Shown here piece by piece: positions 1 to 64,000 of a stretch of 64,000 nt of DNA (its first letter is position 1; each line of letters begins with the position of its first letter). The notes under the pieces were generated by a model that ran no database searches, was not told where the DNA came from, and saw only the letters and a program-made list of their open reading frames with translations. The stretch spans positions 398,409 to 462,408 of the forward strand of contig NZ_JABSPA010000001.1 of NCBI RefSeq assembly GCF_013214175.1. Direction: 5' to 3'. The translations under genes and the position numbers were made by a program. The DNA comes from Colwellia sp. (GTDB lineage Bacteria; Pseudomonadota; Gammaproteobacteria; Enterobacterales; Alteromonadaceae).

Positions 1-630
1 AGGCGAAAGGGTGATGGTATTGATAAGTTACGCCTTTATTTGGATGATGCTTTTAATGCCAAGCGCGTAGTAACAACACTTGAACAACAGCAAAAAGACT
101 CACAACAAAATACTCAGCAAAGTACGCAGCAAAACAATCCACTGCATTCCGTTAGTTTTAGTACTTGGGATGAAAGCCAAGGGGCATTATTTTCAGCGGT
201 AAAAATGGAAAAAAACATGATGTGGCTCATGCTTAGTTTAATTATTGCCGTTGCCGCTTTTAATATTGTTTCGGCACTGGTGATGGTTGTTGTAGAAAAA
301 CAAGCTGAAATAGGCATATTGCAAACATTAGGTTTAGCACGTATTGATGTCATTAAAATTTTTATTACTCAGGGTATGGTGAATGGTTTGTGGGGCGTTA
401 CCCTTGGCGGCCTGCTTGGACTGATTCTAGCCCTTAATCTGAACGATATAATGCAGGTGGTCGGTGTTAATTTATTTGGCTTTGGCATGCAAGATTTACC
501 GGTAAAGCTTGAGTGGCTTGATGTGTTAACTATTATTTTCTCAGCACTCATCATGAGTTTTCTTGCCACGCTTTATCCCGCATACCAAGCTTCGACTACC
601 CAGCCAGCACAGGTGCTACGCAATGAATAA
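1..630 (+). CDS. lolC: Lipoprotein-releasing ABC transporter permease, C-terminal part (LolC-like); 5' end outside window
   Basis: Frame open from base 1 (RRKGDGIDKLRLYLDDAFNA...); FtsX-like permease C-terminus; directly followed by lolD and lolE. Confidence 0.85.
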   Translation, partial: RRKGDGIDKLRLYLDDAFNAKRVVTTLEQQQKDSQQNTQQSTQQNNPLHSVSFSTWDESQGALFSAVKMEKNMMWLMLSLIIAVAAFNIVSALVMVVVEKQAEIGILQTLGLARIDVIKIFITQGMVNGLWGVTLGGLLGLILALNLNDIMQVVGVNLFGFGMQDLPVKLEWLDVLTIIFSALIMSFLATLYPAYQASTTQPAQVLRNE

Positions 631-641
631 GGTCTATATTA

Positions 642-1406
642 ATGAGTAAAGTATTACAGTGTTGTCAGTTAACTAAATCATATAAGCAAGGTGATATTGA
701 AACTAAGGTATTAAAAAACTTAGATCTCAGTGTTGAGAAAGGAGAGCTTATTGCTGTTGTTGGTAGCTCTGGTTGCGGAAAAAGTACCTTCTTACATCTT
801 GCCGGCGCTTTAGATACACCAAGTTCAGGCAAGGTGCTTATCAATGGTATTGATATTCATCAATTATCTGATAAAGAAAGAGCCAAATTTCGAAATCAGC
901 ATATTGGCTTTATTTATCAATTTCACCATTTGATGATGGAATTTACCGCGCAAGAAAATGTTGCTATGCCATTGATGATCCGAGGTGAAAAACCCAAGCA
1001 AGCACTGTTGGCCGCTAAAAGCATGCTTGATCAGGTTGGCTTAAGCCACAGAATTGATTACCGACCTTCACAATTATCTGGCGGCGAACGTCAACGTGTG
1101 GCAATTGCTCGAGCATTAGTTACCAAGCCGTCTTTAGTGTTAGCAGATGAACCAACGGGTAATTTAGATAGCGATACCGCAGAGCAAATTTATCAACTGA
1201 TTCGTAGTTTGAATAAGACTGCTCAGACAAGTTTTGTTATTGTGACCCATGATTTAGTCTTGGCGAGTCGCATGGATAGGCAAGTGAAATTAGTGCAGGG
1301 TCAAATATCACCTTGGTTAGATGAGAGCAAAGAAGCACTAATTACAGACAATGCTAACAGTGAATTAAGTCAAGATATCCCACAAGTAAGCGAAAAGCAT
1401 GTTTAA
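642..1406 (+). CDS. lolD: Lipoprotein-releasing ABC transporter ATP-binding protein LolD
   Basis: Walker A GSSGCGKST, signature LSGGERQR, Walker B; between LolC and LolE. Confidence 0.95.
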   Translation: MSKVLQCCQLTKSYKQGDIETKVLKNLDLSVEKGELIAVVGSSGCGKSTFLHLAGALDTPSSGKVLINGIDIHQLSDKERAKFRNQHIGFIYQFHHLMMEFTAQENVAMPLMIRGEKPKQALLAAKSMLDQVGLSHRIDYRPSQLSGGERQRVAIARALVTKPSLVLADEPTGNLDSDTAEQIYQLIRSLNKTAQTSFVIVTHDLVLASRMDRQVKLVQGQISPWLDESKEALITDNANSELSQDIPQVSEKHV

Positions 1407-2667
1407 ACCGTTAAGTATCTTTTTAGGTTGGCGTTATGTGCGCAGTCGACACGGTAATGGTTTTTCAGCTTTCATCTCTGCTTCTTCTACTATTGGTATT
1501 GCCTTAGGGGTAACTGTACTTATTGTTGTGCTTAGTGCTATGAATGGTTTTGAACGAGAGTTATCACAAAAGCTGCTTTCGATAGTACCTCACGTTGAAT
1601 TGGTTAGTGTCAATGAGCCGATAAAAAATTGGCGGCAAAGCATAAAGAAAGTACAAAATGAGCAAGCCGTATTAGCTGCTGCGCCAGTCATCAAAATGAC
1701 CGGAATGTTACAACATGGTTTGCAGCTCAAAGCAGTGGAAGTACGTGGTGTTGATACCCAACTTGAAATGCAGGTGTCGAGTATTGATGATTATATTATT
1801 GCTGGTAAGTGGCAGGGTCTGAGCGCCCCTAAGCAAAATAATAATACTATTATTATCGGTAGTGGCGTAGCAAAAAAACTATCAGTAGAGCTGGGTGATA
1901 AAATACAGTTGTTGTTACCTCCGCCAGGAGGGGGTAATGATGTTAAACAAGTGTTTTCTGCCCCTATCACTCGTCATGTCGAAGTGGTTGGCATTTTTAA
2001 ATTTGGCGGCACAATAGACGAAACATTAGCTTATGTCCCACTGACCCTAGCCAGTGAGGTTATGGGCTATAAAAGTAATGAAACACAAAGTATACGTTTG
2101 AAAGTTACCGATGTGTTTTCTGCACCTAAAATAGCGAGACAAGTAGCCTATAATTTTGACCATTATGTTTATATCAATAATTGGACCCGTACCCAAGGGC
2201 ATTTATTTAATGATATTCAGTTGGTGCGCATGGTGATGTTTATTGTCTTAGTACTGGTGATCGCGGTAGCTAGCTTTAATATTGTCTCAACCTTGATTAT
2301 GGCGGTTAATGAGAGGCAGGGCGATATTGCGATTTTAAAAACCATGGGTGCAAGCTCACAAACAATAATGTTGGCTTTTATTGCTCAAGGTTTGGTTAAT
2401 GGCGTAGTTGGTAGTCTGTTAGGAGCACTTTGTGGCGTTTATTTGGCATTAAACCTTACTGATATTATTAGCAGCATAGAGCAGTTGCTGGGGATTACTT
2501 TCTTATCAGGCGATGTCTATTTTATTAACTACCTGCCAAGTGTTTTACACCTTAGTGATGTTTATGCCACCGTTATCACGGCACTCATTATGAGCCTGTT
2601 GGCGACTTTATATCCCGCATGGCGAGCAACAAAAATTGAGCCTGCACAAGTGTTAGGACAACAATAA
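1399..2667 (+). CDS. lolE: Lipoprotein-releasing ABC transporter permease LolE
   Basis: FtsX/LolE-type permease, overlaps lolD stop. Confidence 0.9.
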   Translation: MFKPLSIFLGWRYVRSRHGNGFSAFISASSTIGIALGVTVLIVVLSAMNGFERELSQKLLSIVPHVELVSVNEPIKNWRQSIKKVQNEQAVLAAAPVIKMTGMLQHGLQLKAVEVRGVDTQLEMQVSSIDDYIIAGKWQGLSAPKQNNNTIIIGSGVAKKLSVELGDKIQLLLPPPGGGNDVKQVFSAPITRHVEVVGIFKFGGTIDETLAYVPLTLASEVMGYKSNETQSIRLKVTDVFSAPKIARQVAYNFDHYVYINNWTRTQGHLFNDIQLVRMVMFIVLVLVIAVASFNIVSTLIMAVNERQGDIAILKTMGASSQTIMLAFIAQGLVNGVVGSLLGALCGVYLALNLTDIISSIEQLLGITFLSGDVYFINYLPSVLHLSDVYATVITALIMSLLATLYPAWRATKIEPAQVLGQQ

Positions 2668-2771
2668 TACCAATCCGTATAAAGAATAGAATAACATTCT
2701 CTTCAATCAATGCCTTGCCTCCAAGGCTTTAAATTCTAGCTAAGCGAGCACTTACTTATGCGGATTGGTAT
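2667..2771. repeat. Short dispersed element with terminal inverted repeats ATACCAATCCG...CGGATTGGTAT
   Basis: Perfect 11-bp terminal inverted repeat; the ATACCAAT end is shared with the elements at 38738 and 57082. Confidence 0.65.
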
Positions 2772-3177
2772 AATCACCGCTAATACAAGTTCCTCGAATA
2801 GCTTATTTCTAGCTGAAAAAAAGACAAAAAATACCGTAAACAGACATAAGTATAGACATACCTTGAAGGCACCATAGAGAGGTGCTTTCAGAGGTTTTTA
2901 AAATGTCTATAGATTTATTGTTATTCAAGGCATTACACTCGTAATTATGTCTATGAATATTAAGCTTATTCTGAAAACTATTTAGTGGCCTTAATTCCGT
3001 ACGTCATAGTCGTAATTGACTAGACAGGTTGGGGCTCAGTGATGAATAAAATTAACCGATAGTTAAAGGGAAGCCAAAAGGTGCTTCCAGCATAGGAATT
3101 AACTTAATATTGCTTATAAGAAGACAGTTGCTTATTTATATCGTATAACATGTATTCACCCAACCAAATGCTGTGGC

Positions 3178-3906
3178 ATGATTTATTACGGCAAGCATCA
3201 AAGTAATAATCCTGAAAGCAGAGCATATTTGGGTGGTGGTGAACTATTAATTTTTGCGCAGTACAAGCTAGGTAGGAAGTATTTTACTAAAGAAGTAGTT
3301 AAAACTTTTTCTGATGTTGAATACGCTGAAGAAGCTGAAGAAATGATAGTTGATGCTGATTTTATAGGAAGTTTAAATAACTTTAATTTAGCACTAGGCA
3401 GTCACCAAGTTAGTGTTCAACCTAGTTTGGCTCATCCATTAAAAATAAGGCTATTGGAATGGGCACGCGATTTAAAAAAGGCTGATTGGGATGGTGTACC
3501 TGTATGGCTTTATAGAAAAAGGGTAGTAGACAGTAACAAAGTATTTAAAGATGTAATGCTCATTAGTGTGCTTAAAGGTAAATTACGTTATAAAGAAGGA
3601 GTTATGCAGATAGAGGCCTTTATTAGTTCTTCAGTTAACCTTGAAATCATCAAAAATTCACTACATAAACATCAAGGTAACGACATCCGAGTTTATGTAG
3701 TGAATTTTAAAAATCCATACGAGGTTATTTGTGAATTGATTGATGTTGTTAAAATATCAGGTTTTATTTCCAGCGTAAGGGTTAAATTTAGAGGTAGTTC
3801 TGAGACTCAATTTCGACTTAGTTATTCCAATAACGTTTACTTTAGCAGAAATGGTAAGCTCATAAAGAAAGAAATAGCGACTAACTTAATTAAATGTTTT
3901 AACTGA
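3178..3906 (+). CDS. Hypothetical protein (242 aa)
   Basis: Long ORF in island; no family recognised. Confidence 0.6.
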   Translation: MIYYGKHQSNNPESRAYLGGGELLIFAQYKLGRKYFTKEVVKTFSDVEYAEEAEEMIVDADFIGSLNNFNLALGSHQVSVQPSLAHPLKIRLLEWARDLKKADWDGVPVWLYRKRVVDSNKVFKDVMLISVLKGKLRYKEGVMQIEAFISSSVNLEIIKNSLHKHQGNDIRVYVVNFKNPYEVICELIDVVKISGFISSVRVKFRGSSETQFRLSYSNNVYFSRNGKLIKKEIATNLIKCFN

Positions 3907-4025
3907 AATAAGTGTTGGGATTTTAAGTTCTTTATACTTTTATCAATAAATTACAGAGAAATAAATTAATGTAGTGATTAAAGTAAAGTGGCGAAAAATA
4001 CGTATATATTTATTCATTAAAACAG

Positions 4026-4566
4026 ATGAAGAGAACGAATTATGAATTTTCGTTGACCATTTTAGGTGTTGATGAAAGTACACCCAATATTGACGATTTA
4101 TTGTATGAGTCAGCCTGTTGTGATGGGCTAATTTGCTACTACGGAAAAGCTATATATATTGATTTCCATAGAAAAGCCGATAATTACTTAGAAGCTATTA
4201 CCTCAGCGATTAAAGATATTGAAGCTGCACACATTGATGCAAGAGTATCATGCGTAGATGCGGGTGATTATGTAGGGCTTGCAGATATTGCCGAGTTATC
4301 AGACGTAACTAGATCCTCTATAAAGCAATTAATAGATGGTATCCGCGGTAGCTGTGGTTTTCCTGACCCTGTACAGCGCTTGCAAGGTAAGCACCCTTTA
4401 TGGCGCTGGAGTGGTATCTCAATGGTTATCAACTGAAAACATACTACCTAAAGAGTTTGCTGAAAATGCTGAAATAACAGAGCTTATGAATATAGCGCTA
4501 GAACTTCGTAACCAAAAGAAAAAGCAACCAGTAGAAGCACTTGTAGAGCAGCTAAGCGTACCTTAA
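4026..4566 (+). pseudogene. Frameshifted small regulatory/HTH-type protein
   Basis: ORF 4026-4436 (HPLWRWSGISMVIN*) continues in another frame as VSQWLSTENILPKEFAENAE... to 4566; breakpoint around 4412-4425. Confidence 0.6.
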
Positions 4567-4862
4567 TGCGCAAGGCACGAGCGCATCCGACTGTAATATT
4601 TGCGTTTGAGTGCCTTGCTAGCACTTGGACTTTTATAGCTTCTTTCACGTTGAAAAGTGATTCTAGACTCTGCTTTATCTGACTTACTTGAACTCATTGA
4701 AAATACCAATATGTGATTATAAAATTAGAGTGCTAATGCCGCACCAAGAAGTCATTAGCTGAAATCACTCAATAATAAGTGTGCTATTGATATATAAGCT
4801 GACATGAAGTTTAGACTCTGTTGTATTCAGAAAAATAGCGCACCAGCTAAAGGTGCGCCCTA

Positions 4863-7800
4863 TTATAATGGTTGTTTTTTTTGCAGAGGCAAAGTTAAAT
4901 CAATTAAGATATGGTAAATATAGATCTCTTTACCACCACGATATCTAGACTCTACTACACTGTAATAATCTGAACTATAATCAAGTCGTTTAAGTTGATG
5001 ATTAACTATATCTACTTTATCAAACCCCAAATACTGCATTCCTTTTATATGTTTACAGTAATCATGTCTTTTATTAATGAAATCATCAAAGTAACAATAA
5101 GACACAATGAATATAGGAGATAAACTTTCACGGTCATACTTTGTGATCTTATTAACGTGCTTATTTATAACTACTTTATTAATATAATTTAGATTCATAG
5201 CTTCAAACATTGATATCGAAGAGTTAAGCCTGTCGCTAATCAATCCGTCAGTTTCACCTACCCCCTTATTACTTTCTGCTGAGCCTATTCGAGCTTGGTC
5301 AGATAACCTAATTGAAAAAGTAGACATTTTTTGATTGAAAAGAGACGTAAACCAGTCATTAATAGCATTTTCATCTTTTTTATCTATTAACTTTTCTAAA
5401 TTTCTCCCTCTTTTTAAAATTTCTTTCAAGCAAGAAAAAACTTGATTATATAGGAAACTTTCTAATCTAATATCTGAATCATTTGAGATTATCTTTACCA
5501 AGTCAGAAATTGATTTGTTAACAATTTCATTGTAAATGGTTCGTAGTTCATCATTAGATTTATTAGAAACTAAAACCTGACTTCTTATTTTCTCTCTTTG
5601 TAATGGACTTGTGGAATTTTCAATTTCAATCTCTATATCTTTAATCTCTTGAGTCAACTCGTCATCATCTAGCTCAACAGAGTGATAGGACTTATAGTCC
5701 TGAAGAAGTTTAGAGGCTGGCTTTAAGTTATCCTTTTTCCGCAGAGCTTTACTATATGTGATCGTAATTGAACGGTGAAACTTTTCAGAACGTATCAACT
5801 TTGAACATTCAGCATCCACCTCGTTATAATTACCCGCAAGGTAAAGAGCGTATAGATAATCGGACTTGTTGTTTAAGGATAAAGTATCAATGCTAAAGTT
5901 ATCTTGGTTCGCTTTGTATTCTTTTATTAATATTTTGTACTTTTCACTATCTGATTCATTTTTTAATAAAGCCTGAAGCTTTGATGTAAATATAAGGTGA
6001 GCAAAAATTGAGGATTTGTATTCTTTATTCAATTGTTCGAATATCAACTTTGATTTCCCTGGTTCATTTTCAAGTTTAATCAAACCAATGATATACCGCT
6101 TAAATAAATCCACTTCTTTATGCCAGTCTGTTCTAATTTGTTGATATTGCTTCTTTACTTCTAATTTAGGCTCAGATACATCATTTACCAATGTAACTTT
6201 GTCTTTACTCTTGTCAGGAGAATAATAAATAGTTAATAGCTGATACTTATATTCAAAAACTGACCATTTTTGTATATATTCTTTGAAATGTTCGCTTGCT
6301 CGCCAAGAATGGCTATTTAAAAAATCTTTTGCTGCGTTTAGCGATACTTTAGCAATATCTAGTTTATTTTTATCTAGAGCTAATAAAAATGACTTTTCAA
6401 TTGCAGGTAAACTGTCTTTATTTAACTCCCAATTATCACGATGTTCAATCTTTTCAATTATTTTGTTTTTTCTATCTTGTTTAGATGCATTGGAGTATAA
6501 AGACATCATTGTATCTAATGGGGCAGAGTCAGAAATGCTTGATACGATTTCATCAAAGGCAGCTTCGTCAAAGTCGTTAATTGTTTCTGTAAACTTATTC
6601 CATAAATCGTACTTATCATCCGAAAAATGGCAGTCGAATAAAGGAAATTCAACATCTTCAGACTTGAAGCCAGCTGTTTTTAATATATCTAATAATACCC
6701 TTTGGATTTCGTTCTTAGGGGCATTTGATAATGGGTACAAGTTAATTAGAACTTGAACGAAAGATCTAACCGATTTCATATAATAAATTGAATTATTATT
6801 TTCTTTGAAAAAGAAACCTTGAATTAACTTTCTAGGGGATGGCTTTAACTTGACGAATTTACTTATTAAATTTATTTCATTACATACTTCCCAGTTAAGA
6901 TTGTCGTAGAAATGATCTGAATTTAAACAATGAGAATCATGACTTAAACTAAACTCAAAATATCTTTTATACTCAGAAAATATTTTCTCTCTAATCTTTA
7001 CTAATAAAACCTTTAAGCTATCACTGTTTTTCTGCTCACACAAATCAGCAAGTAGGAATAATAAATAAGTTGTATATTTAGACCAAATCCCAGAAATATC
7101 AATTTTTTCAATTTCATCTATTAAAACATAAGTTAATTTTTTGAACTCCTTAGAGGTCAAGTCACTTATTATATTCTCAACTAATTTTTGTTCAAAGGAG
7201 TCATTTCCTTGGCTATTTCCAATATAACCTTTAGCTAATTTAATAAGGAGCAAAGACAACATTTGTTCCTTATTATTGTTCATCGAAATTTTAATCAATG
7301 CATCAGATAATATTGTGGATACATTGCTTTTAGCCCCACTATAGTTAACTTCTCTTGAAGTATATTTACAGTTAACTTCGCTTATTAACTGTATCGCAGC
7401 AATATCAAATTCATTTGGTTTCGATAGTAAATATAGGCTATAGGTGATGTTATTTAATAAGTTTGGAATCACACAGAGCAAGTAAAATCGTAATGCTTGA
7501 TTTTCTATTGATTCATTAAGTAAACTTTCTATATTGCCTTTGCTACTTACTACCTGATAATCAATAAAAAGATCATTTTTAATTAGGTATATCAGAGAAG
7601 GAAATACTTCAGTATCGTAAAACATTAAATGTTCTAAGCGTCCCCCTCTATTTATGAACTCTAAATTTCCAGTAGTTTTTTGCTGTTTTATTAAACTATA
7701 ATTTTTAACTACTTCGACTATTGATAAAGGAGTTGAAGTAGTTGTCTCGCTTTTAGTTTTTTCGGCCTGATTTGGAACTGGAGTTAAGCAGACGTTAATA

Positions 7801-8660
7801 GAGGTTTTTTGTCTAATAAGTTCATCTCCGAAATTTCGATGTGAGTGCAAAATGTTTTGAAACTGTTCAAAAGGCATATTTAACAAACTAGAGTTTCTTA
7901 TTCTTTCCATACAGATAGTAGAAAATATTATTATTTCATCAGGACTGAATATGGATGAATTAGGTATTGAAATTAAGTCAGACAGTAATGGTTTTAAACT
8001 ATAAAACCTGTCTAATATCTCCGTTCTTTGAGGGGATTTAATGACCTTTTTCCAATAATAATCTGATATTAGACTTTTAATATCTCTATTTTCTGTTCTC
8101 AATGTAATAGAGCAAGTGTTAGTTATTTTATCAATATCGACATTAAGCTTTTCAAACTGATAGTTATCGGGAACAATTCGTTCGTAAGTTCCACTATCAA
8201 TTTCCATTTCTAAAGACTGAAAATTATTTCTAGAGTAAAGTATATCTTTTAGTGATCTAACGAATGCCAATATTGGTTTGACTGTTTTGTGTATATATTC
8301 ATTATGCTGACTACTAGGTAGCATTGTGCTGACTTGAAGCCAATCACATTCAAAAAAAACAATGCCTAACTTTTCTAACAACTCGAAATCAAAATCTTCA
8401 TTTATGTACCTTTCTTTACCGTCAACTGTCTTCCAACAAGCATCACCTAACTGCAATTTTTTAACAAACTCACGAGTCAACCTCGGGCTTTTCAACTCCA
8501 TGTACAAAAGCAATTCTGAAACATAATTTGCTTCTATGTGTGTAACTATATCCAGAATTGGCATATCAGTATTATGCTGATTATATTGGTCAACTTCTGT
8601 TAAAAGCTCATTTAGCTCTTTTATGGGTAATTGATAGTTCTGGTACAAGTATTTCTCCAT
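4863..8660 (-). CDS. Large orphan protein (1265 aa), mostly helical/TPR-like repeats, unknown function
   Basis: Uninterrupted 3.8 kb ORF on minus strand in island; no recognised catalytic motif. Confidence 0.75.
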   Translation of the reverse strand: MEKYLYQNYQLPIKELNELLTEVDQYNQHNTDMPILDIVTHIEANYVSELLLYMELKSPRLTREFVKKLQLGDACWKTVDGKERYINEDFDFELLEKLGIVFFECDWLQVSTMLPSSQHNEYIHKTVKPILAFVRSLKDILYSRNNFQSLEMEIDSGTYERIVPDNYQFEKLNVDIDKITNTCSITLRTENRDIKSLISDYYWKKVIKSPQRTEILDRFYSLKPLLSDLISIPNSSIFSPDEIIIFSTICMERIRNSSLLNMPFEQFQNILHSHRNFGDELIRQKTSINVCLTPVPNQAEKTKSETTTSTPLSIVEVVKNYSLIKQQKTTGNLEFINRGGRLEHLMFYDTEVFPSLIYLIKNDLFIDYQVVSSKGNIESLLNESIENQALRFYLLCVIPNLLNNITYSLYLLSKPNEFDIAAIQLISEVNCKYTSREVNYSGAKSNVSTILSDALIKISMNNNKEQMLSLLLIKLAKGYIGNSQGNDSFEQKLVENIISDLTSKEFKKLTYVLIDEIEKIDISGIWSKYTTYLLFLLADLCEQKNSDSLKVLLVKIREKIFSEYKRYFEFSLSHDSHCLNSDHFYDNLNWEVCNEINLISKFVKLKPSPRKLIQGFFFKENNNSIYYMKSVRSFVQVLINLYPLSNAPKNEIQRVLLDILKTAGFKSEDVEFPLFDCHFSDDKYDLWNKFTETINDFDEAAFDEIVSSISDSAPLDTMMSLYSNASKQDRKNKIIEKIEHRDNWELNKDSLPAIEKSFLLALDKNKLDIAKVSLNAAKDFLNSHSWRASEHFKEYIQKWSVFEYKYQLLTIYYSPDKSKDKVTLVNDVSEPKLEVKKQYQQIRTDWHKEVDLFKRYIIGLIKLENEPGKSKLIFEQLNKEYKSSIFAHLIFTSKLQALLKNESDSEKYKILIKEYKANQDNFSIDTLSLNNKSDYLYALYLAGNYNEVDAECSKLIRSEKFHRSITITYSKALRKKDNLKPASKLLQDYKSYHSVELDDDELTQEIKDIEIEIENSTSPLQREKIRSQVLVSNKSNDELRTIYNEIVNKSISDLVKIISNDSDIRLESFLYNQVFSCLKEILKRGRNLEKLIDKKDENAINDWFTSLFNQKMSTFSIRLSDQARIGSAESNKGVGETDGLISDRLNSSISMFEAMNLNYINKVVINKHVNKITKYDRESLSPIFIVSYCYFDDFINKRHDYCKHIKGMQYLGFDKVDIVNHQLKRLDYSSDYYSVVESRYRGGKEIYIYHILIDLTLPLQKKQPL

Positions 8661-8792
8661 TAATACAATACGATGATATGCATTTAGTATCTTACTATGT
8701 ATTCACTTTTAACCCAGTAGACTATTCGGGGTTTTGTGCCCATCCCCTCGAAATTGCTAATGCGGCCTTTTTAGTGGTCGCTTTGTGCGCAT

Positions 8793-10202
8793 CAATGTCA
8801 TTAACTTAAGGATTTAACACATACGTTTATAATTCATTGGGTACTTATTTGTCTTGTTTCTACGGTCTTGTCGAACAAACTTACGATTGGGTCGAATAAC
8901 ACTTAAACTCTTCGATATTTTACTTATCAGTAGTTCGTATAACTCAAGCTCAGCTAGCTTCATTGTGAACCGAACAACATTGTCTTTAAGCTGATTTATC
9001 GCAAAGGTAAAATTGATTTTATATTCATAGAGCCTCTTGCTTTTAGGCTTCTTTATTTTTCGTTTTGCATCATGGATTGCAGAAGCTGCAAGGTTTTTAG
9101 TCAATAGCTTAGCGTGTAAGTCTTGTAAAATACCTTCAACAGAAACACTAGAGTAATTCTCAATGTTGAGACGACTTTTTAATACTTTGTAATCTTCTTC
9201 AACTCCCCAGCGTTGGTGATATAAATTAGCGAAAAGAGAAGTAGGATAAGCTTTCAAGTCTGTTAATGATGAGACCAAAACCTCTGGCTCTCCTGATGGC
9301 AGGTCAACTCGTACTAATCTTAAACAAAGTGACTCAGTCGATATTTTGTCTTTTCTACATCGACGGAGAGACTTCTCAATACAAGGAAAATCAACGATAT
9401 CACTATATTTCCCACTTTCTAAGAAGGCTTTAACAACATTAGAGCTTTTAACAATACGCATGCAGAAATCAACCTTTTTTAGCCTATGGTATTTATAAAA
9501 CCAAACGGCAGGATAACCTCTGTCATAAAGGACTAAGTCGCCTTTTTGAGTTTTATTTAAATGCTTTAGCGCCATTTCACGCTCTCCTGTTGAATGGCTT
9601 TCTACCTGTAAATCTAGGGTAATATTATTCTTAACATCATAAAGTTGTGAAAGACGAACATGGGGCATAGCAGCATGTGGGCGAGCTTTACCAAAATGTT
9701 CAAGTAGTTCGTTAGAGATAGGTAATTGTGTGACTGAGCCATCAACCGCTAGCAGTCTATGGCCTTGCCATTTATCGATGGTTGCAGCTTTATAGAACGC
9801 TTGAACTAAATCATCATTTAACTCAATAAATGCCTGATGAGATAGTTTCTTTCTGGCTTTACAGAAGGCAGCAGTGCTAACTGACTTTGTCGACAAGTAG
9901 CTATCATCGATAACATTAAAAAACCGAACGAGTTCTGCCTGAATTGAACCATTGAGAGCATTCAACATAAAACTCATTAAACGAGGAAAAGTAAGGGTGA
10001 AATTTCGAGTAAAATCGGTTGGTCTTTTACGGTGATTTTCTAAAAACTCAGTTGAATGAATTTTATTGGTTAACTTTTGTACTATTTGAATTAAATACTG
10101 AACAGCTCATTGGTGATTTCTCTCTATTTTTAATTCATAGCTAGGTTAGCAACTAGCTAACTTATTGTAAATGCGTAAATTAACCTTAAGTTAATGACAT
10201 TG
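8793..10202 (-). mobile_element. Complete IS4-type insertion sequence
   Basis: Terminal inverted repeats CAATGTCATTAACTTAAGG (8793-8811 / 10184-10202); 10-bp direct repeat TTGTGCGCAT at 8783-8792 and 10203-10212. Confidence 0.93.
8814..9977 (-). CDS. IS4 family transposase (true N-terminus probably extends upstream to ~10085)
   Basis: DDE motifs LLAVDGS, LVLYDRGYP, YHQRWGVEEDYKVLK; upstream in-frame VQKLTNKIHSTEFLENHRKRPTDFTRNFTLTFPRL. Confidence 0.9.
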   Translation of the reverse strand: MSFMLNALNGSIQAELVRFFNVIDDSYLSTKSVSTAAFCKARKKLSHQAFIELNDDLVQAFYKAATIDKWQGHRLLAVDGSVTQLPISNELLEHFGKARPHAAMPHVRLSQLYDVKNNITLDLQVESHSTGEREMALKHLNKTQKGDLVLYDRGYPAVWFYKYHRLKKVDFCMRIVKSSNVVKAFLESGKYSDIVDFPCIEKSLRRCRKDKISTESLCLRLVRVDLPSGEPEVLVSSLTDLKAYPTSLFANLYHQRWGVEEDYKVLKSRLNIENYSSVSVEGILQDLHAKLLTKNLAASAIHDAKRKIKKPKSKRLYEYKINFTFAINQLKDNVVRFTMKLAELELYELLISKISKSLSVIRPNRKFVRQDRRNKTNKYPMNYKRMC

Positions 10203-10270
10203 TTGTGCGCATTCCGGACGTTAGCCTTTAATTTTTTGCCTTATATTTTCTAATGAATATTTTATGTCAT

Positions 10271-10505
10271 GTTACTGAGCTGGCTCAGTAACACTCCTAA
10301 AAAACACCAATAAACGTCTATTTAATTGATCTTAGTGTAATTTATAGCCTTTCTATGATGGGTATTACTGAGCGGGCTTAGTAACATCCTATCTTTTATT
10401 AAATAGTTGGTTGCAGTGGTTTCTAATTCTTTGAATTTGTGGGACATTAATGTAAATTAAATTTTAATTATGGAACGGACATTACTGAGCCGGCTACATA
10501 ATAAG
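10271..10505. repeat. Three copies of a near-palindrome TTACTGAGCnGGCTnAGTAAC upstream of the first cassette ORF
   Basis: gttactgagctggctcagtaac (10271), attactgagcgggcttagtaac (10364), attactgagccggctacataa (10481). Confidence 0.6.
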
Positions 10506-10525
10506 CTGTTAGGCTGTAAAACAAA

Positions 10526-10882
10526 TTGGAGAGTAGAATTTTGGAAGACGCTAGTATTTTTACACCGTATTATATTCTAGATATTTTAATGTCTGTCATA
10601 GCTGTTATCGTTAATTTCTTTGCTTATTTTTCATTGAAAAAAACATTTAAGCTTAAAAATGATAGTTACATATCTCATTTTTCAAAAGCGTTCCTTTTTT
10701 TCGGAATATCTACCTTGTTTAGTTTACTTTCTTTTATCACAATAATTATTCTCGTGGGAATTGCTGGGGACAGTCAATATTTTGATTTCTACGTTGACGT
10801 ACCTTATAACTTGGCATTTGCTGTTGGTTTATTTTATTTATTTCGAGGTGTAAAAAATACCCGCGTACTTAGAACAGCCTAA
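10526..10882 (+). CDS. Membrane protein, integron cassette ORF
   Basis: Hydrophobic ORF ending at attC. Confidence 0.7.
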   Translation: MESRILEDASIFTPYYILDILMSVIAVIVNFFAYFSLKKTFKLKNDSYISHFSKAFLFFGISTLFSLLSFITIIILVGIAGDSQYFDFYVDVPYNLAFAVGLFYLFRGVKNTRVLRTA

Positions 10883-10977
10883 CAAGGGTTTTCAAGTCGG
10901 ACAAATTACAGTTGGCTTTTTGTTCGTACCTCACTTATTTTAGCCAACTACAATCTGCCGCTTAAAACGGCGTTATG
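10877..10977 (+). other. attC recombination site 1
   Basis: GCCTAACAAG...ACAGTTGGCT...TAGCCAACTACA...CGGCGTTATG. Confidence 0.88.
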
Positions 10978-11023
10978 TGTTTTTGTAGTTTGGGTGAAAA
11001 TCTCAATATTTAAGGATTAATTT

Positions 11024-11266
11024 ATGCTGGAAGCAATAGTAGAAGGTTTCTTTTATACGCTAGGTGAAATATTAGCGTACACCTTATGGCCTTTACTTTA
11101 TTACTCTGGTTGGCTTGTATTAAAAGTTATAACCTTTGGCAGTTATCCTCCTAAATCAGATCCGATGTCTTTTAATCCAAACAATCACTCAAAAGTTTTT
11201 GTGCGTTTCGTTGGGTTCTTATTATGGTGCGCTGTCGGGTTTGTTGTGTTTAAATATGTTCTGTAA
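11024..11266 (+). CDS. Small membrane protein, cassette ORF
   Basis: ORF between attC1 and attC2. Confidence 0.7.
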   Translation: MLEAIVEGFFYTLGEILAYTLWPLLYYSGWLVLKVITFGSYPPKSDPMSFNPNNHSKVFVRFVGFLLWCAVGFVVFKYVL

Positions 11267-11273
11267 ATCAAAC

Positions 11274-11372
11274 ACATAACAAGCTGTTCAAGTGGGACAA
11301 ATTACAGTTGGCTGGTTCCGCTCCGCTGCACATTTTAGCCAACTACAATTTGCCCCTTAACAGGGCGTTATG
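11274..11372 (+). other. attC recombination site 2
   Basis: ACATAACAAGCTG...TACAGTTGGCT...TTTTAGCCAACTACA...CAGGGCGTTATG. Confidence 0.9.
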
Positions 11373-11406
11373 CATATACTCATTTACCGGTAGGAAGTTT
11401 GAATCA

Positions 11407-11949
11407 ATGAATATTTGGTTTCTTAGGATGGATAAAGATGGTTGGAGTGAGCTAGACCTCAATCAAGATTACAAGTTTATTCACAGTGCACACGGTAGTT
11501 GTGGCGGTGTAGATGTAGCTAAAAGATATAAGCACATGTTATTTCCAGAGTTAACTCTTAAAGGCAAAGAATTAGCGAAATTTATCCGTACAATTAAACA
11601 AAAATTAATTGTAAATGGTCTTTTTGATCTAGAGCAGTCGGGAAAGCGTCGATGTGATATTGCTCTGCGGTATTGGTTGTCAGAAATGAAGTTGGGTGAT
11701 TTAGTTTTTGTGAGAAATAAACAAGGAAAGGTAATACTCTGTAAAATTACAGGCTATATATCAGAGGAGTTCTTTGATAAGCGCGGTTGTTTTCAACGAC
11801 CCGTTGAAATTTTAAGTGAAATTGATGAATCTATGGTTCCTTCTGAAATATGGAATAGAACTCAAGGCCGTAAAACGATAGAAAGAAATGCCAAAAAGCA
11901 TATTACAGATTGGGTTACTAGTAATTACAAATCATTGGTTTGCTCATAA
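11407..11949 (+). CDS. Hypothetical cassette protein with PUA/EVE-like segment (uncertain)
   Basis: Start taken at MNIWFLRMDKDGW after attC2; the ORF-track start lies inside attC2. Confidence 0.65.
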   Translation: MNIWFLRMDKDGWSELDLNQDYKFIHSAHGSCGGVDVAKRYKHMLFPELTLKGKELAKFIRTIKQKLIVNGLFDLEQSGKRRCDIALRYWLSEMKLGDLVFVRNKQGKVILCKITGYISEEFFDKRGCFQRPVEILSEIDESMVPSEIWNRTQGRKTIERNAKKHITDWVTSNYKSLVCS

Positions 11950-11959
11950 TAAATAATAT

Positions 11960-12059
11960 GCCTAACAAGCTGTTAAACAAGGACAAAAAACAGTTAGTTT
12001 TTGCTCCTTCGTCGCTTATTTTAACCAACTATTTTATTGCCTGTTAACAGGGCGTTATG
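11960..12059 (+). other. attC recombination site 3
   Basis: GCCTAACAAGC...CAGTTAGTTTTTG...TTTTAACCAACT...GGGCGTTATG. Confidence 0.88.
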
Positions 12060-12067
12060 TGGTCCCC

Positions 12068-12841
12068 ATGAAGTTAAGCCTATACAAATATTTAGCCTAT
12101 GATGACGGCGCCAAAGCTTTACTAGAAAATAGTACATTAAAGTATAGTCATTTTAGTGAGTTCAATGATCCGTTTGACTGCGTTGTGTCTTATGATGTTG
12201 AAGATTCTCTTGTGTACTACCAATCTAGAAAAGACTTGATTAAAGCAGTAGGAGATAATCTAGGTTACAGTCCCTCAGAAAGAATCGAAAAGATGCCTAA
12301 ATTATTAAAAAATCTCGAAAAATCAATTGAGAGTGGTGATTTTCATAAAAGCATATTAAGTCGAATTGGTATTTGTTGTTTATCAAGTGTATCTGACAGT
12401 ATTTTAATGTGGTCGCATTATGCTGACCACCATAAAGGTATCGTCGTTGAATTCGATACTTTTCAAGATGAATACACAGAATTACATGACGTTGAGCAAA
12501 CATTATTAGGCTATCCAATTGTTTATCAGAATCAAATGCCCAGAATTAGTGCTCGCAATAGTCACGATGGTTTTTCAGCAGTACAAAGTTCAATTCTAAC
12601 TAAGTCACTTAGTTGGGAGTATGAAAATGAGGTGCGAGTTCTCTCAACTCGTTTAGGACCAGGTATTCATAAATTTGATCACACCCTCATATCCAGAGTT
12701 ATTACGGGTGTAAAAATGATAGATAAGGATCACTTAGATTTAGTTCAACGTGTTGCAAAAATAAATAAATCTAATGGGTTGTCAATAAAAGTGGTTAAAG
12801 CCAAAATGAGCAACGATAGCTATAGCGTAATCACCACATAA
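12068..12841 (+). CDS. DUF2971 family protein, cassette ORF
   Basis: YKYLAYDDGAKALLENSTLKYSHFSEFNDPFDC ... SDSILMWSHYADHHKGIVVEFD. Confidence 0.85.
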   Translation: MKLSLYKYLAYDDGAKALLENSTLKYSHFSEFNDPFDCVVSYDVEDSLVYYQSRKDLIKAVGDNLGYSPSERIEKMPKLLKNLEKSIESGDFHKSILSRIGICCLSSVSDSILMWSHYADHHKGIVVEFDTFQDEYTELHDVEQTLLGYPIVYQNQMPRISARNSHDGFSAVQSSILTKSLSWEYENEVRVLSTRLGPGIHKFDHTLISRVITGVKMIDKDHLDLVQRVAKINKSNGLSIKVVKAKMSNDSYSVITT

Positions 12842-12932
12842 CAAGCTAATTAATAAGGACAAAAAACAGTTGGCTGTTTTCGTTCCTCAACATTTTAGCC
12901 AACAATTTTTTGCCCATTATTAGGGCGTTATG
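12836..12932 (+). other. attC recombination site 4
   Basis: CATAACAAGC...CAGTTGGCTG...TTTTAGCCAACA...TAGGGCGTTATG. Confidence 0.9.
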
Positions 12933-12954
12933 TTGTTCAAGGAAGTCTGAGTCC

Positions 12955-13332
12955 ATGGAGAGGTCTGTATCAACTATCATCATTTTTTTACTACTGTTAC
13001 CTATTTCAGCTCATGCTGAAGTTATGGATAAAGAGCCATCACTTCAATTTAATTTTATTTGGGGCATTGGCGGCTCTATAGCCACGCTACTTTGTGCTAG
13101 ATACAAACCTAAATTCTTACCTTTAATTACCTTACTCCCACTATTTTACTTTTATGCACTGTGGGAAGAAATAAATGATCCACATGTTGGCCCACAGATT
13201 TTGAGAGAGGCTGGTGAATTTTACATTCACAGTGCATACGCTCTTGGTATATCTGTTATTTCTTGTATACCTATTGGGCTATTATGGTTTTGGTGGTATA
13301 AACAACATAACAAGCTAATAAATAAGGACTGA
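12955..13332 (+). CDS. Membrane protein, cassette ORF
   Basis: Start MERSVST; signal/TM segments; stop lies inside the following attC. Confidence 0.65.
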   Translation: MERSVSTIIIFLLLLPISAHAEVMDKEPSLQFNFIWGIGGSIATLLCARYKPKFLPLITLLPLFYFYALWEEINDPHVGPQILREAGEFYIHSAYALGISVISCIPIGLLWFWWYKQHNKLINKD

Positions 13333-13400
13333 AAATAGTTTGCTGTTTTCGTTCCTCAACATTTTAGCAAACAATTTTTAGCCCATTATTAGGGCGTTAT
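13303..13400 (+). other. attC recombination site 5
   Basis: CATAACAAGC...TAGTTTGCTG...TTTTAGCAAACA...TAGGGCGTTAT; covaries with attC4. Confidence 0.9.
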
Positions 13401-13419
13401 AAGCACCGGAAGCTTGAGT

Positions 13420-13752
13420 ATGATTCATAGGATAGTGGCAATCTCATTAATCTTTATTTTCTTATTAATTTTCACTGGGAAATTTGAGTATTATAGTGGT
13501 TTTAACACTTCACAAGCCGCTGTAAGTGAGTTTGATTCGGAAGTATCAGAAGATGCAGCAGGTGGCATTTTATATGTATATTTAATTGCTGCGTTTAGTT
13601 GTTACTGTTTATTATTCCCTAATTCAGTATCTGAGAAATTATCACCTCGTACAGGTAATATGCAAACACTACTGCTTAAAGACGACTTTTGGCTTATTGT
13701 CGGTTACTTTTCAGTTGCAGTAACCTTTTTAGTATTAGAGGCTTTCAGGTAA
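13420..13752 (+). CDS. Membrane protein, cassette ORF
   Basis: MIHRIVAISLIFIFLLIF...; between attC5 and attC6. Confidence 0.7.
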   Translation: MIHRIVAISLIFIFLLIFTGKFEYYSGFNTSQAAVSEFDSEVSEDAAGGILYVYLIAAFSCYCLLFPNSVSEKLSPRTGNMQTLLLKDDFWLIVGYFSVAVTFLVLEAFR

Positions 13753-13756
13753 TGTG

Positions 13757-13859
13757 CTTATAACAAGCCAATTAAAGTGGACAAATAACAGCTTGGCTTT
13801 TTGTTCACTTCGTTCACTAATTTTAGCCAAGTATTATTTGCCCGTTATTGGGGCGTTAG
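13757..13859 (+). other. attC recombination site 6
   Basis: TTATAACAAGCC...CAGCTTGGCT...TTTTAGCCAAG...GGGGCGTTAG. Confidence 0.88.
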
Positions 13860-13880
13860 TTACCAAGGAAAGGTTAGAGT

Positions 13881-14372
13881 ATGATTCGTAGTTTTATTAA
13901 TAAATTTGGTTCGATTTTGTATGTCCAGATATGGGAAAACCGTATCAGAGTTGTTGATTTAAAAACTAATGAAGTGTTTGATGAGAAACCTTTACTTCAA
14001 ATCGAAACAGGAAAGAATGGAAGTAAAGTAGTTACAGCCTTTGGTAACAGCGCTTATATTAGTACAGTAAATCCCTTTTCTCACCCCAGGGCATTACTTA
14101 ATGACTTTTATATTGGGGAACGTTTACTTCAACTAATCGTAAAAAAACTTATTGGCAAAAAATTTATAACTTCGGCTCCTCAAATAATTATTCATCCAAT
14201 GGAAAAAACAGATGGTGGTTTAACCATGATAGAAGTTAGAGCATTTAGAGAAATGGCGTTGGGAGCTGGTGCAAGTGAAGTTGCAATACATCAAGGTAAA
14301 GATACATTGGAGTTATCAAAAATAATTTTCAAAGATCTTATAAAAGATGATGAACATTTAGTATTTAAATAA
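13881..14372 (+). CDS. Truncated MreB/actin-like protein, cassette ORF
   Basis: IEVRAFREMALGAGASEVAIHQG aligns by eye to MreB [24 protein letters not shown]; colinear N-terminal half, only 163 aa. Confidence 0.7.
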   Translation: MIRSFINKFGSILYVQIWENRIRVVDLKTNEVFDEKPLLQIETGKNGSKVVTAFGNSAYISTVNPFSHPRALLNDFYIGERLLQLIVKKLIGKKFITSAPQIIIHPMEKTDGGLTMIEVRAFREMALGAGASEVAIHQGKDTLELSKIIFKDLIKDDEHLVFK

Positions 14373-14377
14373 TTGGC

Positions 14378-14478
14378 AACTAACAAGTAAATCAACAAGG
14401 ACACGTAACAGTTGGCTACGTTTCGCTTCGCTACACAATTTTAGCCAACCATTACTTAGCCTGTTATTTGGGCGTTAG
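14378..14478 (+). other. attC recombination site 7
   Basis: AACTAACAAG...CAGTTGGCTACG...TTTTAGCCAACC...GGGCGTTAG. Confidence 0.9.
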
Positions 14479-14492
14479 CTATTCAATCAAGG

Positions 14493-15104
14493 ATGTGTAT
14501 GTACTCTAAAATATTAACTACTTTTTTCTTAATCTTTTCATTTCATGCAGTTGCCGGTGTTTCAATCACAACAGTGAGTAAAACAAAGAATGAATTGAAA
14601 ATTAAAAGCTCTCTTGAGTCTCTACAAGAAAAGTATGATCTAACTCCTTGGATTATTACTGATGTCATCGAGGTCGATGAAAAAGCAAGAATGCCTCGAA
14701 GCCATCCAGTTTTAACGATGAGTACAAAGGATGAATATTTAAAAAGCGATATTAAGCTTCTTTCATCTTTTCTTCATGAGCAATCTCACTGGCATGTAAT
14801 TAAAAATGGTCGTGGTAGTAAGTCAGAGTTCAGAGCTGCAATAAAGGCTAATTTTCCAAATGTTCAATTTGAACGGCCATTAGGCAGTGGTACTGAAGGT
14901 GGCACCCTTAGTCATATAATTGTTTGCTATCTAGAGTATGTTGCACTTTCGGAGCTTATTGGTAAAGAAAAAGCTATTCAAAACCTATCAACAAACGACT
15001 ATTACACTTGGGTCTATCAAACAATTATTAACTCAGAAAATCATGATAAATTAGATCGTCTTGTTCAAAAGTTTGGCTTAGGTTTTGGCGTAAATAATAG
15101 CTAA
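14493..15104 (+). CDS. Secreted HExxH-motif protein (putative metallopeptidase-like), cassette ORF
   Basis: N-terminal signal peptide-like MCMYSKILTTFFLIFSFHAVAG; motif HEQSHWH. Confidence 0.65.
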   Translation: MCMYSKILTTFFLIFSFHAVAGVSITTVSKTKNELKIKSSLESLQEKYDLTPWIITDVIEVDEKARMPRSHPVLTMSTKDEYLKSDIKLLSSFLHEQSHWHVIKNGRGSKSEFRAAIKANFPNVQFERPLGSGTEGGTLSHIIVCYLEYVALSELIGKEKAIQNLSTNDYYTWVYQTIINSENHDKLDRLVQKFGLGFGVNNS

Positions 15105-15198
15105 CAAGAAAATCAACAAGGACACGTAACAGTTGGCTACGTTTCGCTTCGCTACACAATTATAGCCAACCATTACTTAGCCTGTTATTTGGGCGTTA
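15099..15198 (+). other. attC recombination site 8 (near-identical to attC7)
   Basis: GCTAACAAGAAAATCAACAAGGACACGTAACAGTTGGCT...TATAGCCAACC...GGGCGTTAT. Confidence 0.9.
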
Positions 15199-15627
15199 TC
15201 GATACAAAATCTAATCCTAATCACCGCTACTGATTAAATGCTAATGTCCGCAATGTGGTAAAAGTGAGCCTTAGCTTTTAACCAATGAATAGTGAAAGAC
15301 AGTTCAATGCTAATGACTTCTTGGTGCGCAAAGTTGAAGTTAACTTCAAAATATTTGCGATATATTTTCTAATGAATGTTTATTTTATTGTTAGTGTGTT
15401 CCTATACAGTAGGCTGTGATTCCTGCTTTCTACAAGAAAGAGCGGATATTTCCTCCTTTCACACATCGAACAGTTGATTGGTTATTTTTAACTCATTGAT
15501 CTACAGACAACAATCAAGTAATCTCGCATGATTATAAATTATTGACGATTAACTCCACCTTGTAGAAAAAAGGGATTTTTCCTCATAATAAAGCTGTTGA
15601 TTCGACCCCGAAAATGTAGAGATTAAT

Positions 15628-16893
15628 ATGAGAAAAATCCTATTAGGTGAATTGTTTGGTATTGCTGTAAGTCGACCAATCGAATTGGATAATATTGTTC
15701 AAATAGTTGAAATTATTCCAGAGGTAGCTATAGAACAAGCGAATCTAGATGGTAAAACCTTTGATGATGCTATGAACAATATTATAAGTGAGGTTTTAGA
15801 TTTTGCAGAACGACTTGAGCCAGAAGAATCTGAAATATTCTTAGAACTATTTGAAAACGAGTGCTCTACTAGAATGACAAAATCAGTTGATAATGACTTT
15901 GAAATTATTGACCCATCAGAAACAAAGTGGAATTTTTATATCCGGTTCAAAGTTTCCGAACCTTTAGGTTTGGATCAGAACGTCATAGACTTCCTCGGAA
16001 AATATATAATCAAGCCAGCTAAAAAACAGTCATTAAAAGACGATAATATCCTGATTCTGACAAGCTTAGATAGTATGACCTATCGTGAGATAATGTTTGA
16101 GTCAAAAAAGGTTGAGCAAGCTTTAATATTAGGCCTTGCGGAGTTAGGTATTGGGGTTGCTTACCCCGAAAACTTAGCTTCAGAAGCTACGCTTGAAAAA
16201 GTAAAGAGAGAAGCTGAAATTCAGTTCTTAGAACAACACACTAAACTATATGATTCATATTATGAAAGACCCTTGTTTCATTTCAGTGATAAGTTTGGTG
16301 TGGTTTTGTTTCAAGAAGGATCATTTCCTTGGGATAGCAACGCTAATGAAGAAAAAGAACCAGTAGATGTAACTAAGCTTGATGCGATATTTTCTACTGC
16401 CTATGACAACCTGAAAGGCTTGCAGATCATAGGAAGGAAGTTTAATAAAATCGAGATCGCCACATCCATACTAACTACATCTATTTTTGAAGATTCACTT
16501 ATTAATAAGATAATACTCTCAATGACAGTTATAGAAGTATTGTCGGATAAAGTATCTAGGAGTGATAAAGAGCTCAGAGTTCTGGATTATCTAACCAATG
16601 TGTTGGATGAGAAGTCTGATATTGCACAGAGTGAAAAGGAAGCTATCACTAAAGCCCTAACTTCATTGAGGTATCAATCAATTAGTAAGAATTGTAAGGT
16701 TTTAGTAAAGGAGCTACTTAGTGGGAAAGACGCAAAATTATTTTACAAGCTTTATAATTACAGATCTCAGTTAGTTCACGCTGGTGTTTTAGAAAGTAAT
16801 CGTGATGAAATGTTGAAGATATATTATGACTCTTATAGTTTGGCAAAAAGAGTGCTATCGGCATATATAAATCGACTAGATGAATCTGATTAA
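15628..16893 (+). CDS. HEPN-like (Apea-like) protein, cassette ORF
   Basis: C-terminal KLFYKLYNYRSQLVHAG, consistent with the HEPN Rx4-6H motif. Confidence 0.6.
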   Translation: MRKILLGELFGIAVSRPIELDNIVQIVEIIPEVAIEQANLDGKTFDDAMNNIISEVLDFAERLEPEESEIFLELFENECSTRMTKSVDNDFEIIDPSETKWNFYIRFKVSEPLGLDQNVIDFLGKYIIKPAKKQSLKDDNILILTSLDSMTYREIMFESKKVEQALILGLAELGIGVAYPENLASEATLEKVKREAEIQFLEQHTKLYDSYYERPLFHFSDKFGVVLFQEGSFPWDSNANEEKEPVDVTKLDAIFSTAYDNLKGLQIIGRKFNKIEIATSILTTSIFEDSLINKIILSMTVIEVLSDKVSRSDKELRVLDYLTNVLDEKSDIAQSEKEAITKALTSLRYQSISKNCKVLVKELLSGKDAKLFYKLYNYRSQLVHAGVLESNRDEMLKIYYDSYSLAKRVLSAYINRLDESD

Positions 16894-16948
16894 TGCTTTG
16901 TTAAATCTTACAATGACTTTTATCCAATAAACAGTGTAGCGTATAATC

Positions 16949-17044
16949 ACATAACAAGGCAATTAAACGGAACTAAAACAGTTGGTTAAGTTTCGTGCCT
17001 CAACATTATAACCAACAATTTTAGTCCGCTTATTGCGGCGTTGG
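16949..17044 (+). other. attC recombination site 9
   Basis: CATAACAAGG...CAGTTGGTTAAG...TATAACCAACAATT...GCGGCGTTGG. Confidence 0.88.
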
Positions 17045-17081
17045 TGAGCAAATCAAAATCCAGGCTGTAAAGTAGCGATTA

Positions 17082-17708
17082 ATGAGCAGTAAGGTGAATT
17101 ATATGAATCCATTCTTGGAAGAACTTTTTGATATCATTGCTATTGATGCTGAGTATCTAAATGGGTACTTAACACCAGGTGAGATGAAATATCTAAATAT
17201 CACTTTGAAGTCTATAGAAGATTTGAATAGCGATTTCTACACAGCAGAACATGGTTTAAACCTAGAAGTTTTACTTTTCTTTTTATTGAAACATTTGAAG
17301 GATATTACACTAATTTGGGAAGATCGTAGTAAAAAGGAAATTCTGCTTAGGTTATATACATCAAACATAATCTCTGGCTATGATTGCTTCCGTTTTGATC
17401 TGTCTAAATTTGAGCAAACATTTAACCCAAGTGGACAAGAGTTGACTTTATATCGAATTGGTCGTGCGAATGAGACTATAGAAAGCCTCGGGAATTCATG
17501 GGCTAAAGACTTCACAGGACTAAAAAATTATGTTCAAGCATCAGCTATAGAGGTGGATACCCGACCTATATTTTCTATAAAAATTAGTGATTCAGAGGTT
17601 TTGTGTCAAGGGCAATCGCAAGAAAGTGAATTTATCTTAAATAAAAATTTCAAATGTAGTGGTATTAGATTACTAAGGGCTGAAGAGCGTAGTAAAATTT
17701 TTATTTAG
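17082..17708 (+). CDS. Hypothetical protein, possible ADP-ribosyltransferase-like fold, cassette ORF
   Basis: LYRIGR...GNSWAKDFTGLKNY...ISDSEVLCQGQSQESEFIL pattern suggestive of R-S-E; weak. Confidence 0.5.
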   Translation: MSSKVNYMNPFLEELFDIIAIDAEYLNGYLTPGEMKYLNITLKSIEDLNSDFYTAEHGLNLEVLLFFLLKHLKDITLIWEDRSKKEILLRLYTSNIISGYDCFRFDLSKFEQTFNPSGQELTLYRIGRANETIESLGNSWAKDFTGLKNYVQASAIEVDTRPIFSIKISDSEVLCQGQSQESEFILNKNFKCSGIRLLRAEERSKIFI

Positions 17709-17732
17709 TAAATAGTGCTAAGAAATGCTTCA

Positions 17733-17749
17733 CCTAACAAGGCATTATG
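17733..17749 (+). other. Collapsed attC remnant
   Basis: CCTAACAAGGCATTATG: R'' end joined directly to R'-like end with no palindrome between two cassette ORFs. Confidence 0.5.
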
Positions 17750-17770
17750 TATTACAACGGAGTTTTGAGC

Positions 17771-18118
17771 ATGATGAAAAAATATTTTATTTCCCTGTTC
17801 GTTTTTTTTGTTCTTCAGGGCTGTGGAACTCTCGATAATAAAACTATTTTAATCGATGCTGGAGACCCTAAAGAGAAGGTTATTGAAATACTTGGAATAC
17901 CATACGACCGACAATTTCAAGGACAACAGGAAGCATGGCAATATTGTGTTTCAGGTGCAGGATTTGGCTATAACGACCACAAAATAATTTGGTTTACTGA
18001 TAAAAAAGTAACTGGTATCACTACATATAGAACAACTCGAAGTGGCTGTACTGGCTCTGTAAAAACAATAAAATGGGAAGATGCTCCTGACTTTACAATT
18101 GAAGTGCGTGATAGGTAA
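17771..18118 (+). CDS. Lipoprotein, SmpA/BamE-like, cassette ORF
   Basis: MMKKYFISLFVFFVLQGC lipobox; GDPKEKVIEILGIPYDRQ...WQYC pattern. Confidence 0.65.
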   Translation: MMKKYFISLFVFFVLQGCGTLDNKTILIDAGDPKEKVIEILGIPYDRQFQGQQEAWQYCVSGAGFGYNDHKIIWFTDKKVTGITTYRTTRSGCTGSVKTIKWEDAPDFTIEVRDR

Positions 18119-18213
18119 TGCATAAGCCAATCAAGCAGGACGAAAAAACAGTTGGCTGTTTTTGTTTCTCAACATTTGAGCCAACTATTTTTTGCCTGTT
18201 AACAGGGCGTTAG
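18117..18213 (+). other. attC recombination site 10 (degenerate R'')
   Basis: ATGCATAAGCC...ACAGTTGGCTG...TTGAGCCAACT...CAGGGCGTTAG. Confidence 0.8.
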
Positions 18214-18262
18214 TAGTCAATTTGTATCGACCACCGCATATTCAAAAAGAGAAGAAGTAGAA

Positions 18263-19225
18263 ATGGAACCTACAGTATTTATATCTTATTCCCATGATGA
18301 TGAATCACATAAAGATTGGGTATTACAGCTTGCTACAAGGCTGAGATCTAACGGACTTAATGTCTTATTAGACCGTTGGAATCTGAAGTTAGGTCAAGAT
18401 TTAGCTTCATTTATGGAAAGAGGGTTATCTGCATCAAATAGAATAGTTAGCATTTGTTCAGAAAGTTATGTTCAAAAAGCCAATGATGGATATGGCGGTG
18501 TCGGATATGAAAAGCAAATAATGACGGCAGAATTGATGTCTGATTTAAATACAAACTGGGTAGTACCAGTAATCAGAAATAATAGCACAGCTAAAAAGGC
18601 GCCTATTTTTTTAGCTGGGAGGCTATATGTTAGCTTTGAAAATGAATCTTTATATGAAAATTCTTATGAAGAGTTATTACGTGAATTGCTAGATGAACCA
18701 GTACTTCCTATACCACTAATAGGAGAAAACCCATTTAAAACGGCTAAATATTTTGCAGAGCAAAAATTTATACCTGCCTCGGAAAAGTATGTTTCACCTG
18801 CGGTTAAAGGGACTGTAACTTTTGATTACTCAAACAACAATGGGCATTATTTTATTGGGCAAGGCCAATTGGCATTCGAGTTAGATTTTTCTAAATCAAG
18901 TGACAGGTGTATACAGCTTTATAATGATCCACAGAATATAAGAACGGTTGCTGTAGTAAAGGATCGTCACTCTATCTCCGATATCGATGATGCAAGAGTT
19001 TATGATGGTTCATCTAGAGTTCGAAGACCAAACCTTAATCAAATAGCAGTAGTACAAAATGTAAATGGCTTTTTTGCAGCAATAAAAATTATAGACATAA
19101 AAGATGATACTCGTGGCAGTGAATCTGACGAGGTGTCGTTCGAATATGTGATACAAACAAATGGTAGCCCAGATTTCACATCTACTGGTCAAGACTGCAT
19201 ACAAGGCGTTCAAACGGACAAATAA
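18263..19225 (+). CDS. TIR/SEFIR-domain protein, cassette ORF
   Basis: MEPTVFISYSHDDESHKDWVLQLATRLRSNGLNVLLDRWNLKLGQDLASFMERGL; novel ~150 aa C-terminal region. Confidence 0.85.
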   Translation: MEPTVFISYSHDDESHKDWVLQLATRLRSNGLNVLLDRWNLKLGQDLASFMERGLSASNRIVSICSESYVQKANDGYGGVGYEKQIMTAELMSDLNTNWVVPVIRNNSTAKKAPIFLAGRLYVSFENESLYENSYEELLRELLDEPVLPIPLIGENPFKTAKYFAEQKFIPASEKYVSPAVKGTVTFDYSNNNGHYFIGQGQLAFELDFSKSSDRCIQLYNDPQNIRTVAVVKDRHSISDIDDARVYDGSSRVRRPNLNQIAVVQNVNGFFAAIKIIDIKDDTRGSESDEVSFEYVIQTNGSPDFTSTGQDCIQGVQTDK

Positions 19226-19293
19226 CAGCTGGCTTTTGCTCCTTCGTCGCTAATTTTTAGCCAACTATTTTATTGCCCGTTAACAGGGCGTTG
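19196..19293 (+). other. attC recombination site 11
   Basis: TGCATACAAGG...ACAGCTGGCT...TTTTAGCCAACT...CAGGGCGTTGG; the TIR ORF runs into it. Confidence 0.83.
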
Positions 19294-19314
19294 GTCTCAA
19301 GGGAAACTTCGTCT

Positions 19315-20022
19315 ATGCCTAAATATGAAAGTATCGCAGAAGCACCATTTTCGGTAAGAAAGAGATACTTTCAAATAAAGTACAGCAAGTACTTTATGAG
19401 TGTTACTCGTTTTTATTCTAGAGTGTCGCTTACTATCAAGGAAAGGAAGAAAAACCGTGTGTTAACTGATACGTTGAAAACGCTTAAAAAAGAAATAATC
19501 AGGGCACGAAATACTGATAATGAATGCGTACAAGTTTTAATGAATTTAGGGCTATTCTTTCTAATTGCTGAAAAAGATATCCAAACAGTTAAAATTGATG
19601 CTCTTACACACCATGACGAGTGGAAGAGATTACTCTCCTTGAGAATTATTCTTCTCACTATCTACGAATGGGATATGAGTAAGGCGAGTAGTAAAAATTT
19701 AAAAGAGCTACTTATTCAGTCTTCTGTCGAAGAGAAACTACAGAAAGAATTGTTTAAATCACTAAGGTTGTTGCGTAAATCAAGAGATAAGGCTGCGACA
19801 CAACTGCATTTTGAAAGAAATAATATTATAGCTCATCGTAATTCGGATGCTTTATTACAGCTAAATACGATCCAGCATTTAAATACAAAATTGGTATTTA
19901 ATGTTGTTACCGATTTTTATGAATCATCAGCGATTTTTATGCAAGTATTACCGAAAGTTCTACTACAGGCAGGAAGCCTAGAAGGTCTATTTTCTTATTT
20001 ACTTAAGAGTAAAGAGACCTAA
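19315..20022 (+). CDS. HEPN-like protein, cassette ORF
   Basis: C-terminal HFERNNIIAHRNSDAL (Rx4-6H-type motif); start taken at MPKYES after attC11. Confidence 0.55.
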   Translation: MPKYESIAEAPFSVRKRYFQIKYSKYFMSVTRFYSRVSLTIKERKKNRVLTDTLKTLKKEIIRARNTDNECVQVLMNLGLFFLIAEKDIQTVKIDALTHHDEWKRLLSLRIILLTIYEWDMSKASSKNLKELLIQSSVEEKLQKELFKSLRLLRKSRDKAATQLHFERNNIIAHRNSDALLQLNTIQHLNTKLVFNVVTDFYESSAIFMQVLPKVLLQAGSLEGLFSYLLKSKET

Positions 20023-20463
20023 CACATATGAGCCTATCTCACGTCCATAGCCAATAGTGTTATTTTGCTGCCGTTAGGCAGCAAGTTGTTATCAATACAA
20101 AATCTAATCCAAATATACTATTCATATAAATGACTAATGTCTTCTTTGTTAAGGTTTTCAGATATCAGCCAATACACAAAACCTATCAACAACTCTTCAA
20201 CTGAAGGCTGATGTCTGAAAGGCTCACAATGAAGAAACCGCGGGAAGCTAGCGCTGTGCTATGGGGATTGCTCTGTTATCTTTTGGTCTTGGTGGGTAAA
20301 ATACTTTATCAATATTAATTTACGTTGCTTCAACGTGTTTTTCACTGTGATATTTCTCCTAATGCTATTTTATCTTAGTCCTTATTCGGCAATTGTGGGT
20401 AAACCGAACAAGGCTAGCCCTTATCTCCATTTCCGATAATTTAACTTTTGCCAATCTGAACTA

Positions 20464-21660
20464 CTAATTCAACATTAAGGGCGGTGCACGAGGCAAATAC
20501 AAGTGCGGTAAGACTTCAGTGACTTCCATGCCTGCGCCACAGCAAGGACACACAAAGGTAGCTGCTGGCTCATGCGTTTTTGTCTCACCCGATATCTCTT
20601 TATCCAATGGCACTATCGGGACTTTAACGTTTAATAACTGTCGTGCTTTATCCAAGTTCTTCTTACGACCTGTATTCGCTGTCAAACCGTAATGACGAAT
20701 ACGGTGAAAACCACTGGGTAACACATGCAGCAAAAAACGTCGGATAAACTCATCGTGAGTCAGCATCATGGTGCGGTGTCTATTCTGCTCTTTAACGCGA
20801 TAGTTCTTCCACTTGAAACTGACCGTTTGTTTATCCATAGCAACCAATCGTGAGTTTGCGATAGCAACCCGATGTGTGTATCTCGATAGATAAGCCAATA
20901 CAGCTTGTGGCCCTGCAAAGGGTCGTTTGGCATAAACCACCCATTCAACGTTACGTTGATTGTTTAGCCACGCCAAAAAAGGTATTTCTTCCTCAATAGG
21001 CAAACACTTACCAAAGAACAGTAACTCATTATGCTCAAAGGCTTCGCGTAACATCTCAAGATATAATCGTCGAAATAAACGTGATAACACGCGTACAGGT
21101 AAGAAGAATCCTGCTTTACACGACACCCAGTTTTCACCATCAAGCGATAAGCCACCACCCGGTACAATGCCATGCACATGGGGATGATGCGTCATGGCAC
21201 TGCCCCACGTATGCAAGACAAAAGTCACACCTAAGCGAGCACCTAAATGTTTAGTATCCGCGCCAATCGTTAACAGTGTTTTGGCAGCGGCTTTGAGTAA
21301 CAAAGCATACATTACCGACTTATTGTAATAAGCCAACTCACTAATGGCGTTGGGTAACGTAAATACCACATGATAGTAATCCACTGGCAATAACTCAGTT
21401 TGTCTAGCAGTTAACCAACGTTTCGCTGCGCTGGCTTGGCACTTTGGGCAATGACGATTGCGACACGAGTTATAGGCAATTTGAGTATGCTCACACGCAG
21501 GGCAATGTAAAACATGACCACCGAGCACTTCACTGCGGCAATGCTCAACGGCAGACATCACTTTGAGTTGCGCTAAACTGACATGGCCTACATGACTATC
21601 ACGCCAACGTTGGCCGTGTGCTCGAAAGACATCGGCGACTTCCCGTGTTGGGCGAGGCAT
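20464..21660 (-). CDS. IS91 family transposase
   Basis: Zinc-finger HCPACEHTQIAYNSCRNRHCPKCQ, HHPHVHGIVPGGG, YLSRYTHRVAI. Confidence 0.93.
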   Translation of the reverse strand: MPRPTREVADVFRAHGQRWRDSHVGHVSLAQLKVMSAVEHCRSEVLGGHVLHCPACEHTQIAYNSCRNRHCPKCQASAAKRWLTARQTELLPVDYYHVVFTLPNAISELAYYNKSVMYALLLKAAAKTLLTIGADTKHLGARLGVTFVLHTWGSAMTHHPHVHGIVPGGGLSLDGENWVSCKAGFFLPVRVLSRLFRRLYLEMLREAFEHNELLFFGKCLPIEEEIPFLAWLNNQRNVEWVVYAKRPFAGPQAVLAYLSRYTHRVAIANSRLVAMDKQTVSFKWKNYRVKEQNRHRTMMLTHDEFIRRFLLHVLPSGFHRIRHYGLTANTGRKKNLDKARQLLNVKVPIVPLDKEISGETKTHEPAATFVCPCCGAGMEVTEVLPHLYLPRAPPLMLN

Positions 21661-21667
21661 GAGCGGC

Positions 21668-22546
21668 TCAATGCTTTATCGACAATGAATCTAATGGGCT
21701 GATAACTTGTCTGAGTAGATCAGTGGCCACTTGCGTATACCGCGCCGTGGTATTCAGTTGAGCATGCCCTAGTAATACCTGAATCACGCGAATATCTACA
21801 CCCGCTTCAAGTAAGTGCGTAGCAAAACTATGACGTAACGTGTGCATTGATACATTCTTGTCAATGGCCGCGGCCTTAGCGGTTTGTTTACATATTCTAC
21901 TGAGATGGCGAGAGGTCATATGATCGATAGGGTTCAAGCCAGGAAATAACCAACTACCTTCAAACATTTGGCCTTCATTGTTCGCAAAACGCCACCAATC
22001 CCGAAGATGCTCAACCAGTGCGGGTGATAACAGCGCATAGCGATCACGACTGCCTTTACCTTGCTCAATACGCAGGATCATACGCTCACTATCGATATCA
22101 CTCACTTTTAAAGCCACCACTTCACTGACACGTAATCCCGAGCCATAACCGACGGCTAACGCGGCTTTGAATTTAGGATGCATGGTACAAGACATAAAGC
22201 GCTTAGCCTCGTCTAGACTCAGCACCACAGGTAACTTACGTGCAACCGTCACAGGACAAACCCGTGCGATGACTTCAGGTTTATCGAGTGTTATTTTGAA
22301 TAAGAACTTAAGTGCGGTTAGCGTGGCATTGACGGTGATACCAGAAACACCGTGAGTGACCATGAAAAGTTGGAACTCACGCAACTCTTCTTGGGTGGAT
22401 GTTTCAGGAGAGTGTTGTAAAAATTCACAGAATTTATTAACACCACGGATATAAGAAATTTGTGTGTTAGTGGCGAGTTTACGCAGGATCATGTCTTCGT
22501 TGATGCGCTGACGCAGTGGTACTGAAAAGTATGGGCTGATGTTCAT
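21668..22546 (-). CDS. Tyrosine recombinase associated with the IS91-family element
   Basis: SYGSGLRVSE-type box, HTLRHSFATHLLEAGVDIRVIQVLLGHAQLNTTARYT; immediately upstream of the IS91-type transposase. Confidence 0.9.
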   Translation of the reverse strand: MNISPYFSVPLRQRINEDMILRKLATNTQISYIRGVNKFCEFLQHSPETSTQEELREFQLFMVTHGVSGITVNATLTALKFLFKITLDKPEVIARVCPVTVARKLPVVLSLDEAKRFMSCTMHPKFKAALAVGYGSGLRVSEVVALKVSDIDSERMILRIEQGKGSRDRYALLSPALVEHLRDWWRFANNEGQMFEGSWLFPGLNPIDHMTSRHLSRICKQTAKAAAIDKNVSMHTLRHSFATHLLEAGVDIRVIQVLLGHAQLNTTARYTQVATDLLRQVISPLDSLSIKH

Positions 22547-22925
22547 GGGGTATTCTCCAAGCTAAGGTGAGGCTACATGCCTCAAGACTTAGTTTAGGAA
22601 TAAGTGAAGGTGTTAAAGGGGTGAACGGTGCTTGCCAAACACACCATTACCGCGGAGCGGTTTAGTTCAATGTGGTAAAAGCTGAAACTGGTTAACCGAG
22701 TTTGGAGTATGACACTTATTACTTATGAGAGTACTTTTGATCGGTATTTGTTGCCAATATAATTATGTACACATTTTGATAATGGCTAATTGCGGCCTTA
22801 ATGCCGATTCCGAGGGAATGGGCAACTCCCTAATAGCATTTTCGAGGGGATGGGCACAAAACCCCTATTCTCTAATGCTTTTAAAAATCATTAAACTTAA
22901 TTTAGTGGTAGATCCGCTTTCTCTT

Positions 22926-23271
22926 ACACATATGCACCAGAAAAGTCGAATATCCAATAGAGCGTTTTACCATGGAAATCAAGCAGCAACTTGATGTACT
23001 TGATCAACATTTTGCGAATAACAAATATATGTATGGTGACCAATACACAATTGCTGATATGGCTATATGGCCTTGGTATGGTGATCTGGTACAAAATAGA
23101 ATATATGAAGCTACCCAATTTCTACAAACTAAAACTTATAAAAACCTAGTGCACAGGACTGAAGAAATTGGACAACGAGCAGCGGTTAAACGTGGGGGAA
23201 TGGTCAATCGTACCAGGGGTGAATTGAAGCATGAGCGGCATGATGCTAGTGATTTTGAATTAAAAACATAA
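22926..23271 (+). pseudogene. 5'-truncated glutathione S-transferase (YghU-like) fragment
   Basis: In-frame YAPEKVEYPIERFTMEIKQQLDVLDQHFANNKYMYGDQYTIADMAIWPWYG ... GGMVNRTRGEL; only the C-terminal half is present. Confidence 0.75.
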
Positions 23272-23413
23272 AACAAAGTGCTCGATACCGAAAAACATTA
23301 CACCAAATAATGAATTAGCTTAGATTTGACATGAATAGATATTAGCATTGACTTAATCATATTATTGGTTAGTCAACGTTAGAATGCGGACTAATATACC
23401 CTAATGTCTGTTA

Positions 23414-23458
23414 GTGAATTTTTGTAGACCATCAGTACCATGAGCTACAAAAATTCAC
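23414..23458. repeat. Perfect 14-bp inverted repeat (hairpin) GTGAATTTTTGTAG / CTACAAAAATTCAC
   Basis: Arms 23414-23427 and 23445-23458. Confidence 0.8.
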
Positions 23459-23631
23459 ATATTTAATGCTCAAGAGACATCCATCAATGACCGCTATGAG
23501 CCTTGAAACGGACGTTAGAAATAACGGTGGTGTAACTTCCGCTTAGCGTTACATTCACCATTTGAACTCAAGCCACATTGCGGACATTATGAAATAAAAT
23601 AAACCACAGTTTCGGATTAGGTTTTGTATCG

Positions 23632-23725
23632 ATTACGCCCCACTATGGTGCGAGTAATAGTTGGCTTAAATGTGTAGCGAAACTGAATCAACTGTTATTT
23701 GCCCGTTTGAACGTCTTAATAGCAT
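23632..23725 (-). other. attC recombination site, reverse orientation (12)
   Basis: Reverse complement: ACGTTCAAACGGGCAAATAACAGTTGATTCAG...TTTAAGCCAACTATTACTCG...GGGGCGTAAT. Confidence 0.75.
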
Positions 23726-23730
23726 TTTAT

Positions 23731-24375
23731 TTACGATGTACTATCTGCTGTACTTAGTGTGTTTGACAATAACTTTTTAAAATCGCAATTGTTTTTATCA
23801 ATTGATTTTCTTAGTTTTTCTGCCCCAGAACTATCACCTATTTCTTTATTAACTAATTTAATTATTTGATACCTAATAACATTTAATTGAGATAGTAGAT
23901 CTTCTTTTAGTAGCCATTGGATTAGTACCATTTTATCATCTCCAGCTTCATGACTTTTTTTATTCATTTTGATCATGATACTGATGATTTCAAAGTTTTT
24001 TAATTCGATTTCGGCAGAAATATCATCTTTAGCAATAACGTGAAATTGGTCTAAAGCACCAACCATATTTCTAGTGGAGTTAAGTAAATTTGAATGAAAC
24101 TCTTCAGACTTTACATATGGATCAATGATACTGATTAACGCTGACCTGTATTCACTCATAAATTTTATAAAGTTAAGTGATACATCTTTCTTACGAGTTA
24201 AGTTTAAATCGTCTAGATGTTTAAGCCAAGTAAATAAAATTCCTAAAAGGACAACTATCACTGATAAAAATGGAATAGTAATCGTTGATGACAAATCAGT
24301 TTTAACTAATTCACTTGCTGTAAAACCACACAAAAAGAGCAGTAAAAAGAGCAGTAATAACGCTCGTGTCTTCAT
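23731..24375 (-). CDS. Membrane-anchored hypothetical protein, inverted cassette
   Basis: ORF flanked on both sides by reverse-oriented attC sequences. Confidence 0.7.
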   Translation of the reverse strand: MKTRALLLLFLLLFLCGFTASELVKTDLSSTITIPFLSVIVVLLGILFTWLKHLDDLNLTRKKDVSLNFIKFMSEYRSALISIIDPYVKSEEFHSNLLNSTRNMVGALDQFHVIAKDDISAEIELKNFEIISIMIKMNKKSHEAGDDKMVLIQWLLKEDLLSQLNVIRYQIIKLVNKEIGDSSGAEKLRKSIDKNNCDFKKLLSNTLSTADSTS

Positions 24376-24425
24376 CGTGAAAATATCCTTATTTAAAAAT
24401 AACAGTTAATTATGGATCAACAAAT

Positions 24426-24520
24426 GCTAACGCCGCAATAAGCGGCATGTAATTGTTGGCTAAAATGTGAAGAGAATCTGAAGTTGGCCTACTGCTACAT
24501 GTCCGAATTCATTAGCTTGT
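24426..24520 (-). other. attC recombination site, reverse orientation (13), split by the IS110-family element
   Basis: Reverse complement: CAAGCTAATGAATTCGGAC...TTTTAGCCAACAATTACATGCCGCTTATTGCGGCGTTAGC; missing R'' end found across the IS at 25721-25735 (GCCTTAACAAGTTA). Confidence 0.75.
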
Positions 24521-24572
24521 ATGGATAATACATCCATCTTTTTATTCTTTTCAAAACCAGTTTAGGTAAAGT

Positions 24573-24712
24573 GAGGCCCAAGCTTTGGCTGCAACCAAAG
24601 CCTTTTTATACGGTGTTCGATTGATTGCAGGCTCCTCTATTGAGAGACCGATAACAAGATGGAACGCCGTATAAAACTCCAAGCACTAAACTCGGATAGT
24701 CAACTGGGCCTC
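24573..24712 (+). ncRNA. Candidate bridge RNA (IS110-group left-end structured RNA)
   Basis: Nested complementarity: outer stem 24573-24580/24705-24712; hairpin 24582-24588/24595-24601; 12-bp stem 24607-24618/24662-24673 with TAACAAG (24652-24658) in its internal loop. Confidence 0.5.
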
Positions 24713-24744
24713 GAGCCCGAATAGCAAGGCAGAGTCAGCTTATT

Positions 24745-25698
24745 ATGAATACACAAAATAATCAAAATTAAATTAACGTCGGTGTCGATACCGGTAAAAC
24801 TCAACTCGACATTTACATACGTCCCTTAGATATTTATTTCAACGTTTCGAACGATGAAACTGGTATTAAAGAGGCCATTAAAACAATCAAAAAATACAAT
24901 GTTACCCGTGTGGTTATTGAAGCCACTGGCCGATTAGAACAGCCTTTTATAATGGCGTGTGCAAAAGCTAATATACCGTTTATTATTGCCAATCCTGTCA
25001 ACACCAAAAGGTTTGCAGGTGCCATTAATCAAAGAGCCAAAACAGATAAATTAGATGCACAATTAATTGCCCATTATGCAGAAGTTATCAAACCTAAGTT
25101 ATCACAATTAAAGCCAGAGCAGATAAGGCTGATGAGTGATTTACTATCACGTAGACGTCAGCTTATGGAAATGCAAACCATGGAGAAAAACCGTCTGCAA
25201 ATAATGCCCAAAGAAATAACTTCTTCTATTAAGCCTATGCTTACAGTGATAAAAAATCAGTTAGAAAAAACAGATAATAAATTACATAAACTCATCGAAA
25301 GCTGTGAAGAATATAAAACTAAAAATGACATTGTTCAAAGCATCCCTGGTGTTGGAAATGTCGTGGCCTTTAACTTAATTAGTGAAATGCCCGAGCTCGG
25401 CTATATCAACAATAAAGAGGCGGCATCATTAGTCGGTGTCGCTCCTTTTAATAGGGACAGTGGCTCGTATAAAGGCAAACGAATGATACGAGGTGGACGA
25501 TCACAAATTAGAACAGCCATTTACATGGCAATGATGTCCGCGATTCAATGTAATCCAACATTTAAAGCAACATATCAACGATTAGTTGCTGCAGGGAAAC
25601 CTAAAAAAGTAGCGATAATAGCGTGTATCAGAAAGCTTGTTATCACGCTAAATTCTATGGTGAGAGATGGTGTCTATTGGGATCCTAAAATGAATTAA
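24745..25698 (+). pseudogene. IS110 family transposase with in-frame stop at codon 9
   Basis: MNTQNNQN*INVGVDTGKTQLDIYI...VVIEATGRLEQP...IPGVGNVVAFNLISEMPELG...LVGVAPFNRDSGSYKGKRMIRGGR; TAA at 24769-24771. Confidence 0.75.
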
Positions 25699-25727
25699 AT
25701 ATTAGGGTTTGACACCATAGTAACTTG

Positions 25728-26225
25728 TTAAGGCACTTTTTTCTCTACATCAAGAACTTTTAAATAAGAGTCCAAATCAGTTTTGGTTATTTTTTTGTCT
25801 TTTATGAGCTTTGTAAATTTATCATCGAAGTTTATGGTTTTTAAATTTGATGATGAATTATCTTTGTAGTACATCAACCCCGTGGCTAAAACATTAAACT
25901 GATTTGAGTTAAGAGATTGAAGTTTTACTGAAGCTGTTAGAGAAATATGATCTCTATTAGGGTGAGCTGCAACAACAAAAAGTTTTAATGAATCTATTGT
26001 TGAACGGCTCTCACCGATACTCGATTTGATACCGTTATAATGAATATCTAACTTTTTAGAAATTTCAGTAATGCTTTTCGCCATCGATTCGGACTCTTTG
26101 GTAAGACTTTTCTCAAGTTGCGCTATTTTTATTTGATTTTCCTTAACAACAAAGGTGTAACCAAAAAAACCTAGAATTACTGCGGTAATTACTGCGACTA
26201 ATACTTGTTTAGTAACATCATTCAT
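25728..26225 (-). CDS. Membrane-anchored hypothetical protein, probable inverted cassette
   Basis: Start MNDVTKQVLVAVITAVILGFFGY; stop TAA overlaps attC R'' (GCCTTAACAAG). Confidence 0.65.
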   Translation of the reverse strand: MNDVTKQVLVAVITAVILGFFGYTFVVKENQIKIAQLEKSLTKESESMAKSITEISKKLDIHYNGIKSSIGESRSTIDSLKLFVVAAHPNRDHISLTASVKLQSLNSNQFNVLATGLMYYKDNSSSNLKTINFDDKFTKLIKDKKITKTDLDSYLKVLDVEKKVP

Positions 26226-26541
26226 TGGGAGTCTCCTTGTGCCCAAACAGCTTATTGTTAGGCAAAAAACCTTGTTTAAATATTGGCTTTTGCGCTCTTT
26301 CATAAACATAGATAAATACTAAAAACAAATTATTAGAATATTTACTAATTTAATAAAAACATGAAAGCGAGGCTTTTGCCATTTGAGTCAGACACTATTA
26401 TCATATAGCCCCAGAAAGGGGAGGTGGTGTAACTATTGCAGAATTTCAACCTCCTACATCAAACACACATTTAAGTTCATTTAATTCCATTTGTCACCTC
26501 TCTTTTTTATCAAATCAATTTAAAAGTTTGACCAATCACAT

Positions 26542-26943
26542 TTAATATTTGATTTTTGGTAAGTAGGTCTGCTTTGAAGTGCCATTTTTATAGTCGGTGA
26601 TATCATCTTGCAATGCCTCGATAACATTAAGTTGTGCTTCGCAAATAGACGCCAGTTGGTCGCGCTCTTTCTTGCAGGCTTCATAGCGTTCCTCAATGGT
26701 TCGTTTCTTGCGAAGCGCTTTCTTTTTAATATCAACTTCGCTGTCAATATTTTGTAGCTTCAGATAATCTTGAATCTCCAAAACAAGCAGTGGGAAACGG
26801 TCCTTCTTAAGCGCCGTTGGATGCTTACCTGCCTCTTTAGCTACGTTGTTTTGGCTAACTGCAGTACCTTTAGCCACGTTGAGTGGAGTATTACTTTTTA
26901 GTCGCTTATACGCCTCTCTAAATATATTCTCGGCTTTACTCAT
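26542..26943 (-). CDS. Small HTH/coiled-coil protein associated with the recombinase operon (TnpC/GmtX-like position)
   Basis: SQNNVAKEAGKHPTALKKDRFPLLVLEIQDYL plus coiled-coil; overlaps stop of the upstream recombinase gene. Confidence 0.65.
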   Translation of the reverse strand: MSKAENIFREAYKRLKSNTPLNVAKGTAVSQNNVAKEAGKHPTALKKDRFPLLVLEIQDYLKLQNIDSEVDIKKKALRKKRTIEERYEACKKERDQLASICEAQLNVIEALQDDITDYKNGTSKQTYLPKIKY

Positions 26944-28919
26944 TTTACATTCCCTTTTTTAGAATCAATGACAGCTAATACTCTTTCATAACCTCTCATT
27001 TCCGCTTTTAACGAACTGTATTTAGGTGAATCTTTAGGGAAATCATTCATTTGGTTTTCATAGTATTGTTTATCTTCCGTAAATTCCTGACGCTTAGAAC
27101 CATCAATAATTAAGTCAGTACACATGTTGCTGCTATTCCCGCCAGAGCAGTGAGTAACAGTTTCAAAACCACCATACTCACAGGAACCTTGCTTCATACA
27201 GCCACCAAGTAAGTTTTTGCGATAACCAATAGCGCCATTTTTTTGAGCTGCTCTGAGTTTTTTATGTTCGCCATTTGTTACAAAATGCACTATCTCGGCC
27301 TTGACGGGGGCTTTACTATGCGGAAGCACTTTACCGTCATCCCCTTCAGTTACCGCAATGATTTCTCTTGCCATTTCATTGTAAAATTCGAGTGTAACCT
27401 CTTGGCTTGCTAATATATTTAATTTTAATCGACCATGATTATTCATATAATGAAACTGTTGCTCACGAGTACCATGCTTCATTTGGAATTGCCCTGTTGC
27501 GGCAGAGACGTCATTCAACGCAAACATGACAGCTAATGTCCGCCTGAACTGGTGATAACCAAAAGCCCAAATACCTCCTACTTTAAACCATTTTTCTCTT
27601 TCAAGCGATGGCGTTAATGCAATCGCCTTATCAAAGTCATCTTGTGTGATTTTGTACTTTTCTACCCCCCAAAATGTAGCGTGACGACTCATAATGTTGT
27701 GCGCATTGCGAGTATTTAAGGCTTTATAATTGTGTACAGATTCAACCCAAACATCGACGCGTTGGAATAGATATGGAGATTCACTGTCATTTGTCAATTT
27801 TAAATGACTCTGCTTCCACTCAACCAATGTTTTAGCAACCTCCACCGCCTTCTGAACTCGATGATTGACTATCCACCTAGCATCGGATTCTGGGTCTGTT
27901 TTTGTGGTTTCACCAACAAGCATAAAGAAATTGCCGAGTCGTTCATCCTTTTCAACAATCAAGCAATCGGTTCTTAATGACTTAGCCTCACTCATTCTCA
28001 TAAGAGAATAAAACAGGACGTAAAAATAACAAGCAGTTACCGTCGCATTTAAACGGGCACCAAACTTTTTTATCGTATAGTCACGCAAGGTTCCTTCAAT
28101 AATATGATGTTTTTCGTACCATTCACTAAGGCCATGGTCTCTTAGGAATGACTTGAAAGAAGCGTATTTAGTCAAATAGTTCGGAGTCTTTTCAGCAAAA
28201 GGAGATATCGAACACGATGCACTTTTCGCGTTTTTTTTATTTTGAATCAGAGTGCGGGTAATCCAATGATAAGCCTTTTCAAGTTTGTCTTTATTTTCTA
28301 TAAAATCATCGAGAACCCCATCTAAATGGTGAATGAAATTATTCCAAATTGCAGGGGGGATGTAGGCAATTTGCCCTAATTCGTATTCGGGGTTAAATAG
28401 GGAAAAGTGAGCGATGGACTTTGCATCCAGCAAATGAAATCCGATTTGCTCTTGGTTTTTCAATAGACTGGTAAACAACCAAACAGCACTTTTAAATTCA
28501 GACTTTGCTTGAGAGTTCGCAATCTGCTCAATGACCCGTGGGAACTGCCTCAATTCATCGGCACAAATACCTTGCTCGCTACACGCTTTAAATACTTTTT
28601 GTAAAATTTTGTATGGGGCTATTAGAGAAAGGTATTTACCAGGAAATAAATGACTATAAATTTTATAAAACATGATTTTCTTGAATAGTGTTTTATTTAC
28701 ATCGTCATATTTTTTGAAGTGCATTTTACGAGTTGAACCAAACACGCTAAAATCCCACACGTCATCCCCATATCGCGATATCACTGTACCATCTTCATTA
28801 ATCGACATTGCAAAGTCATCATTAGGAGGGTAGGCAATAGATTTAAAGCATGAAGATTTTTCTGTGACAAATTCAAACTCAGCTCTAAATTGGAGGTTTT
28901 CAATCGTGTTTTGTTGCAT
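26940..28919 (-). CDS. Tyrosine recombinase-like protein (659 aa)
   Basis: LMRMSEAKSLR, FGYHQFRRTLAVMFAL, GTREQQFHYMNNHG; Cys-rich C-terminus. Confidence 0.75.
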   Translation of the reverse strand: MQQNTIENLQFRAEFEFVTEKSSCFKSIAYPPNDDFAMSINEDGTVISRYGDDVWDFSVFGSTRKMHFKKYDDVNKTLFKKIMFYKIYSHLFPGKYLSLIAPYKILQKVFKACSEQGICADELRQFPRVIEQIANSQAKSEFKSAVWLFTSLLKNQEQIGFHLLDAKSIAHFSLFNPEYELGQIAYIPPAIWNNFIHHLDGVLDDFIENKDKLEKAYHWITRTLIQNKKNAKSASCSISPFAEKTPNYLTKYASFKSFLRDHGLSEWYEKHHIIEGTLRDYTIKKFGARLNATVTACYFYVLFYSLMRMSEAKSLRTDCLIVEKDERLGNFFMLVGETTKTDPESDARWIVNHRVQKAVEVAKTLVEWKQSHLKLTNDSESPYLFQRVDVWVESVHNYKALNTRNAHNIMSRHATFWGVEKYKITQDDFDKAIALTPSLEREKWFKVGGIWAFGYHQFRRTLAVMFALNDVSAATGQFQMKHGTREQQFHYMNNHGRLKLNILASQEVTLEFYNEMAREIIAVTEGDDGKVLPHSKAPVKAEIVHFVTNGEHKKLRAAQKNGAIGYRKNLLGGCMKQGSCEYGGFETVTHCSGGNSSNMCTDLIIDGSKRQEFTEDKQYYENQMNDFPKDSPKYSSLKAEMRGYERVLAVIDSKKGNVK

Positions 28920-28921
28920 CG

Positions 28922-30580
28922 TTATGCCTCATACTTCTGTATTTTTCGTTCCCAACTGGGGTGATATTCGCCTTCGTCAATTCGCATTTTCGCTTCTTCA
29001 ATCCATTCTTTATGTACTGAGTTTTCAGATCTATTGAACCAATTTATTTTTGAGTTCACCCAGTCAATCGCGATGTTCGACGGTTTTTGTCCATCGTCCA
29101 GATATGAGCTTGATTCAATGACCTTTAAGTATCGGAAGCTAAAAAGGTTCCATACGTATACTAATGAATCATCGTCTCTATAATTCTTACACCCCATACA
29201 GCCGCTTGGGGTTAAACAGTCAGGCTTTGCGAGTTTATCGGTTGCATCATCAAAGGGTACTGGTTCACCTGTACAAGCAGTACTGAATAAGGACAACTTG
29301 GGCTCTCCATGCTCTAGTGGGTCATTAGCCTCCCAGAAACGTGTAAGCTCAACCGCTGCTCGCTGTTGGGAAGGAAATTCATAGGACTCTCGAAAAATCT
29401 CCAAGCTATGATTGCCGTGGTCTGCTGTGGCTTGTTCATCAGATGACAGTCTTAATAATATATTTAGACCTATCTTCCTAAAGTTTTTCGGTGCAATAGT
29501 GGGGATACTATAAGTTCTTGCTAATTTTGTACCTGTAGCCCAATCAGAATCCCTTCTTTTCCTATAAGCACCTTCATGGGTGAGCATAGGAAATAGATGT
29601 CCATTGCTCTCGGCATACTCGCGTATGAACGTTAAATATGCCTCAAACGACTTTCTGTATGGTTTGGGGATTTTAAAAAGCACTTCGCCGCCTCTACGGT
29701 TTTTAAATGCTCGCACTTCATAATTTTCACCCATCGGTTTAAAATCACAATCTTGCATTCTTAAGCTGAACGTTGGGGCGGGGTTTTGCATGGTCATCGC
29801 TAGAAACATTAAACACTCAAAGGCCACTCTATTATTAAAGGCATGTCTTGCGGCAGTCTCTGTATAATCGCCAGAGACAACAGTGTCATCTTTAATAACG
29901 GGGGTGAGATTTATTTCTGTTGCGGTTAATTCCTTTCGCACATTAACTAAGATGGGTAATTTTTTGCTATTTAGTAATTTGGGGTCAAAGTTGTTACATA
30001 TATCATAAGCGAACTTAGCAAACTTAGCCGCATCTTCAAGATTCGTTTTATCAGCCTCGCGACTTATAGCTCTGCGTGAGTTTCTCTTTGGCTTTAACCG
30101 TGTCGATTTAATATCAATACTGTCTAGTTCAGTGATTGCTGATAACAATTTGGATAAGTGGTAACAAGCTTTATAACCAGAGCCTTGTTTAAATTTTATT
30201 TTATTTTGCTGCTCACGAATAAACTCATATTCAGCGAACGTATAAAAAGCGGTTTGAATATCGTTAGCTATATCAATTGATATATTTTTTTTATCACAAA
30301 AAGAGATGAATACTTTTAAAAATTGGATGCGGCCTTTAGCGCTCGATGAGGCCATTTCGCCGATGTCCAAGCACCCTTCGATATGTTCCTTTGCTTTAAC
30401 TAGCCATTTAACTCGATGTTCAACGACTGAAAGTTTATAAACATTATTAAGATATTTTTTACTTCTATGCACCTTCCCTCCGCCATTAAAGGCCATAGGT
30501 GTTAAGTCCCAAGCACCTGACTCTGGCTGCTCAATTCTTCGATGCACAACTATTAAGTTTGGTAGCTTTTCATCCATCAT
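28922..30580 (-). CDS. Tyrosine recombinase-like protein, degenerate (552 aa)
   Basis: PKNFRKIGLNILLRLS...DHGNHSLEIFRESYE; CLTPSGCMGCKNYR Cys motif; overlaps neighbouring recombinase. Confidence 0.65.
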   Translation of the reverse strand: MMDEKLPNLIVVHRRIEQPESGAWDLTPMAFNGGGKVHRSKKYLNNVYKLSVVEHRVKWLVKAKEHIEGCLDIGEMASSSAKGRIQFLKVFISFCDKKNISIDIANDIQTAFYTFAEYEFIREQQNKIKFKQGSGYKACYHLSKLLSAITELDSIDIKSTRLKPKRNSRRAISREADKTNLEDAAKFAKFAYDICNNFDPKLLNSKKLPILVNVRKELTATEINLTPVIKDDTVVSGDYTETAARHAFNNRVAFECLMFLAMTMQNPAPTFSLRMQDCDFKPMGENYEVRAFKNRRGGEVLFKIPKPYRKSFEAYLTFIREYAESNGHLFPMLTHEGAYRKRRDSDWATGTKLARTYSIPTIAPKNFRKIGLNILLRLSSDEQATADHGNHSLEIFRESYEFPSQQRAAVELTRFWEANDPLEHGEPKLSLFSTACTGEPVPFDDATDKLAKPDCLTPSGCMGCKNYRDDDSLVYVWNLFSFRYLKVIESSSYLDDGQKPSNIAIDWVNSKINWFNRSENSVHKEWIEEAKMRIDEGEYHPSWERKIQKYEA

Positions 30581-31865
30581 AACGGCCTGTTAAGCCTTCG
30601 ACTAATTCGTCAGTTTGTTCAACACTACCTGTGAACATTGCCCATAATGATTCATAGAACGCTTTATCTTGCGGCACTTTATTGATAAACGCCACATACT
30701 TCCAAGTCGTTGAAGCGTCTTTATGGAGCATGGCATCTCGCACAAATTCAATCGCACCACTACTTGAGATAGCCTTTGAATTTAAACAATGTTCCATCGT
30801 CATCGTTCCGAAAGTCGCTCTTAATTGATGGAATTTGAAACGACCAAATTCGGTATGACCTAGCTCGACCAATTCAGCTCTCAATCTACCGATAATCGTT
30901 GAGAACGATGCTCTTGTATATAGGTTGCCACAAGAGGTTAAGAATATGTTTTTTATATGTTCGTTGGACGCTTTAGAACGCCTGAGTATTGCTTCAGCCG
31001 AATCATAGTAATCAACAAGCTCTTGAAGTAATACCTGAGGAAACATGATCGGTCCGCTCACATCGAACTTAGTTTTAACAGCCGTTGATGGGCCAACACT
31101 TACTCTCATTATGTGTTTCATGTTGGGATCTTGATAAGCGTTTTTTAACGCTTCAGAGGTCAGCGTTGAAATTGTTTCGTAACGACAACCTGTTTGAATA
31201 GCAACTTTATGAAATAAATATAGTTCATAGTTACTATGATTTGTAAGGTGTAGCATTAGGGTGTCTAATGATTCTTTGTTCAATGGGAGCAGCCCATCCT
31301 CTAATGTTACCCCCGTTCTTCTTTTATTAGGTATGAATAGTTCCGAAGACATAACGTTCATCGTTCTTGAAAATCCAGTCCTATCAAAGAACTTAACTGC
31401 CTTGGATTTTTCTTCCCACATATCATACCTGCATTGAGCAAGCATTTCTCGTGAGGCCCAGCGGTAGAAATTTAAAGTTGAATTCATTACAGCAGATACT
31501 GTTGATGGTGCTAAATGATGATTCTCTCGACATTCAATCAAGAAGCCTTTAAACCGAAACAAGCAACGCTCTCGCTTCTTCTTTGGGAAGTGAAGCCAGT
31601 GAATATTCCCTTTCTCAAGCCAATCAGCATATCTGGCAATGTGACTCATTTCACGGCTTACTGTGTTTAATTTCATTCGTGAATCGTAGAAACGGCTAAA
31701 GGCATACTGGTTGGCTTCTTTCCAAGGCTCCCCATCTGCTGAGTATATTTGTGGAAATGACTTAACAAGCTTGGACTTAGGTTTTGGGATAAACCCATGC
31801 TTAGCATCTGGAGACAAAGGACTATATATCATTGATTGATGATATATGGTTTCTAGGACTGACAT
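30570..31865 (-). CDS. Site-specific tyrosine recombinase (431 aa), first gene of recombinase operon
   Basis: IQTGCRYETISTL, FKFHQLRATFGTM, MLHKDASTTWKYV: R...HxLR...H...Y layout. Confidence 0.85.
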   Translation of the reverse strand: MSVLETIYHQSMIYSPLSPDAKHGFIPKPKSKLVKSFPQIYSADGEPWKEANQYAFSRFYDSRMKLNTVSREMSHIARYADWLEKGNIHWLHFPKKKRERCLFRFKGFLIECRENHHLAPSTVSAVMNSTLNFYRWASREMLAQCRYDMWEEKSKAVKFFDRTGFSRTMNVMSSELFIPNKRRTGVTLEDGLLPLNKESLDTLMLHLTNHSNYELYLFHKVAIQTGCRYETISTLTSEALKNAYQDPNMKHIMRVSVGPSTAVKTKFDVSGPIMFPQVLLQELVDYYDSAEAILRRSKASNEHIKNIFLTSCGNLYTRASFSTIIGRLRAELVELGHTEFGRFKFHQLRATFGTMTMEHCLNSKAISSSGAIEFVRDAMLHKDASTTWKYVAFINKVPQDKAFYESLWAMFTGSVEQTDELVEGLTGRYDG

Positions 31866-31971
31866 AATTCATATCCAAAGTTATTAAGTTATAACAACAT
31901 TAGTATATGTATATTAAAGTATCTATAGGTGGTAAGTATATATGTAGTGGGTATGGTTGATAAGTTGACTG

Positions 31972-32003
31972 TAAAAAAAAAGCCCGCAAACTAAGTGCGG
32001 GCC
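31972..32003 (-). terminator. Rho-independent terminator on minus strand
   Basis: Minus strand GCCCGCACTTAGTTTGCGGGCTTTTTTTT. Confidence 0.8.
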
Positions 32004-32668
32004 AACTCAAATATCAAGTTGATATAAGGAAGTTAAATTCCAAGAAACATGTCAGAGAGAAAAGATAGAAATCTATCAGTTCAAGTAATCCGGTTAATGA
32101 TATCTCTTTGGGAGAAAGAGGAAGTATCATTGCGCTAACTCAGAAAACAAAGCTATCATAATAGCGATACAGCCTTCCGACAAACTAAAAAAAATACAGC
32201 TTTGTCATTAGAAAAACTAATGCGAAGCTATTGGTTTGATTGTTAAATAAATATAATGAATAATTATTCAAGGATACTGTTAATACGCCAATTAACGGCT
32301 TTTGTTGTGATTATTTATGCAACTCTTAATAAGTCTCTTTAATTAACACTGCTTTATTAATGAAGATTTAATCAATAAATTATTTGTAATTTTAGTATTT
32401 ACTTAAAAAATCTAATGTTGTTCTGCGGAGTTTTATGCCTGTCTGGGCAAAATCATGGTTTAAGGTCAGATGTTCTAATGCGCGTTTGATAGGTGTTGAT
32501 GGTGCAAATTGTTGATAGTTACTATATAGGTAAATTAAATGCAGGCAAAATTCAATATCGGGGATTTATTGGAGTCTTTGGATTTAAAATGAAGTTGGTA
32601 GCTATTGTTCTGTGTTGAAAGTGCCTAGCAAAGGAAACTTTGCTAGGCATATGCGGATTTACTCTTTA

Positions 32669-33250
32669 CTAGCTAAAGTTAGCTTGAGCAAAATCCCAGT
32701 TAGCTAATGCCCAAAAACCGTTAAGGTAATTTGGTCTTACATTGCGGTAATCAATGTAGTAAGCATGTTCCCATAAATCTACAGTCATAAGTGGCGTAAC
32801 ACCTTCGTCTGTTAATGGTGTTGCTGCATTAGAAGTATTTACAATCGCTAAGCTGCCGTCAGCGTTTTTCACTAACCAAGTCCAGCTAGAGCCAAAGTTA
32901 TTAATAGCGCTATCAGTGAACTTAGCTTTGAATTCATCAAATGAACCGAAGTTACTGTTAATAGCTGCTAGTAAATCACCTGATGGCTCACCGCCACCAT
33001 TTGGACTTAAGCTGTTCCAGTAAAAAGTATGGTTCCAGATTTGTGCTGCGTTGTTAAAAATACCCGCTGAAGAGCTTTTAACAATCTCTTCTAAGCTTTT
33101 ATTTTCGAACTCAGTACCGCCAATTAAGCCATTAAGCTTAACAACGTATGTATTGTGGTGCTTGCCATAATGAAATGATAAAGTTTCTGCTGAAATGTGT
33201 GGCTCTAAAGCATTTTGCTCGTAAGGTAATGCCGGTAATTCAATGGCCAT
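32669..33250 (-). CDS. sodB: Superoxide dismutase [Fe]
   Basis: [33 protein letters not shown]...[13 protein letters not shown]. Confidence 0.96.
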
Positions 33251-33537
33251 GATACTCTCCTAGTTATAATTCTAATTTTCCACCAAAAATAGGTGTGTTT
33301 TCATATAAACTTGAGTAAAATACTCAAGTATTATTTATTCAGGTCATAAAGTTATATAGGGGCTGTTAGGGCAAGTTTCAAGGCTATATATTTTAAAAAT
33401 CAATAGTTAATATACTTTTATGCTAGTACTTATTCTATTACCTTGTATTGAACAGAGTTGAAAATTTATTTTTTATCTCCATATGGTAGATATTGCAGAC
33501 AAATTAATAGAATAAGCATTAATTAATAGAGGGTGTT

Positions 33538-33888
33538 ATGGATACAATTGAGCGTATTAAAGAACAAATTAGCGAAAATACAATCTTGCTATATATGAAA
33601 GGGTCTCCTAAATTACCAAACTGTGGCTTTTCATCACAAGCTTCACAAGCATTGATTTCTTGTGAAGAGAAATTTGCTTATGTTGATATCTTACAGAACC
33701 CAGACATTCGTGCTGAATTACCTAAATATGCTGATTGGCCAACCTTCCCACAATTATGGGTTGAAGGCGAGTTAGTCGGTGGTTGTGATATTATTATGGA
33801 AATGTTTCAACAAGGTGAATTACAAACCTTAGTGAAAGAAGCCGCGGCAAGAAATGCCTCAGCAGACGATAGTTCAGCAGAAGCATAA
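33538..33888 (+). CDS. grxD: Monothiol glutaredoxin, Grx4 family
   Basis: KGSPKLPNCGFSSQA CGFS motif. Confidence 0.95.
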   Translation: MDTIERIKEQISENTILLYMKGSPKLPNCGFSSQASQALISCEEKFAYVDILQNPDIRAELPKYADWPTFPQLWVEGELVGGCDIIMEMFQQGELQTLVKEAAARNASADDSSAEA

Positions 33889-33974
33889 TCTTAACTGATT
33901 GATATTTAACTATCCGCGACACTTTTTGTCGGCAGATAATTAAACTTTTAACACAAATAAAAATGGAGTATAAA

Positions 33975-34580
33975 ATGAGCGTATTAGTTGGTCGTCAAGC
34001 ACCAGATTTCACTGCTGCAGCAGTACTAGGTAACGGCGAGATTGTAGATAGCTTTACATTAAGCGAAGCTATTAAAGGTAAAAAAGCAGTAGTATTTTTC
34101 TATCCTTTAGATTTTACTTTTGTTTGTCCATCTGAGCTTTTAGCTTTTGATCACCGCATGGAAGAATTTAAAAGCCGTGGCGTAGAAGTAATTGGTGTTT
34201 CAATTGATTCACAATTTTCTCATAACGCATGGCGTAACACTCCAGTAAATGAAGGTGGTATTGGTCCAGTACAATACACTTTAGTTGCTGATGTTAAACA
34301 TGAAATTTGTAAAGCTTACGATGTTGAGCATCCTGAAGCTGGCGTTGCTTTCCGTGGTTCTTTCTTAATTGATGAAGAAGGTAACGTACGTCACCAAGTA
34401 ATCAACGATTTGCCACTAGGCCGTGATGTAGATGAAATGTTACGTATGGTTGACGCATTACAATTCCACCAAGACCATGGCGAAGTTTGTCCTGCAGGTT
34501 GGAAGAAAGGCGATAAAGGTATGACAGCGTCTACTGAAGGCGTAGCTGCTTACCTTACTGATAATGCAGATAAGTTATAA
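33975..34580 (+). CDS. Peroxiredoxin, AhpC/TSA 2-Cys family
   Basis: FYPLDFTFVCPSE and GEVCPAGW. Confidence 0.95.
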   Translation: MSVLVGRQAPDFTAAAVLGNGEIVDSFTLSEAIKGKKAVVFFYPLDFTFVCPSELLAFDHRMEEFKSRGVEVIGVSIDSQFSHNAWRNTPVNEGGIGPVQYTLVADVKHEICKAYDVEHPEAGVAFRGSFLIDEEGNVRHQVINDLPLGRDVDEMLRMVDALQFHQDHGEVCPAGWKKGDKGMTASTEGVAAYLTDNADKL

Positions 34581-34635
34581 TTTTTGCTTAATCGTTAACT
34601 TGGTTGTTAAAATTAGTTAACGAGAAAGTAAAAAC

Positions 34636-34662
34636 AAAAAAACCGCGCAAGCGGTTTTTTTA
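34636..34662 (+). terminator. Rho-independent terminator after peroxiredoxin
   Basis: AAAAAACCGCGCAAGCGGTTTTTTT. Confidence 0.85.
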
Positions 34663-34681
34663 TGTCTTAAATTCAATGAAG

Positions 34682-34782
34682 TCAGCTTGGGATTTTTTCC
34701 TGTGCTTCAGCTTCAGATTCACTCTCTGCCTCGGCTAACGGCCAACCACCTAGTGCCCGCCACTTATTAACAATGTGACAAA
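34682..34782 (-). pseudogene. Duplicated 3' fragment of rnt
   Basis: Reverse translation [33 protein letters not shown] mirrors the rnt C-terminus [30 protein letters not shown]. Confidence 0.8.
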
Positions 34783-34808
34783 AATATATTGATTTAGCCG
34801 GCAGTTTT

Positions 34809-35525
34809 CTACTGTGTTTCATCTTTCGTTTCAGTATCAGCTTCTATCTCAGCTAACGGCCAACCACCTAAAGCTCGCCACTTGTTTACAATGTGACAAA
34901 ATAGCTCAGCAGTCTTCTCTGTATCATAAAGCGCGCTGTGTGCTTCATTATTATTAAAGTCTATATTGGCCGCCATGCAGGCTTTGGCTAGTACAGTTTG
35001 ACCTAAGGCAAGGCCGGCTAAGGTTGTAGTATCAAAACTAACAAAGCTATGAAAAGGGCTACGTTTAATTTTACAGCGCTCGGTAGCGGCATTTAAAAAG
35101 CCTAAATCAAAGGCTGCATTGTGGGCAACAATAATCGCTCGCTGACAACCGGCAGCTTTCATTTTTTTTCGAACTAATTTAAAAAGCCCTTTAAGCGCTA
35201 CATCTTCCTCAACAGCGCCACGTAATGGATTCGTCGGATCAATGCCAGTAAATTCCAATGCTTTGGGTTCAAGATTAGCCCCTTCAAAAGGTTCAATGTT
35301 AAATTGTATGGTTTCATCGATAGAGAAATCACCGGTGGCTTCATCTAAATGCAGCATTGAGGCGGCAAGCTCAAGTAACGCATCCGTTTGAGAGTTAAAA
35401 CCTGCTGTTTCAACATCGATAACGACGGGGAAGTAGCCACGAAATCTTTGAGCAAAGGCGCTTTTAACGTTTTCAGTATTGGCTTGAGTTTTTTTCTGGC
35501 TATCTATTGAGCTTGATTCAGACAT
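34809..35525 (-). CDS. rnt: Ribonuclease T
   Basis: [28 protein letters not shown] ... [14 protein letters not shown]. Confidence 0.95.
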
Positions 35526-35743
35526 TGGTCACTGTGTAATGAAGAGAGAAAAGTAATGTTGTTGATTATCGCAGAAAGTTAATTTAAAAACGACAGTGAA
35601 CATTGTATCTGACTCATTAAGTCTATTTTTTAGGGTGAAAAGCGATATTTCACCGATAAAATGCTAAAGTTATCTCAGTTTAGGACGATAACTTTATATA
35701 TCTAATACGGGCTAAAGTGTAATGCTCGTTACCGCTTTCAATA

Positions 35744-36652
35744 TTGTGCATAATTATGAAACCAATAATCGCAGCAATGAGTTCATCTTTTTTTGTCATA
35801 GCTAGCTTAACGGCTAGTTTATTTGCCAGTGATGCCCGCGCGGGTATCCGACAATATAGTGCTGACATCCATAACTCACAATGGCAATTATCGGATGATT
35901 CTCGCCTGCAATGTACCTTGTCACATCAAATTCCTCGCTATGGTGAAGCGCGTTTTTCAGCAAAAGCTAGCCGCAAACTTAATATGGAATTTGAGCTCGA
36001 TATGATGTTATTACCGGATAACTACTCATTAGCGGAAGTTCGCAGTGTTGCACCTAACTGGCAACCAGGTGTTGGCTCTCGCACCTTAGCGACGATGAAA
36101 TTACATAAACAGTTTAACCCGAGTTTACCCAAAAAAGTTGCTTGGACTATGTTAAGTGAACTAGAGCAGGGCATGAGTCCTACCTTTTACTATAACGACT
36201 GGTATAGCGAGCAAGATAAAATATCGGTTGGTTTATCAACAGCACGCTTTCAAAAAGCCTATAAAGATTTTGTTGGCTGTGTTGGTAACCTGCTTAATTA
36301 CAGTTTTGATGATATTGCCTATACCGTACTTAACTATCAATCGAGCAGTGATAAATTTACTAAGGCATCACAAAGACGTATCGATATGATTCGTCAGTAT
36401 TTGAGTCTAGATCCTGATTTAGAGTTGGTATTGATTGATGCTTATTCTGATAGTTATGGTGGCCGTTGGTCAAACTTAAAGTTATCCGAGCGTCGCGCAG
36501 CAAAAATCAGAGATTATTTTGTTAAAAATGGTATCGATGTAAGTCGAATTGCCGCGAAAGGCTACGGTGAAAAACGTCATATAGCCTCGAATGACACTAC
36601 TCTAGGTAGAGGAAAAAACCGCCGAGTGGTTATTCAAATGCAAAAACCTTAA
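35744..36652 (+). CDS. motY: Flagellar motor protein MotY (OmpA-like C-terminus)
   Basis: RQYSADIHNSQWQLSDDSRLQCTLSHQIPRYGEARF; OmpA-like C-terminus. Confidence 0.85.
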   Translation: MCIIMKPIIAAMSSSFFVIASLTASLFASDARAGIRQYSADIHNSQWQLSDDSRLQCTLSHQIPRYGEARFSAKASRKLNMEFELDMMLLPDNYSLAEVRSVAPNWQPGVGSRTLATMKLHKQFNPSLPKKVAWTMLSELEQGMSPTFYYNDWYSEQDKISVGLSTARFQKAYKDFVGCVGNLLNYSFDDIAYTVLNYQSSSDKFTKASQRRIDMIRQYLSLDPDLELVLIDAYSDSYGGRWSNLKLSERRAAKIRDYFVKNGIDVSRIAAKGYGEKRHIASNDTTLGRGKNRRVVIQMQKP

Positions 36653-36741
36653 GCAGTTAAGTGCTTATAGACAGAGTTTTGTAAATAATACTTGCTAATA
36701 ACTCAACCAAAACTAAAAAATATCTCAAGTAAAGTATTGAA

Positions 36742-36780
36742 CAGGCCTGTAGATTCAAAGTAATCTACAGGCCTGTTTTC
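36742..36780 (+). terminator. Rho-independent terminator after motY
   Basis: ACAGGCCTGTAGATT...AATCTACAGGCCTGTTTT. Confidence 0.8.
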
Positions 36781-36829
36781 GTCTGTGCTCTATTTGAGTG
36801 CGACTTTTTATTTTAAAGGGTTAAATGTC

Positions 36830-38719
36830 ATGAAACATTTTTCAAAACTTTGCTTGTTACTTGGCTGTTTTACAGCGTCTGTAGCACCGATTACGTGGGC
36901 GCATGATGGAGAGCAACATCAACACACTAAGGTATCTAAGTTAACAGATGCATATACTTACGCTAATTATGATCAAGTTAAAGCGACGCATGTGTATCTT
37001 GATCTTAATGTTGATTTTGATAAAAAATCTTTGTCTGGTTTTGCTGAGTTATCACTCGATTGGGCTAGCAAAAACAAAACACCATTAATTTTAGATACCC
37101 GCGATCTTGTCATTCACCGTATCATGGCAAAAAATAGCCAAGGCCAGTGGGTGAAGGTGAATTATGAGCTAGCTAAGCGTGATGACGTTTTAGGTAGCAA
37201 GCTAACTATAGATACTCAATTTAACGCTGAAAAAGTGCGTATTTATTATCACTCCACTGAAAAAGCGTCAGGATTACAATGGTTATCGGCTGAGCAAACG
37301 GCGGGTAAAGAAAAGCCGTTTCTATTTAGTCAAAACCAAGCAATCCACGCTCGTTCTTGGATTCCAATTCAGGATACGCCAAGTGTTCGTGTTACTTACA
37401 CTGCGCGTATAACTACCGATAAAGACTTATTAGCGGTAATGAGTGCAAACAATGAACTAGGCACTGAACGTGATGGAGATTACTTCTTCACCATGCCACA
37501 AGCTATTCCGCCTTATTTAATCGCTATTGGTGTTGGTGACCTGCAGTTCAAAGCAATGAGTCATCAAACCGGTATTTATGCCGAGTCTTATATTTTAGAT
37601 GCAGCCGTTGCTGAATTTGATGATACTCAAGCGATGATTGATAAAGCTGAAGACATGTATGGCAAATATCGTTGGGGTCGTTACGACTTATTGATGTTAC
37701 CACCAAGCTTTCCTTTTGGAGGCATGGAAAACCCACGTCTTTCCTTTATCACACCAACGGTTGTTGCTGGTGATAAAAGTTTAGTTAACTTAATTGCGCA
37801 TGAACTTGCTCATTCTTGGTCAGGTAACTTGGTTACTAATGAAAGCTGGCGTGATCTTTGGTTAAACGAAGGTTTTACCAGTTATGTTGAAAATCGCATT
37901 ATGGAAGCCGTTTTTGGTACCGAACGTGCGGTAATGGAACAAGCACTTGGTGCACAAGATTTAAATGCTGAATTATTAGAACTTGCTCCAGGCGATACTA
38001 AACTTTATATCGATTTAGAAGGTCGTGATCCTGATGATGCTTTCTCAGGTGTACCCTATGTTAAAGGTCAGTTGTTCTTAATGTACCTAGAACAGAAGTT
38101 TGGTCGTGAACGTTTTGATGCTTTTGTACTAGAATATTTTGACAGTCATGCCTTTGAAAGTTTAGGTACAGTCAACTTTATTAAATACTTAAAAGCGAAC
38201 TTAACGGACAAGTACCCAAATATTGTTAGTGATAGTGAGATCAATGAGTGGATCTTTGATGCTGGTTTACCTAGCTATGCACCACAGCCTACTTCGAACG
38301 CTTTCACCATTATTGATCGACAAATCAAGCAATTAACTGCTAACGAGATAACACTAGCTCAATTACCTACCGCTCAATGGACTTTGCATGAATGGTTACA
38401 CTTTATCAATAACTTACCTCTTGATACTAAGCAAGAGCGTATGGTCAACCTAGATAAAGCTTTTGATTTAACTAATAGTACTAATGCCGAAATTACCCAC
38501 GCTTGGTACTTGCTATCAATTCGTGTTGGTTATAATGAAGTATATCCGGCAATGGGCAAGTATCTGAAAAGTATTGGTCGCCGTAAACTGATTGTGCCTT
38601 TGTATAAAGAATTAGCGAAGCAAGCAGAAAGTAAAGCATGGGCTCTTGACGTTTATCAACAAGCACGCCCTGGCTACCATGGCTTAGCACAAGGCAGTGT
38701 TGATGCTGTGTTAAAATAA
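36830..38719 (+). CDS. M1 family aminopeptidase (leukotriene A4 hydrolase-like)
   Basis: [24 protein letters not shown]...NEGFTSYVE. Confidence 0.92.
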
Positions 38720-38737
38720 TTGCGCAAAGTCATTCTA

Positions 38738-38896
38738 ATACCAATCCCATTAAATTATTGCCTACTTGTGCTGGTTAAAATATGCTAAAGCGGCATTGCT
38801 CTCAATCCTAATAGCCAGCTATTGGTCAATCGAGCGCCTTGCTTTGATTTATTTTTCCTATGCACAACAAGATCACAAACTTAATGGAATTGGTAT
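38738..38896. repeat. MITE-like repeat ~159 bp, copy A
   Basis: Ends ATACCAATCCCATTAA / TTAATGGAATTGGTAT; body repeated at 57082. Confidence 0.85.
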
Positions 38897-39014
38897 AATA
38901 AAGATGGCATGATAATTAAGCGATATAAAAAGGGCTCAATGTGAAAACATTGAGCCCTTTTATTTATTTTAGGTATGAATCTATTCGTTAGTAATTACAT
39001 AACCATCAAGGTGA

Positions 39015-39470
39015 TTACAGTTTACTTTCAATAATCACATCAACTTGACGTTTTTTATTTTGTTGTGAAATGACCACACGCATTGTTTCTTCAGCTTCTT
39101 GGTATTTCAGCGTTAATCGCTCGCGTTTACGTTCTTGTGAATAAGCTTCACCGAAGGCTTGTTGATAAAAGTTGATAATCTGTGCTTCACTTGCGTGAGT
39201 GAAGTAGTTAATTACTGCAGGCAGTGCATCACTAAACTCAGCAAAAATTTGCGCATCTTCTAAAACAGGGATGTCAATTACGCCGTTATTAATCACGGCA
39301 CTGATAGTTTCTTCAGGCTCTTCAATGAGCATCTCTTCAATGATAGGCTCAAAAACAGCAGAAGCTTGAGCAGGTTGCTCTGCAATCTCTTGTGTTGAAG
39401 AGCAAGCACTAACGCCAATTGCTATCATACTGAGTAAGGTAAAATGCTTAACAGCTTGTTTTACTCTCAT
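39015..39470 (-). CDS. Hypothetical lipoprotein
   Basis: Lipobox MIAIGVSAC. Confidence 0.75.
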   Translation of the reverse strand: MRVKQAVKHFTLLSMIAIGVSACSSTQEIAEQPAQASAVFEPIIEEMLIEEPEETISAVINNGVIDIPVLEDAQIFAEFSDALPAVINYFTHASEAQIINFYQQAFGEAYSQERKRERLTLKYQEAEETMRVVISQQNKKRQVDVIIESKL

Positions 39471-39613
39471 TTAAGTCACTTCCATTCATGTTTGTTTTTT
39501 ATATTATTTAAATATATACGATTTTTAGTATTAACGCGATATCCGTATAAAAAATAGCATAAATAAACTTACAAATTCGCGGCATAGCGCAATGAGTTTG
39601 ATTGTTATAGGGT

Positions 39614-40369
39614 TTATACCTTGTCTTGGTAATAATCCACCCATAAAGCGGTAGCGCCACAAATGGCGACTGGCATTACCACTAAATTGACAATGGGAAT
39701 CATGGAGAATACCGCGACCGTGATGCCAAAACTATAACTAACGCTCTGATTTTGTTTTAATATTGCTTTCATTTGAGCAAAGGGTATTTTGTGATTATCA
39801 AACGGATAATCTTTATATTGTATTGCCATCATCCAAGCAACAAATAAAAACCAAATGATTTGGCCAATAATGGGTAAAACCCACAAAATAATGAAAAAAC
39901 CAAAAGCACGGGGTAAATAGTAACTCAGCTTTTGCCATTCTCTACTTAGTGTCCTAGGCACATCTTTAACTATGTCGAGCATATTGCCTTTCGGCGCTTC
40001 TTGACCAGATAGAATAGCCTCCATTTTTTCGGACAATAAGCCATTAAAAGGGGCGGCTAGCCAATTTGCCACGGTACTAAATACAAATGAAAAAATGACC
40101 AGAATAGTAAGTACCGCTAAAGGCCATAGTATGACACTTAACCAATCAAGCCAGCTGGGTAACCAGGCCATAATGCGGGTCATATAGTTATTAAGCTCTA
40201 AATAGACAAAATAAAAGGCAACACTAAACAGTAGAGCGTTGATTGCTAGAGGGATAAAGACAAAGCGACGTACACCTTTTTGTCTAATCAGGCTAAAGCC
40301 TTTAAAAAAGTAACTGGCACCACTGTGAACTATAGTGGCATTTTTAGCTTTTTTAGATGAATGAGGCAT
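39614..40369 (-). CDS. cysZ: Sulfate transporter CysZ
   Basis: EI24/CysZ-type membrane protein SGASYFFKGFSLIRQKGVRRFVFIPLAINALLF; adjacent to zipA. Confidence 0.88.
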   Translation of the reverse strand: MPHSSKKAKNATIVHSGASYFFKGFSLIRQKGVRRFVFIPLAINALLFSVAFYFVYLELNNYMTRIMAWLPSWLDWLSVILWPLAVLTILVIFSFVFSTVANWLAAPFNGLLSEKMEAILSGQEAPKGNMLDIVKDVPRTLSREWQKLSYYLPRAFGFFIILWVLPIIGQIIWFLFVAWMMAIQYKDYPFDNHKIPFAQMKAILKQNQSVSYSFGITVAVFSMIPIVNLVVMPVAICGATALWVDYYQDKV

Positions 40370-40836
40370 TACGTTAAGGGAATCCTAAGTGACTGATATT
40401 TTTCAGGTGAGTATATACCTGTTTCACCTGAATATGCAGGATTCAGCTGGAATTAAAATGACTTTAGGCAAGTCATTCTATGCTTTGATTAGTTAACGCT
40501 GGATAAAGCCATTTTAAACCCATCGAAGAAGCGTTTGAATAGCATCTACTTCATCGTTACTGTAGCTTATAATGACGCTACATGGATGTAGTCTATTAGA
40601 GAATGCAGGAGCATATTCTCCTGAATAAACCAATATTTCATCACAACGCCATGAATTGAAATAGCTCAAGCACTATGAAACATGCATCTTGATTGCTTAC
40701 TGCTATAAAAAGTTCTTTCATGCTTTTACCACATTAACTTGTTACAAATTCACTGAATTTCTGGTAAAGTTTCTTGTTAATATATCGCGATAATATTCGC
40801 ATGAAAAATAGTAATTAGAGAGTAAATAGGCTCGAA

Positions 40837-42036
40837 ATGGAAGATAACTTCAGAAACGTCTTAATTATACTTAGCGCCATTGTCATTACCGCAATATTTC
40901 TCCATGGCTTATGGACAATAAGAAAACAAAAAAATCCCTACAAACTCAAAACATCTAAAAATAAGATTGACCCGATCACTCGAGATTTTGATGGTAAGGG
41001 TTTTGATCAAGATGGTGTCGGACAAGTAAAAGTTAAGCCTAGTGTAGTAAGTGGCAGTAAAAACCTTGCAGAGGAGGTTGTTACTGAACATATTTTGACC
41101 ACTGGTGTGCAGCTACCCGATGACCTATCTAAAAGCCAAATATTAATTAAAAAAGATGTTTTAGGTGATCTTGCTAGTCAGACTAGTCAAGGCGAAGTTG
41201 AACAAGTTGATAATATCTCAGTTCAGCCATTGGATAGCAGCCTTGAAGATGACTGGTTCAAAGACGATATTCAAGCAGGCTTTCAACAAGACTCCTTTGA
41301 AGCTTCCCCTGAAGAAAGCAGCAGCCAATTTACTAAAGATGAATTAGGTGACGAGTTAACACCTACTAAGAATACTGCCAATGCTAGGGTTGTTAAAACA
41401 CCGGTAGCACCCAAGCCAGTCATTCATTTTGAACCTTTATATGAGCAACCGGTAACTCAAGCTAAGCCAGCACGCACGCCAATTAAAAAAATTACCAAAA
41501 CACCATCACCGGCGACATTGAAACGTGACCAGATGGATATTGATTTAGATATACAGGCAAGCGAACGAGTTACTGAGCCTAAGCAGGCTGCAACTCAACT
41601 AGAGCCACAAGTCATTATTTTATCAGTGGTAATGCCCGCTAATCAGCAGATGCTTGGTGCAGTATTATTACCAAGTCTACTGACCCTAGGTCTCAAATAT
41701 GGCGAAATGAATATTTTTCATCGTCATGAAGATAATGCCGGTAACGGTAAAGTGACCTTTAGTTTGGCTAACATCATGAATCCAGGCTCATTCGATTTAG
41801 ATAGTATGGAAATTTTTGCCACCCGCGGCGTCAGTTTATTTATGACCTTACCTAATGCTGGCGATGCTTTCTATGTCTTTGAGCAAATGCTTAATGCCGC
41901 CAAGCAGCTGGCGCAAGAGTTTAATGCCCAAGTGCTTGATGATAAACGTAATGTTATGACTAAACAAACTGAGCAACACTACTTAAGTAAAATACGAGAG
42001 TTCGATCGTAAAAGCCATGTTGCCCTAGTGGAGTAA
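40837..42036 (+). CDS. zipA: Cell division protein ZipA
   Basis: N-terminal TM anchor, Pro-rich linker, C-terminal ZipA fold; next to ligA. Confidence 0.9.
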   Translation: MEDNFRNVLIILSAIVITAIFLHGLWTIRKQKNPYKLKTSKNKIDPITRDFDGKGFDQDGVGQVKVKPSVVSGSKNLAEEVVTEHILTTGVQLPDDLSKSQILIKKDVLGDLASQTSQGEVEQVDNISVQPLDSSLEDDWFKDDIQAGFQQDSFEASPEESSSQFTKDELGDELTPTKNTANARVVKTPVAPKPVIHFEPLYEQPVTQAKPARTPIKKITKTPSPATLKRDQMDIDLDIQASERVTEPKQAATQLEPQVIILSVVMPANQQMLGAVLLPSLLTLGLKYGEMNIFHRHEDNAGNGKVTFSLANIMNPGSFDLDSMEIFATRGVSLFMTLPNAGDAFYVFEQMLNAAKQLAQEFNAQVLDDKRNVMTKQTEQHYLSKIREFDRKSHVALVE

Positions 42037-42207
42037 GTACTAACTTTTGCTCTTATCCTCGCATTATTTACATATTACAACGGGCTTATGCCCGTTTTTA
42101 TTTTCTTTATTGCGAGATTTCTTCTCGTTTAAAGCCACTCAACTATTTGTGTCGTTTTCTTATTAATATTAAAAGATGGCACAAGGTACATTATTAACCT
42201 TTAGTGA

Positions 42208-44286
<2,079 letters not shown>

Positions 44287-44356
44287 ATCTCTTGGTAATG
44301 GCCTAATAATCTGAGCTACTTGAGAAGTAATAAAAAATAGAGAAGTAATAACAAGC

Positions 44357-44692
44357 ATGAGTTCATTTATTATCGCTACGTTAACAGACGTTGGTCAATG
44401 GTTCCGTCCTTATCAGTACCAAGCTGCTTTAGCCCTCATTGCTACGGCTTTGGTTATTTTTGGTAATGAAATTAATTGTGCGATTAAAAAGTTAGTTGTT
44501 AGGCAGCACTTTATCATTCGCACCTTGGTATTTGTGCTTGTTTGCGCTTTTGGTTATGGCTTATTAACGGTTTGGTTAACCAATGTTTTGGCACAGCAGT
44601 TAGCTAAAATTCCTACTCCGTATTTATTACCGAGTGTTACTGTTATTTTCTTTGTTCTGGGCATGTACGCACAAAAACAACGCCATATTTAA
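44357..44692 (+). CDS. DUF3392 family membrane protein
   Basis: Small TM protein downstream of ligA, family-like sequence. Confidence 0.75.
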   Translation: MSSFIIATLTDVGQWFRPYQYQAALALIATALVIFGNEINCAIKKLVVRQHFIIRTLVFVLVCAFGYGLLTVWLTNVLAQQLAKIPTPYLLPSVTVIFFVLGMYAQKQRHI

Positions 44693-44875
44693 AAGCCGCA
44701 TGATGAGTTCAATAATGCATAAAGCATAAATAGAATACTAGGTAAGGGCGGTATTATAAAAAAATACCGCTTAACACCTCTCAATGCCTTGGTTTTCTTT
44801 AGCTTAAATGGTTACTTGCTATCATGTGTTAGTGCTGTTGTAAGAGTAAAGAAGCACTAAAACATCAACTATTCT

Positions 44876-46210
44876 TTACACGGTCTTGTTACGGGTTAAT
44901 CGCCAAAATGCAAAGCTGGCAACAAAAAATAACACCATGGGATAAAAGGCATGGCTTGCTACAGCCAGTGGTGATATTTGTAAAGTCGCGCCAAGTAATA
45001 GCGCTTGAGCGCCATAAGGTAATATACCTTGGTTAATACAAGCGAAAACATCGAGTAAACTGGCTGACTCAGCCGGTGATAAGCCACCATCAGTAGCGAG
45101 GTTTTTAGCGGTATCACCAGTAACTATAATTGATACTGTATTGTTGGCAGTAAAGAAATTACAAACAAAGGCCAAGCCGGCAATACCTATGCCCGCAGCC
45201 CGTTTGTTATTATTAGGCGCTAGTTTTCTTGCAAGATTCTTTATCACTCGTGTTAACGCGGATAAACCACCTTGCTGACGAACCAACTCACTTAAACCAC
45301 CGATAAAGAGAGATAATATAAAGATGTCTTGCATGCTGGCGAAACCTGCTGTGATATCTTTTAGCCAAGCAGATAACTGATAGCCATTGCTAATCATGCC
45401 AATGGCTGCCGCTAGAACTATGCCTAAGGTTAATACCACAAAAACATTCACGCCCATCAAGGCTAAGACCAGAATAACCACGTAAGGAATTAAACCAACT
45501 ACAGCAGTTTCACTGTTTAACTCATGGTTTACTTCGCCACCTAACACGGTAAATATCACCAAGCAGATAAGCGCGGCAGGTACAGCAAATTTAAAGTTTA
45601 CCCGAAATTTATCCTTCATGTGCGCACCTTGACTGCGTGTTGATGCAATAGTGGTATCAGAAATAATAGATAGGTTGTCACCAAAAATGGCACCAGATAC
45701 TAAACAGCCAGCAACCAGTGCAGCATCTAAATTTGCCGTTTCAATAAAGCCAAGCGCAACCGGCGCAATAGCAGCAATGGTGCCCATTGATGTGCCCATA
45801 GCGGTAGATAAGAAAGCGGCGACCAGGAATAGTCCGGGCAATAATAGGTAATCAGGGAACATGGCTAAGCCAAGTTGCACACTGGCATCAACACTACCCG
45901 TTGATTTTGCTACCACGGCAAAGGCGCCCGCAAGTAAATAGATAATGCACATGGTGGTTATGTTGGCATGACCGGCGCCACTAACAAATTGTGTAATCTG
46001 TTTATCGATAGGGCTTTTATTTAATAGTTTCCCTAGGCCAATGGAGACGATAATGGCGGGGATAATGGCAATACTTGCTGGTAGTTGATAAAAAGCAAAA
46101 TCAACACCCTGAAGGGTGAGAATAATACCGGTACCGAGAAAAAGCCCTAAAAAAACGGCAAAAGGCAGTAGGGCAAATATATTTTCTTGGGGGGCATCTT
46201 TATTGGTCAT
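44876..46210 (-). CDS. Na+/H+ antiporter NhaC family protein
   Basis: Multi-TM protein; GDNLSIISDTTIASTRSQGA. Confidence 0.88.
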   Translation of the reverse strand: MTNKDAPQENIFALLPFAVFLGLFLGTGIILTLQGVDFAFYQLPASIAIIPAIIVSIGLGKLLNKSPIDKQITQFVSGAGHANITTMCIIYLLAGAFAVVAKSTGSVDASVQLGLAMFPDYLLLPGLFLVAAFLSTAMGTSMGTIAAIAPVALGFIETANLDAALVAGCLVSGAIFGDNLSIISDTTIASTRSQGAHMKDKFRVNFKFAVPAALICLVIFTVLGGEVNHELNSETAVVGLIPYVVILVLALMGVNVFVVLTLGIVLAAAIGMISNGYQLSAWLKDITAGFASMQDIFILSLFIGGLSELVRQQGGLSALTRVIKNLARKLAPNNNKRAAGIGIAGLAFVCNFFTANNTVSIIVTGDTAKNLATDGGLSPAESASLLDVFACINQGILPYGAQALLLGATLQISPLAVASHAFYPMVLFFVASFAFWRLTRNKTV

Positions 46211-46413
46211 AAGTGAGCTATATAAAATAAGTTTATGACAGCATTATAAAAGCAAAATCTCTCTTGTCAATATAGATGTTTAGATGGCTAAATGGTTTAT
46301 TGAAAGATAGGCAATAAAAAAGGCCAACTACGCAATAGTTGGCCTTGTCGCATCGATAAAATACCTAGCTAAAATAACAGTCCTGAATTAGATGAAAATT
46401 CTTACTGCTATTT

Positions 46414-47634
46414 TTAAGGTGCGGGTTGTGTTTGTTCATCCGCCCAAGCAACCGCTTGGTTGTAATGCTCAACTACTTTATCTTTGTCGAGTTTTAATTT
46501 TTCCATAACCAAGGTGGTTTTATCCCATTGGGCTTGTTCGATAAATTCAACCAACTTAATTATTGCCGCCATAACCCCTTTTTTAGTCAGTAGTGGCTCT
46601 TTAATATCCTGCGATAGCGGGAGTTTTTCTAATACGCTAGCCATCTCTTCATCTAATATGGCATCAATCATGGATAATAACCCAGTTAAAAAGGCTATTG
46701 AAACATCAAGTTGTGCGTGAATATCATGGGCGACTAACTCACAAAACTTTGCTCTGGTCATGGCCATGTTAATTAATTCGGATGGTTTATCCGGGTTTGC
46801 TGTTACCGCAAACATTAAGCCGATAAAGCGCTTTAATTCACCTGAGCCTAAAATGACTAAGGCTTGTTTAATGGTCGATATTTCGTTGCGGCGCTTAAAA
46901 ATTGCTGAGTTAGCATAACGTAATAATTTATAAGATAGCGATACGTCACGCTCAAACACGCTAGTAATACTGTTTAAATCTAAATCGGTTTTAGAGGTTT
47001 CATAAAGTAACTCGGCCATGGCTATCTGTGAAGGTGATAAGGTTTTAGTTTTTATCATTTCTGGTTTGGCGAAGAAGTAACCTTGGAAGTAGTCAAAGCC
47101 GAGTTGCAGCATTTGATCATATTCTTCATAGGTTTCTACTTTTTCAGCTAACATTTTAATATGGGGATGATCTTTAATGGCAATAAGGACTTCTTTAATA
47201 TCATCGATACTGCTTTGTTGAATATCAATTTTTATAATTTTAATAAAAGGGTAGAAATGTGCCCAAACGTTTTTGTGTTCATAATCATCTAACGCCAGAG
47301 TGTAGCCTTTCGTATGTAAATCTTTACATAGCGCCAGTAACTTCTTACCGGGTTTAACAGTCTCCAGAATTTCAACCACTACCTCTTCGGGAGTAAGCAT
47401 TTCAGGGTAGCCTTTCTCCATGGTTTCAAGAGTAAAGTTGATAAAGGCCGCTTTATTTCCGGTAAACTCACTAATGCCCATATTGAATTGGCTAGCTTCA
47501 ATCATTTTGCTCGTGGCTTCATCGCCATCTATATCAGGGAATACATTGTCTATGCTGTCACGAAAAAGTAACTCATAAGCAAATAATTTTTTACTCTTAT
47601 CTAAAATCGGTTGTCTTGCAGCGTAAAAGTTCAT
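46414..47634 (-). CDS. EAL-HDOD domain signalling protein
   Basis: FYAARQPILDKSKKLFAYELLFRDS; HDOD C-terminus. Confidence 0.88.
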   Translation of the reverse strand: MNFYAARQPILDKSKKLFAYELLFRDSIDNVFPDIDGDEATSKMIEASQFNMGISEFTGNKAAFINFTLETMEKGYPEMLTPEEVVVEILETVKPGKKLLALCKDLHTKGYTLALDDYEHKNVWAHFYPFIKIIKIDIQQSSIDDIKEVLIAIKDHPHIKMLAEKVETYEEYDQMLQLGFDYFQGYFFAKPEMIKTKTLSPSQIAMAELLYETSKTDLDLNSITSVFERDVSLSYKLLRYANSAIFKRRNEISTIKQALVILGSGELKRFIGLMFAVTANPDKPSELINMAMTRAKFCELVAHDIHAQLDVSIAFLTGLLSMIDAILDEEMASVLEKLPLSQDIKEPLLTKKGVMAAIIKLVEFIEQAQWDKTTLVMEKLKLDKDKVVEHYNQAVAWADEQTQPAP

Positions 47635-47887
47635 ATATGTCGTTAACTAGCTCAGGCTCTATAGGTTAATTACCATTAAATATATGGTATAGCGGATTTT
47701 ATTGCATTAGTTTTTTTTAATTTGTTTGCGCTTTCATCTTCATTTTTCTTTTTGTTTACTTGTTATTAACCTTAGCAGTAACTTAAAAGCAAAAACCAGT
47801 AAACAGACTAAGGTTTATTTATTTGGTGATTTTTGCTAGTTTAGCGAGCTTAATCACTCACTAGCTCACAATTAGCAGGTAATCACT

Positions 47888-49375
47888 TTGGCTATCGGTA
47901 CCTTAATCTCTTTAACACTCTACTTCATCGTTATGCTCTTAATTGGCTTATACGCTTATAAAAAATCTACCAGTGATGTCGCTGGCTATATGTTAGGTGG
48001 CCGTAGTTTGTCGCCAAGTGTCGCTGCTCTGTCTGCGGGGGCCTCTGATATGAGTGGCTGGATGTTGATGGGTTTACCCGGTGCTATGTACCTTACCGGT
48101 GTCAGTAGTATTTGGATTGCCATCGGCTTGGTTATTGGCGCATTTCTTAATTACTTAGTGGTTGCACCACGTTTAAGAACTTACACCGAAATAGCCAATG
48201 ACTCTATCACCTTACCTGATTTCTTTGAAAATCGCTTTAACGATAAGTCACGCTTATTAAGAATCGTATCATCGCTGGTTATCGTGGTATTTTTTACCCT
48301 TTATACCTCAAGTGGTATTGTTGCTGGCGGCAAACTATTTGAAAGCTCTTTTGGCTTAAATTATGAAGTCGGCTTATATGTTACTGCTGGAGTAGTGGTT
48401 GCTTATACCTTATTTGGCGGGTTTTTAGCGGTAAGTTTAACTGACTTTGTGCAGGGTTGTATTATGTTTATCGCCTTAGTTTTAGTGCCTATTGTTGCGA
48501 TAAGTGAAGTAGGCGGCATCGCTGAAATGCAAACGACTATTGAAACAATAAATCCGGAATTATTAAATATCTTTAGTGGCGTCAGTGCTATTGGTATTAT
48601 ATCTGCCATGGCTTGGGGCTTAGGTTACTTTGGTCAGCCGCATATAATAGTGCGCTTTATGGCGATTCGTAACGTTAAAGATATGCCAACCGCGCGTCGT
48701 ATTGGTATGACTTGGATGATAGTGGCTATTATTGGCGCTATGGCAACAGGTTTTGCTGGTATCGCTTATGTAGCGAAAACAGGTATAAAACTTGATGATG
48801 CCGAAACCATTTTTATCGTTTTATCACAGTTATTATTTAGCCCGTTAATTGCTGGCTTTTTATTAGCGGCCATTTTAGCGGCAATAATGAGCACCATCTC
48901 TTCACAATTACTGGTTACCTCTAGTTCACTTACCGGCGATTTTTATCAAGCCTTTTTACACCGTGATGCCAGTGAAAAACAATTGGTGCTAGTTGGCCGA
49001 ATCTCTGTGTTTCTAGTTGCCTTGGTAGCCATTTATTTAGCTTACGATCGTAATAGCAGTATCTTGAGCTTAGTTAGTAATGCTTGGGCAGGCTTTGGCG
49101 CCGCCTTTGGACCGGTTGTAATTGGTTGTTTGTATTGGAAAGGTATGACGCGAAATGGCGCTTTAGCCGGTATTATTAGTGGCGCGGTAACTGTACTTAT
49201 CTGGATATATGCACCTATCACTATTAATGGTCAGTCTTTGAGTGCATGGATGTATGAGATAGTCCCTGGCTTTATTGTTTGTTCATTAGCTATTTATGTA
49301 TTCAGTAAGCTATCGCCTAAAGTTGAAGATAGCATCTCTACCAAGTTTGATGAAATGTTAACGCATCATAAATAA
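47888..49375 (+). CDS. putP: Sodium/proline symporter
   Basis: GGRSLSPSVAALSAGASDMSGWMLMGLPGA; SSS family. Confidence 0.93.
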   Translation: MAIGTLISLTLYFIVMLLIGLYAYKKSTSDVAGYMLGGRSLSPSVAALSAGASDMSGWMLMGLPGAMYLTGVSSIWIAIGLVIGAFLNYLVVAPRLRTYTEIANDSITLPDFFENRFNDKSRLLRIVSSLVIVVFFTLYTSSGIVAGGKLFESSFGLNYEVGLYVTAGVVVAYTLFGGFLAVSLTDFVQGCIMFIALVLVPIVAISEVGGIAEMQTTIETINPELLNIFSGVSAIGIISAMAWGLGYFGQPHIIVRFMAIRNVKDMPTARRIGMTWMIVAIIGAMATGFAGIAYVAKTGIKLDDAETIFIVLSQLLFSPLIAGFLLAAILAAIMSTISSQLLVTSSSLTGDFYQAFLHRDASEKQLVLVGRISVFLVALVAIYLAYDRNSSILSLVSNAWAGFGAAFGPVVIGCLYWKGMTRNGALAGIISGAVTVLIWIYAPITINGQSLSAWMYEIVPGFIVCSLAIYVFSKLSPKVEDSISTKFDEMLTHHK

Positions 49376-49652
49376 TTAAACGATTTTTTAAAAATCGATT
49401 CAATTTGAAAAGCTAGTGACTTCAAGTCACTAGCTTTTTTGTTTTTAAATTCCTGTAATTAACCCATTAGCTTTTGGTTGAAGACTAGAGCGAATCTAAT
49501 GGTTACTGGCTAATTTCAAGTTGTTCGCTTTAGAGCTTTTATGCTAGAATCTCGCTAATTTTTAAACCTTCGATTAATTTGGTTTGCTTTATAGAAAAGT
49601 TTACTGCAAATTAATCATTTAAAAGACTATTTAAAGTCTGGAGTTTATATCA

Positions 49653-50264
49653 ATGAGTTTTGATACTACTGAACAACGTGTTAGCTATGGTGTAGGTCGT
49701 CAATTAGGTGACCAACTTCGCAACAACCCTTTTAAAGATTTTGATATCACTGCTGTACAAGCAGGTATCGCTGATGCATTAGCTGAAGCCGATAGTAAGG
49801 TTTCGGATGAAGATCTAAACGAAGCTTTTTCTGTAGTTTCTAAAAAAATACAAGAGCAAGAGCAAGCTGCTGCTAAAGAAGCTTCTGCTGAAGGCGAAAA
49901 ATTCTTAGCTGATAACGCTAAGCGTGATGAAGTAACAGTTACTGAGTCTGGTTTACAATACGAAGTATTAGTAACTGGTGAAGGCGAAAAGCCATCAGCA
50001 GATAGCACAGTATCTGTTCATTACCACGGTACATTTACCAACGGTGAAGTTTTTGATAGTTCTGTTGACCGTGGTCAACCGGCTGAGTTCCCAGTTAAAG
50101 GCGTTATCGCTGGTTGGACTGAAGCATTACAACTAATGACTGAAGGTTCAAAGTGGAAGTTAACTATCCCTTATGACCTAGCTTACGGTGAACGTGGTTC
50201 ACAGGGTGCTATTCCTGCTTATGCTACGTTAGTATTTGAAGTTGAATTATTAAGCATCAAGTAA
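49653..50264 (+). CDS. fklB: FKBP-type peptidyl-prolyl cis-trans isomerase
   Basis: VSVHYHGTFTNGEVFDSSVDRGQPAEFPVKGVIAGWTEALQLM. Confidence 0.93.
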   Translation: MSFDTTEQRVSYGVGRQLGDQLRNNPFKDFDITAVQAGIADALAEADSKVSDEDLNEAFSVVSKKIQEQEQAAAKEASAEGEKFLADNAKRDEVTVTESGLQYEVLVTGEGEKPSADSTVSVHYHGTFTNGEVFDSSVDRGQPAEFPVKGVIAGWTEALQLMTEGSKWKLTIPYDLAYGERGSQGAIPAYATLVFEVELLSIK

Positions 50265-50332
50265 ATATCGTATTATAATAAAAGCCCTCAATTGAGGGCT
50301 TTTTTTTAAGCTAAAACTAATAGATTGAAGCT

Positions 50333-50749
50333 ATGTCAAAAATAAAGTTACAAGAGCTCTTTAAGCACTATCAAAATGCATTTTTACAATGTGATATTGA
50401 TGAAGTAAGCCGTTGTTATCACTTACCATGTACACTGAATACACCTGATAAAATAGTGCTGCTCAAAAATGCAACTGATTGCCAGCAAGAATTTGGTGCT
50501 ATTTTCACCCAACTCAAAGACGCCAGTACCAGTAATATTATTGCTAAACAAGCTTCTTTTGAGCAGGTGAGTAAACAGTTATATTTAGTGTGCATAGAAT
50601 GGGATTTTATCGATGGCCAAGGGCAAGTTTTTGCTGACTTTGCTGCTATTTATCATGTATTAGACCATGATGGCACATTGAAAATAGTGAATGTAGTTTC
50701 TCATGAACTTGAGAGTGCGTTAACGTTAGCAGAGTCACTTTGTTGGTAA
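50333..50749 (+). CDS. Hypothetical protein, NTF2/SnoaL-like
   Basis: Size and pattern; weak. Confidence 0.55.
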   Translation: MSKIKLQELFKHYQNAFLQCDIDEVSRCYHLPCTLNTPDKIVLLKNATDCQQEFGAIFTQLKDASTSNIIAKQASFEQVSKQLYLVCIEWDFIDGQGQVFADFAAIYHVLDHDGTLKIVNVVSHELESALTLAESLCW

Positions 50750-50829
50750 ACGTATTTTATTACTATTAGATATTTTATCCGTATTTTAGGCGGTTTTCCG
50801 CGATTTCTTTAAGAACAGTAGAGAACAAT

Positions 50830-51636
50830 ATGAAAGTAAAAGTAGCTATTTTAGGTTGCAGTGGTCGTATGGGGCGTAATTTGATTCAGGCAGCACATGA
50901 GCATGCAAGCGTTGAATTGGTTGGTGGTAGCGTACGTACTAGTTCATCTTTTGTCGATTTTGATTTAGGGGAATTAGCGGGCATTGGTGCTATTGACATT
51001 AAAACTTCAACCCAGTTATCACAACTGGCTGCAGCCGATGTTTTTATTGATTTTACTTCAATAGAAACGACCCTAGAAAACCTTGCTTGGTGTAACGAAA
51101 ACAAAAAAGCTTTAGTTATCGGCACTACCGGATTTTCAGATGAACAAGTAAAAGTGATAGAACAAGCGGGTAAAACTATGCCAGTGATATTAGCGCCCAA
51201 TACATCAGTTGGCGTTAATTTAATGTTTAAGTTACTGCAAGTCACTGCAAAAGCAATTGGCGACTATACTGATATAGAAATTTTTGAGGCACATCACCGA
51301 TTTAAAAAAGATGCACCTTCAGGCACCGCGGTAAAAATGGGACAAGTTATTGCTGATACCTTAGGGCGAGATCTTAACAAAGTTGCCGTTTATGGCCGTG
51401 AAGGTATTACAGGTGAGCGTAAAAGAGAAACTATTGGTTTTGCCACTGTGAGAGCAGGGGATATTGTTGGTGAGCACACCGCCATTTTTGCAGATCTTGG
51501 TGAACGTCTTGAAATTACTCATAAAGCGAGTTCTCGAATGACCTTTGCACTAGGGGCTATGCGTGCAGCATTTTGGTTAAATGATGCTGAAGCCGGCTAT
51601 TATGATATGCAAGATGTATTGGGTTTAAAAGATTAA
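50830..51636 (+). CDS. dapB: 4-hydroxy-tetrahydrodipicolinate reductase
   Basis: [29 protein letters not shown]. Confidence 0.97.
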
Positions 51637-51915
51637 AATTAATACCTAAGTATTGGTTAATTTTAACAAGAGATAACTAGTCTTTTTGGCCATTTGGTCA
51701 GGAAATGATACGGAAGACTAGAAAAACTATGTTTTTACATTTTATTAGTAGACGAATTCACTGCACAAGCGTAAAATAAGTGGATTTTGTCAAAAATTTA
51801 GCTGAAAAGTGGTTTTTGATATCTGTTTTTGTACGGGAACTACAGTAAAAAGCAATTGCACAGAGCAGTTGCTGTTATATGCGCGTTTACGTTTATTTCT
51901 TCTTTGGAGGTTACA

Positions 51916-53088
51916 TTGGCTACATCTGCTATTTTAGTGCTTGAAGACGGCACTGTTTTTAAAGGCACCGCAATTGGTGCACAAGGTTCGGCTGTTGGTG
52001 AGGTCGTTTTTAACACCTCAATGACAGGTTATCAGGAAATCCTTACCGATCCATCATATGCAGAGCAAATTATTACCCTGACTTACCCACATATTGGTAA
52101 TACCGGTACTAATAGCGAAGATAAAGAGTCTGATAGCATTGTTGCTAAAGGTCTAGTTATTCGCGACTTGCCTTTAATGGCTAGTAACTTTCGAAATGAA
52201 CAGAATTTAAGTGATTATTTAATCGAACACAATATTTTAGGTATCGCTGATATTGATACCCGTAAATTAACGCGTATTTTACGTGAGAAAGGTGCTCAAA
52301 ACGGCTGTATCTTAACACTTGATGATGTTAACGATGATAGCCAACAAGCAACTGCTCTTAGCCAAGCGAAAGCATTTCCAGGTCTTAAAGGCATGGATTT
52401 AGCTAAAGTAGTTTCTACCAAAGAAAAATATGAGTGGACGAGCGGTAGTTGGACTCTTGATTTAAGCAATGGTGCTAACACCGGCACAGGTTTTACGAAA
52501 CCAGAGAAATTTGAATTCCATGTTGTTGCTTATGATTTTGGCGCAAAAAGAAATATCTTACGTATGTTAGTTGACCGTGGTTGTAAATTAACTGTGGTAC
52601 CTGCGCAAACTCCGGCAAGTGAAGTACTAGCGATGAACCCAGATGGTATTTTCTTATCTAATGGACCTGGTGACCCAGAGCCATGTGACTACGCTATCAC
52701 GGCCATTAAAGAATTCCTTGAAACAGAAATCCCAGTATTTGGTATTTGTTTAGGTCACCAATTACTTGGTTTAGCCAGTGGTGCTAAAACAGTTAAAATG
52801 AAGTTTGGTCATCATGGTGCAAACCACCCAGTGAAAGACTTCGCTCGTGACGTAGTAATGATTACTTCACAAAACCACGGTTTCGCTGTTGATGAAGATA
52901 CCTTGCCAAGCAACTTAACAGTTACCCATAAATCACTATTTGATGATTCTTTACAAGGTATTCATCGCACAGACAAACCAGCGTTTAGCTTCCAAGGTCA
53001 TCCTGAAGCAAGCCCTGGTCCAACTGATGCTGCGCCGTTATTTGATCACTTTATTGACTTGATCAAAATTTATAAAAACGCTAAATAA
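51916..53088 (+). CDS. carA: Carbamoyl-phosphate synthase small subunit (likely TTG start)
   Basis: [28 protein letters not shown]. Confidence 0.96.
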
Positions 53089-53120
53089 TTCAGCCTAGAG
53101 AAAGATAAGAGAGAAAAGAA

Positions 53121-56100
53121 ATGGGAAAACGTACTGATATAAAAAGTATCTTGATCTTAGGTGCTGGACCAATTGTTATTGGTCAAGCCTGTGAGTTCGA
53201 TTACTCTGGCGCGCAAGCATGTAAAGCATTACGTGAAGAAGGTTATCGAGTTATATTAGTTAACTCTAACCCGGCAACGATAATGACTGACCCAGAGATG
53301 GCCGATGCGACTTACATCGAGCCCATTCATTGGGAAGTAGTACGCAAAATTATTGAAAAAGAACGTCCTTGTGCGGTATTACCAACAATGGGCGGTCAAA
53401 CCGCATTAAACTGTGCTTTAGAACTTGAAGCTAAAGGCGTATTAAAAGAGTTTAATGTTGAAATGATCGGCGCAACAGCTGATGCCATAGATAAAGCAGA
53501 AAACCGTAGTCGTTTTGATAAAGCGATGAAAGCTATTGGCCTTGATACACCACGTGCTGAAATTGTTCATACACTAGAAGAAGCACATGCAGCGGTTAAA
53601 CACTTAGGTTTCCCGTGTATTATTCGCCCATCATTCACCATGGGTGGCTCAGGTGGCGGTATTGCTTATAACACCGAAGAGTTTGATGAAATTTGTACGC
53701 GCGGTTTAGACCTTTCACCAACAACTGAATTATTGATTGATGAATCATTGATTGGTTGGAAAGAGTATGAAATGGAAGTGGTTCGCGACAAAAATGATAA
53801 CTGTATCATTATTTGTTCGATTGAAAACTTTGACCCTATGGGCATTCATACGGGTGATTCAATCACTGTTGCTCCAGCGCAAACGTTAACAGATAAAGAA
53901 TACCAAATCATGCGTAATGCCTCTCTGGCAGTATTGCGTGAAATTGGTGTTGAAACCGGTGGTTCAAACGTACAATTTGGTATCTGTCCAGATACAGGTC
54001 GTATGGTTATTATTGAAATGAATCCACGTGTATCTCGCTCATCGGCATTAGCTTCAAAAGCAACGGGTTTCCCAATTGCTAAAATAGCGGCCAAGTTAGC
54101 GGTAGGCTATACCCTAGATGAGTTAACAAATGATATTACTGGTGGCAAAACACCGGCATCATTTGAACCGACTATCGATTATGTTGTTACTAAGATCCCA
54201 CGTTTTAACTTTGAAAAATTTGCAGGCGCAGACGATAGACTAACTACGCAAATGAAATCAGTTGGTGAAGTGATGGCTATTGGCCGTAACCAACAAGAGT
54301 CATTACAAAAAGCTTTACGCGGCTTAGAAGTTGGCGTGAATGGTTTTGATTCTATTGTTGATGTTACTCAGCCAGGCGCTAAAACCAAAATCATGCATGA
54401 ATTGCAAGAAGCTGGTGCCGACCGTATTTGGTATATTGGTGATGCTTTCCGTTTAGGTTTAACGGTAGATGAAGTCTTTAACTTAACTATGGTTGACCGC
54501 TGGTTCCTAGTACAAATTGAAGATATCATTTTAGAAGAAGCGAAAGTTGCTGATGGCGGCTTAACTATTCTAACACCAGAATACTTACGCAAACTTAAAC
54601 GTAAAGGTTTTGCCGATTCTCGTTTATCTGATCTAATTGGTGTTTCTGAAGCGGAAGTACGTAAAAAACGTCACGCGGCGGATATATACCCAGTATACAA
54701 ACGTGTTGATACCTGTGCGGCAGAGTTTAGCTCTGATACTGCTTACATGTACTCAACATACGATGAAGAGTGTGAAGCTAACCCTACAGATAATAAAAAA
54801 ATCATGATCTTAGGTGGAGGCCCCAACCGTATTGGTCAAGGCATTGAGTTTGATTACTGTTGTGTACATGCAGCATTAGCGCTTCGTGAAGATGGCTTTG
54901 AAACTATCATGGTTAACTGTAACCCTGAAACTGTTTCTACCGATTATGATACTTCAGACCGTTTATACTTTGAATCTATCACCTTTGAAGATGTTCTTGA
55001 AATTGTACGCATTGAAAAACCTGTCGGTGTTATCGTGCAATACGGTGGTCAAACACCACTTAAATTAGCACGTTCACTTGAAGCTGCTGGCGTACCTATT
55101 ATCGGTACTTCTCCAGATGCGATTGACAGAGCAGAAGATAGAGAACGTTTCCAACAAGCGGTTGACCGTTTAGGTTTATTACAACCTGAAAATGCTACAG
55201 TAACTTCAGTAGACGAAGCGATGGCAAAAGCTGAAGGTATTGGCTTCCCATTAGTTGTTCGTCCATCTTATGTACTAGGTGGTCGCGCGATGGAAATCGT
55301 TTATGACCTAGATGATTTACGTCGTTATATGACTGAAGCAGTAAGTGTTTCTAACGACTCGCCAGTATTACTTGATCGCTTCCTTGATGATGCGATAGAA
55401 GTTGATATTGACTTGATTTGTGACGGCACTGACGTAGTCATTGGCGCAATCATGCAACATATTGAACAAGCGGGTGTTCATTCAGGTGATAGTGCCTGTT
55501 CATTACCGGCTTATAGTTTAAGCCAAGAAATTCAAGATGTGATGCGTGAGCAAGTCACCGCTCTTGCTTTTGAGTTAGGTGTTGTTGGTTTAATGAATAC
55601 ACAAATGGCAGTTAAAGACGGCAAGGTTTACTTAATTGAAGTTAACCCACGTGCCGCTCGTACCGTTCCTTTTGTATCTAAAGCAACCGCTGTACCGCTA
55701 GCTAAAATTGGCGCACGGGTAATGGCGGGTAAAACCTTAAAAGAGTTAGGTGTTACCAAAGAAGTCATTCCACCGTACTACTCGGTAAAAGAAGTGGTTA
55801 TTCCATTTAACAAGTTCCTTGGTAGTGATCCTCTTGTTGGCCCTGAAATGCGCTCAACCGGTGAAGTGATGGGCGTTGGCGATACCTTTGAAGAAGCTTA
55901 TGCTAAAGCTAGTTTAGGTGCCGGTGTTAGTGTACCTAAGACAGGTAGAGCGTTGATTTCTGTGCGTGATAGTGATAAGAAACGTGTATTAGAATTAGCT
56001 AAAATCATGGTTGATTTAGGTTATGATTTAGATGCCACCCATGGTACTGAAATTATTTTACGAGAAGCTGGTGTACCGGTTCGTCGTGTTAATAAAGTAC

Positions 56101-56336
56101 ATGAAGGTCGTCCACATATTCTTGATAGAATTAAGAATAGTGAGTACAGTTATATCATCAATACTACCGAAGGCCGTAAAGCCATCGAAGATTCCAAAGT
56201 ATTACGTGGTGGTGCCTTACGTTATAAAGTAGCTTATACCACAACCTTAAACGCGGCTTTTGCTACTTGTATGTCACATGCGGCTGATGACAGAAGTAAA
56301 GTCACCTCTATTCAAGAGTTACACAAAAGACTCTAA
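53121..56336 (+). CDS. carB: Carbamoyl-phosphate synthase large subunit
   Basis: [30 protein letters not shown]. Confidence 0.98.
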
Positions 56337-56443
56337 ATAGTTTTTTTACAGAATAAGTTTAACGCTTATCTAAAACTTTTTTAAAGGTGGTTATCTCCTA
56401 TTTATAGGTTGACCACCTTTATTGTTAGAATGAGAAGATAATA

Positions 56444-56920
56444 ATGACTAAATATCCAATGACCGTTCGTGGTGCTGAGCAATTACAAGCAGAGCTTAAA
56501 ATCTTAAAACAAGAGAAACGCCCACGTATTGTAAAAGACATTGCTACTGCACGTGAGCACGGCGATTTAAAAGAAAATGCTGAATACCATGCTGCTAAAG
56601 AAGAGCAGGGCTTTTGTGAAGGCCGTATCCAAGACATTGAAGGCCGATTATGTAATGCGCAAGTGATTGATGTAACGTCAATTCCTAACCGCGGCAAAGT
56701 TATTTTCGGAACTACAGTTAAATTATTAAATATTGAAACTGAAGTTGAAGTGACTTACCAGATTGTTGGTGATGATGAAGCTGACTTTAAAACCGGAAGG
56801 ATTTCTCTTAACTCCCCTATCGCTCGTGGTTTGATTGGCAAAGAAGTTGATAGTGAAATTGAAATAACTATTCCTGGTGGCGTAGTTGAGTATGAAATCA
56901 TCTCTGTTGAACATATCTAA
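56444..56920 (+). CDS. greA: Transcription elongation factor GreA
   Basis: [49 protein letters not shown]. Confidence 0.97.
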
Positions 56921-57081
56921 AGACACCTAACTGTAAGTAGTTGTTGCAGAGGTTTCTGCCGCACGTCTTGCACTAAGTGTTTAGGTAAAAGCCGCAAACT
57001 TAATGTTTGCGGCTTTTTTGTGCCTGCTCAGTAACAGGTTTCGCAAAAAACATCCTCAATAAAAGTAAACTTTGGCTAGTT

Positions 57082-57230
57082 ATACCAATTTCATTAAATT
57101 ATTGCCCACTTGTGCTGGTTAAAATACGCCATGTCAGCGTTGCTCTCAATCCCAATAGCTCGCTATTGCTCAATCGAGCGCCTTGGCCTGTTTTATTTTT
57201 CCTATACACAACAAGAACACAAACTTAAAA
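57082..57230. repeat. MITE-like repeat, copy B (right end degraded)
   Basis: CATTAAATTATTGCCCACTTGTGCTGGTTAAAATACGCC...GCTCAATCGAGCGCCTTG...TTTTTCCTATACACAACAAGAACACAAACTTAA. Confidence 0.85.
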
Positions 57231-57352
57231 AAATGTATTACTTAATTGTTTACTGCGAAGTAAACTTGCAAATTCAATATTATAGTAGTAGTCTTTTTGA
57301 TATCAAAGTGATATCACTTTTGTGATATGTTTAGGTTTTAAAAGGAGTTCGT

Positions 57353-58198
57353 ATGAATGAGAAAATAGGTTTTTCGATTAGTGGTTATGTTGTTTTTACT
57401 ATCTTGTTAGCGGCAGCAGTATTTATTGTTAGCCAAGCTGCGATGGGTAACATTGAAATACTGACTGTACTGGTCTTTATACTGACGGTGTCAGCAATGC
57501 CCGGTTTTTTTATGGTGCAGCCAAACCAAGCGAAAGTGATGACTTTCTTTGGTAGTTATGTCGGCACGGTAAAGGCGGGCGGTTTACGCTGGACTATTCC
57601 ATTATTTATGCGCAGAGTTATTTCATTAAGGATTCGAAACTTTGAATCGAATCAAATGAAAGTGAATGATAATCACGGTAATCCTATTGAAATTGCCACT
57701 GTGGTGGTTTGGTCGGTAGATGATACCGCTGAAGCGGTCTTTGAAGTGGATGATTATATCAGCTTTGTAAATATTCAAAGTGAATCTGCATTACGTAATA
57801 TGGCGACCAGTTACCCGTATGATCAACACGAAGGTGATGACATAGCCTTACGTAGTCACCCACAAGAAGTATCAGAAGCGTTAAAGATAGAAATACAACA
57901 ACGACTAGGGAAAGCAGGCGTCATAGTTCATGAAGCACGTATTAGTCATCTCGCTTATGCACCAGAAATCGCCAATGCAATGCTGCAAAGGCAACAAGCA
58001 TCGGCAATTATTGCAGCACGAAGACTTATCGTTGATGGCGCTGTCGGCATGGTTGAAATGGCACTTAAACAGCTGTCAGAGAAAGGCATAGTTGAATTAG
58101 ATGAAGAGCGTAAAGCTGCCATGGTCAGTAACTTACTGGTGGTCTTATGTAGTGATAAAAGCACACAGCCGGTAGTGAACACTGGTAGTTTGTATTAA
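57353..58198 (+). CDS. SPFH/band-7 domain membrane protein
   Basis: [32 protein letters not shown]. Confidence 0.9.
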
Positions 58199-58334
58199 AA
58201 TATAACCCTGAATCTTTATCATTCCCGTAGGTTACTAAACAGAACTATTAGTTACCGTCACTCCGAAGTGTTTTGTCGGGAGTCTAGTGGAGGGGTTTTA
58301 CTTTTGTTTACTTATTTTTTGTTTTTGTTAAATT

Positions 58335-58568
58335 TTGGAGGTAGCAGTGGCTGCTAAAAAAAGCTTCCCACTTAGGATAAACCCAGATGTTTTGGCGGCA
58401 ATGCAGCGTTGGTCAGATGATGAACTGCGCAGCGTTAATGCTCAAATTGAATATGTATTAAGAAAAGCCTTGGTTGATTCAGGGCGAGTTAAATTGACGC
58501 AAAAAGTAGTCACTTCTCTGGTTGAGGGTGAAGAGCAAGGCAAAAAGCCTGATGCTACAGAAAAATAA
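58335..58568 (+). CDS. Arc-like ribbon-helix-helix DNA-binding protein
   Basis: KKSFPLRINPDVLAAMQRWSDDELRSVNAQIEYVLRKAL. Confidence 0.85.
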   Translation: MEVAVAAKKSFPLRINPDVLAAMQRWSDDELRSVNAQIEYVLRKALVDSGRVKLTQKVVTSLVEGEEQGKKPDATEK

Positions 58569-58664
58569 TCACTTGGATTAATTGCTACAAACAAAAAATG
58601 ACAGCCATGGCTGTCATTTTTATAACTATTAATCTTATCAATAGTTAGCAAAGCAAAAGTAAAA

Positions 58665-58961
58665 TTAGCTCTTAGGAATTCTAATTTTCTTTTCTGCACT
58701 CTCGCGATAAATAACTAAAGTCTTACCAATCAATTGTACTTGAGTCGCATTCGTTTCACGACAAATAGCTTCAACGATTAACGCTTTGTTTTCTTTATCA
58801 TCTGTTGGGATTTTTACCTTGATTAGCTCATGGTGATTAAGTGCATAATCAATCTCAGCAACAACAGCTTCTGTTAAGCCATTATTACCCAATAAAACTA
58901 CTGGTTTAAGAGGGTGTGCAACACCTTTAAGGTGCTGAATTTGTTTTTTGTTTAAGCTCAT
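58665..58961 (-). CDS. yhbY: Ribosome assembly RNA-binding protein YhbY
   Basis: LNKKQIQHLKGVAHPLKPVVLLGNNGLTEAVVAEIDYAL. Confidence 0.95.
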   Translation of the reverse strand: MSLNKKQIQHLKGVAHPLKPVVLLGNNGLTEAVVAEIDYALNHHELIKVKIPTDDKENKALIVEAICRETNATQVQLIGKTLVIYRESAEKKIRIPKS

Positions 58962-59187
58962 TACTAAATTTCGTTATCTGTTGCCTTGAATTGCCGTCAT
59001 TTTACCCTTATCTAGAGATTAATACTAATACCAATCTTACTAATTTTATAATCATCTGTAAGTAATGCTGCTAACAGGGGCTATTTACATTTTTTGTTTT
59101 CGCTTTTTATGCTGAAAGTGAATACTTAACAAGCCTCAGTGGTATAATCCTATAATAATGAATGATCTTTTTTGAGTAAGCAAAAAC

Positions 59188-59817
59188 ATGGCAAATAAAA
59201 AACACAAAGCGAGCAGTCAGCGTTGGTTAGACGAGCACTTTGATGATGAATTCGTAAAAAAAGCAAAACGTTTAGGCTTACGTTCACGTGCTGTTTTTAA
59301 ATTGGAAGAAATTAATTTAAAAGATAAATTGATCAAACCCGGTATGAAAGTGGTTGATTTGGGTGCAGCGCCAGGTGGTTGGTCGGAATACGCAGTTAAA
59401 GTGGTCGGTGACAAAGGCCAGGTTATTGCTTGTGATATCTTGCCAATGGATGCCATTGCGGGTGTTGATTTTCTCGAAGGGGACTTTAGAGAAGAAGAAG
59501 TACTCGATGCCTTATTAAATCGAATCAATGGCAAGAATATTGACGTGGTTATGTCTGACATGGCGGCGAACATGACCGGCAATGAAAGTGCAGATTCAGC
59601 CCGCAGCATGTACCTAGTTGAGTTAGCATTAGAGATGTGTAGCGAAGTCTTAAAACCTAATGGCGCCTTTGTAGTAAAAGTTTTCCAAGGTGCGGGTTTT
59701 GAAGATTACATGAAAGCGACGCGCGCAGTATTTAAAACGGTTAAAACCCGTAAGCCGGAGTCATCAAGAGCACGTTCAAGAGAAGTTTATCTGGTCGGCA
59801 CGGGTTACAAGGGCTAA
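59188..59817 (+). CDS. rlmE: 23S rRNA (uridine-2'-O-)-methyltransferase RlmE
   Basis: [47 protein letters not shown]. Confidence 0.97.
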
Positions 59818-60107
59818 TTAGTTTTATGAAGTTAAAGGCTGTTCATTGCCGTATAGTGAAATTTAAGGGCTAAGCCGCACTGAGAGTTCATATCTCAGGC
59901 TGTCCTTCCTATGACTCTATACTGCTTTACACTAGCCGGTTAGCAATTTAAATGTTTCATCTGTTTAATGTAACTAGTTGTTACACACGGCTAAAGTTAA
60001 ATAGCGACAAGCCTTGAATTGTAGTAGATTAAGCACCATAACTGTAACAAGCATTATTACGGTTCTATTTTTTATAAATTTACCAAGCACCACAAGAGGT
60101 CATTAAG

Positions 60108-62093
60108 TTGAGCGATATGGCGAAAAATCTAATTTTATGGTTAGTTATTGCAGTTGTTTTGATGAGTGTATTTCAGAGTTTTTCTCCGAGTACCACACAA
60201 GAACAACAAATGGATTACACCCGATTTATTAAGGATGTACGTCAAGGACAAATTCGTGATGCGAATGTCGATAGAAATGGCGTAATTACGGGTGAAAAGC
60301 GTAGCGGTGAAGAATATAAAACCGTTATCCCTGGTGGCTATGACCGTGATTTAATTAACGATCTAGTTAAGCAAGGCGTACGTGCCCAAGGTAAATTACC
60401 AGAAGAAACTAGTTTCCTAACGACTATTTTTGTTTCTTGGTTCCCAATGATCCTACTTATTGGTGTATGGATTTTCTTCATGCGTCAAATGCAAGGTGGT
60501 GGTGGTAAAGGCGCTATGTCATTTGGTAAGTCTAAAGCCCGTCAATTAAGTGAAGAGCAAATTAAAACGACTTTCGCCGATGTTGCTGGTTGTGATGAAG
60601 CCAAAGCAGAAGTTGAAGAGCTGGTTGATTACTTAAGAGAACCAGACCGCTTTCAAAAACTTGGTGGTCGAATTCCATCAGGTATTTTACTTGTTGGTCA
60701 GCCAGGTACAGGTAAAACGTTATTAGCAAAAGCGATTGCTGGTGAAGCGAAAGTACCTTTCTTTACCATTTCAGGCTCTGACTTTGTTGAAATGTTTGTT
60801 GGTGTTGGTGCATCTCGTGTACGTGACATGTTCGAACAAGCGAAAAAAGCGGCTCCTTGTATTATCTTTATCGATGAAATCGATGCCGTTGGTCGCCAAC
60901 GTGGTGCCGGCATGGGTGGTGGACACGATGAGCGTGAACAAACATTAAACCAAATGTTAGTGGAAATGGATGGTTTTGAAGGTAATGAAGGTGTAATCGT
61001 TATTGCCGCGACTAACCGTCCAGACGTATTAGATCCTGCGTTACTTCGTCCAGGTCGTTTTGACCGTCAAGTAACTGTTGGTTTACCTGATATTCGTGGT
61101 CGCGAACAAATACTTAAAGTACATATGCGTAAAGTGCCGTTAGGTGATGATGTTAAAGCATCAGTAATTGCCCGTGGTACGCCTGGTTTCTCAGGTGCAG
61201 ATTTAGCCAACCTTGTTAACGAAGCTGCTTTAGGTGCCGCACGTGCTGCACTTCGCGTAGTTGGTATGAAAGAGTTTGATCAAGCTAAAGATAAAATCAT
61301 GATGGGCTCAGAACGTAAGTCTATGGTGATGAACGAGTCAGAAAAAGAAATGACTGCATACCATGAAGCCGGACATGCCTTAATTGGTCGTTTGGTACCT
61401 GATCATGACCCTGTTTATAAAGTAAGTATTATTCCTCGTGGCCGTGCCCTTGGTGTAACTATGTACTTACCAGAGCAAGACAGATTCAGTCATTCTAAGC
61501 AACATTTAGAAAGTAATATTTCTTCTTTATACGGCGGACGTATTGCCGAGGAAGTTATTTACGGTAGTGATAAAGTTTCTACTGGCGCTTCAAACGATAT
61601 AGAACGTGCAACCAATATTGCTCGTAAAATGGTTACGCAATGGGGTTTATCTGAAAAGCTAGGACCTATGTTGTTTGCTGAAGAAGAAGGTGAAGTTTTC
61701 TTAGGCCGTTCTTCTGCTAAGTCATTACATATGTCAGAAGAAACCGCTAAATTGATTGATGAAGAGATCAAGGCATTAATTAATCGTAACTACAAACGTG
61801 CGGAAACATTAATCAAAGACAATGTTGATATTCTTCATGCGATGAAAGATTGTTTGATGAAGTATGAAACTATTGATGCTTTACAAATCGATGACTTGAT
61901 GGCGAGAACTACAGTTCGTCCACCAGCAGATTGGGATGATAAAGATAACTCTAAATCAAACAAAAAGAACGGCAATGGTGATAGCGAAGTAGAAGTAAAG
62001 AGTAAAGACGCTGAGCCAGCTAAGGATACTGAGCAAGCTAGCCCAGTAGAACCTGACACTAGCAAACCAAGCGAAGATACTCCTTCAAGCTAA
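60108..62093 (+). CDS. ftsH: ATP-dependent zinc metalloprotease FtsH
   Basis: [24 protein letters not shown]. Confidence 0.98.
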
Positions 62094-62109
62094 GACGTTT
62101 TTAATAAAT

Positions 62110-62150
62110 AAAAAAGCCTCGATATTCCTTGTGAATATCGAGGCTTTTTC
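62110..62150 (+). terminator. Rho-independent terminator after ftsH
   Basis: AAAAAGCCTCGATATTC...GAATATCGAGGCTTTTTC. Confidence 0.85.
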
Positions 62151-62215
62151 TTATCTTATTTATATTTTAAACAAAGTATAAATAAGATAAGAAAAGATTA
62201 ACTAGATGATTACAA

Positions 62216-63043
62216 ATGATGCAACAAATATTTAAAGTTGAAAATTTCACCAAACCACAAGTGATGGCGATATTAAATGTAACCCCTGACTCATTTTCTG
62301 ATGGTGGTAAGTTTGCCAGTTTTGATAAAGCACTGACCCAAGTTGAACAGATGATTAGCGACGGTGCTGATATTATCGATATCGGTGGTGAATCTACGCG
62401 TCCAGGTGCGGTTGAGGTAAGTGAAGTAGATGAGTTGACACGCGTTATCCCTCTGCTTAAAGCGATTAAAGCAAAGTTTACTATCAAGGTATCAATCGAT
62501 ACCAGCAAAGCCGAGGTGATGGCACAAGCTATCGCTCATGGCGCTGATATTATTAATGATGTGCGCGCATTACAAAATGAGGGTTGTTTAGCTGTATTAG
62601 CACAGAGTAATGTACCTGTATGTTTAATGCATATGCAGGGCTTACCGCGTTCAATGCAAGAAAATCCGCACTACGATGAAGTAATTGGTGACATTAAGCA
62701 GTATTTCATCGAACGTATTAATGTTTGTGAACAGGCAGGTATCAAACGAGAACGGTTAATTTTAGATCCAGGTTTTGGCTTTGGTAAAACTCTAGAGCAA
62801 AACTATCAGTTACTGGCTCAGTTACATCAGTTTAGTGACTTAGGTTTACCTTTACTTTCAGGTACATCGAGAAAATCAATGATAGGTAACTTATTAGCGC
62901 GTAAGGTCGATGAACGCCTTGCAGGTAGTTTAACTACCGCTATAATAGCCGCACAGCAAAATGTGAGTATTATTCGGGTACATGACGTTAAAGAAACAGT
63001 TGATGCCCTAAAAGTCTTAGCCATGACAGTTAAATACCAGTAA
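62216..63043 (+). CDS. folP: Dihydropteroate synthase
   Basis: VMAILNVTPDSFSDGG; DIIDIGGESTRPGA. Confidence 0.97.
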   Translation: MMQQIFKVENFTKPQVMAILNVTPDSFSDGGKFASFDKALTQVEQMISDGADIIDIGGESTRPGAVEVSEVDELTRVIPLLKAIKAKFTIKVSIDTSKAEVMAQAIAHGADIINDVRALQNEGCLAVLAQSNVPVCLMHMQGLPRSMQENPHYDEVIGDIKQYFIERINVCEQAGIKRERLILDPGFGFGKTLEQNYQLLAQLHQFSDLGLPLLSGTSRKSMIGNLLARKVDERLAGSLTTAIIAAQQNVSIIRVHDVKETVDALKVLAMTVKYQ

Positions 63044-63160
63044 TTACTACTGTCAGTATGAACAAACTAATGTTAGCAATATCATAATTTAAGTTAGTAA
63101 AACTAACAAAGCTAGCAGTGAAGCAAAGCTGCTATAGAGTAAAATATATAAGGAAAAACT

Positions 63161-64000
63161 ATGTCTGATCGTAAATATTTTGGCACCGATGGTATACGTG
63201 GTTTAGTTGGCAAAGCTCCAATAACCCCTGAGTTTGTAATGAAGCTCGGTTACGCCGCCGGTAAAGTGCTAGCAGCGCAGGGAACCAAAAAAGTTTTAAT
63301 CGGTAAAGATACCCGCATTTCGGGTTACATGCTTGAATCTGCCCTCGAAGCGGGCTTTTCTGCTGCGGGAGTAGACATAGGTCTACTTGGCCCTATGCCA
63401 ACCCCAGGTATTGCTTATCTAACTAAAACATTTAGAGCCGAAGCCGGTATTGTTATTAGTGCCTCTCACAACCCATTTTATGATAATGGCATTAAATTCT
63501 TTTCACAATCGGGTGAGAAACTGCCTGATGATGTTGAATTAGCAATTGAAGCAGAGCTTGATAAACCAATGGGTTGTGTTGAATCAGCTCAATTAGGTAA
63601 AGCCACACGTATCAACGATGCAGCAGGGCGTTACATTGAATTTTGTAAAAGTAACTTTCCAAGTCGAATTTCATTAAAAGATTTAACCATAGTGGTTGAT
63701 TGTGCCAATGGCGCAACATATCACATAGCGCCAAATGTATTTCGTGAATTAGGCGCAAATGTTATCGAAATTGGCACATCACCTGACGGTTTTAATATCA
63801 ATAAAGATTGTGGTGCTACCTCTATGGACGCCATCAGTAAAGCCGTTGTTGAACACAAAGCCGATTTAGGTATCGCGCTAGATGGTGATGGAGACCGTAT
63901 TATGATGGTCGATCATACCGGTTATGTTCTTGATGGCGATGAAATTATCTATATCATCGCGTGTAACGACCTAAAAACAGGTCGTAAAGAGGGTGGTGTT
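63161..64000 (+). CDS. glmM: Phosphoglucosamine mutase, 3' end outside window
   Basis: [45 protein letters not shown]. Confidence 0.96.

What the first reader, a model, noticed from the sequence alone, without database searches (positions are those of the whole stretch)
24573..24712. Candidate bridge RNA in the 5' non-coding end of the IS110 element, carrying the attC R'' heptamer in an internal loop
Upstream of the transposase lies a nested fold: outer 8-bp stem GAGGCCCA/TGGGCCTC, hairpin GCTTTGG-CTGCAA-CCAAAGC, and a 12-bp stem TATACGGTGTTC/GAACGCCGTATA. The last encloses ...CCGATAACAAGATG.... TAACAAG is the attC R'' consensus and is the complement of the target CTTGTTA. IS110-group elements encode bridge RNAs in their left ends whose loops pair with target and donor. 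The guide assignment here is inference; a single 7-mer could arise by chance.
Basis: partly seen in the sequence, partly recalled or inferred. Interest (0 to 1): 0.76.

Follow-up and report, generated by a model that had tools for sequence, protein, structure and literature searches.

The report
Bridge RNA aiming IS110 at integrons
A jumping DNA element in a marine bacterium carries a guide RNA whose sequence matches the joints between integron gene cassettes, and over a hundred relatives sit in those joints, so RNA-guided targeting of integrons also exists in the IS110 branch and not only in the IS1111 branch where it was known.

Summary
The named stems and the TAACAAG loop are at the stated places. 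The element spans 24518-25725 and sits inside an integron attC site, between R'' and the rest.

I collected 151 distinct bridge-RNA copies from Alteromonadales, Vibrionaceae and other gammaproteobacteria. Compensatory changes support the fold. The right target guide is the reverse complement of the right junction in 105 of 117 copies. One natural variant (L095) changed both target guides together with both target halves. The left guide tracks its own left flank far beyond permutations. The left donor guide equals the element's own right end in 106 of 117, in five alleles. Joined flanks match uninterrupted attC sites for 59 of 100 copies.

The window copy is probably dead: its transposase has an early stop and its donor end one mismatch. 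attC targeting by IS1111 elements is known; I found no report of it for IS110-type elements with an upstream bridge RNA.

The parts
24518..25725 (+). IS110-type element, 1208 bp counting one copy of the core CT (right copy 25724-25725; left copy 24516-24517)
   Evidence: Start and end shared by relatives; rejoined flanks give an attC
24573..24741 (+). Bridge RNA core (5' stem-loop, target-binding loop, donor-binding loop); ends of the transcript not mapped
   Evidence: Alignment and covariation of 34 relatives; model R1 finds it in other genomes
24582..24601 (+). 5' stem-loop GCTTTGG-CTGCAA-CCAAAGC
   Evidence: 97.1% of cells paired, all 7 pairs with changes on both sides
24607..24673 (+). Target-binding loop: stem 24607-24618 with 24662-24673, apical hairpin 24630-24649
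   Evidence: 95.0% of cells paired in the stem, 7 of 10 pairs with changes on both sides
24620..24629 (+). Left target guide ATTGATTGCA; matches left flank ATTCATTA(G) at 6 of 8 in the shifted register
   Evidence: Guide types track own left flanks
24652..24658 (+). Right target guide TAACAAG, reverse complement of right junction CTTGTTA at 25724-25730
   Evidence: 105 of 117 copies exact
24681..24741 (+). Donor-binding loop, outer stem AAGC..ACTC / GAGT..GCTT, apical hairpin 24706-24718
   Evidence: model R1 aligns it to the IS621 donor loop
24696..24702 (+). Left donor guide ATAGTCA
   Evidence: Equals the element's own right end in 106 of 117 copies, five alleles
24719..24728 (+). Probable right donor guide GAATAGCAAG (ATA.CAAG against CTTGTAT of the left end)
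   Evidence: Position and likeness to the IS621 right donor guide; pairing inferred, donor sequence hardly varies
24573..24580 (+). 5' arm GAGGCCCA of the outer stem, partner 24705-24712; alternative to the donor-loop hairpin
   Evidence: 91.9% of cells paired in 34, at least 91% per pair in 110 sequences
24745..25698 (+). IS110-family transposase gene, interrupted by TAA at 24769-24771 (codon 9)
25709..25714 (+). TTGACA, -35 of the junction promoter formed on the circle with GATAAT at 24524-24529, spacer 17
   Evidence: TTGAC[AG]-N17-GATAAT in 94 of 101 copies; sequence only
25717..25723 (+). Left donor ATAGTAA, one mismatch to the guide ATAGTCA
24426..24515 (-). attC, part from R' (24426-24433) to the insertion point
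   Evidence: Rebuilt site
25724..25734 (-). attC, R'' end (GCCTTAACAAG on the minus strand)
   Evidence: Rebuilt site

Best explanation
The feature is the bridge RNA of an IS110-type (IS621-like) insertion sequence specialised for integron attC sites. Likely working: the excised circle rebuilds a sigma-70 promoter across its joined ends and transcribes the 5' non-coding end. The RNA binds the transposase. Its first internal loop pairs with the attC site: the left guide has the sequence of the left half and so pairs with the bottom strand, and the right guide TAACAA[G/A] pairs with the top strand [C/T]TTGTTA of the R'' box. Its second loop pairs with the element's own joined ends (ATAGTCN and CTTGTAT). 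The transposase then exchanges strands at the 2-bp core without duplicating the target. Shown here by sequence: fold, guide-target and guide-donor correspondence across more than 100 insertions, uninterrupted sites, junction promoter. Inferred: transcription, protein binding, catalysis. The window copy has a transposase stop at codon 9, so it could move only if a transposase were supplied in trans.
For: Covariation of the fold. Right guide exact in 105 of 117 copies, left donor guide in 106 of 117. Left guide tracks flanks. L095: guides CTAACAG and TAATAAG with target CTAACAG|CT|TATTA. Uninterrupted attC: 20 in the own genome, control 0; 59 of 100 joined flanks match an uninterrupted site. Transposase nearest to IS621 and ISCro4 in PDB with the DEDD residues aligned. 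Upstream non-coding region 227 nt against 27 nt downstream. Model R1 hits the IS621 donor loop, E = 0.0085. Junction promoter 94 of 101.
Against: No RNA or activity data. The right guide hardly varies in the clade, so target tracking on that side rests on one true variant (L095) plus core-base changes. Tree-based sign tests agree without exception but have too few independent changes. In the window the left guide fits its own flank only moderately and the donor end has a mismatch.
Confidence: 0.9

Rival explanations
1. The transposase itself recognises attC (for instance as a folded single strand), and TAACAA[G/A] in the loop is a structural motif conserved by descent that resembles R'' without guiding.
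For: The motif is nearly invariant in the clade; attC is known to fold.
Against: Left guide and left flank vary together, L095 changes both halves together, donor guides follow donor ends, and IS621 relatives are shown to be RNA-guided (PMC11208160).
Confidence: 0.05
2. The element is a member of the known IS1111-attC group with an unusually placed non-coding region.
For: Same kind of target; a few IS1111 members have an upstream non-coding region (PMC11187229).
Against: Upstream non-coding region, no subterminal inverted repeats found by a simple comparison, bridge-RNA donor loop and protein nearest to IS621. A tree with IS1111 references was not possible.
Confidence: 0.05
3. Copies sit at attC only because cassettes carrying the element spread through integrons, not because of targeting.
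For: Several copies have atypical left flanks (for example L029, L121, L122).
Against: Over 100 junctions fall at the same base and orientation within attC, next to different cassettes, and uninterrupted versions of the same sites exist.
Confidence: 0.02

Closest known systems
IS621 and its bridge RNA (Durrant 2024, PMC11208160; structure PMC11208158)
   Same: Upstream RNA with 5' stem-loop, target loop, donor loop; order left then right guide; left end starts core CT + TGTAT; junction promoter; IS110 transposase
   Different: Targets REP elements, not attC; transposase about 27% identical; the window clade has the extra 5' arm that can pair with the donor loop, and a left guide that is mostly shifted by one base
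IS1111-attC group (ISKpn4, ISPst6, ISPa25, ISPa21; PMC11187229, PMC11616780; Tetu and Holmes 2008 and Post and Hall 2009 known only through citations)
   Same: RNA-guided insertion at one end of attC sites of gene cassettes
   Different: RNA downstream of the gene, guides in the reverse order, subterminal inverted repeats; a different branch of the superfamily
ISEc21 (IS110 type, PMC11187229)
   Same: Upstream guide RNA, IS110-type transposase
   Different: Targets a site inside IS3-family transposase genes; protein about 21% identical
Group IIC-attC introns (cited in PMC9229058)
   Same: RNA-based mobile element found at attC
   Different: A ribozyme retroelement, unrelated in mechanism

Membership tests
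IS110 family (IS621-type, bridge RNA) | DEDD transposase with N-terminal RuvC-like domain and C-terminal Transposase_20 domain | tested here: met
   Pfam PF01548 and PF02371; NF033542 above cut-off; D, E, D, D and the serine region align with IS621. The window copy has an early stop; 96 of 151 copies are open
IS110 family (IS621-type, bridge RNA) | Long non-coding region upstream of the gene | tested here: met
   227 nt upstream, 27 nt downstream; 19-27 nt downstream in relatives
IS110 family (IS621-type, bridge RNA) | Structured RNA with target and donor loops | tested here: met
IS110 family (IS621-type, bridge RNA) | Guides correspond to both target halves and donor ends | tested here: met
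   Right target and left donor guides, left target guide; right donor guide only by likeness to IS621
IS110 family (IS621-type, bridge RNA) | Scarless insertion at a 2-bp core, circle with junction promoter | tested here: inconclusive
   Joined flanks equal uninterrupted sites and promoter sequence is present; circle and transcription not observable here
IS110 family (IS621-type, bridge RNA) | RNA is expressed and binds the transposase | not testable with these tools
   Needs experiment
IS1111-attC group | Insertion in attC | tested here: met
IS1111-attC group | Non-coding region downstream of the gene | tested here: not met
   Only 27 nt downstream
IS1111-attC group | Subterminal inverted repeats | tested here: not met
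   Only weak A+T-rich matches between the first and last 40 nt
IS1111-attC group | Transposase inside the IS1111 clade | not tested
   No IS1111 reference protein could be fetched (one search failed)

The most novel reading that the evidence does not exclude
The bridge RNA of this clade is a two-state switch: a conserved 5' arm (GAGGCCCA) pairs with the same bases as the donor-loop hairpin, so the RNA can hold its donor loop closed until the arm is removed or displaced, for example by processing or by the recombinase.
Probability: 0.2. Interest if true: 0.65.

Novelty: new variant of a known kind. Interest (0 to 1): 0.52.

Why it matters
RNA-guided insertion into integron cassette joints was tied to the IS1111 branch. 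An IS110 branch with a different RNA layout does the same, so attC seems to have been adopted as a guide target more than once. Insertion splits attC and may freeze cassettes, so such elements can shape the large cassette stores of Vibrio and Alteromonadales. The clade also offers a natural series of matched changes in target guides and donor guides, useful for learning how far bridge recombinases tolerate changes of spacing and core.

Tried and rejected
Rfam gave no match in the window, so no published model applied. Reading the left guide against the left flank in one register gave poor matches for many copies; allowing a one-base shift resolved much of this. I first took the G/A switch of the right guide as proof of target tracking; the table of left and right cores suggests that the right core base travels with the element while the left core base is the target's own, so I downgraded that part. 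I tested whether the outer stem and the donor hairpin coevolve: columns 11, 145 and 151 look like a three-way A-T-A / G-C-G switch (57 and 26 of 110 sequences), but on a tree the coordinated changes are too few (1.7 of 9 pairs concordant, none opposite), so this stays unproved. The covariance model did not turn up relatives with clearly non-attC guides. An IS1111 reference could not be fetched. Tetu and Holmes 2008 is not held.

Full report
What was checked. Rfam has no family that matches.

The element. Relatives show where similarity starts and stops: the element runs from 24518 to 25725, with a core dinucleotide CT at both edges. The gene 24745-25698 has both IS110-family domains, passes the NCBIfam model 'IS110 family RNA-guided transposase' and is closest among solved structures to IS621 and ISCro4. 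The non-coding region is upstream, 227 nt against 27 nt downstream. In the window the gene has a TAA at codon 9, and the right end ATAGTAA has one mismatch to the donor guide ATAGTCA. The other left-end copies examined in this genome are truncated or degenerate. So the local copies are probably dead, while 96 of 151 collected copies keep an open frame of 300 aa or more.

The target. Rejoining the flanks gives a 101-nt attC from R'' GCCTTAAC to R' GCGTTAGC. The same genome has 20 uninterrupted sites of the form AACTGTT....GTCC...CTTGTTA, none for the reversed control pattern, and an integron integrase above the family cut-off on another contig. Across relatives, 59 of 100 joined flanks align straight through the junction to an uninterrupted attC in the fetched DNA, for example L028 at 98.9% over 94 nt. 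Insertion is therefore precise and duplicates nothing but the core.

The RNA. An alignment of 34 left ends supports a 5' stem-loop, a target loop and a donor loop: 96.9% of cells paired, 18 of 36 pairs with changes on both sides, against at most 41% paired when slid. A model built from it recognises the donor loop of E. coli IS621, E = 0.0085.

The guides. I took 151 distinct copies from searches of Alteromonadales, Vibrionaceae and other genomes. The right target guide is the reverse complement of the right junction in 105 of 117 copies with a located right end; several of the rest look like right ends that the script mislocated or broken copies, which I did not resolve one by one. The left donor guide equals the element's right end in 106 of 117, in five alleles including ATACTCG and ATAGCCC. 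A distant relative, L219, shows a sixth, ACAGTCA, on both sides. The left target guide, 58 types, matches its own flank at 5.58 of 8 positions against 4.01 when guide types are permuted. In most copies with a good match the guide is displaced by one base from the IS621 arrangement, in others it is not; attC spacers differ by a base, which may be the reason (inference). L095 is the clearest natural experiment: guides CTAACAG and TAATAAG, target CTAACAG|CT|TATTA.

Caveats on the guides. The first core base at the right end appears to belong to the element and that at the left end to the target: the left core varies (CT, TT, AT, GT) while the right core follows the guide. Tree-based tests agree without exception but have too few independent changes to be significant. 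Permutation of left guides does not remove the effect of host lineage: related hosts share attC types, which is also what guidance predicts.

The outer stem. Each can form in nearly all of 110 distinct sequences. It may be a conformational switch or a by-product of shared ancestry; the tree test does not decide.

Literature. IS1111-group elements that target attC, and their seekRNAs, are known (PMC11187229, PMC11616780), as are bridge RNAs of IS110 elements (PMC11208160). A Shewanella integron survey found IS110 elements in cassette arrays but no IS interrupting attC (PMC9229058). I found no report of IS110-type elements with an upstream bridge RNA aimed at attC, in a library that lacks most subscription papers. 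The two annotated records that I opened call the relatives only 'IS110 family transposase', without an element name.

Verdict. A real, conserved guide RNA, a new variant of a known kind: IS621-type layout, attC target. The targeting claim is strong by comparison of many natural insertions; the mechanism in cells is inferred from IS621.

Noticed in passing
10880-17735: Ten TAACAAG sites on the plus strand, four of them within the 20 attC-like sites, between short plus-strand ORFs: an uninterrupted cassette array in the opposite orientation to the attC that the element occupies.
   Followed up: partly
24573-24580, 24705-24718: Mutually exclusive conserved pairings: the 5' arm and the donor-loop hairpin compete for the same bases.
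   Followed up: partly
L095 and copies listed: Natural changes of the left guide, and a one-base shift between left guide and core in most copies, unlike IS621.
   Followed up: partly
left and right cores of copies: Left core varies (CT, TT, AT, GT) while right core follows the RNA, as if the left core base came from the target and the right one from the element.
   Followed up: partly
20464-22546: IS91-family transposase next to a tyrosine recombinase; a second recombinase copy lies about 50 kb further on the same contig.
   Followed up: no
26542-31865: Run of minus-strand genes of 133, 659, 552 and 431 aa; only the 431-aa one shows a weak phage-integrase match, below the cut-off. Possibly a recombinase trio.
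   Followed up: no
18263-19225: TIR/SEFIR-domain protein, possible defence gene.
   Followed up: no
L073, L077: Copies with the standard right guide but right flanks TTGCAT and TTGAAT: possible off-target insertions or later rearrangements.
   Followed up: no
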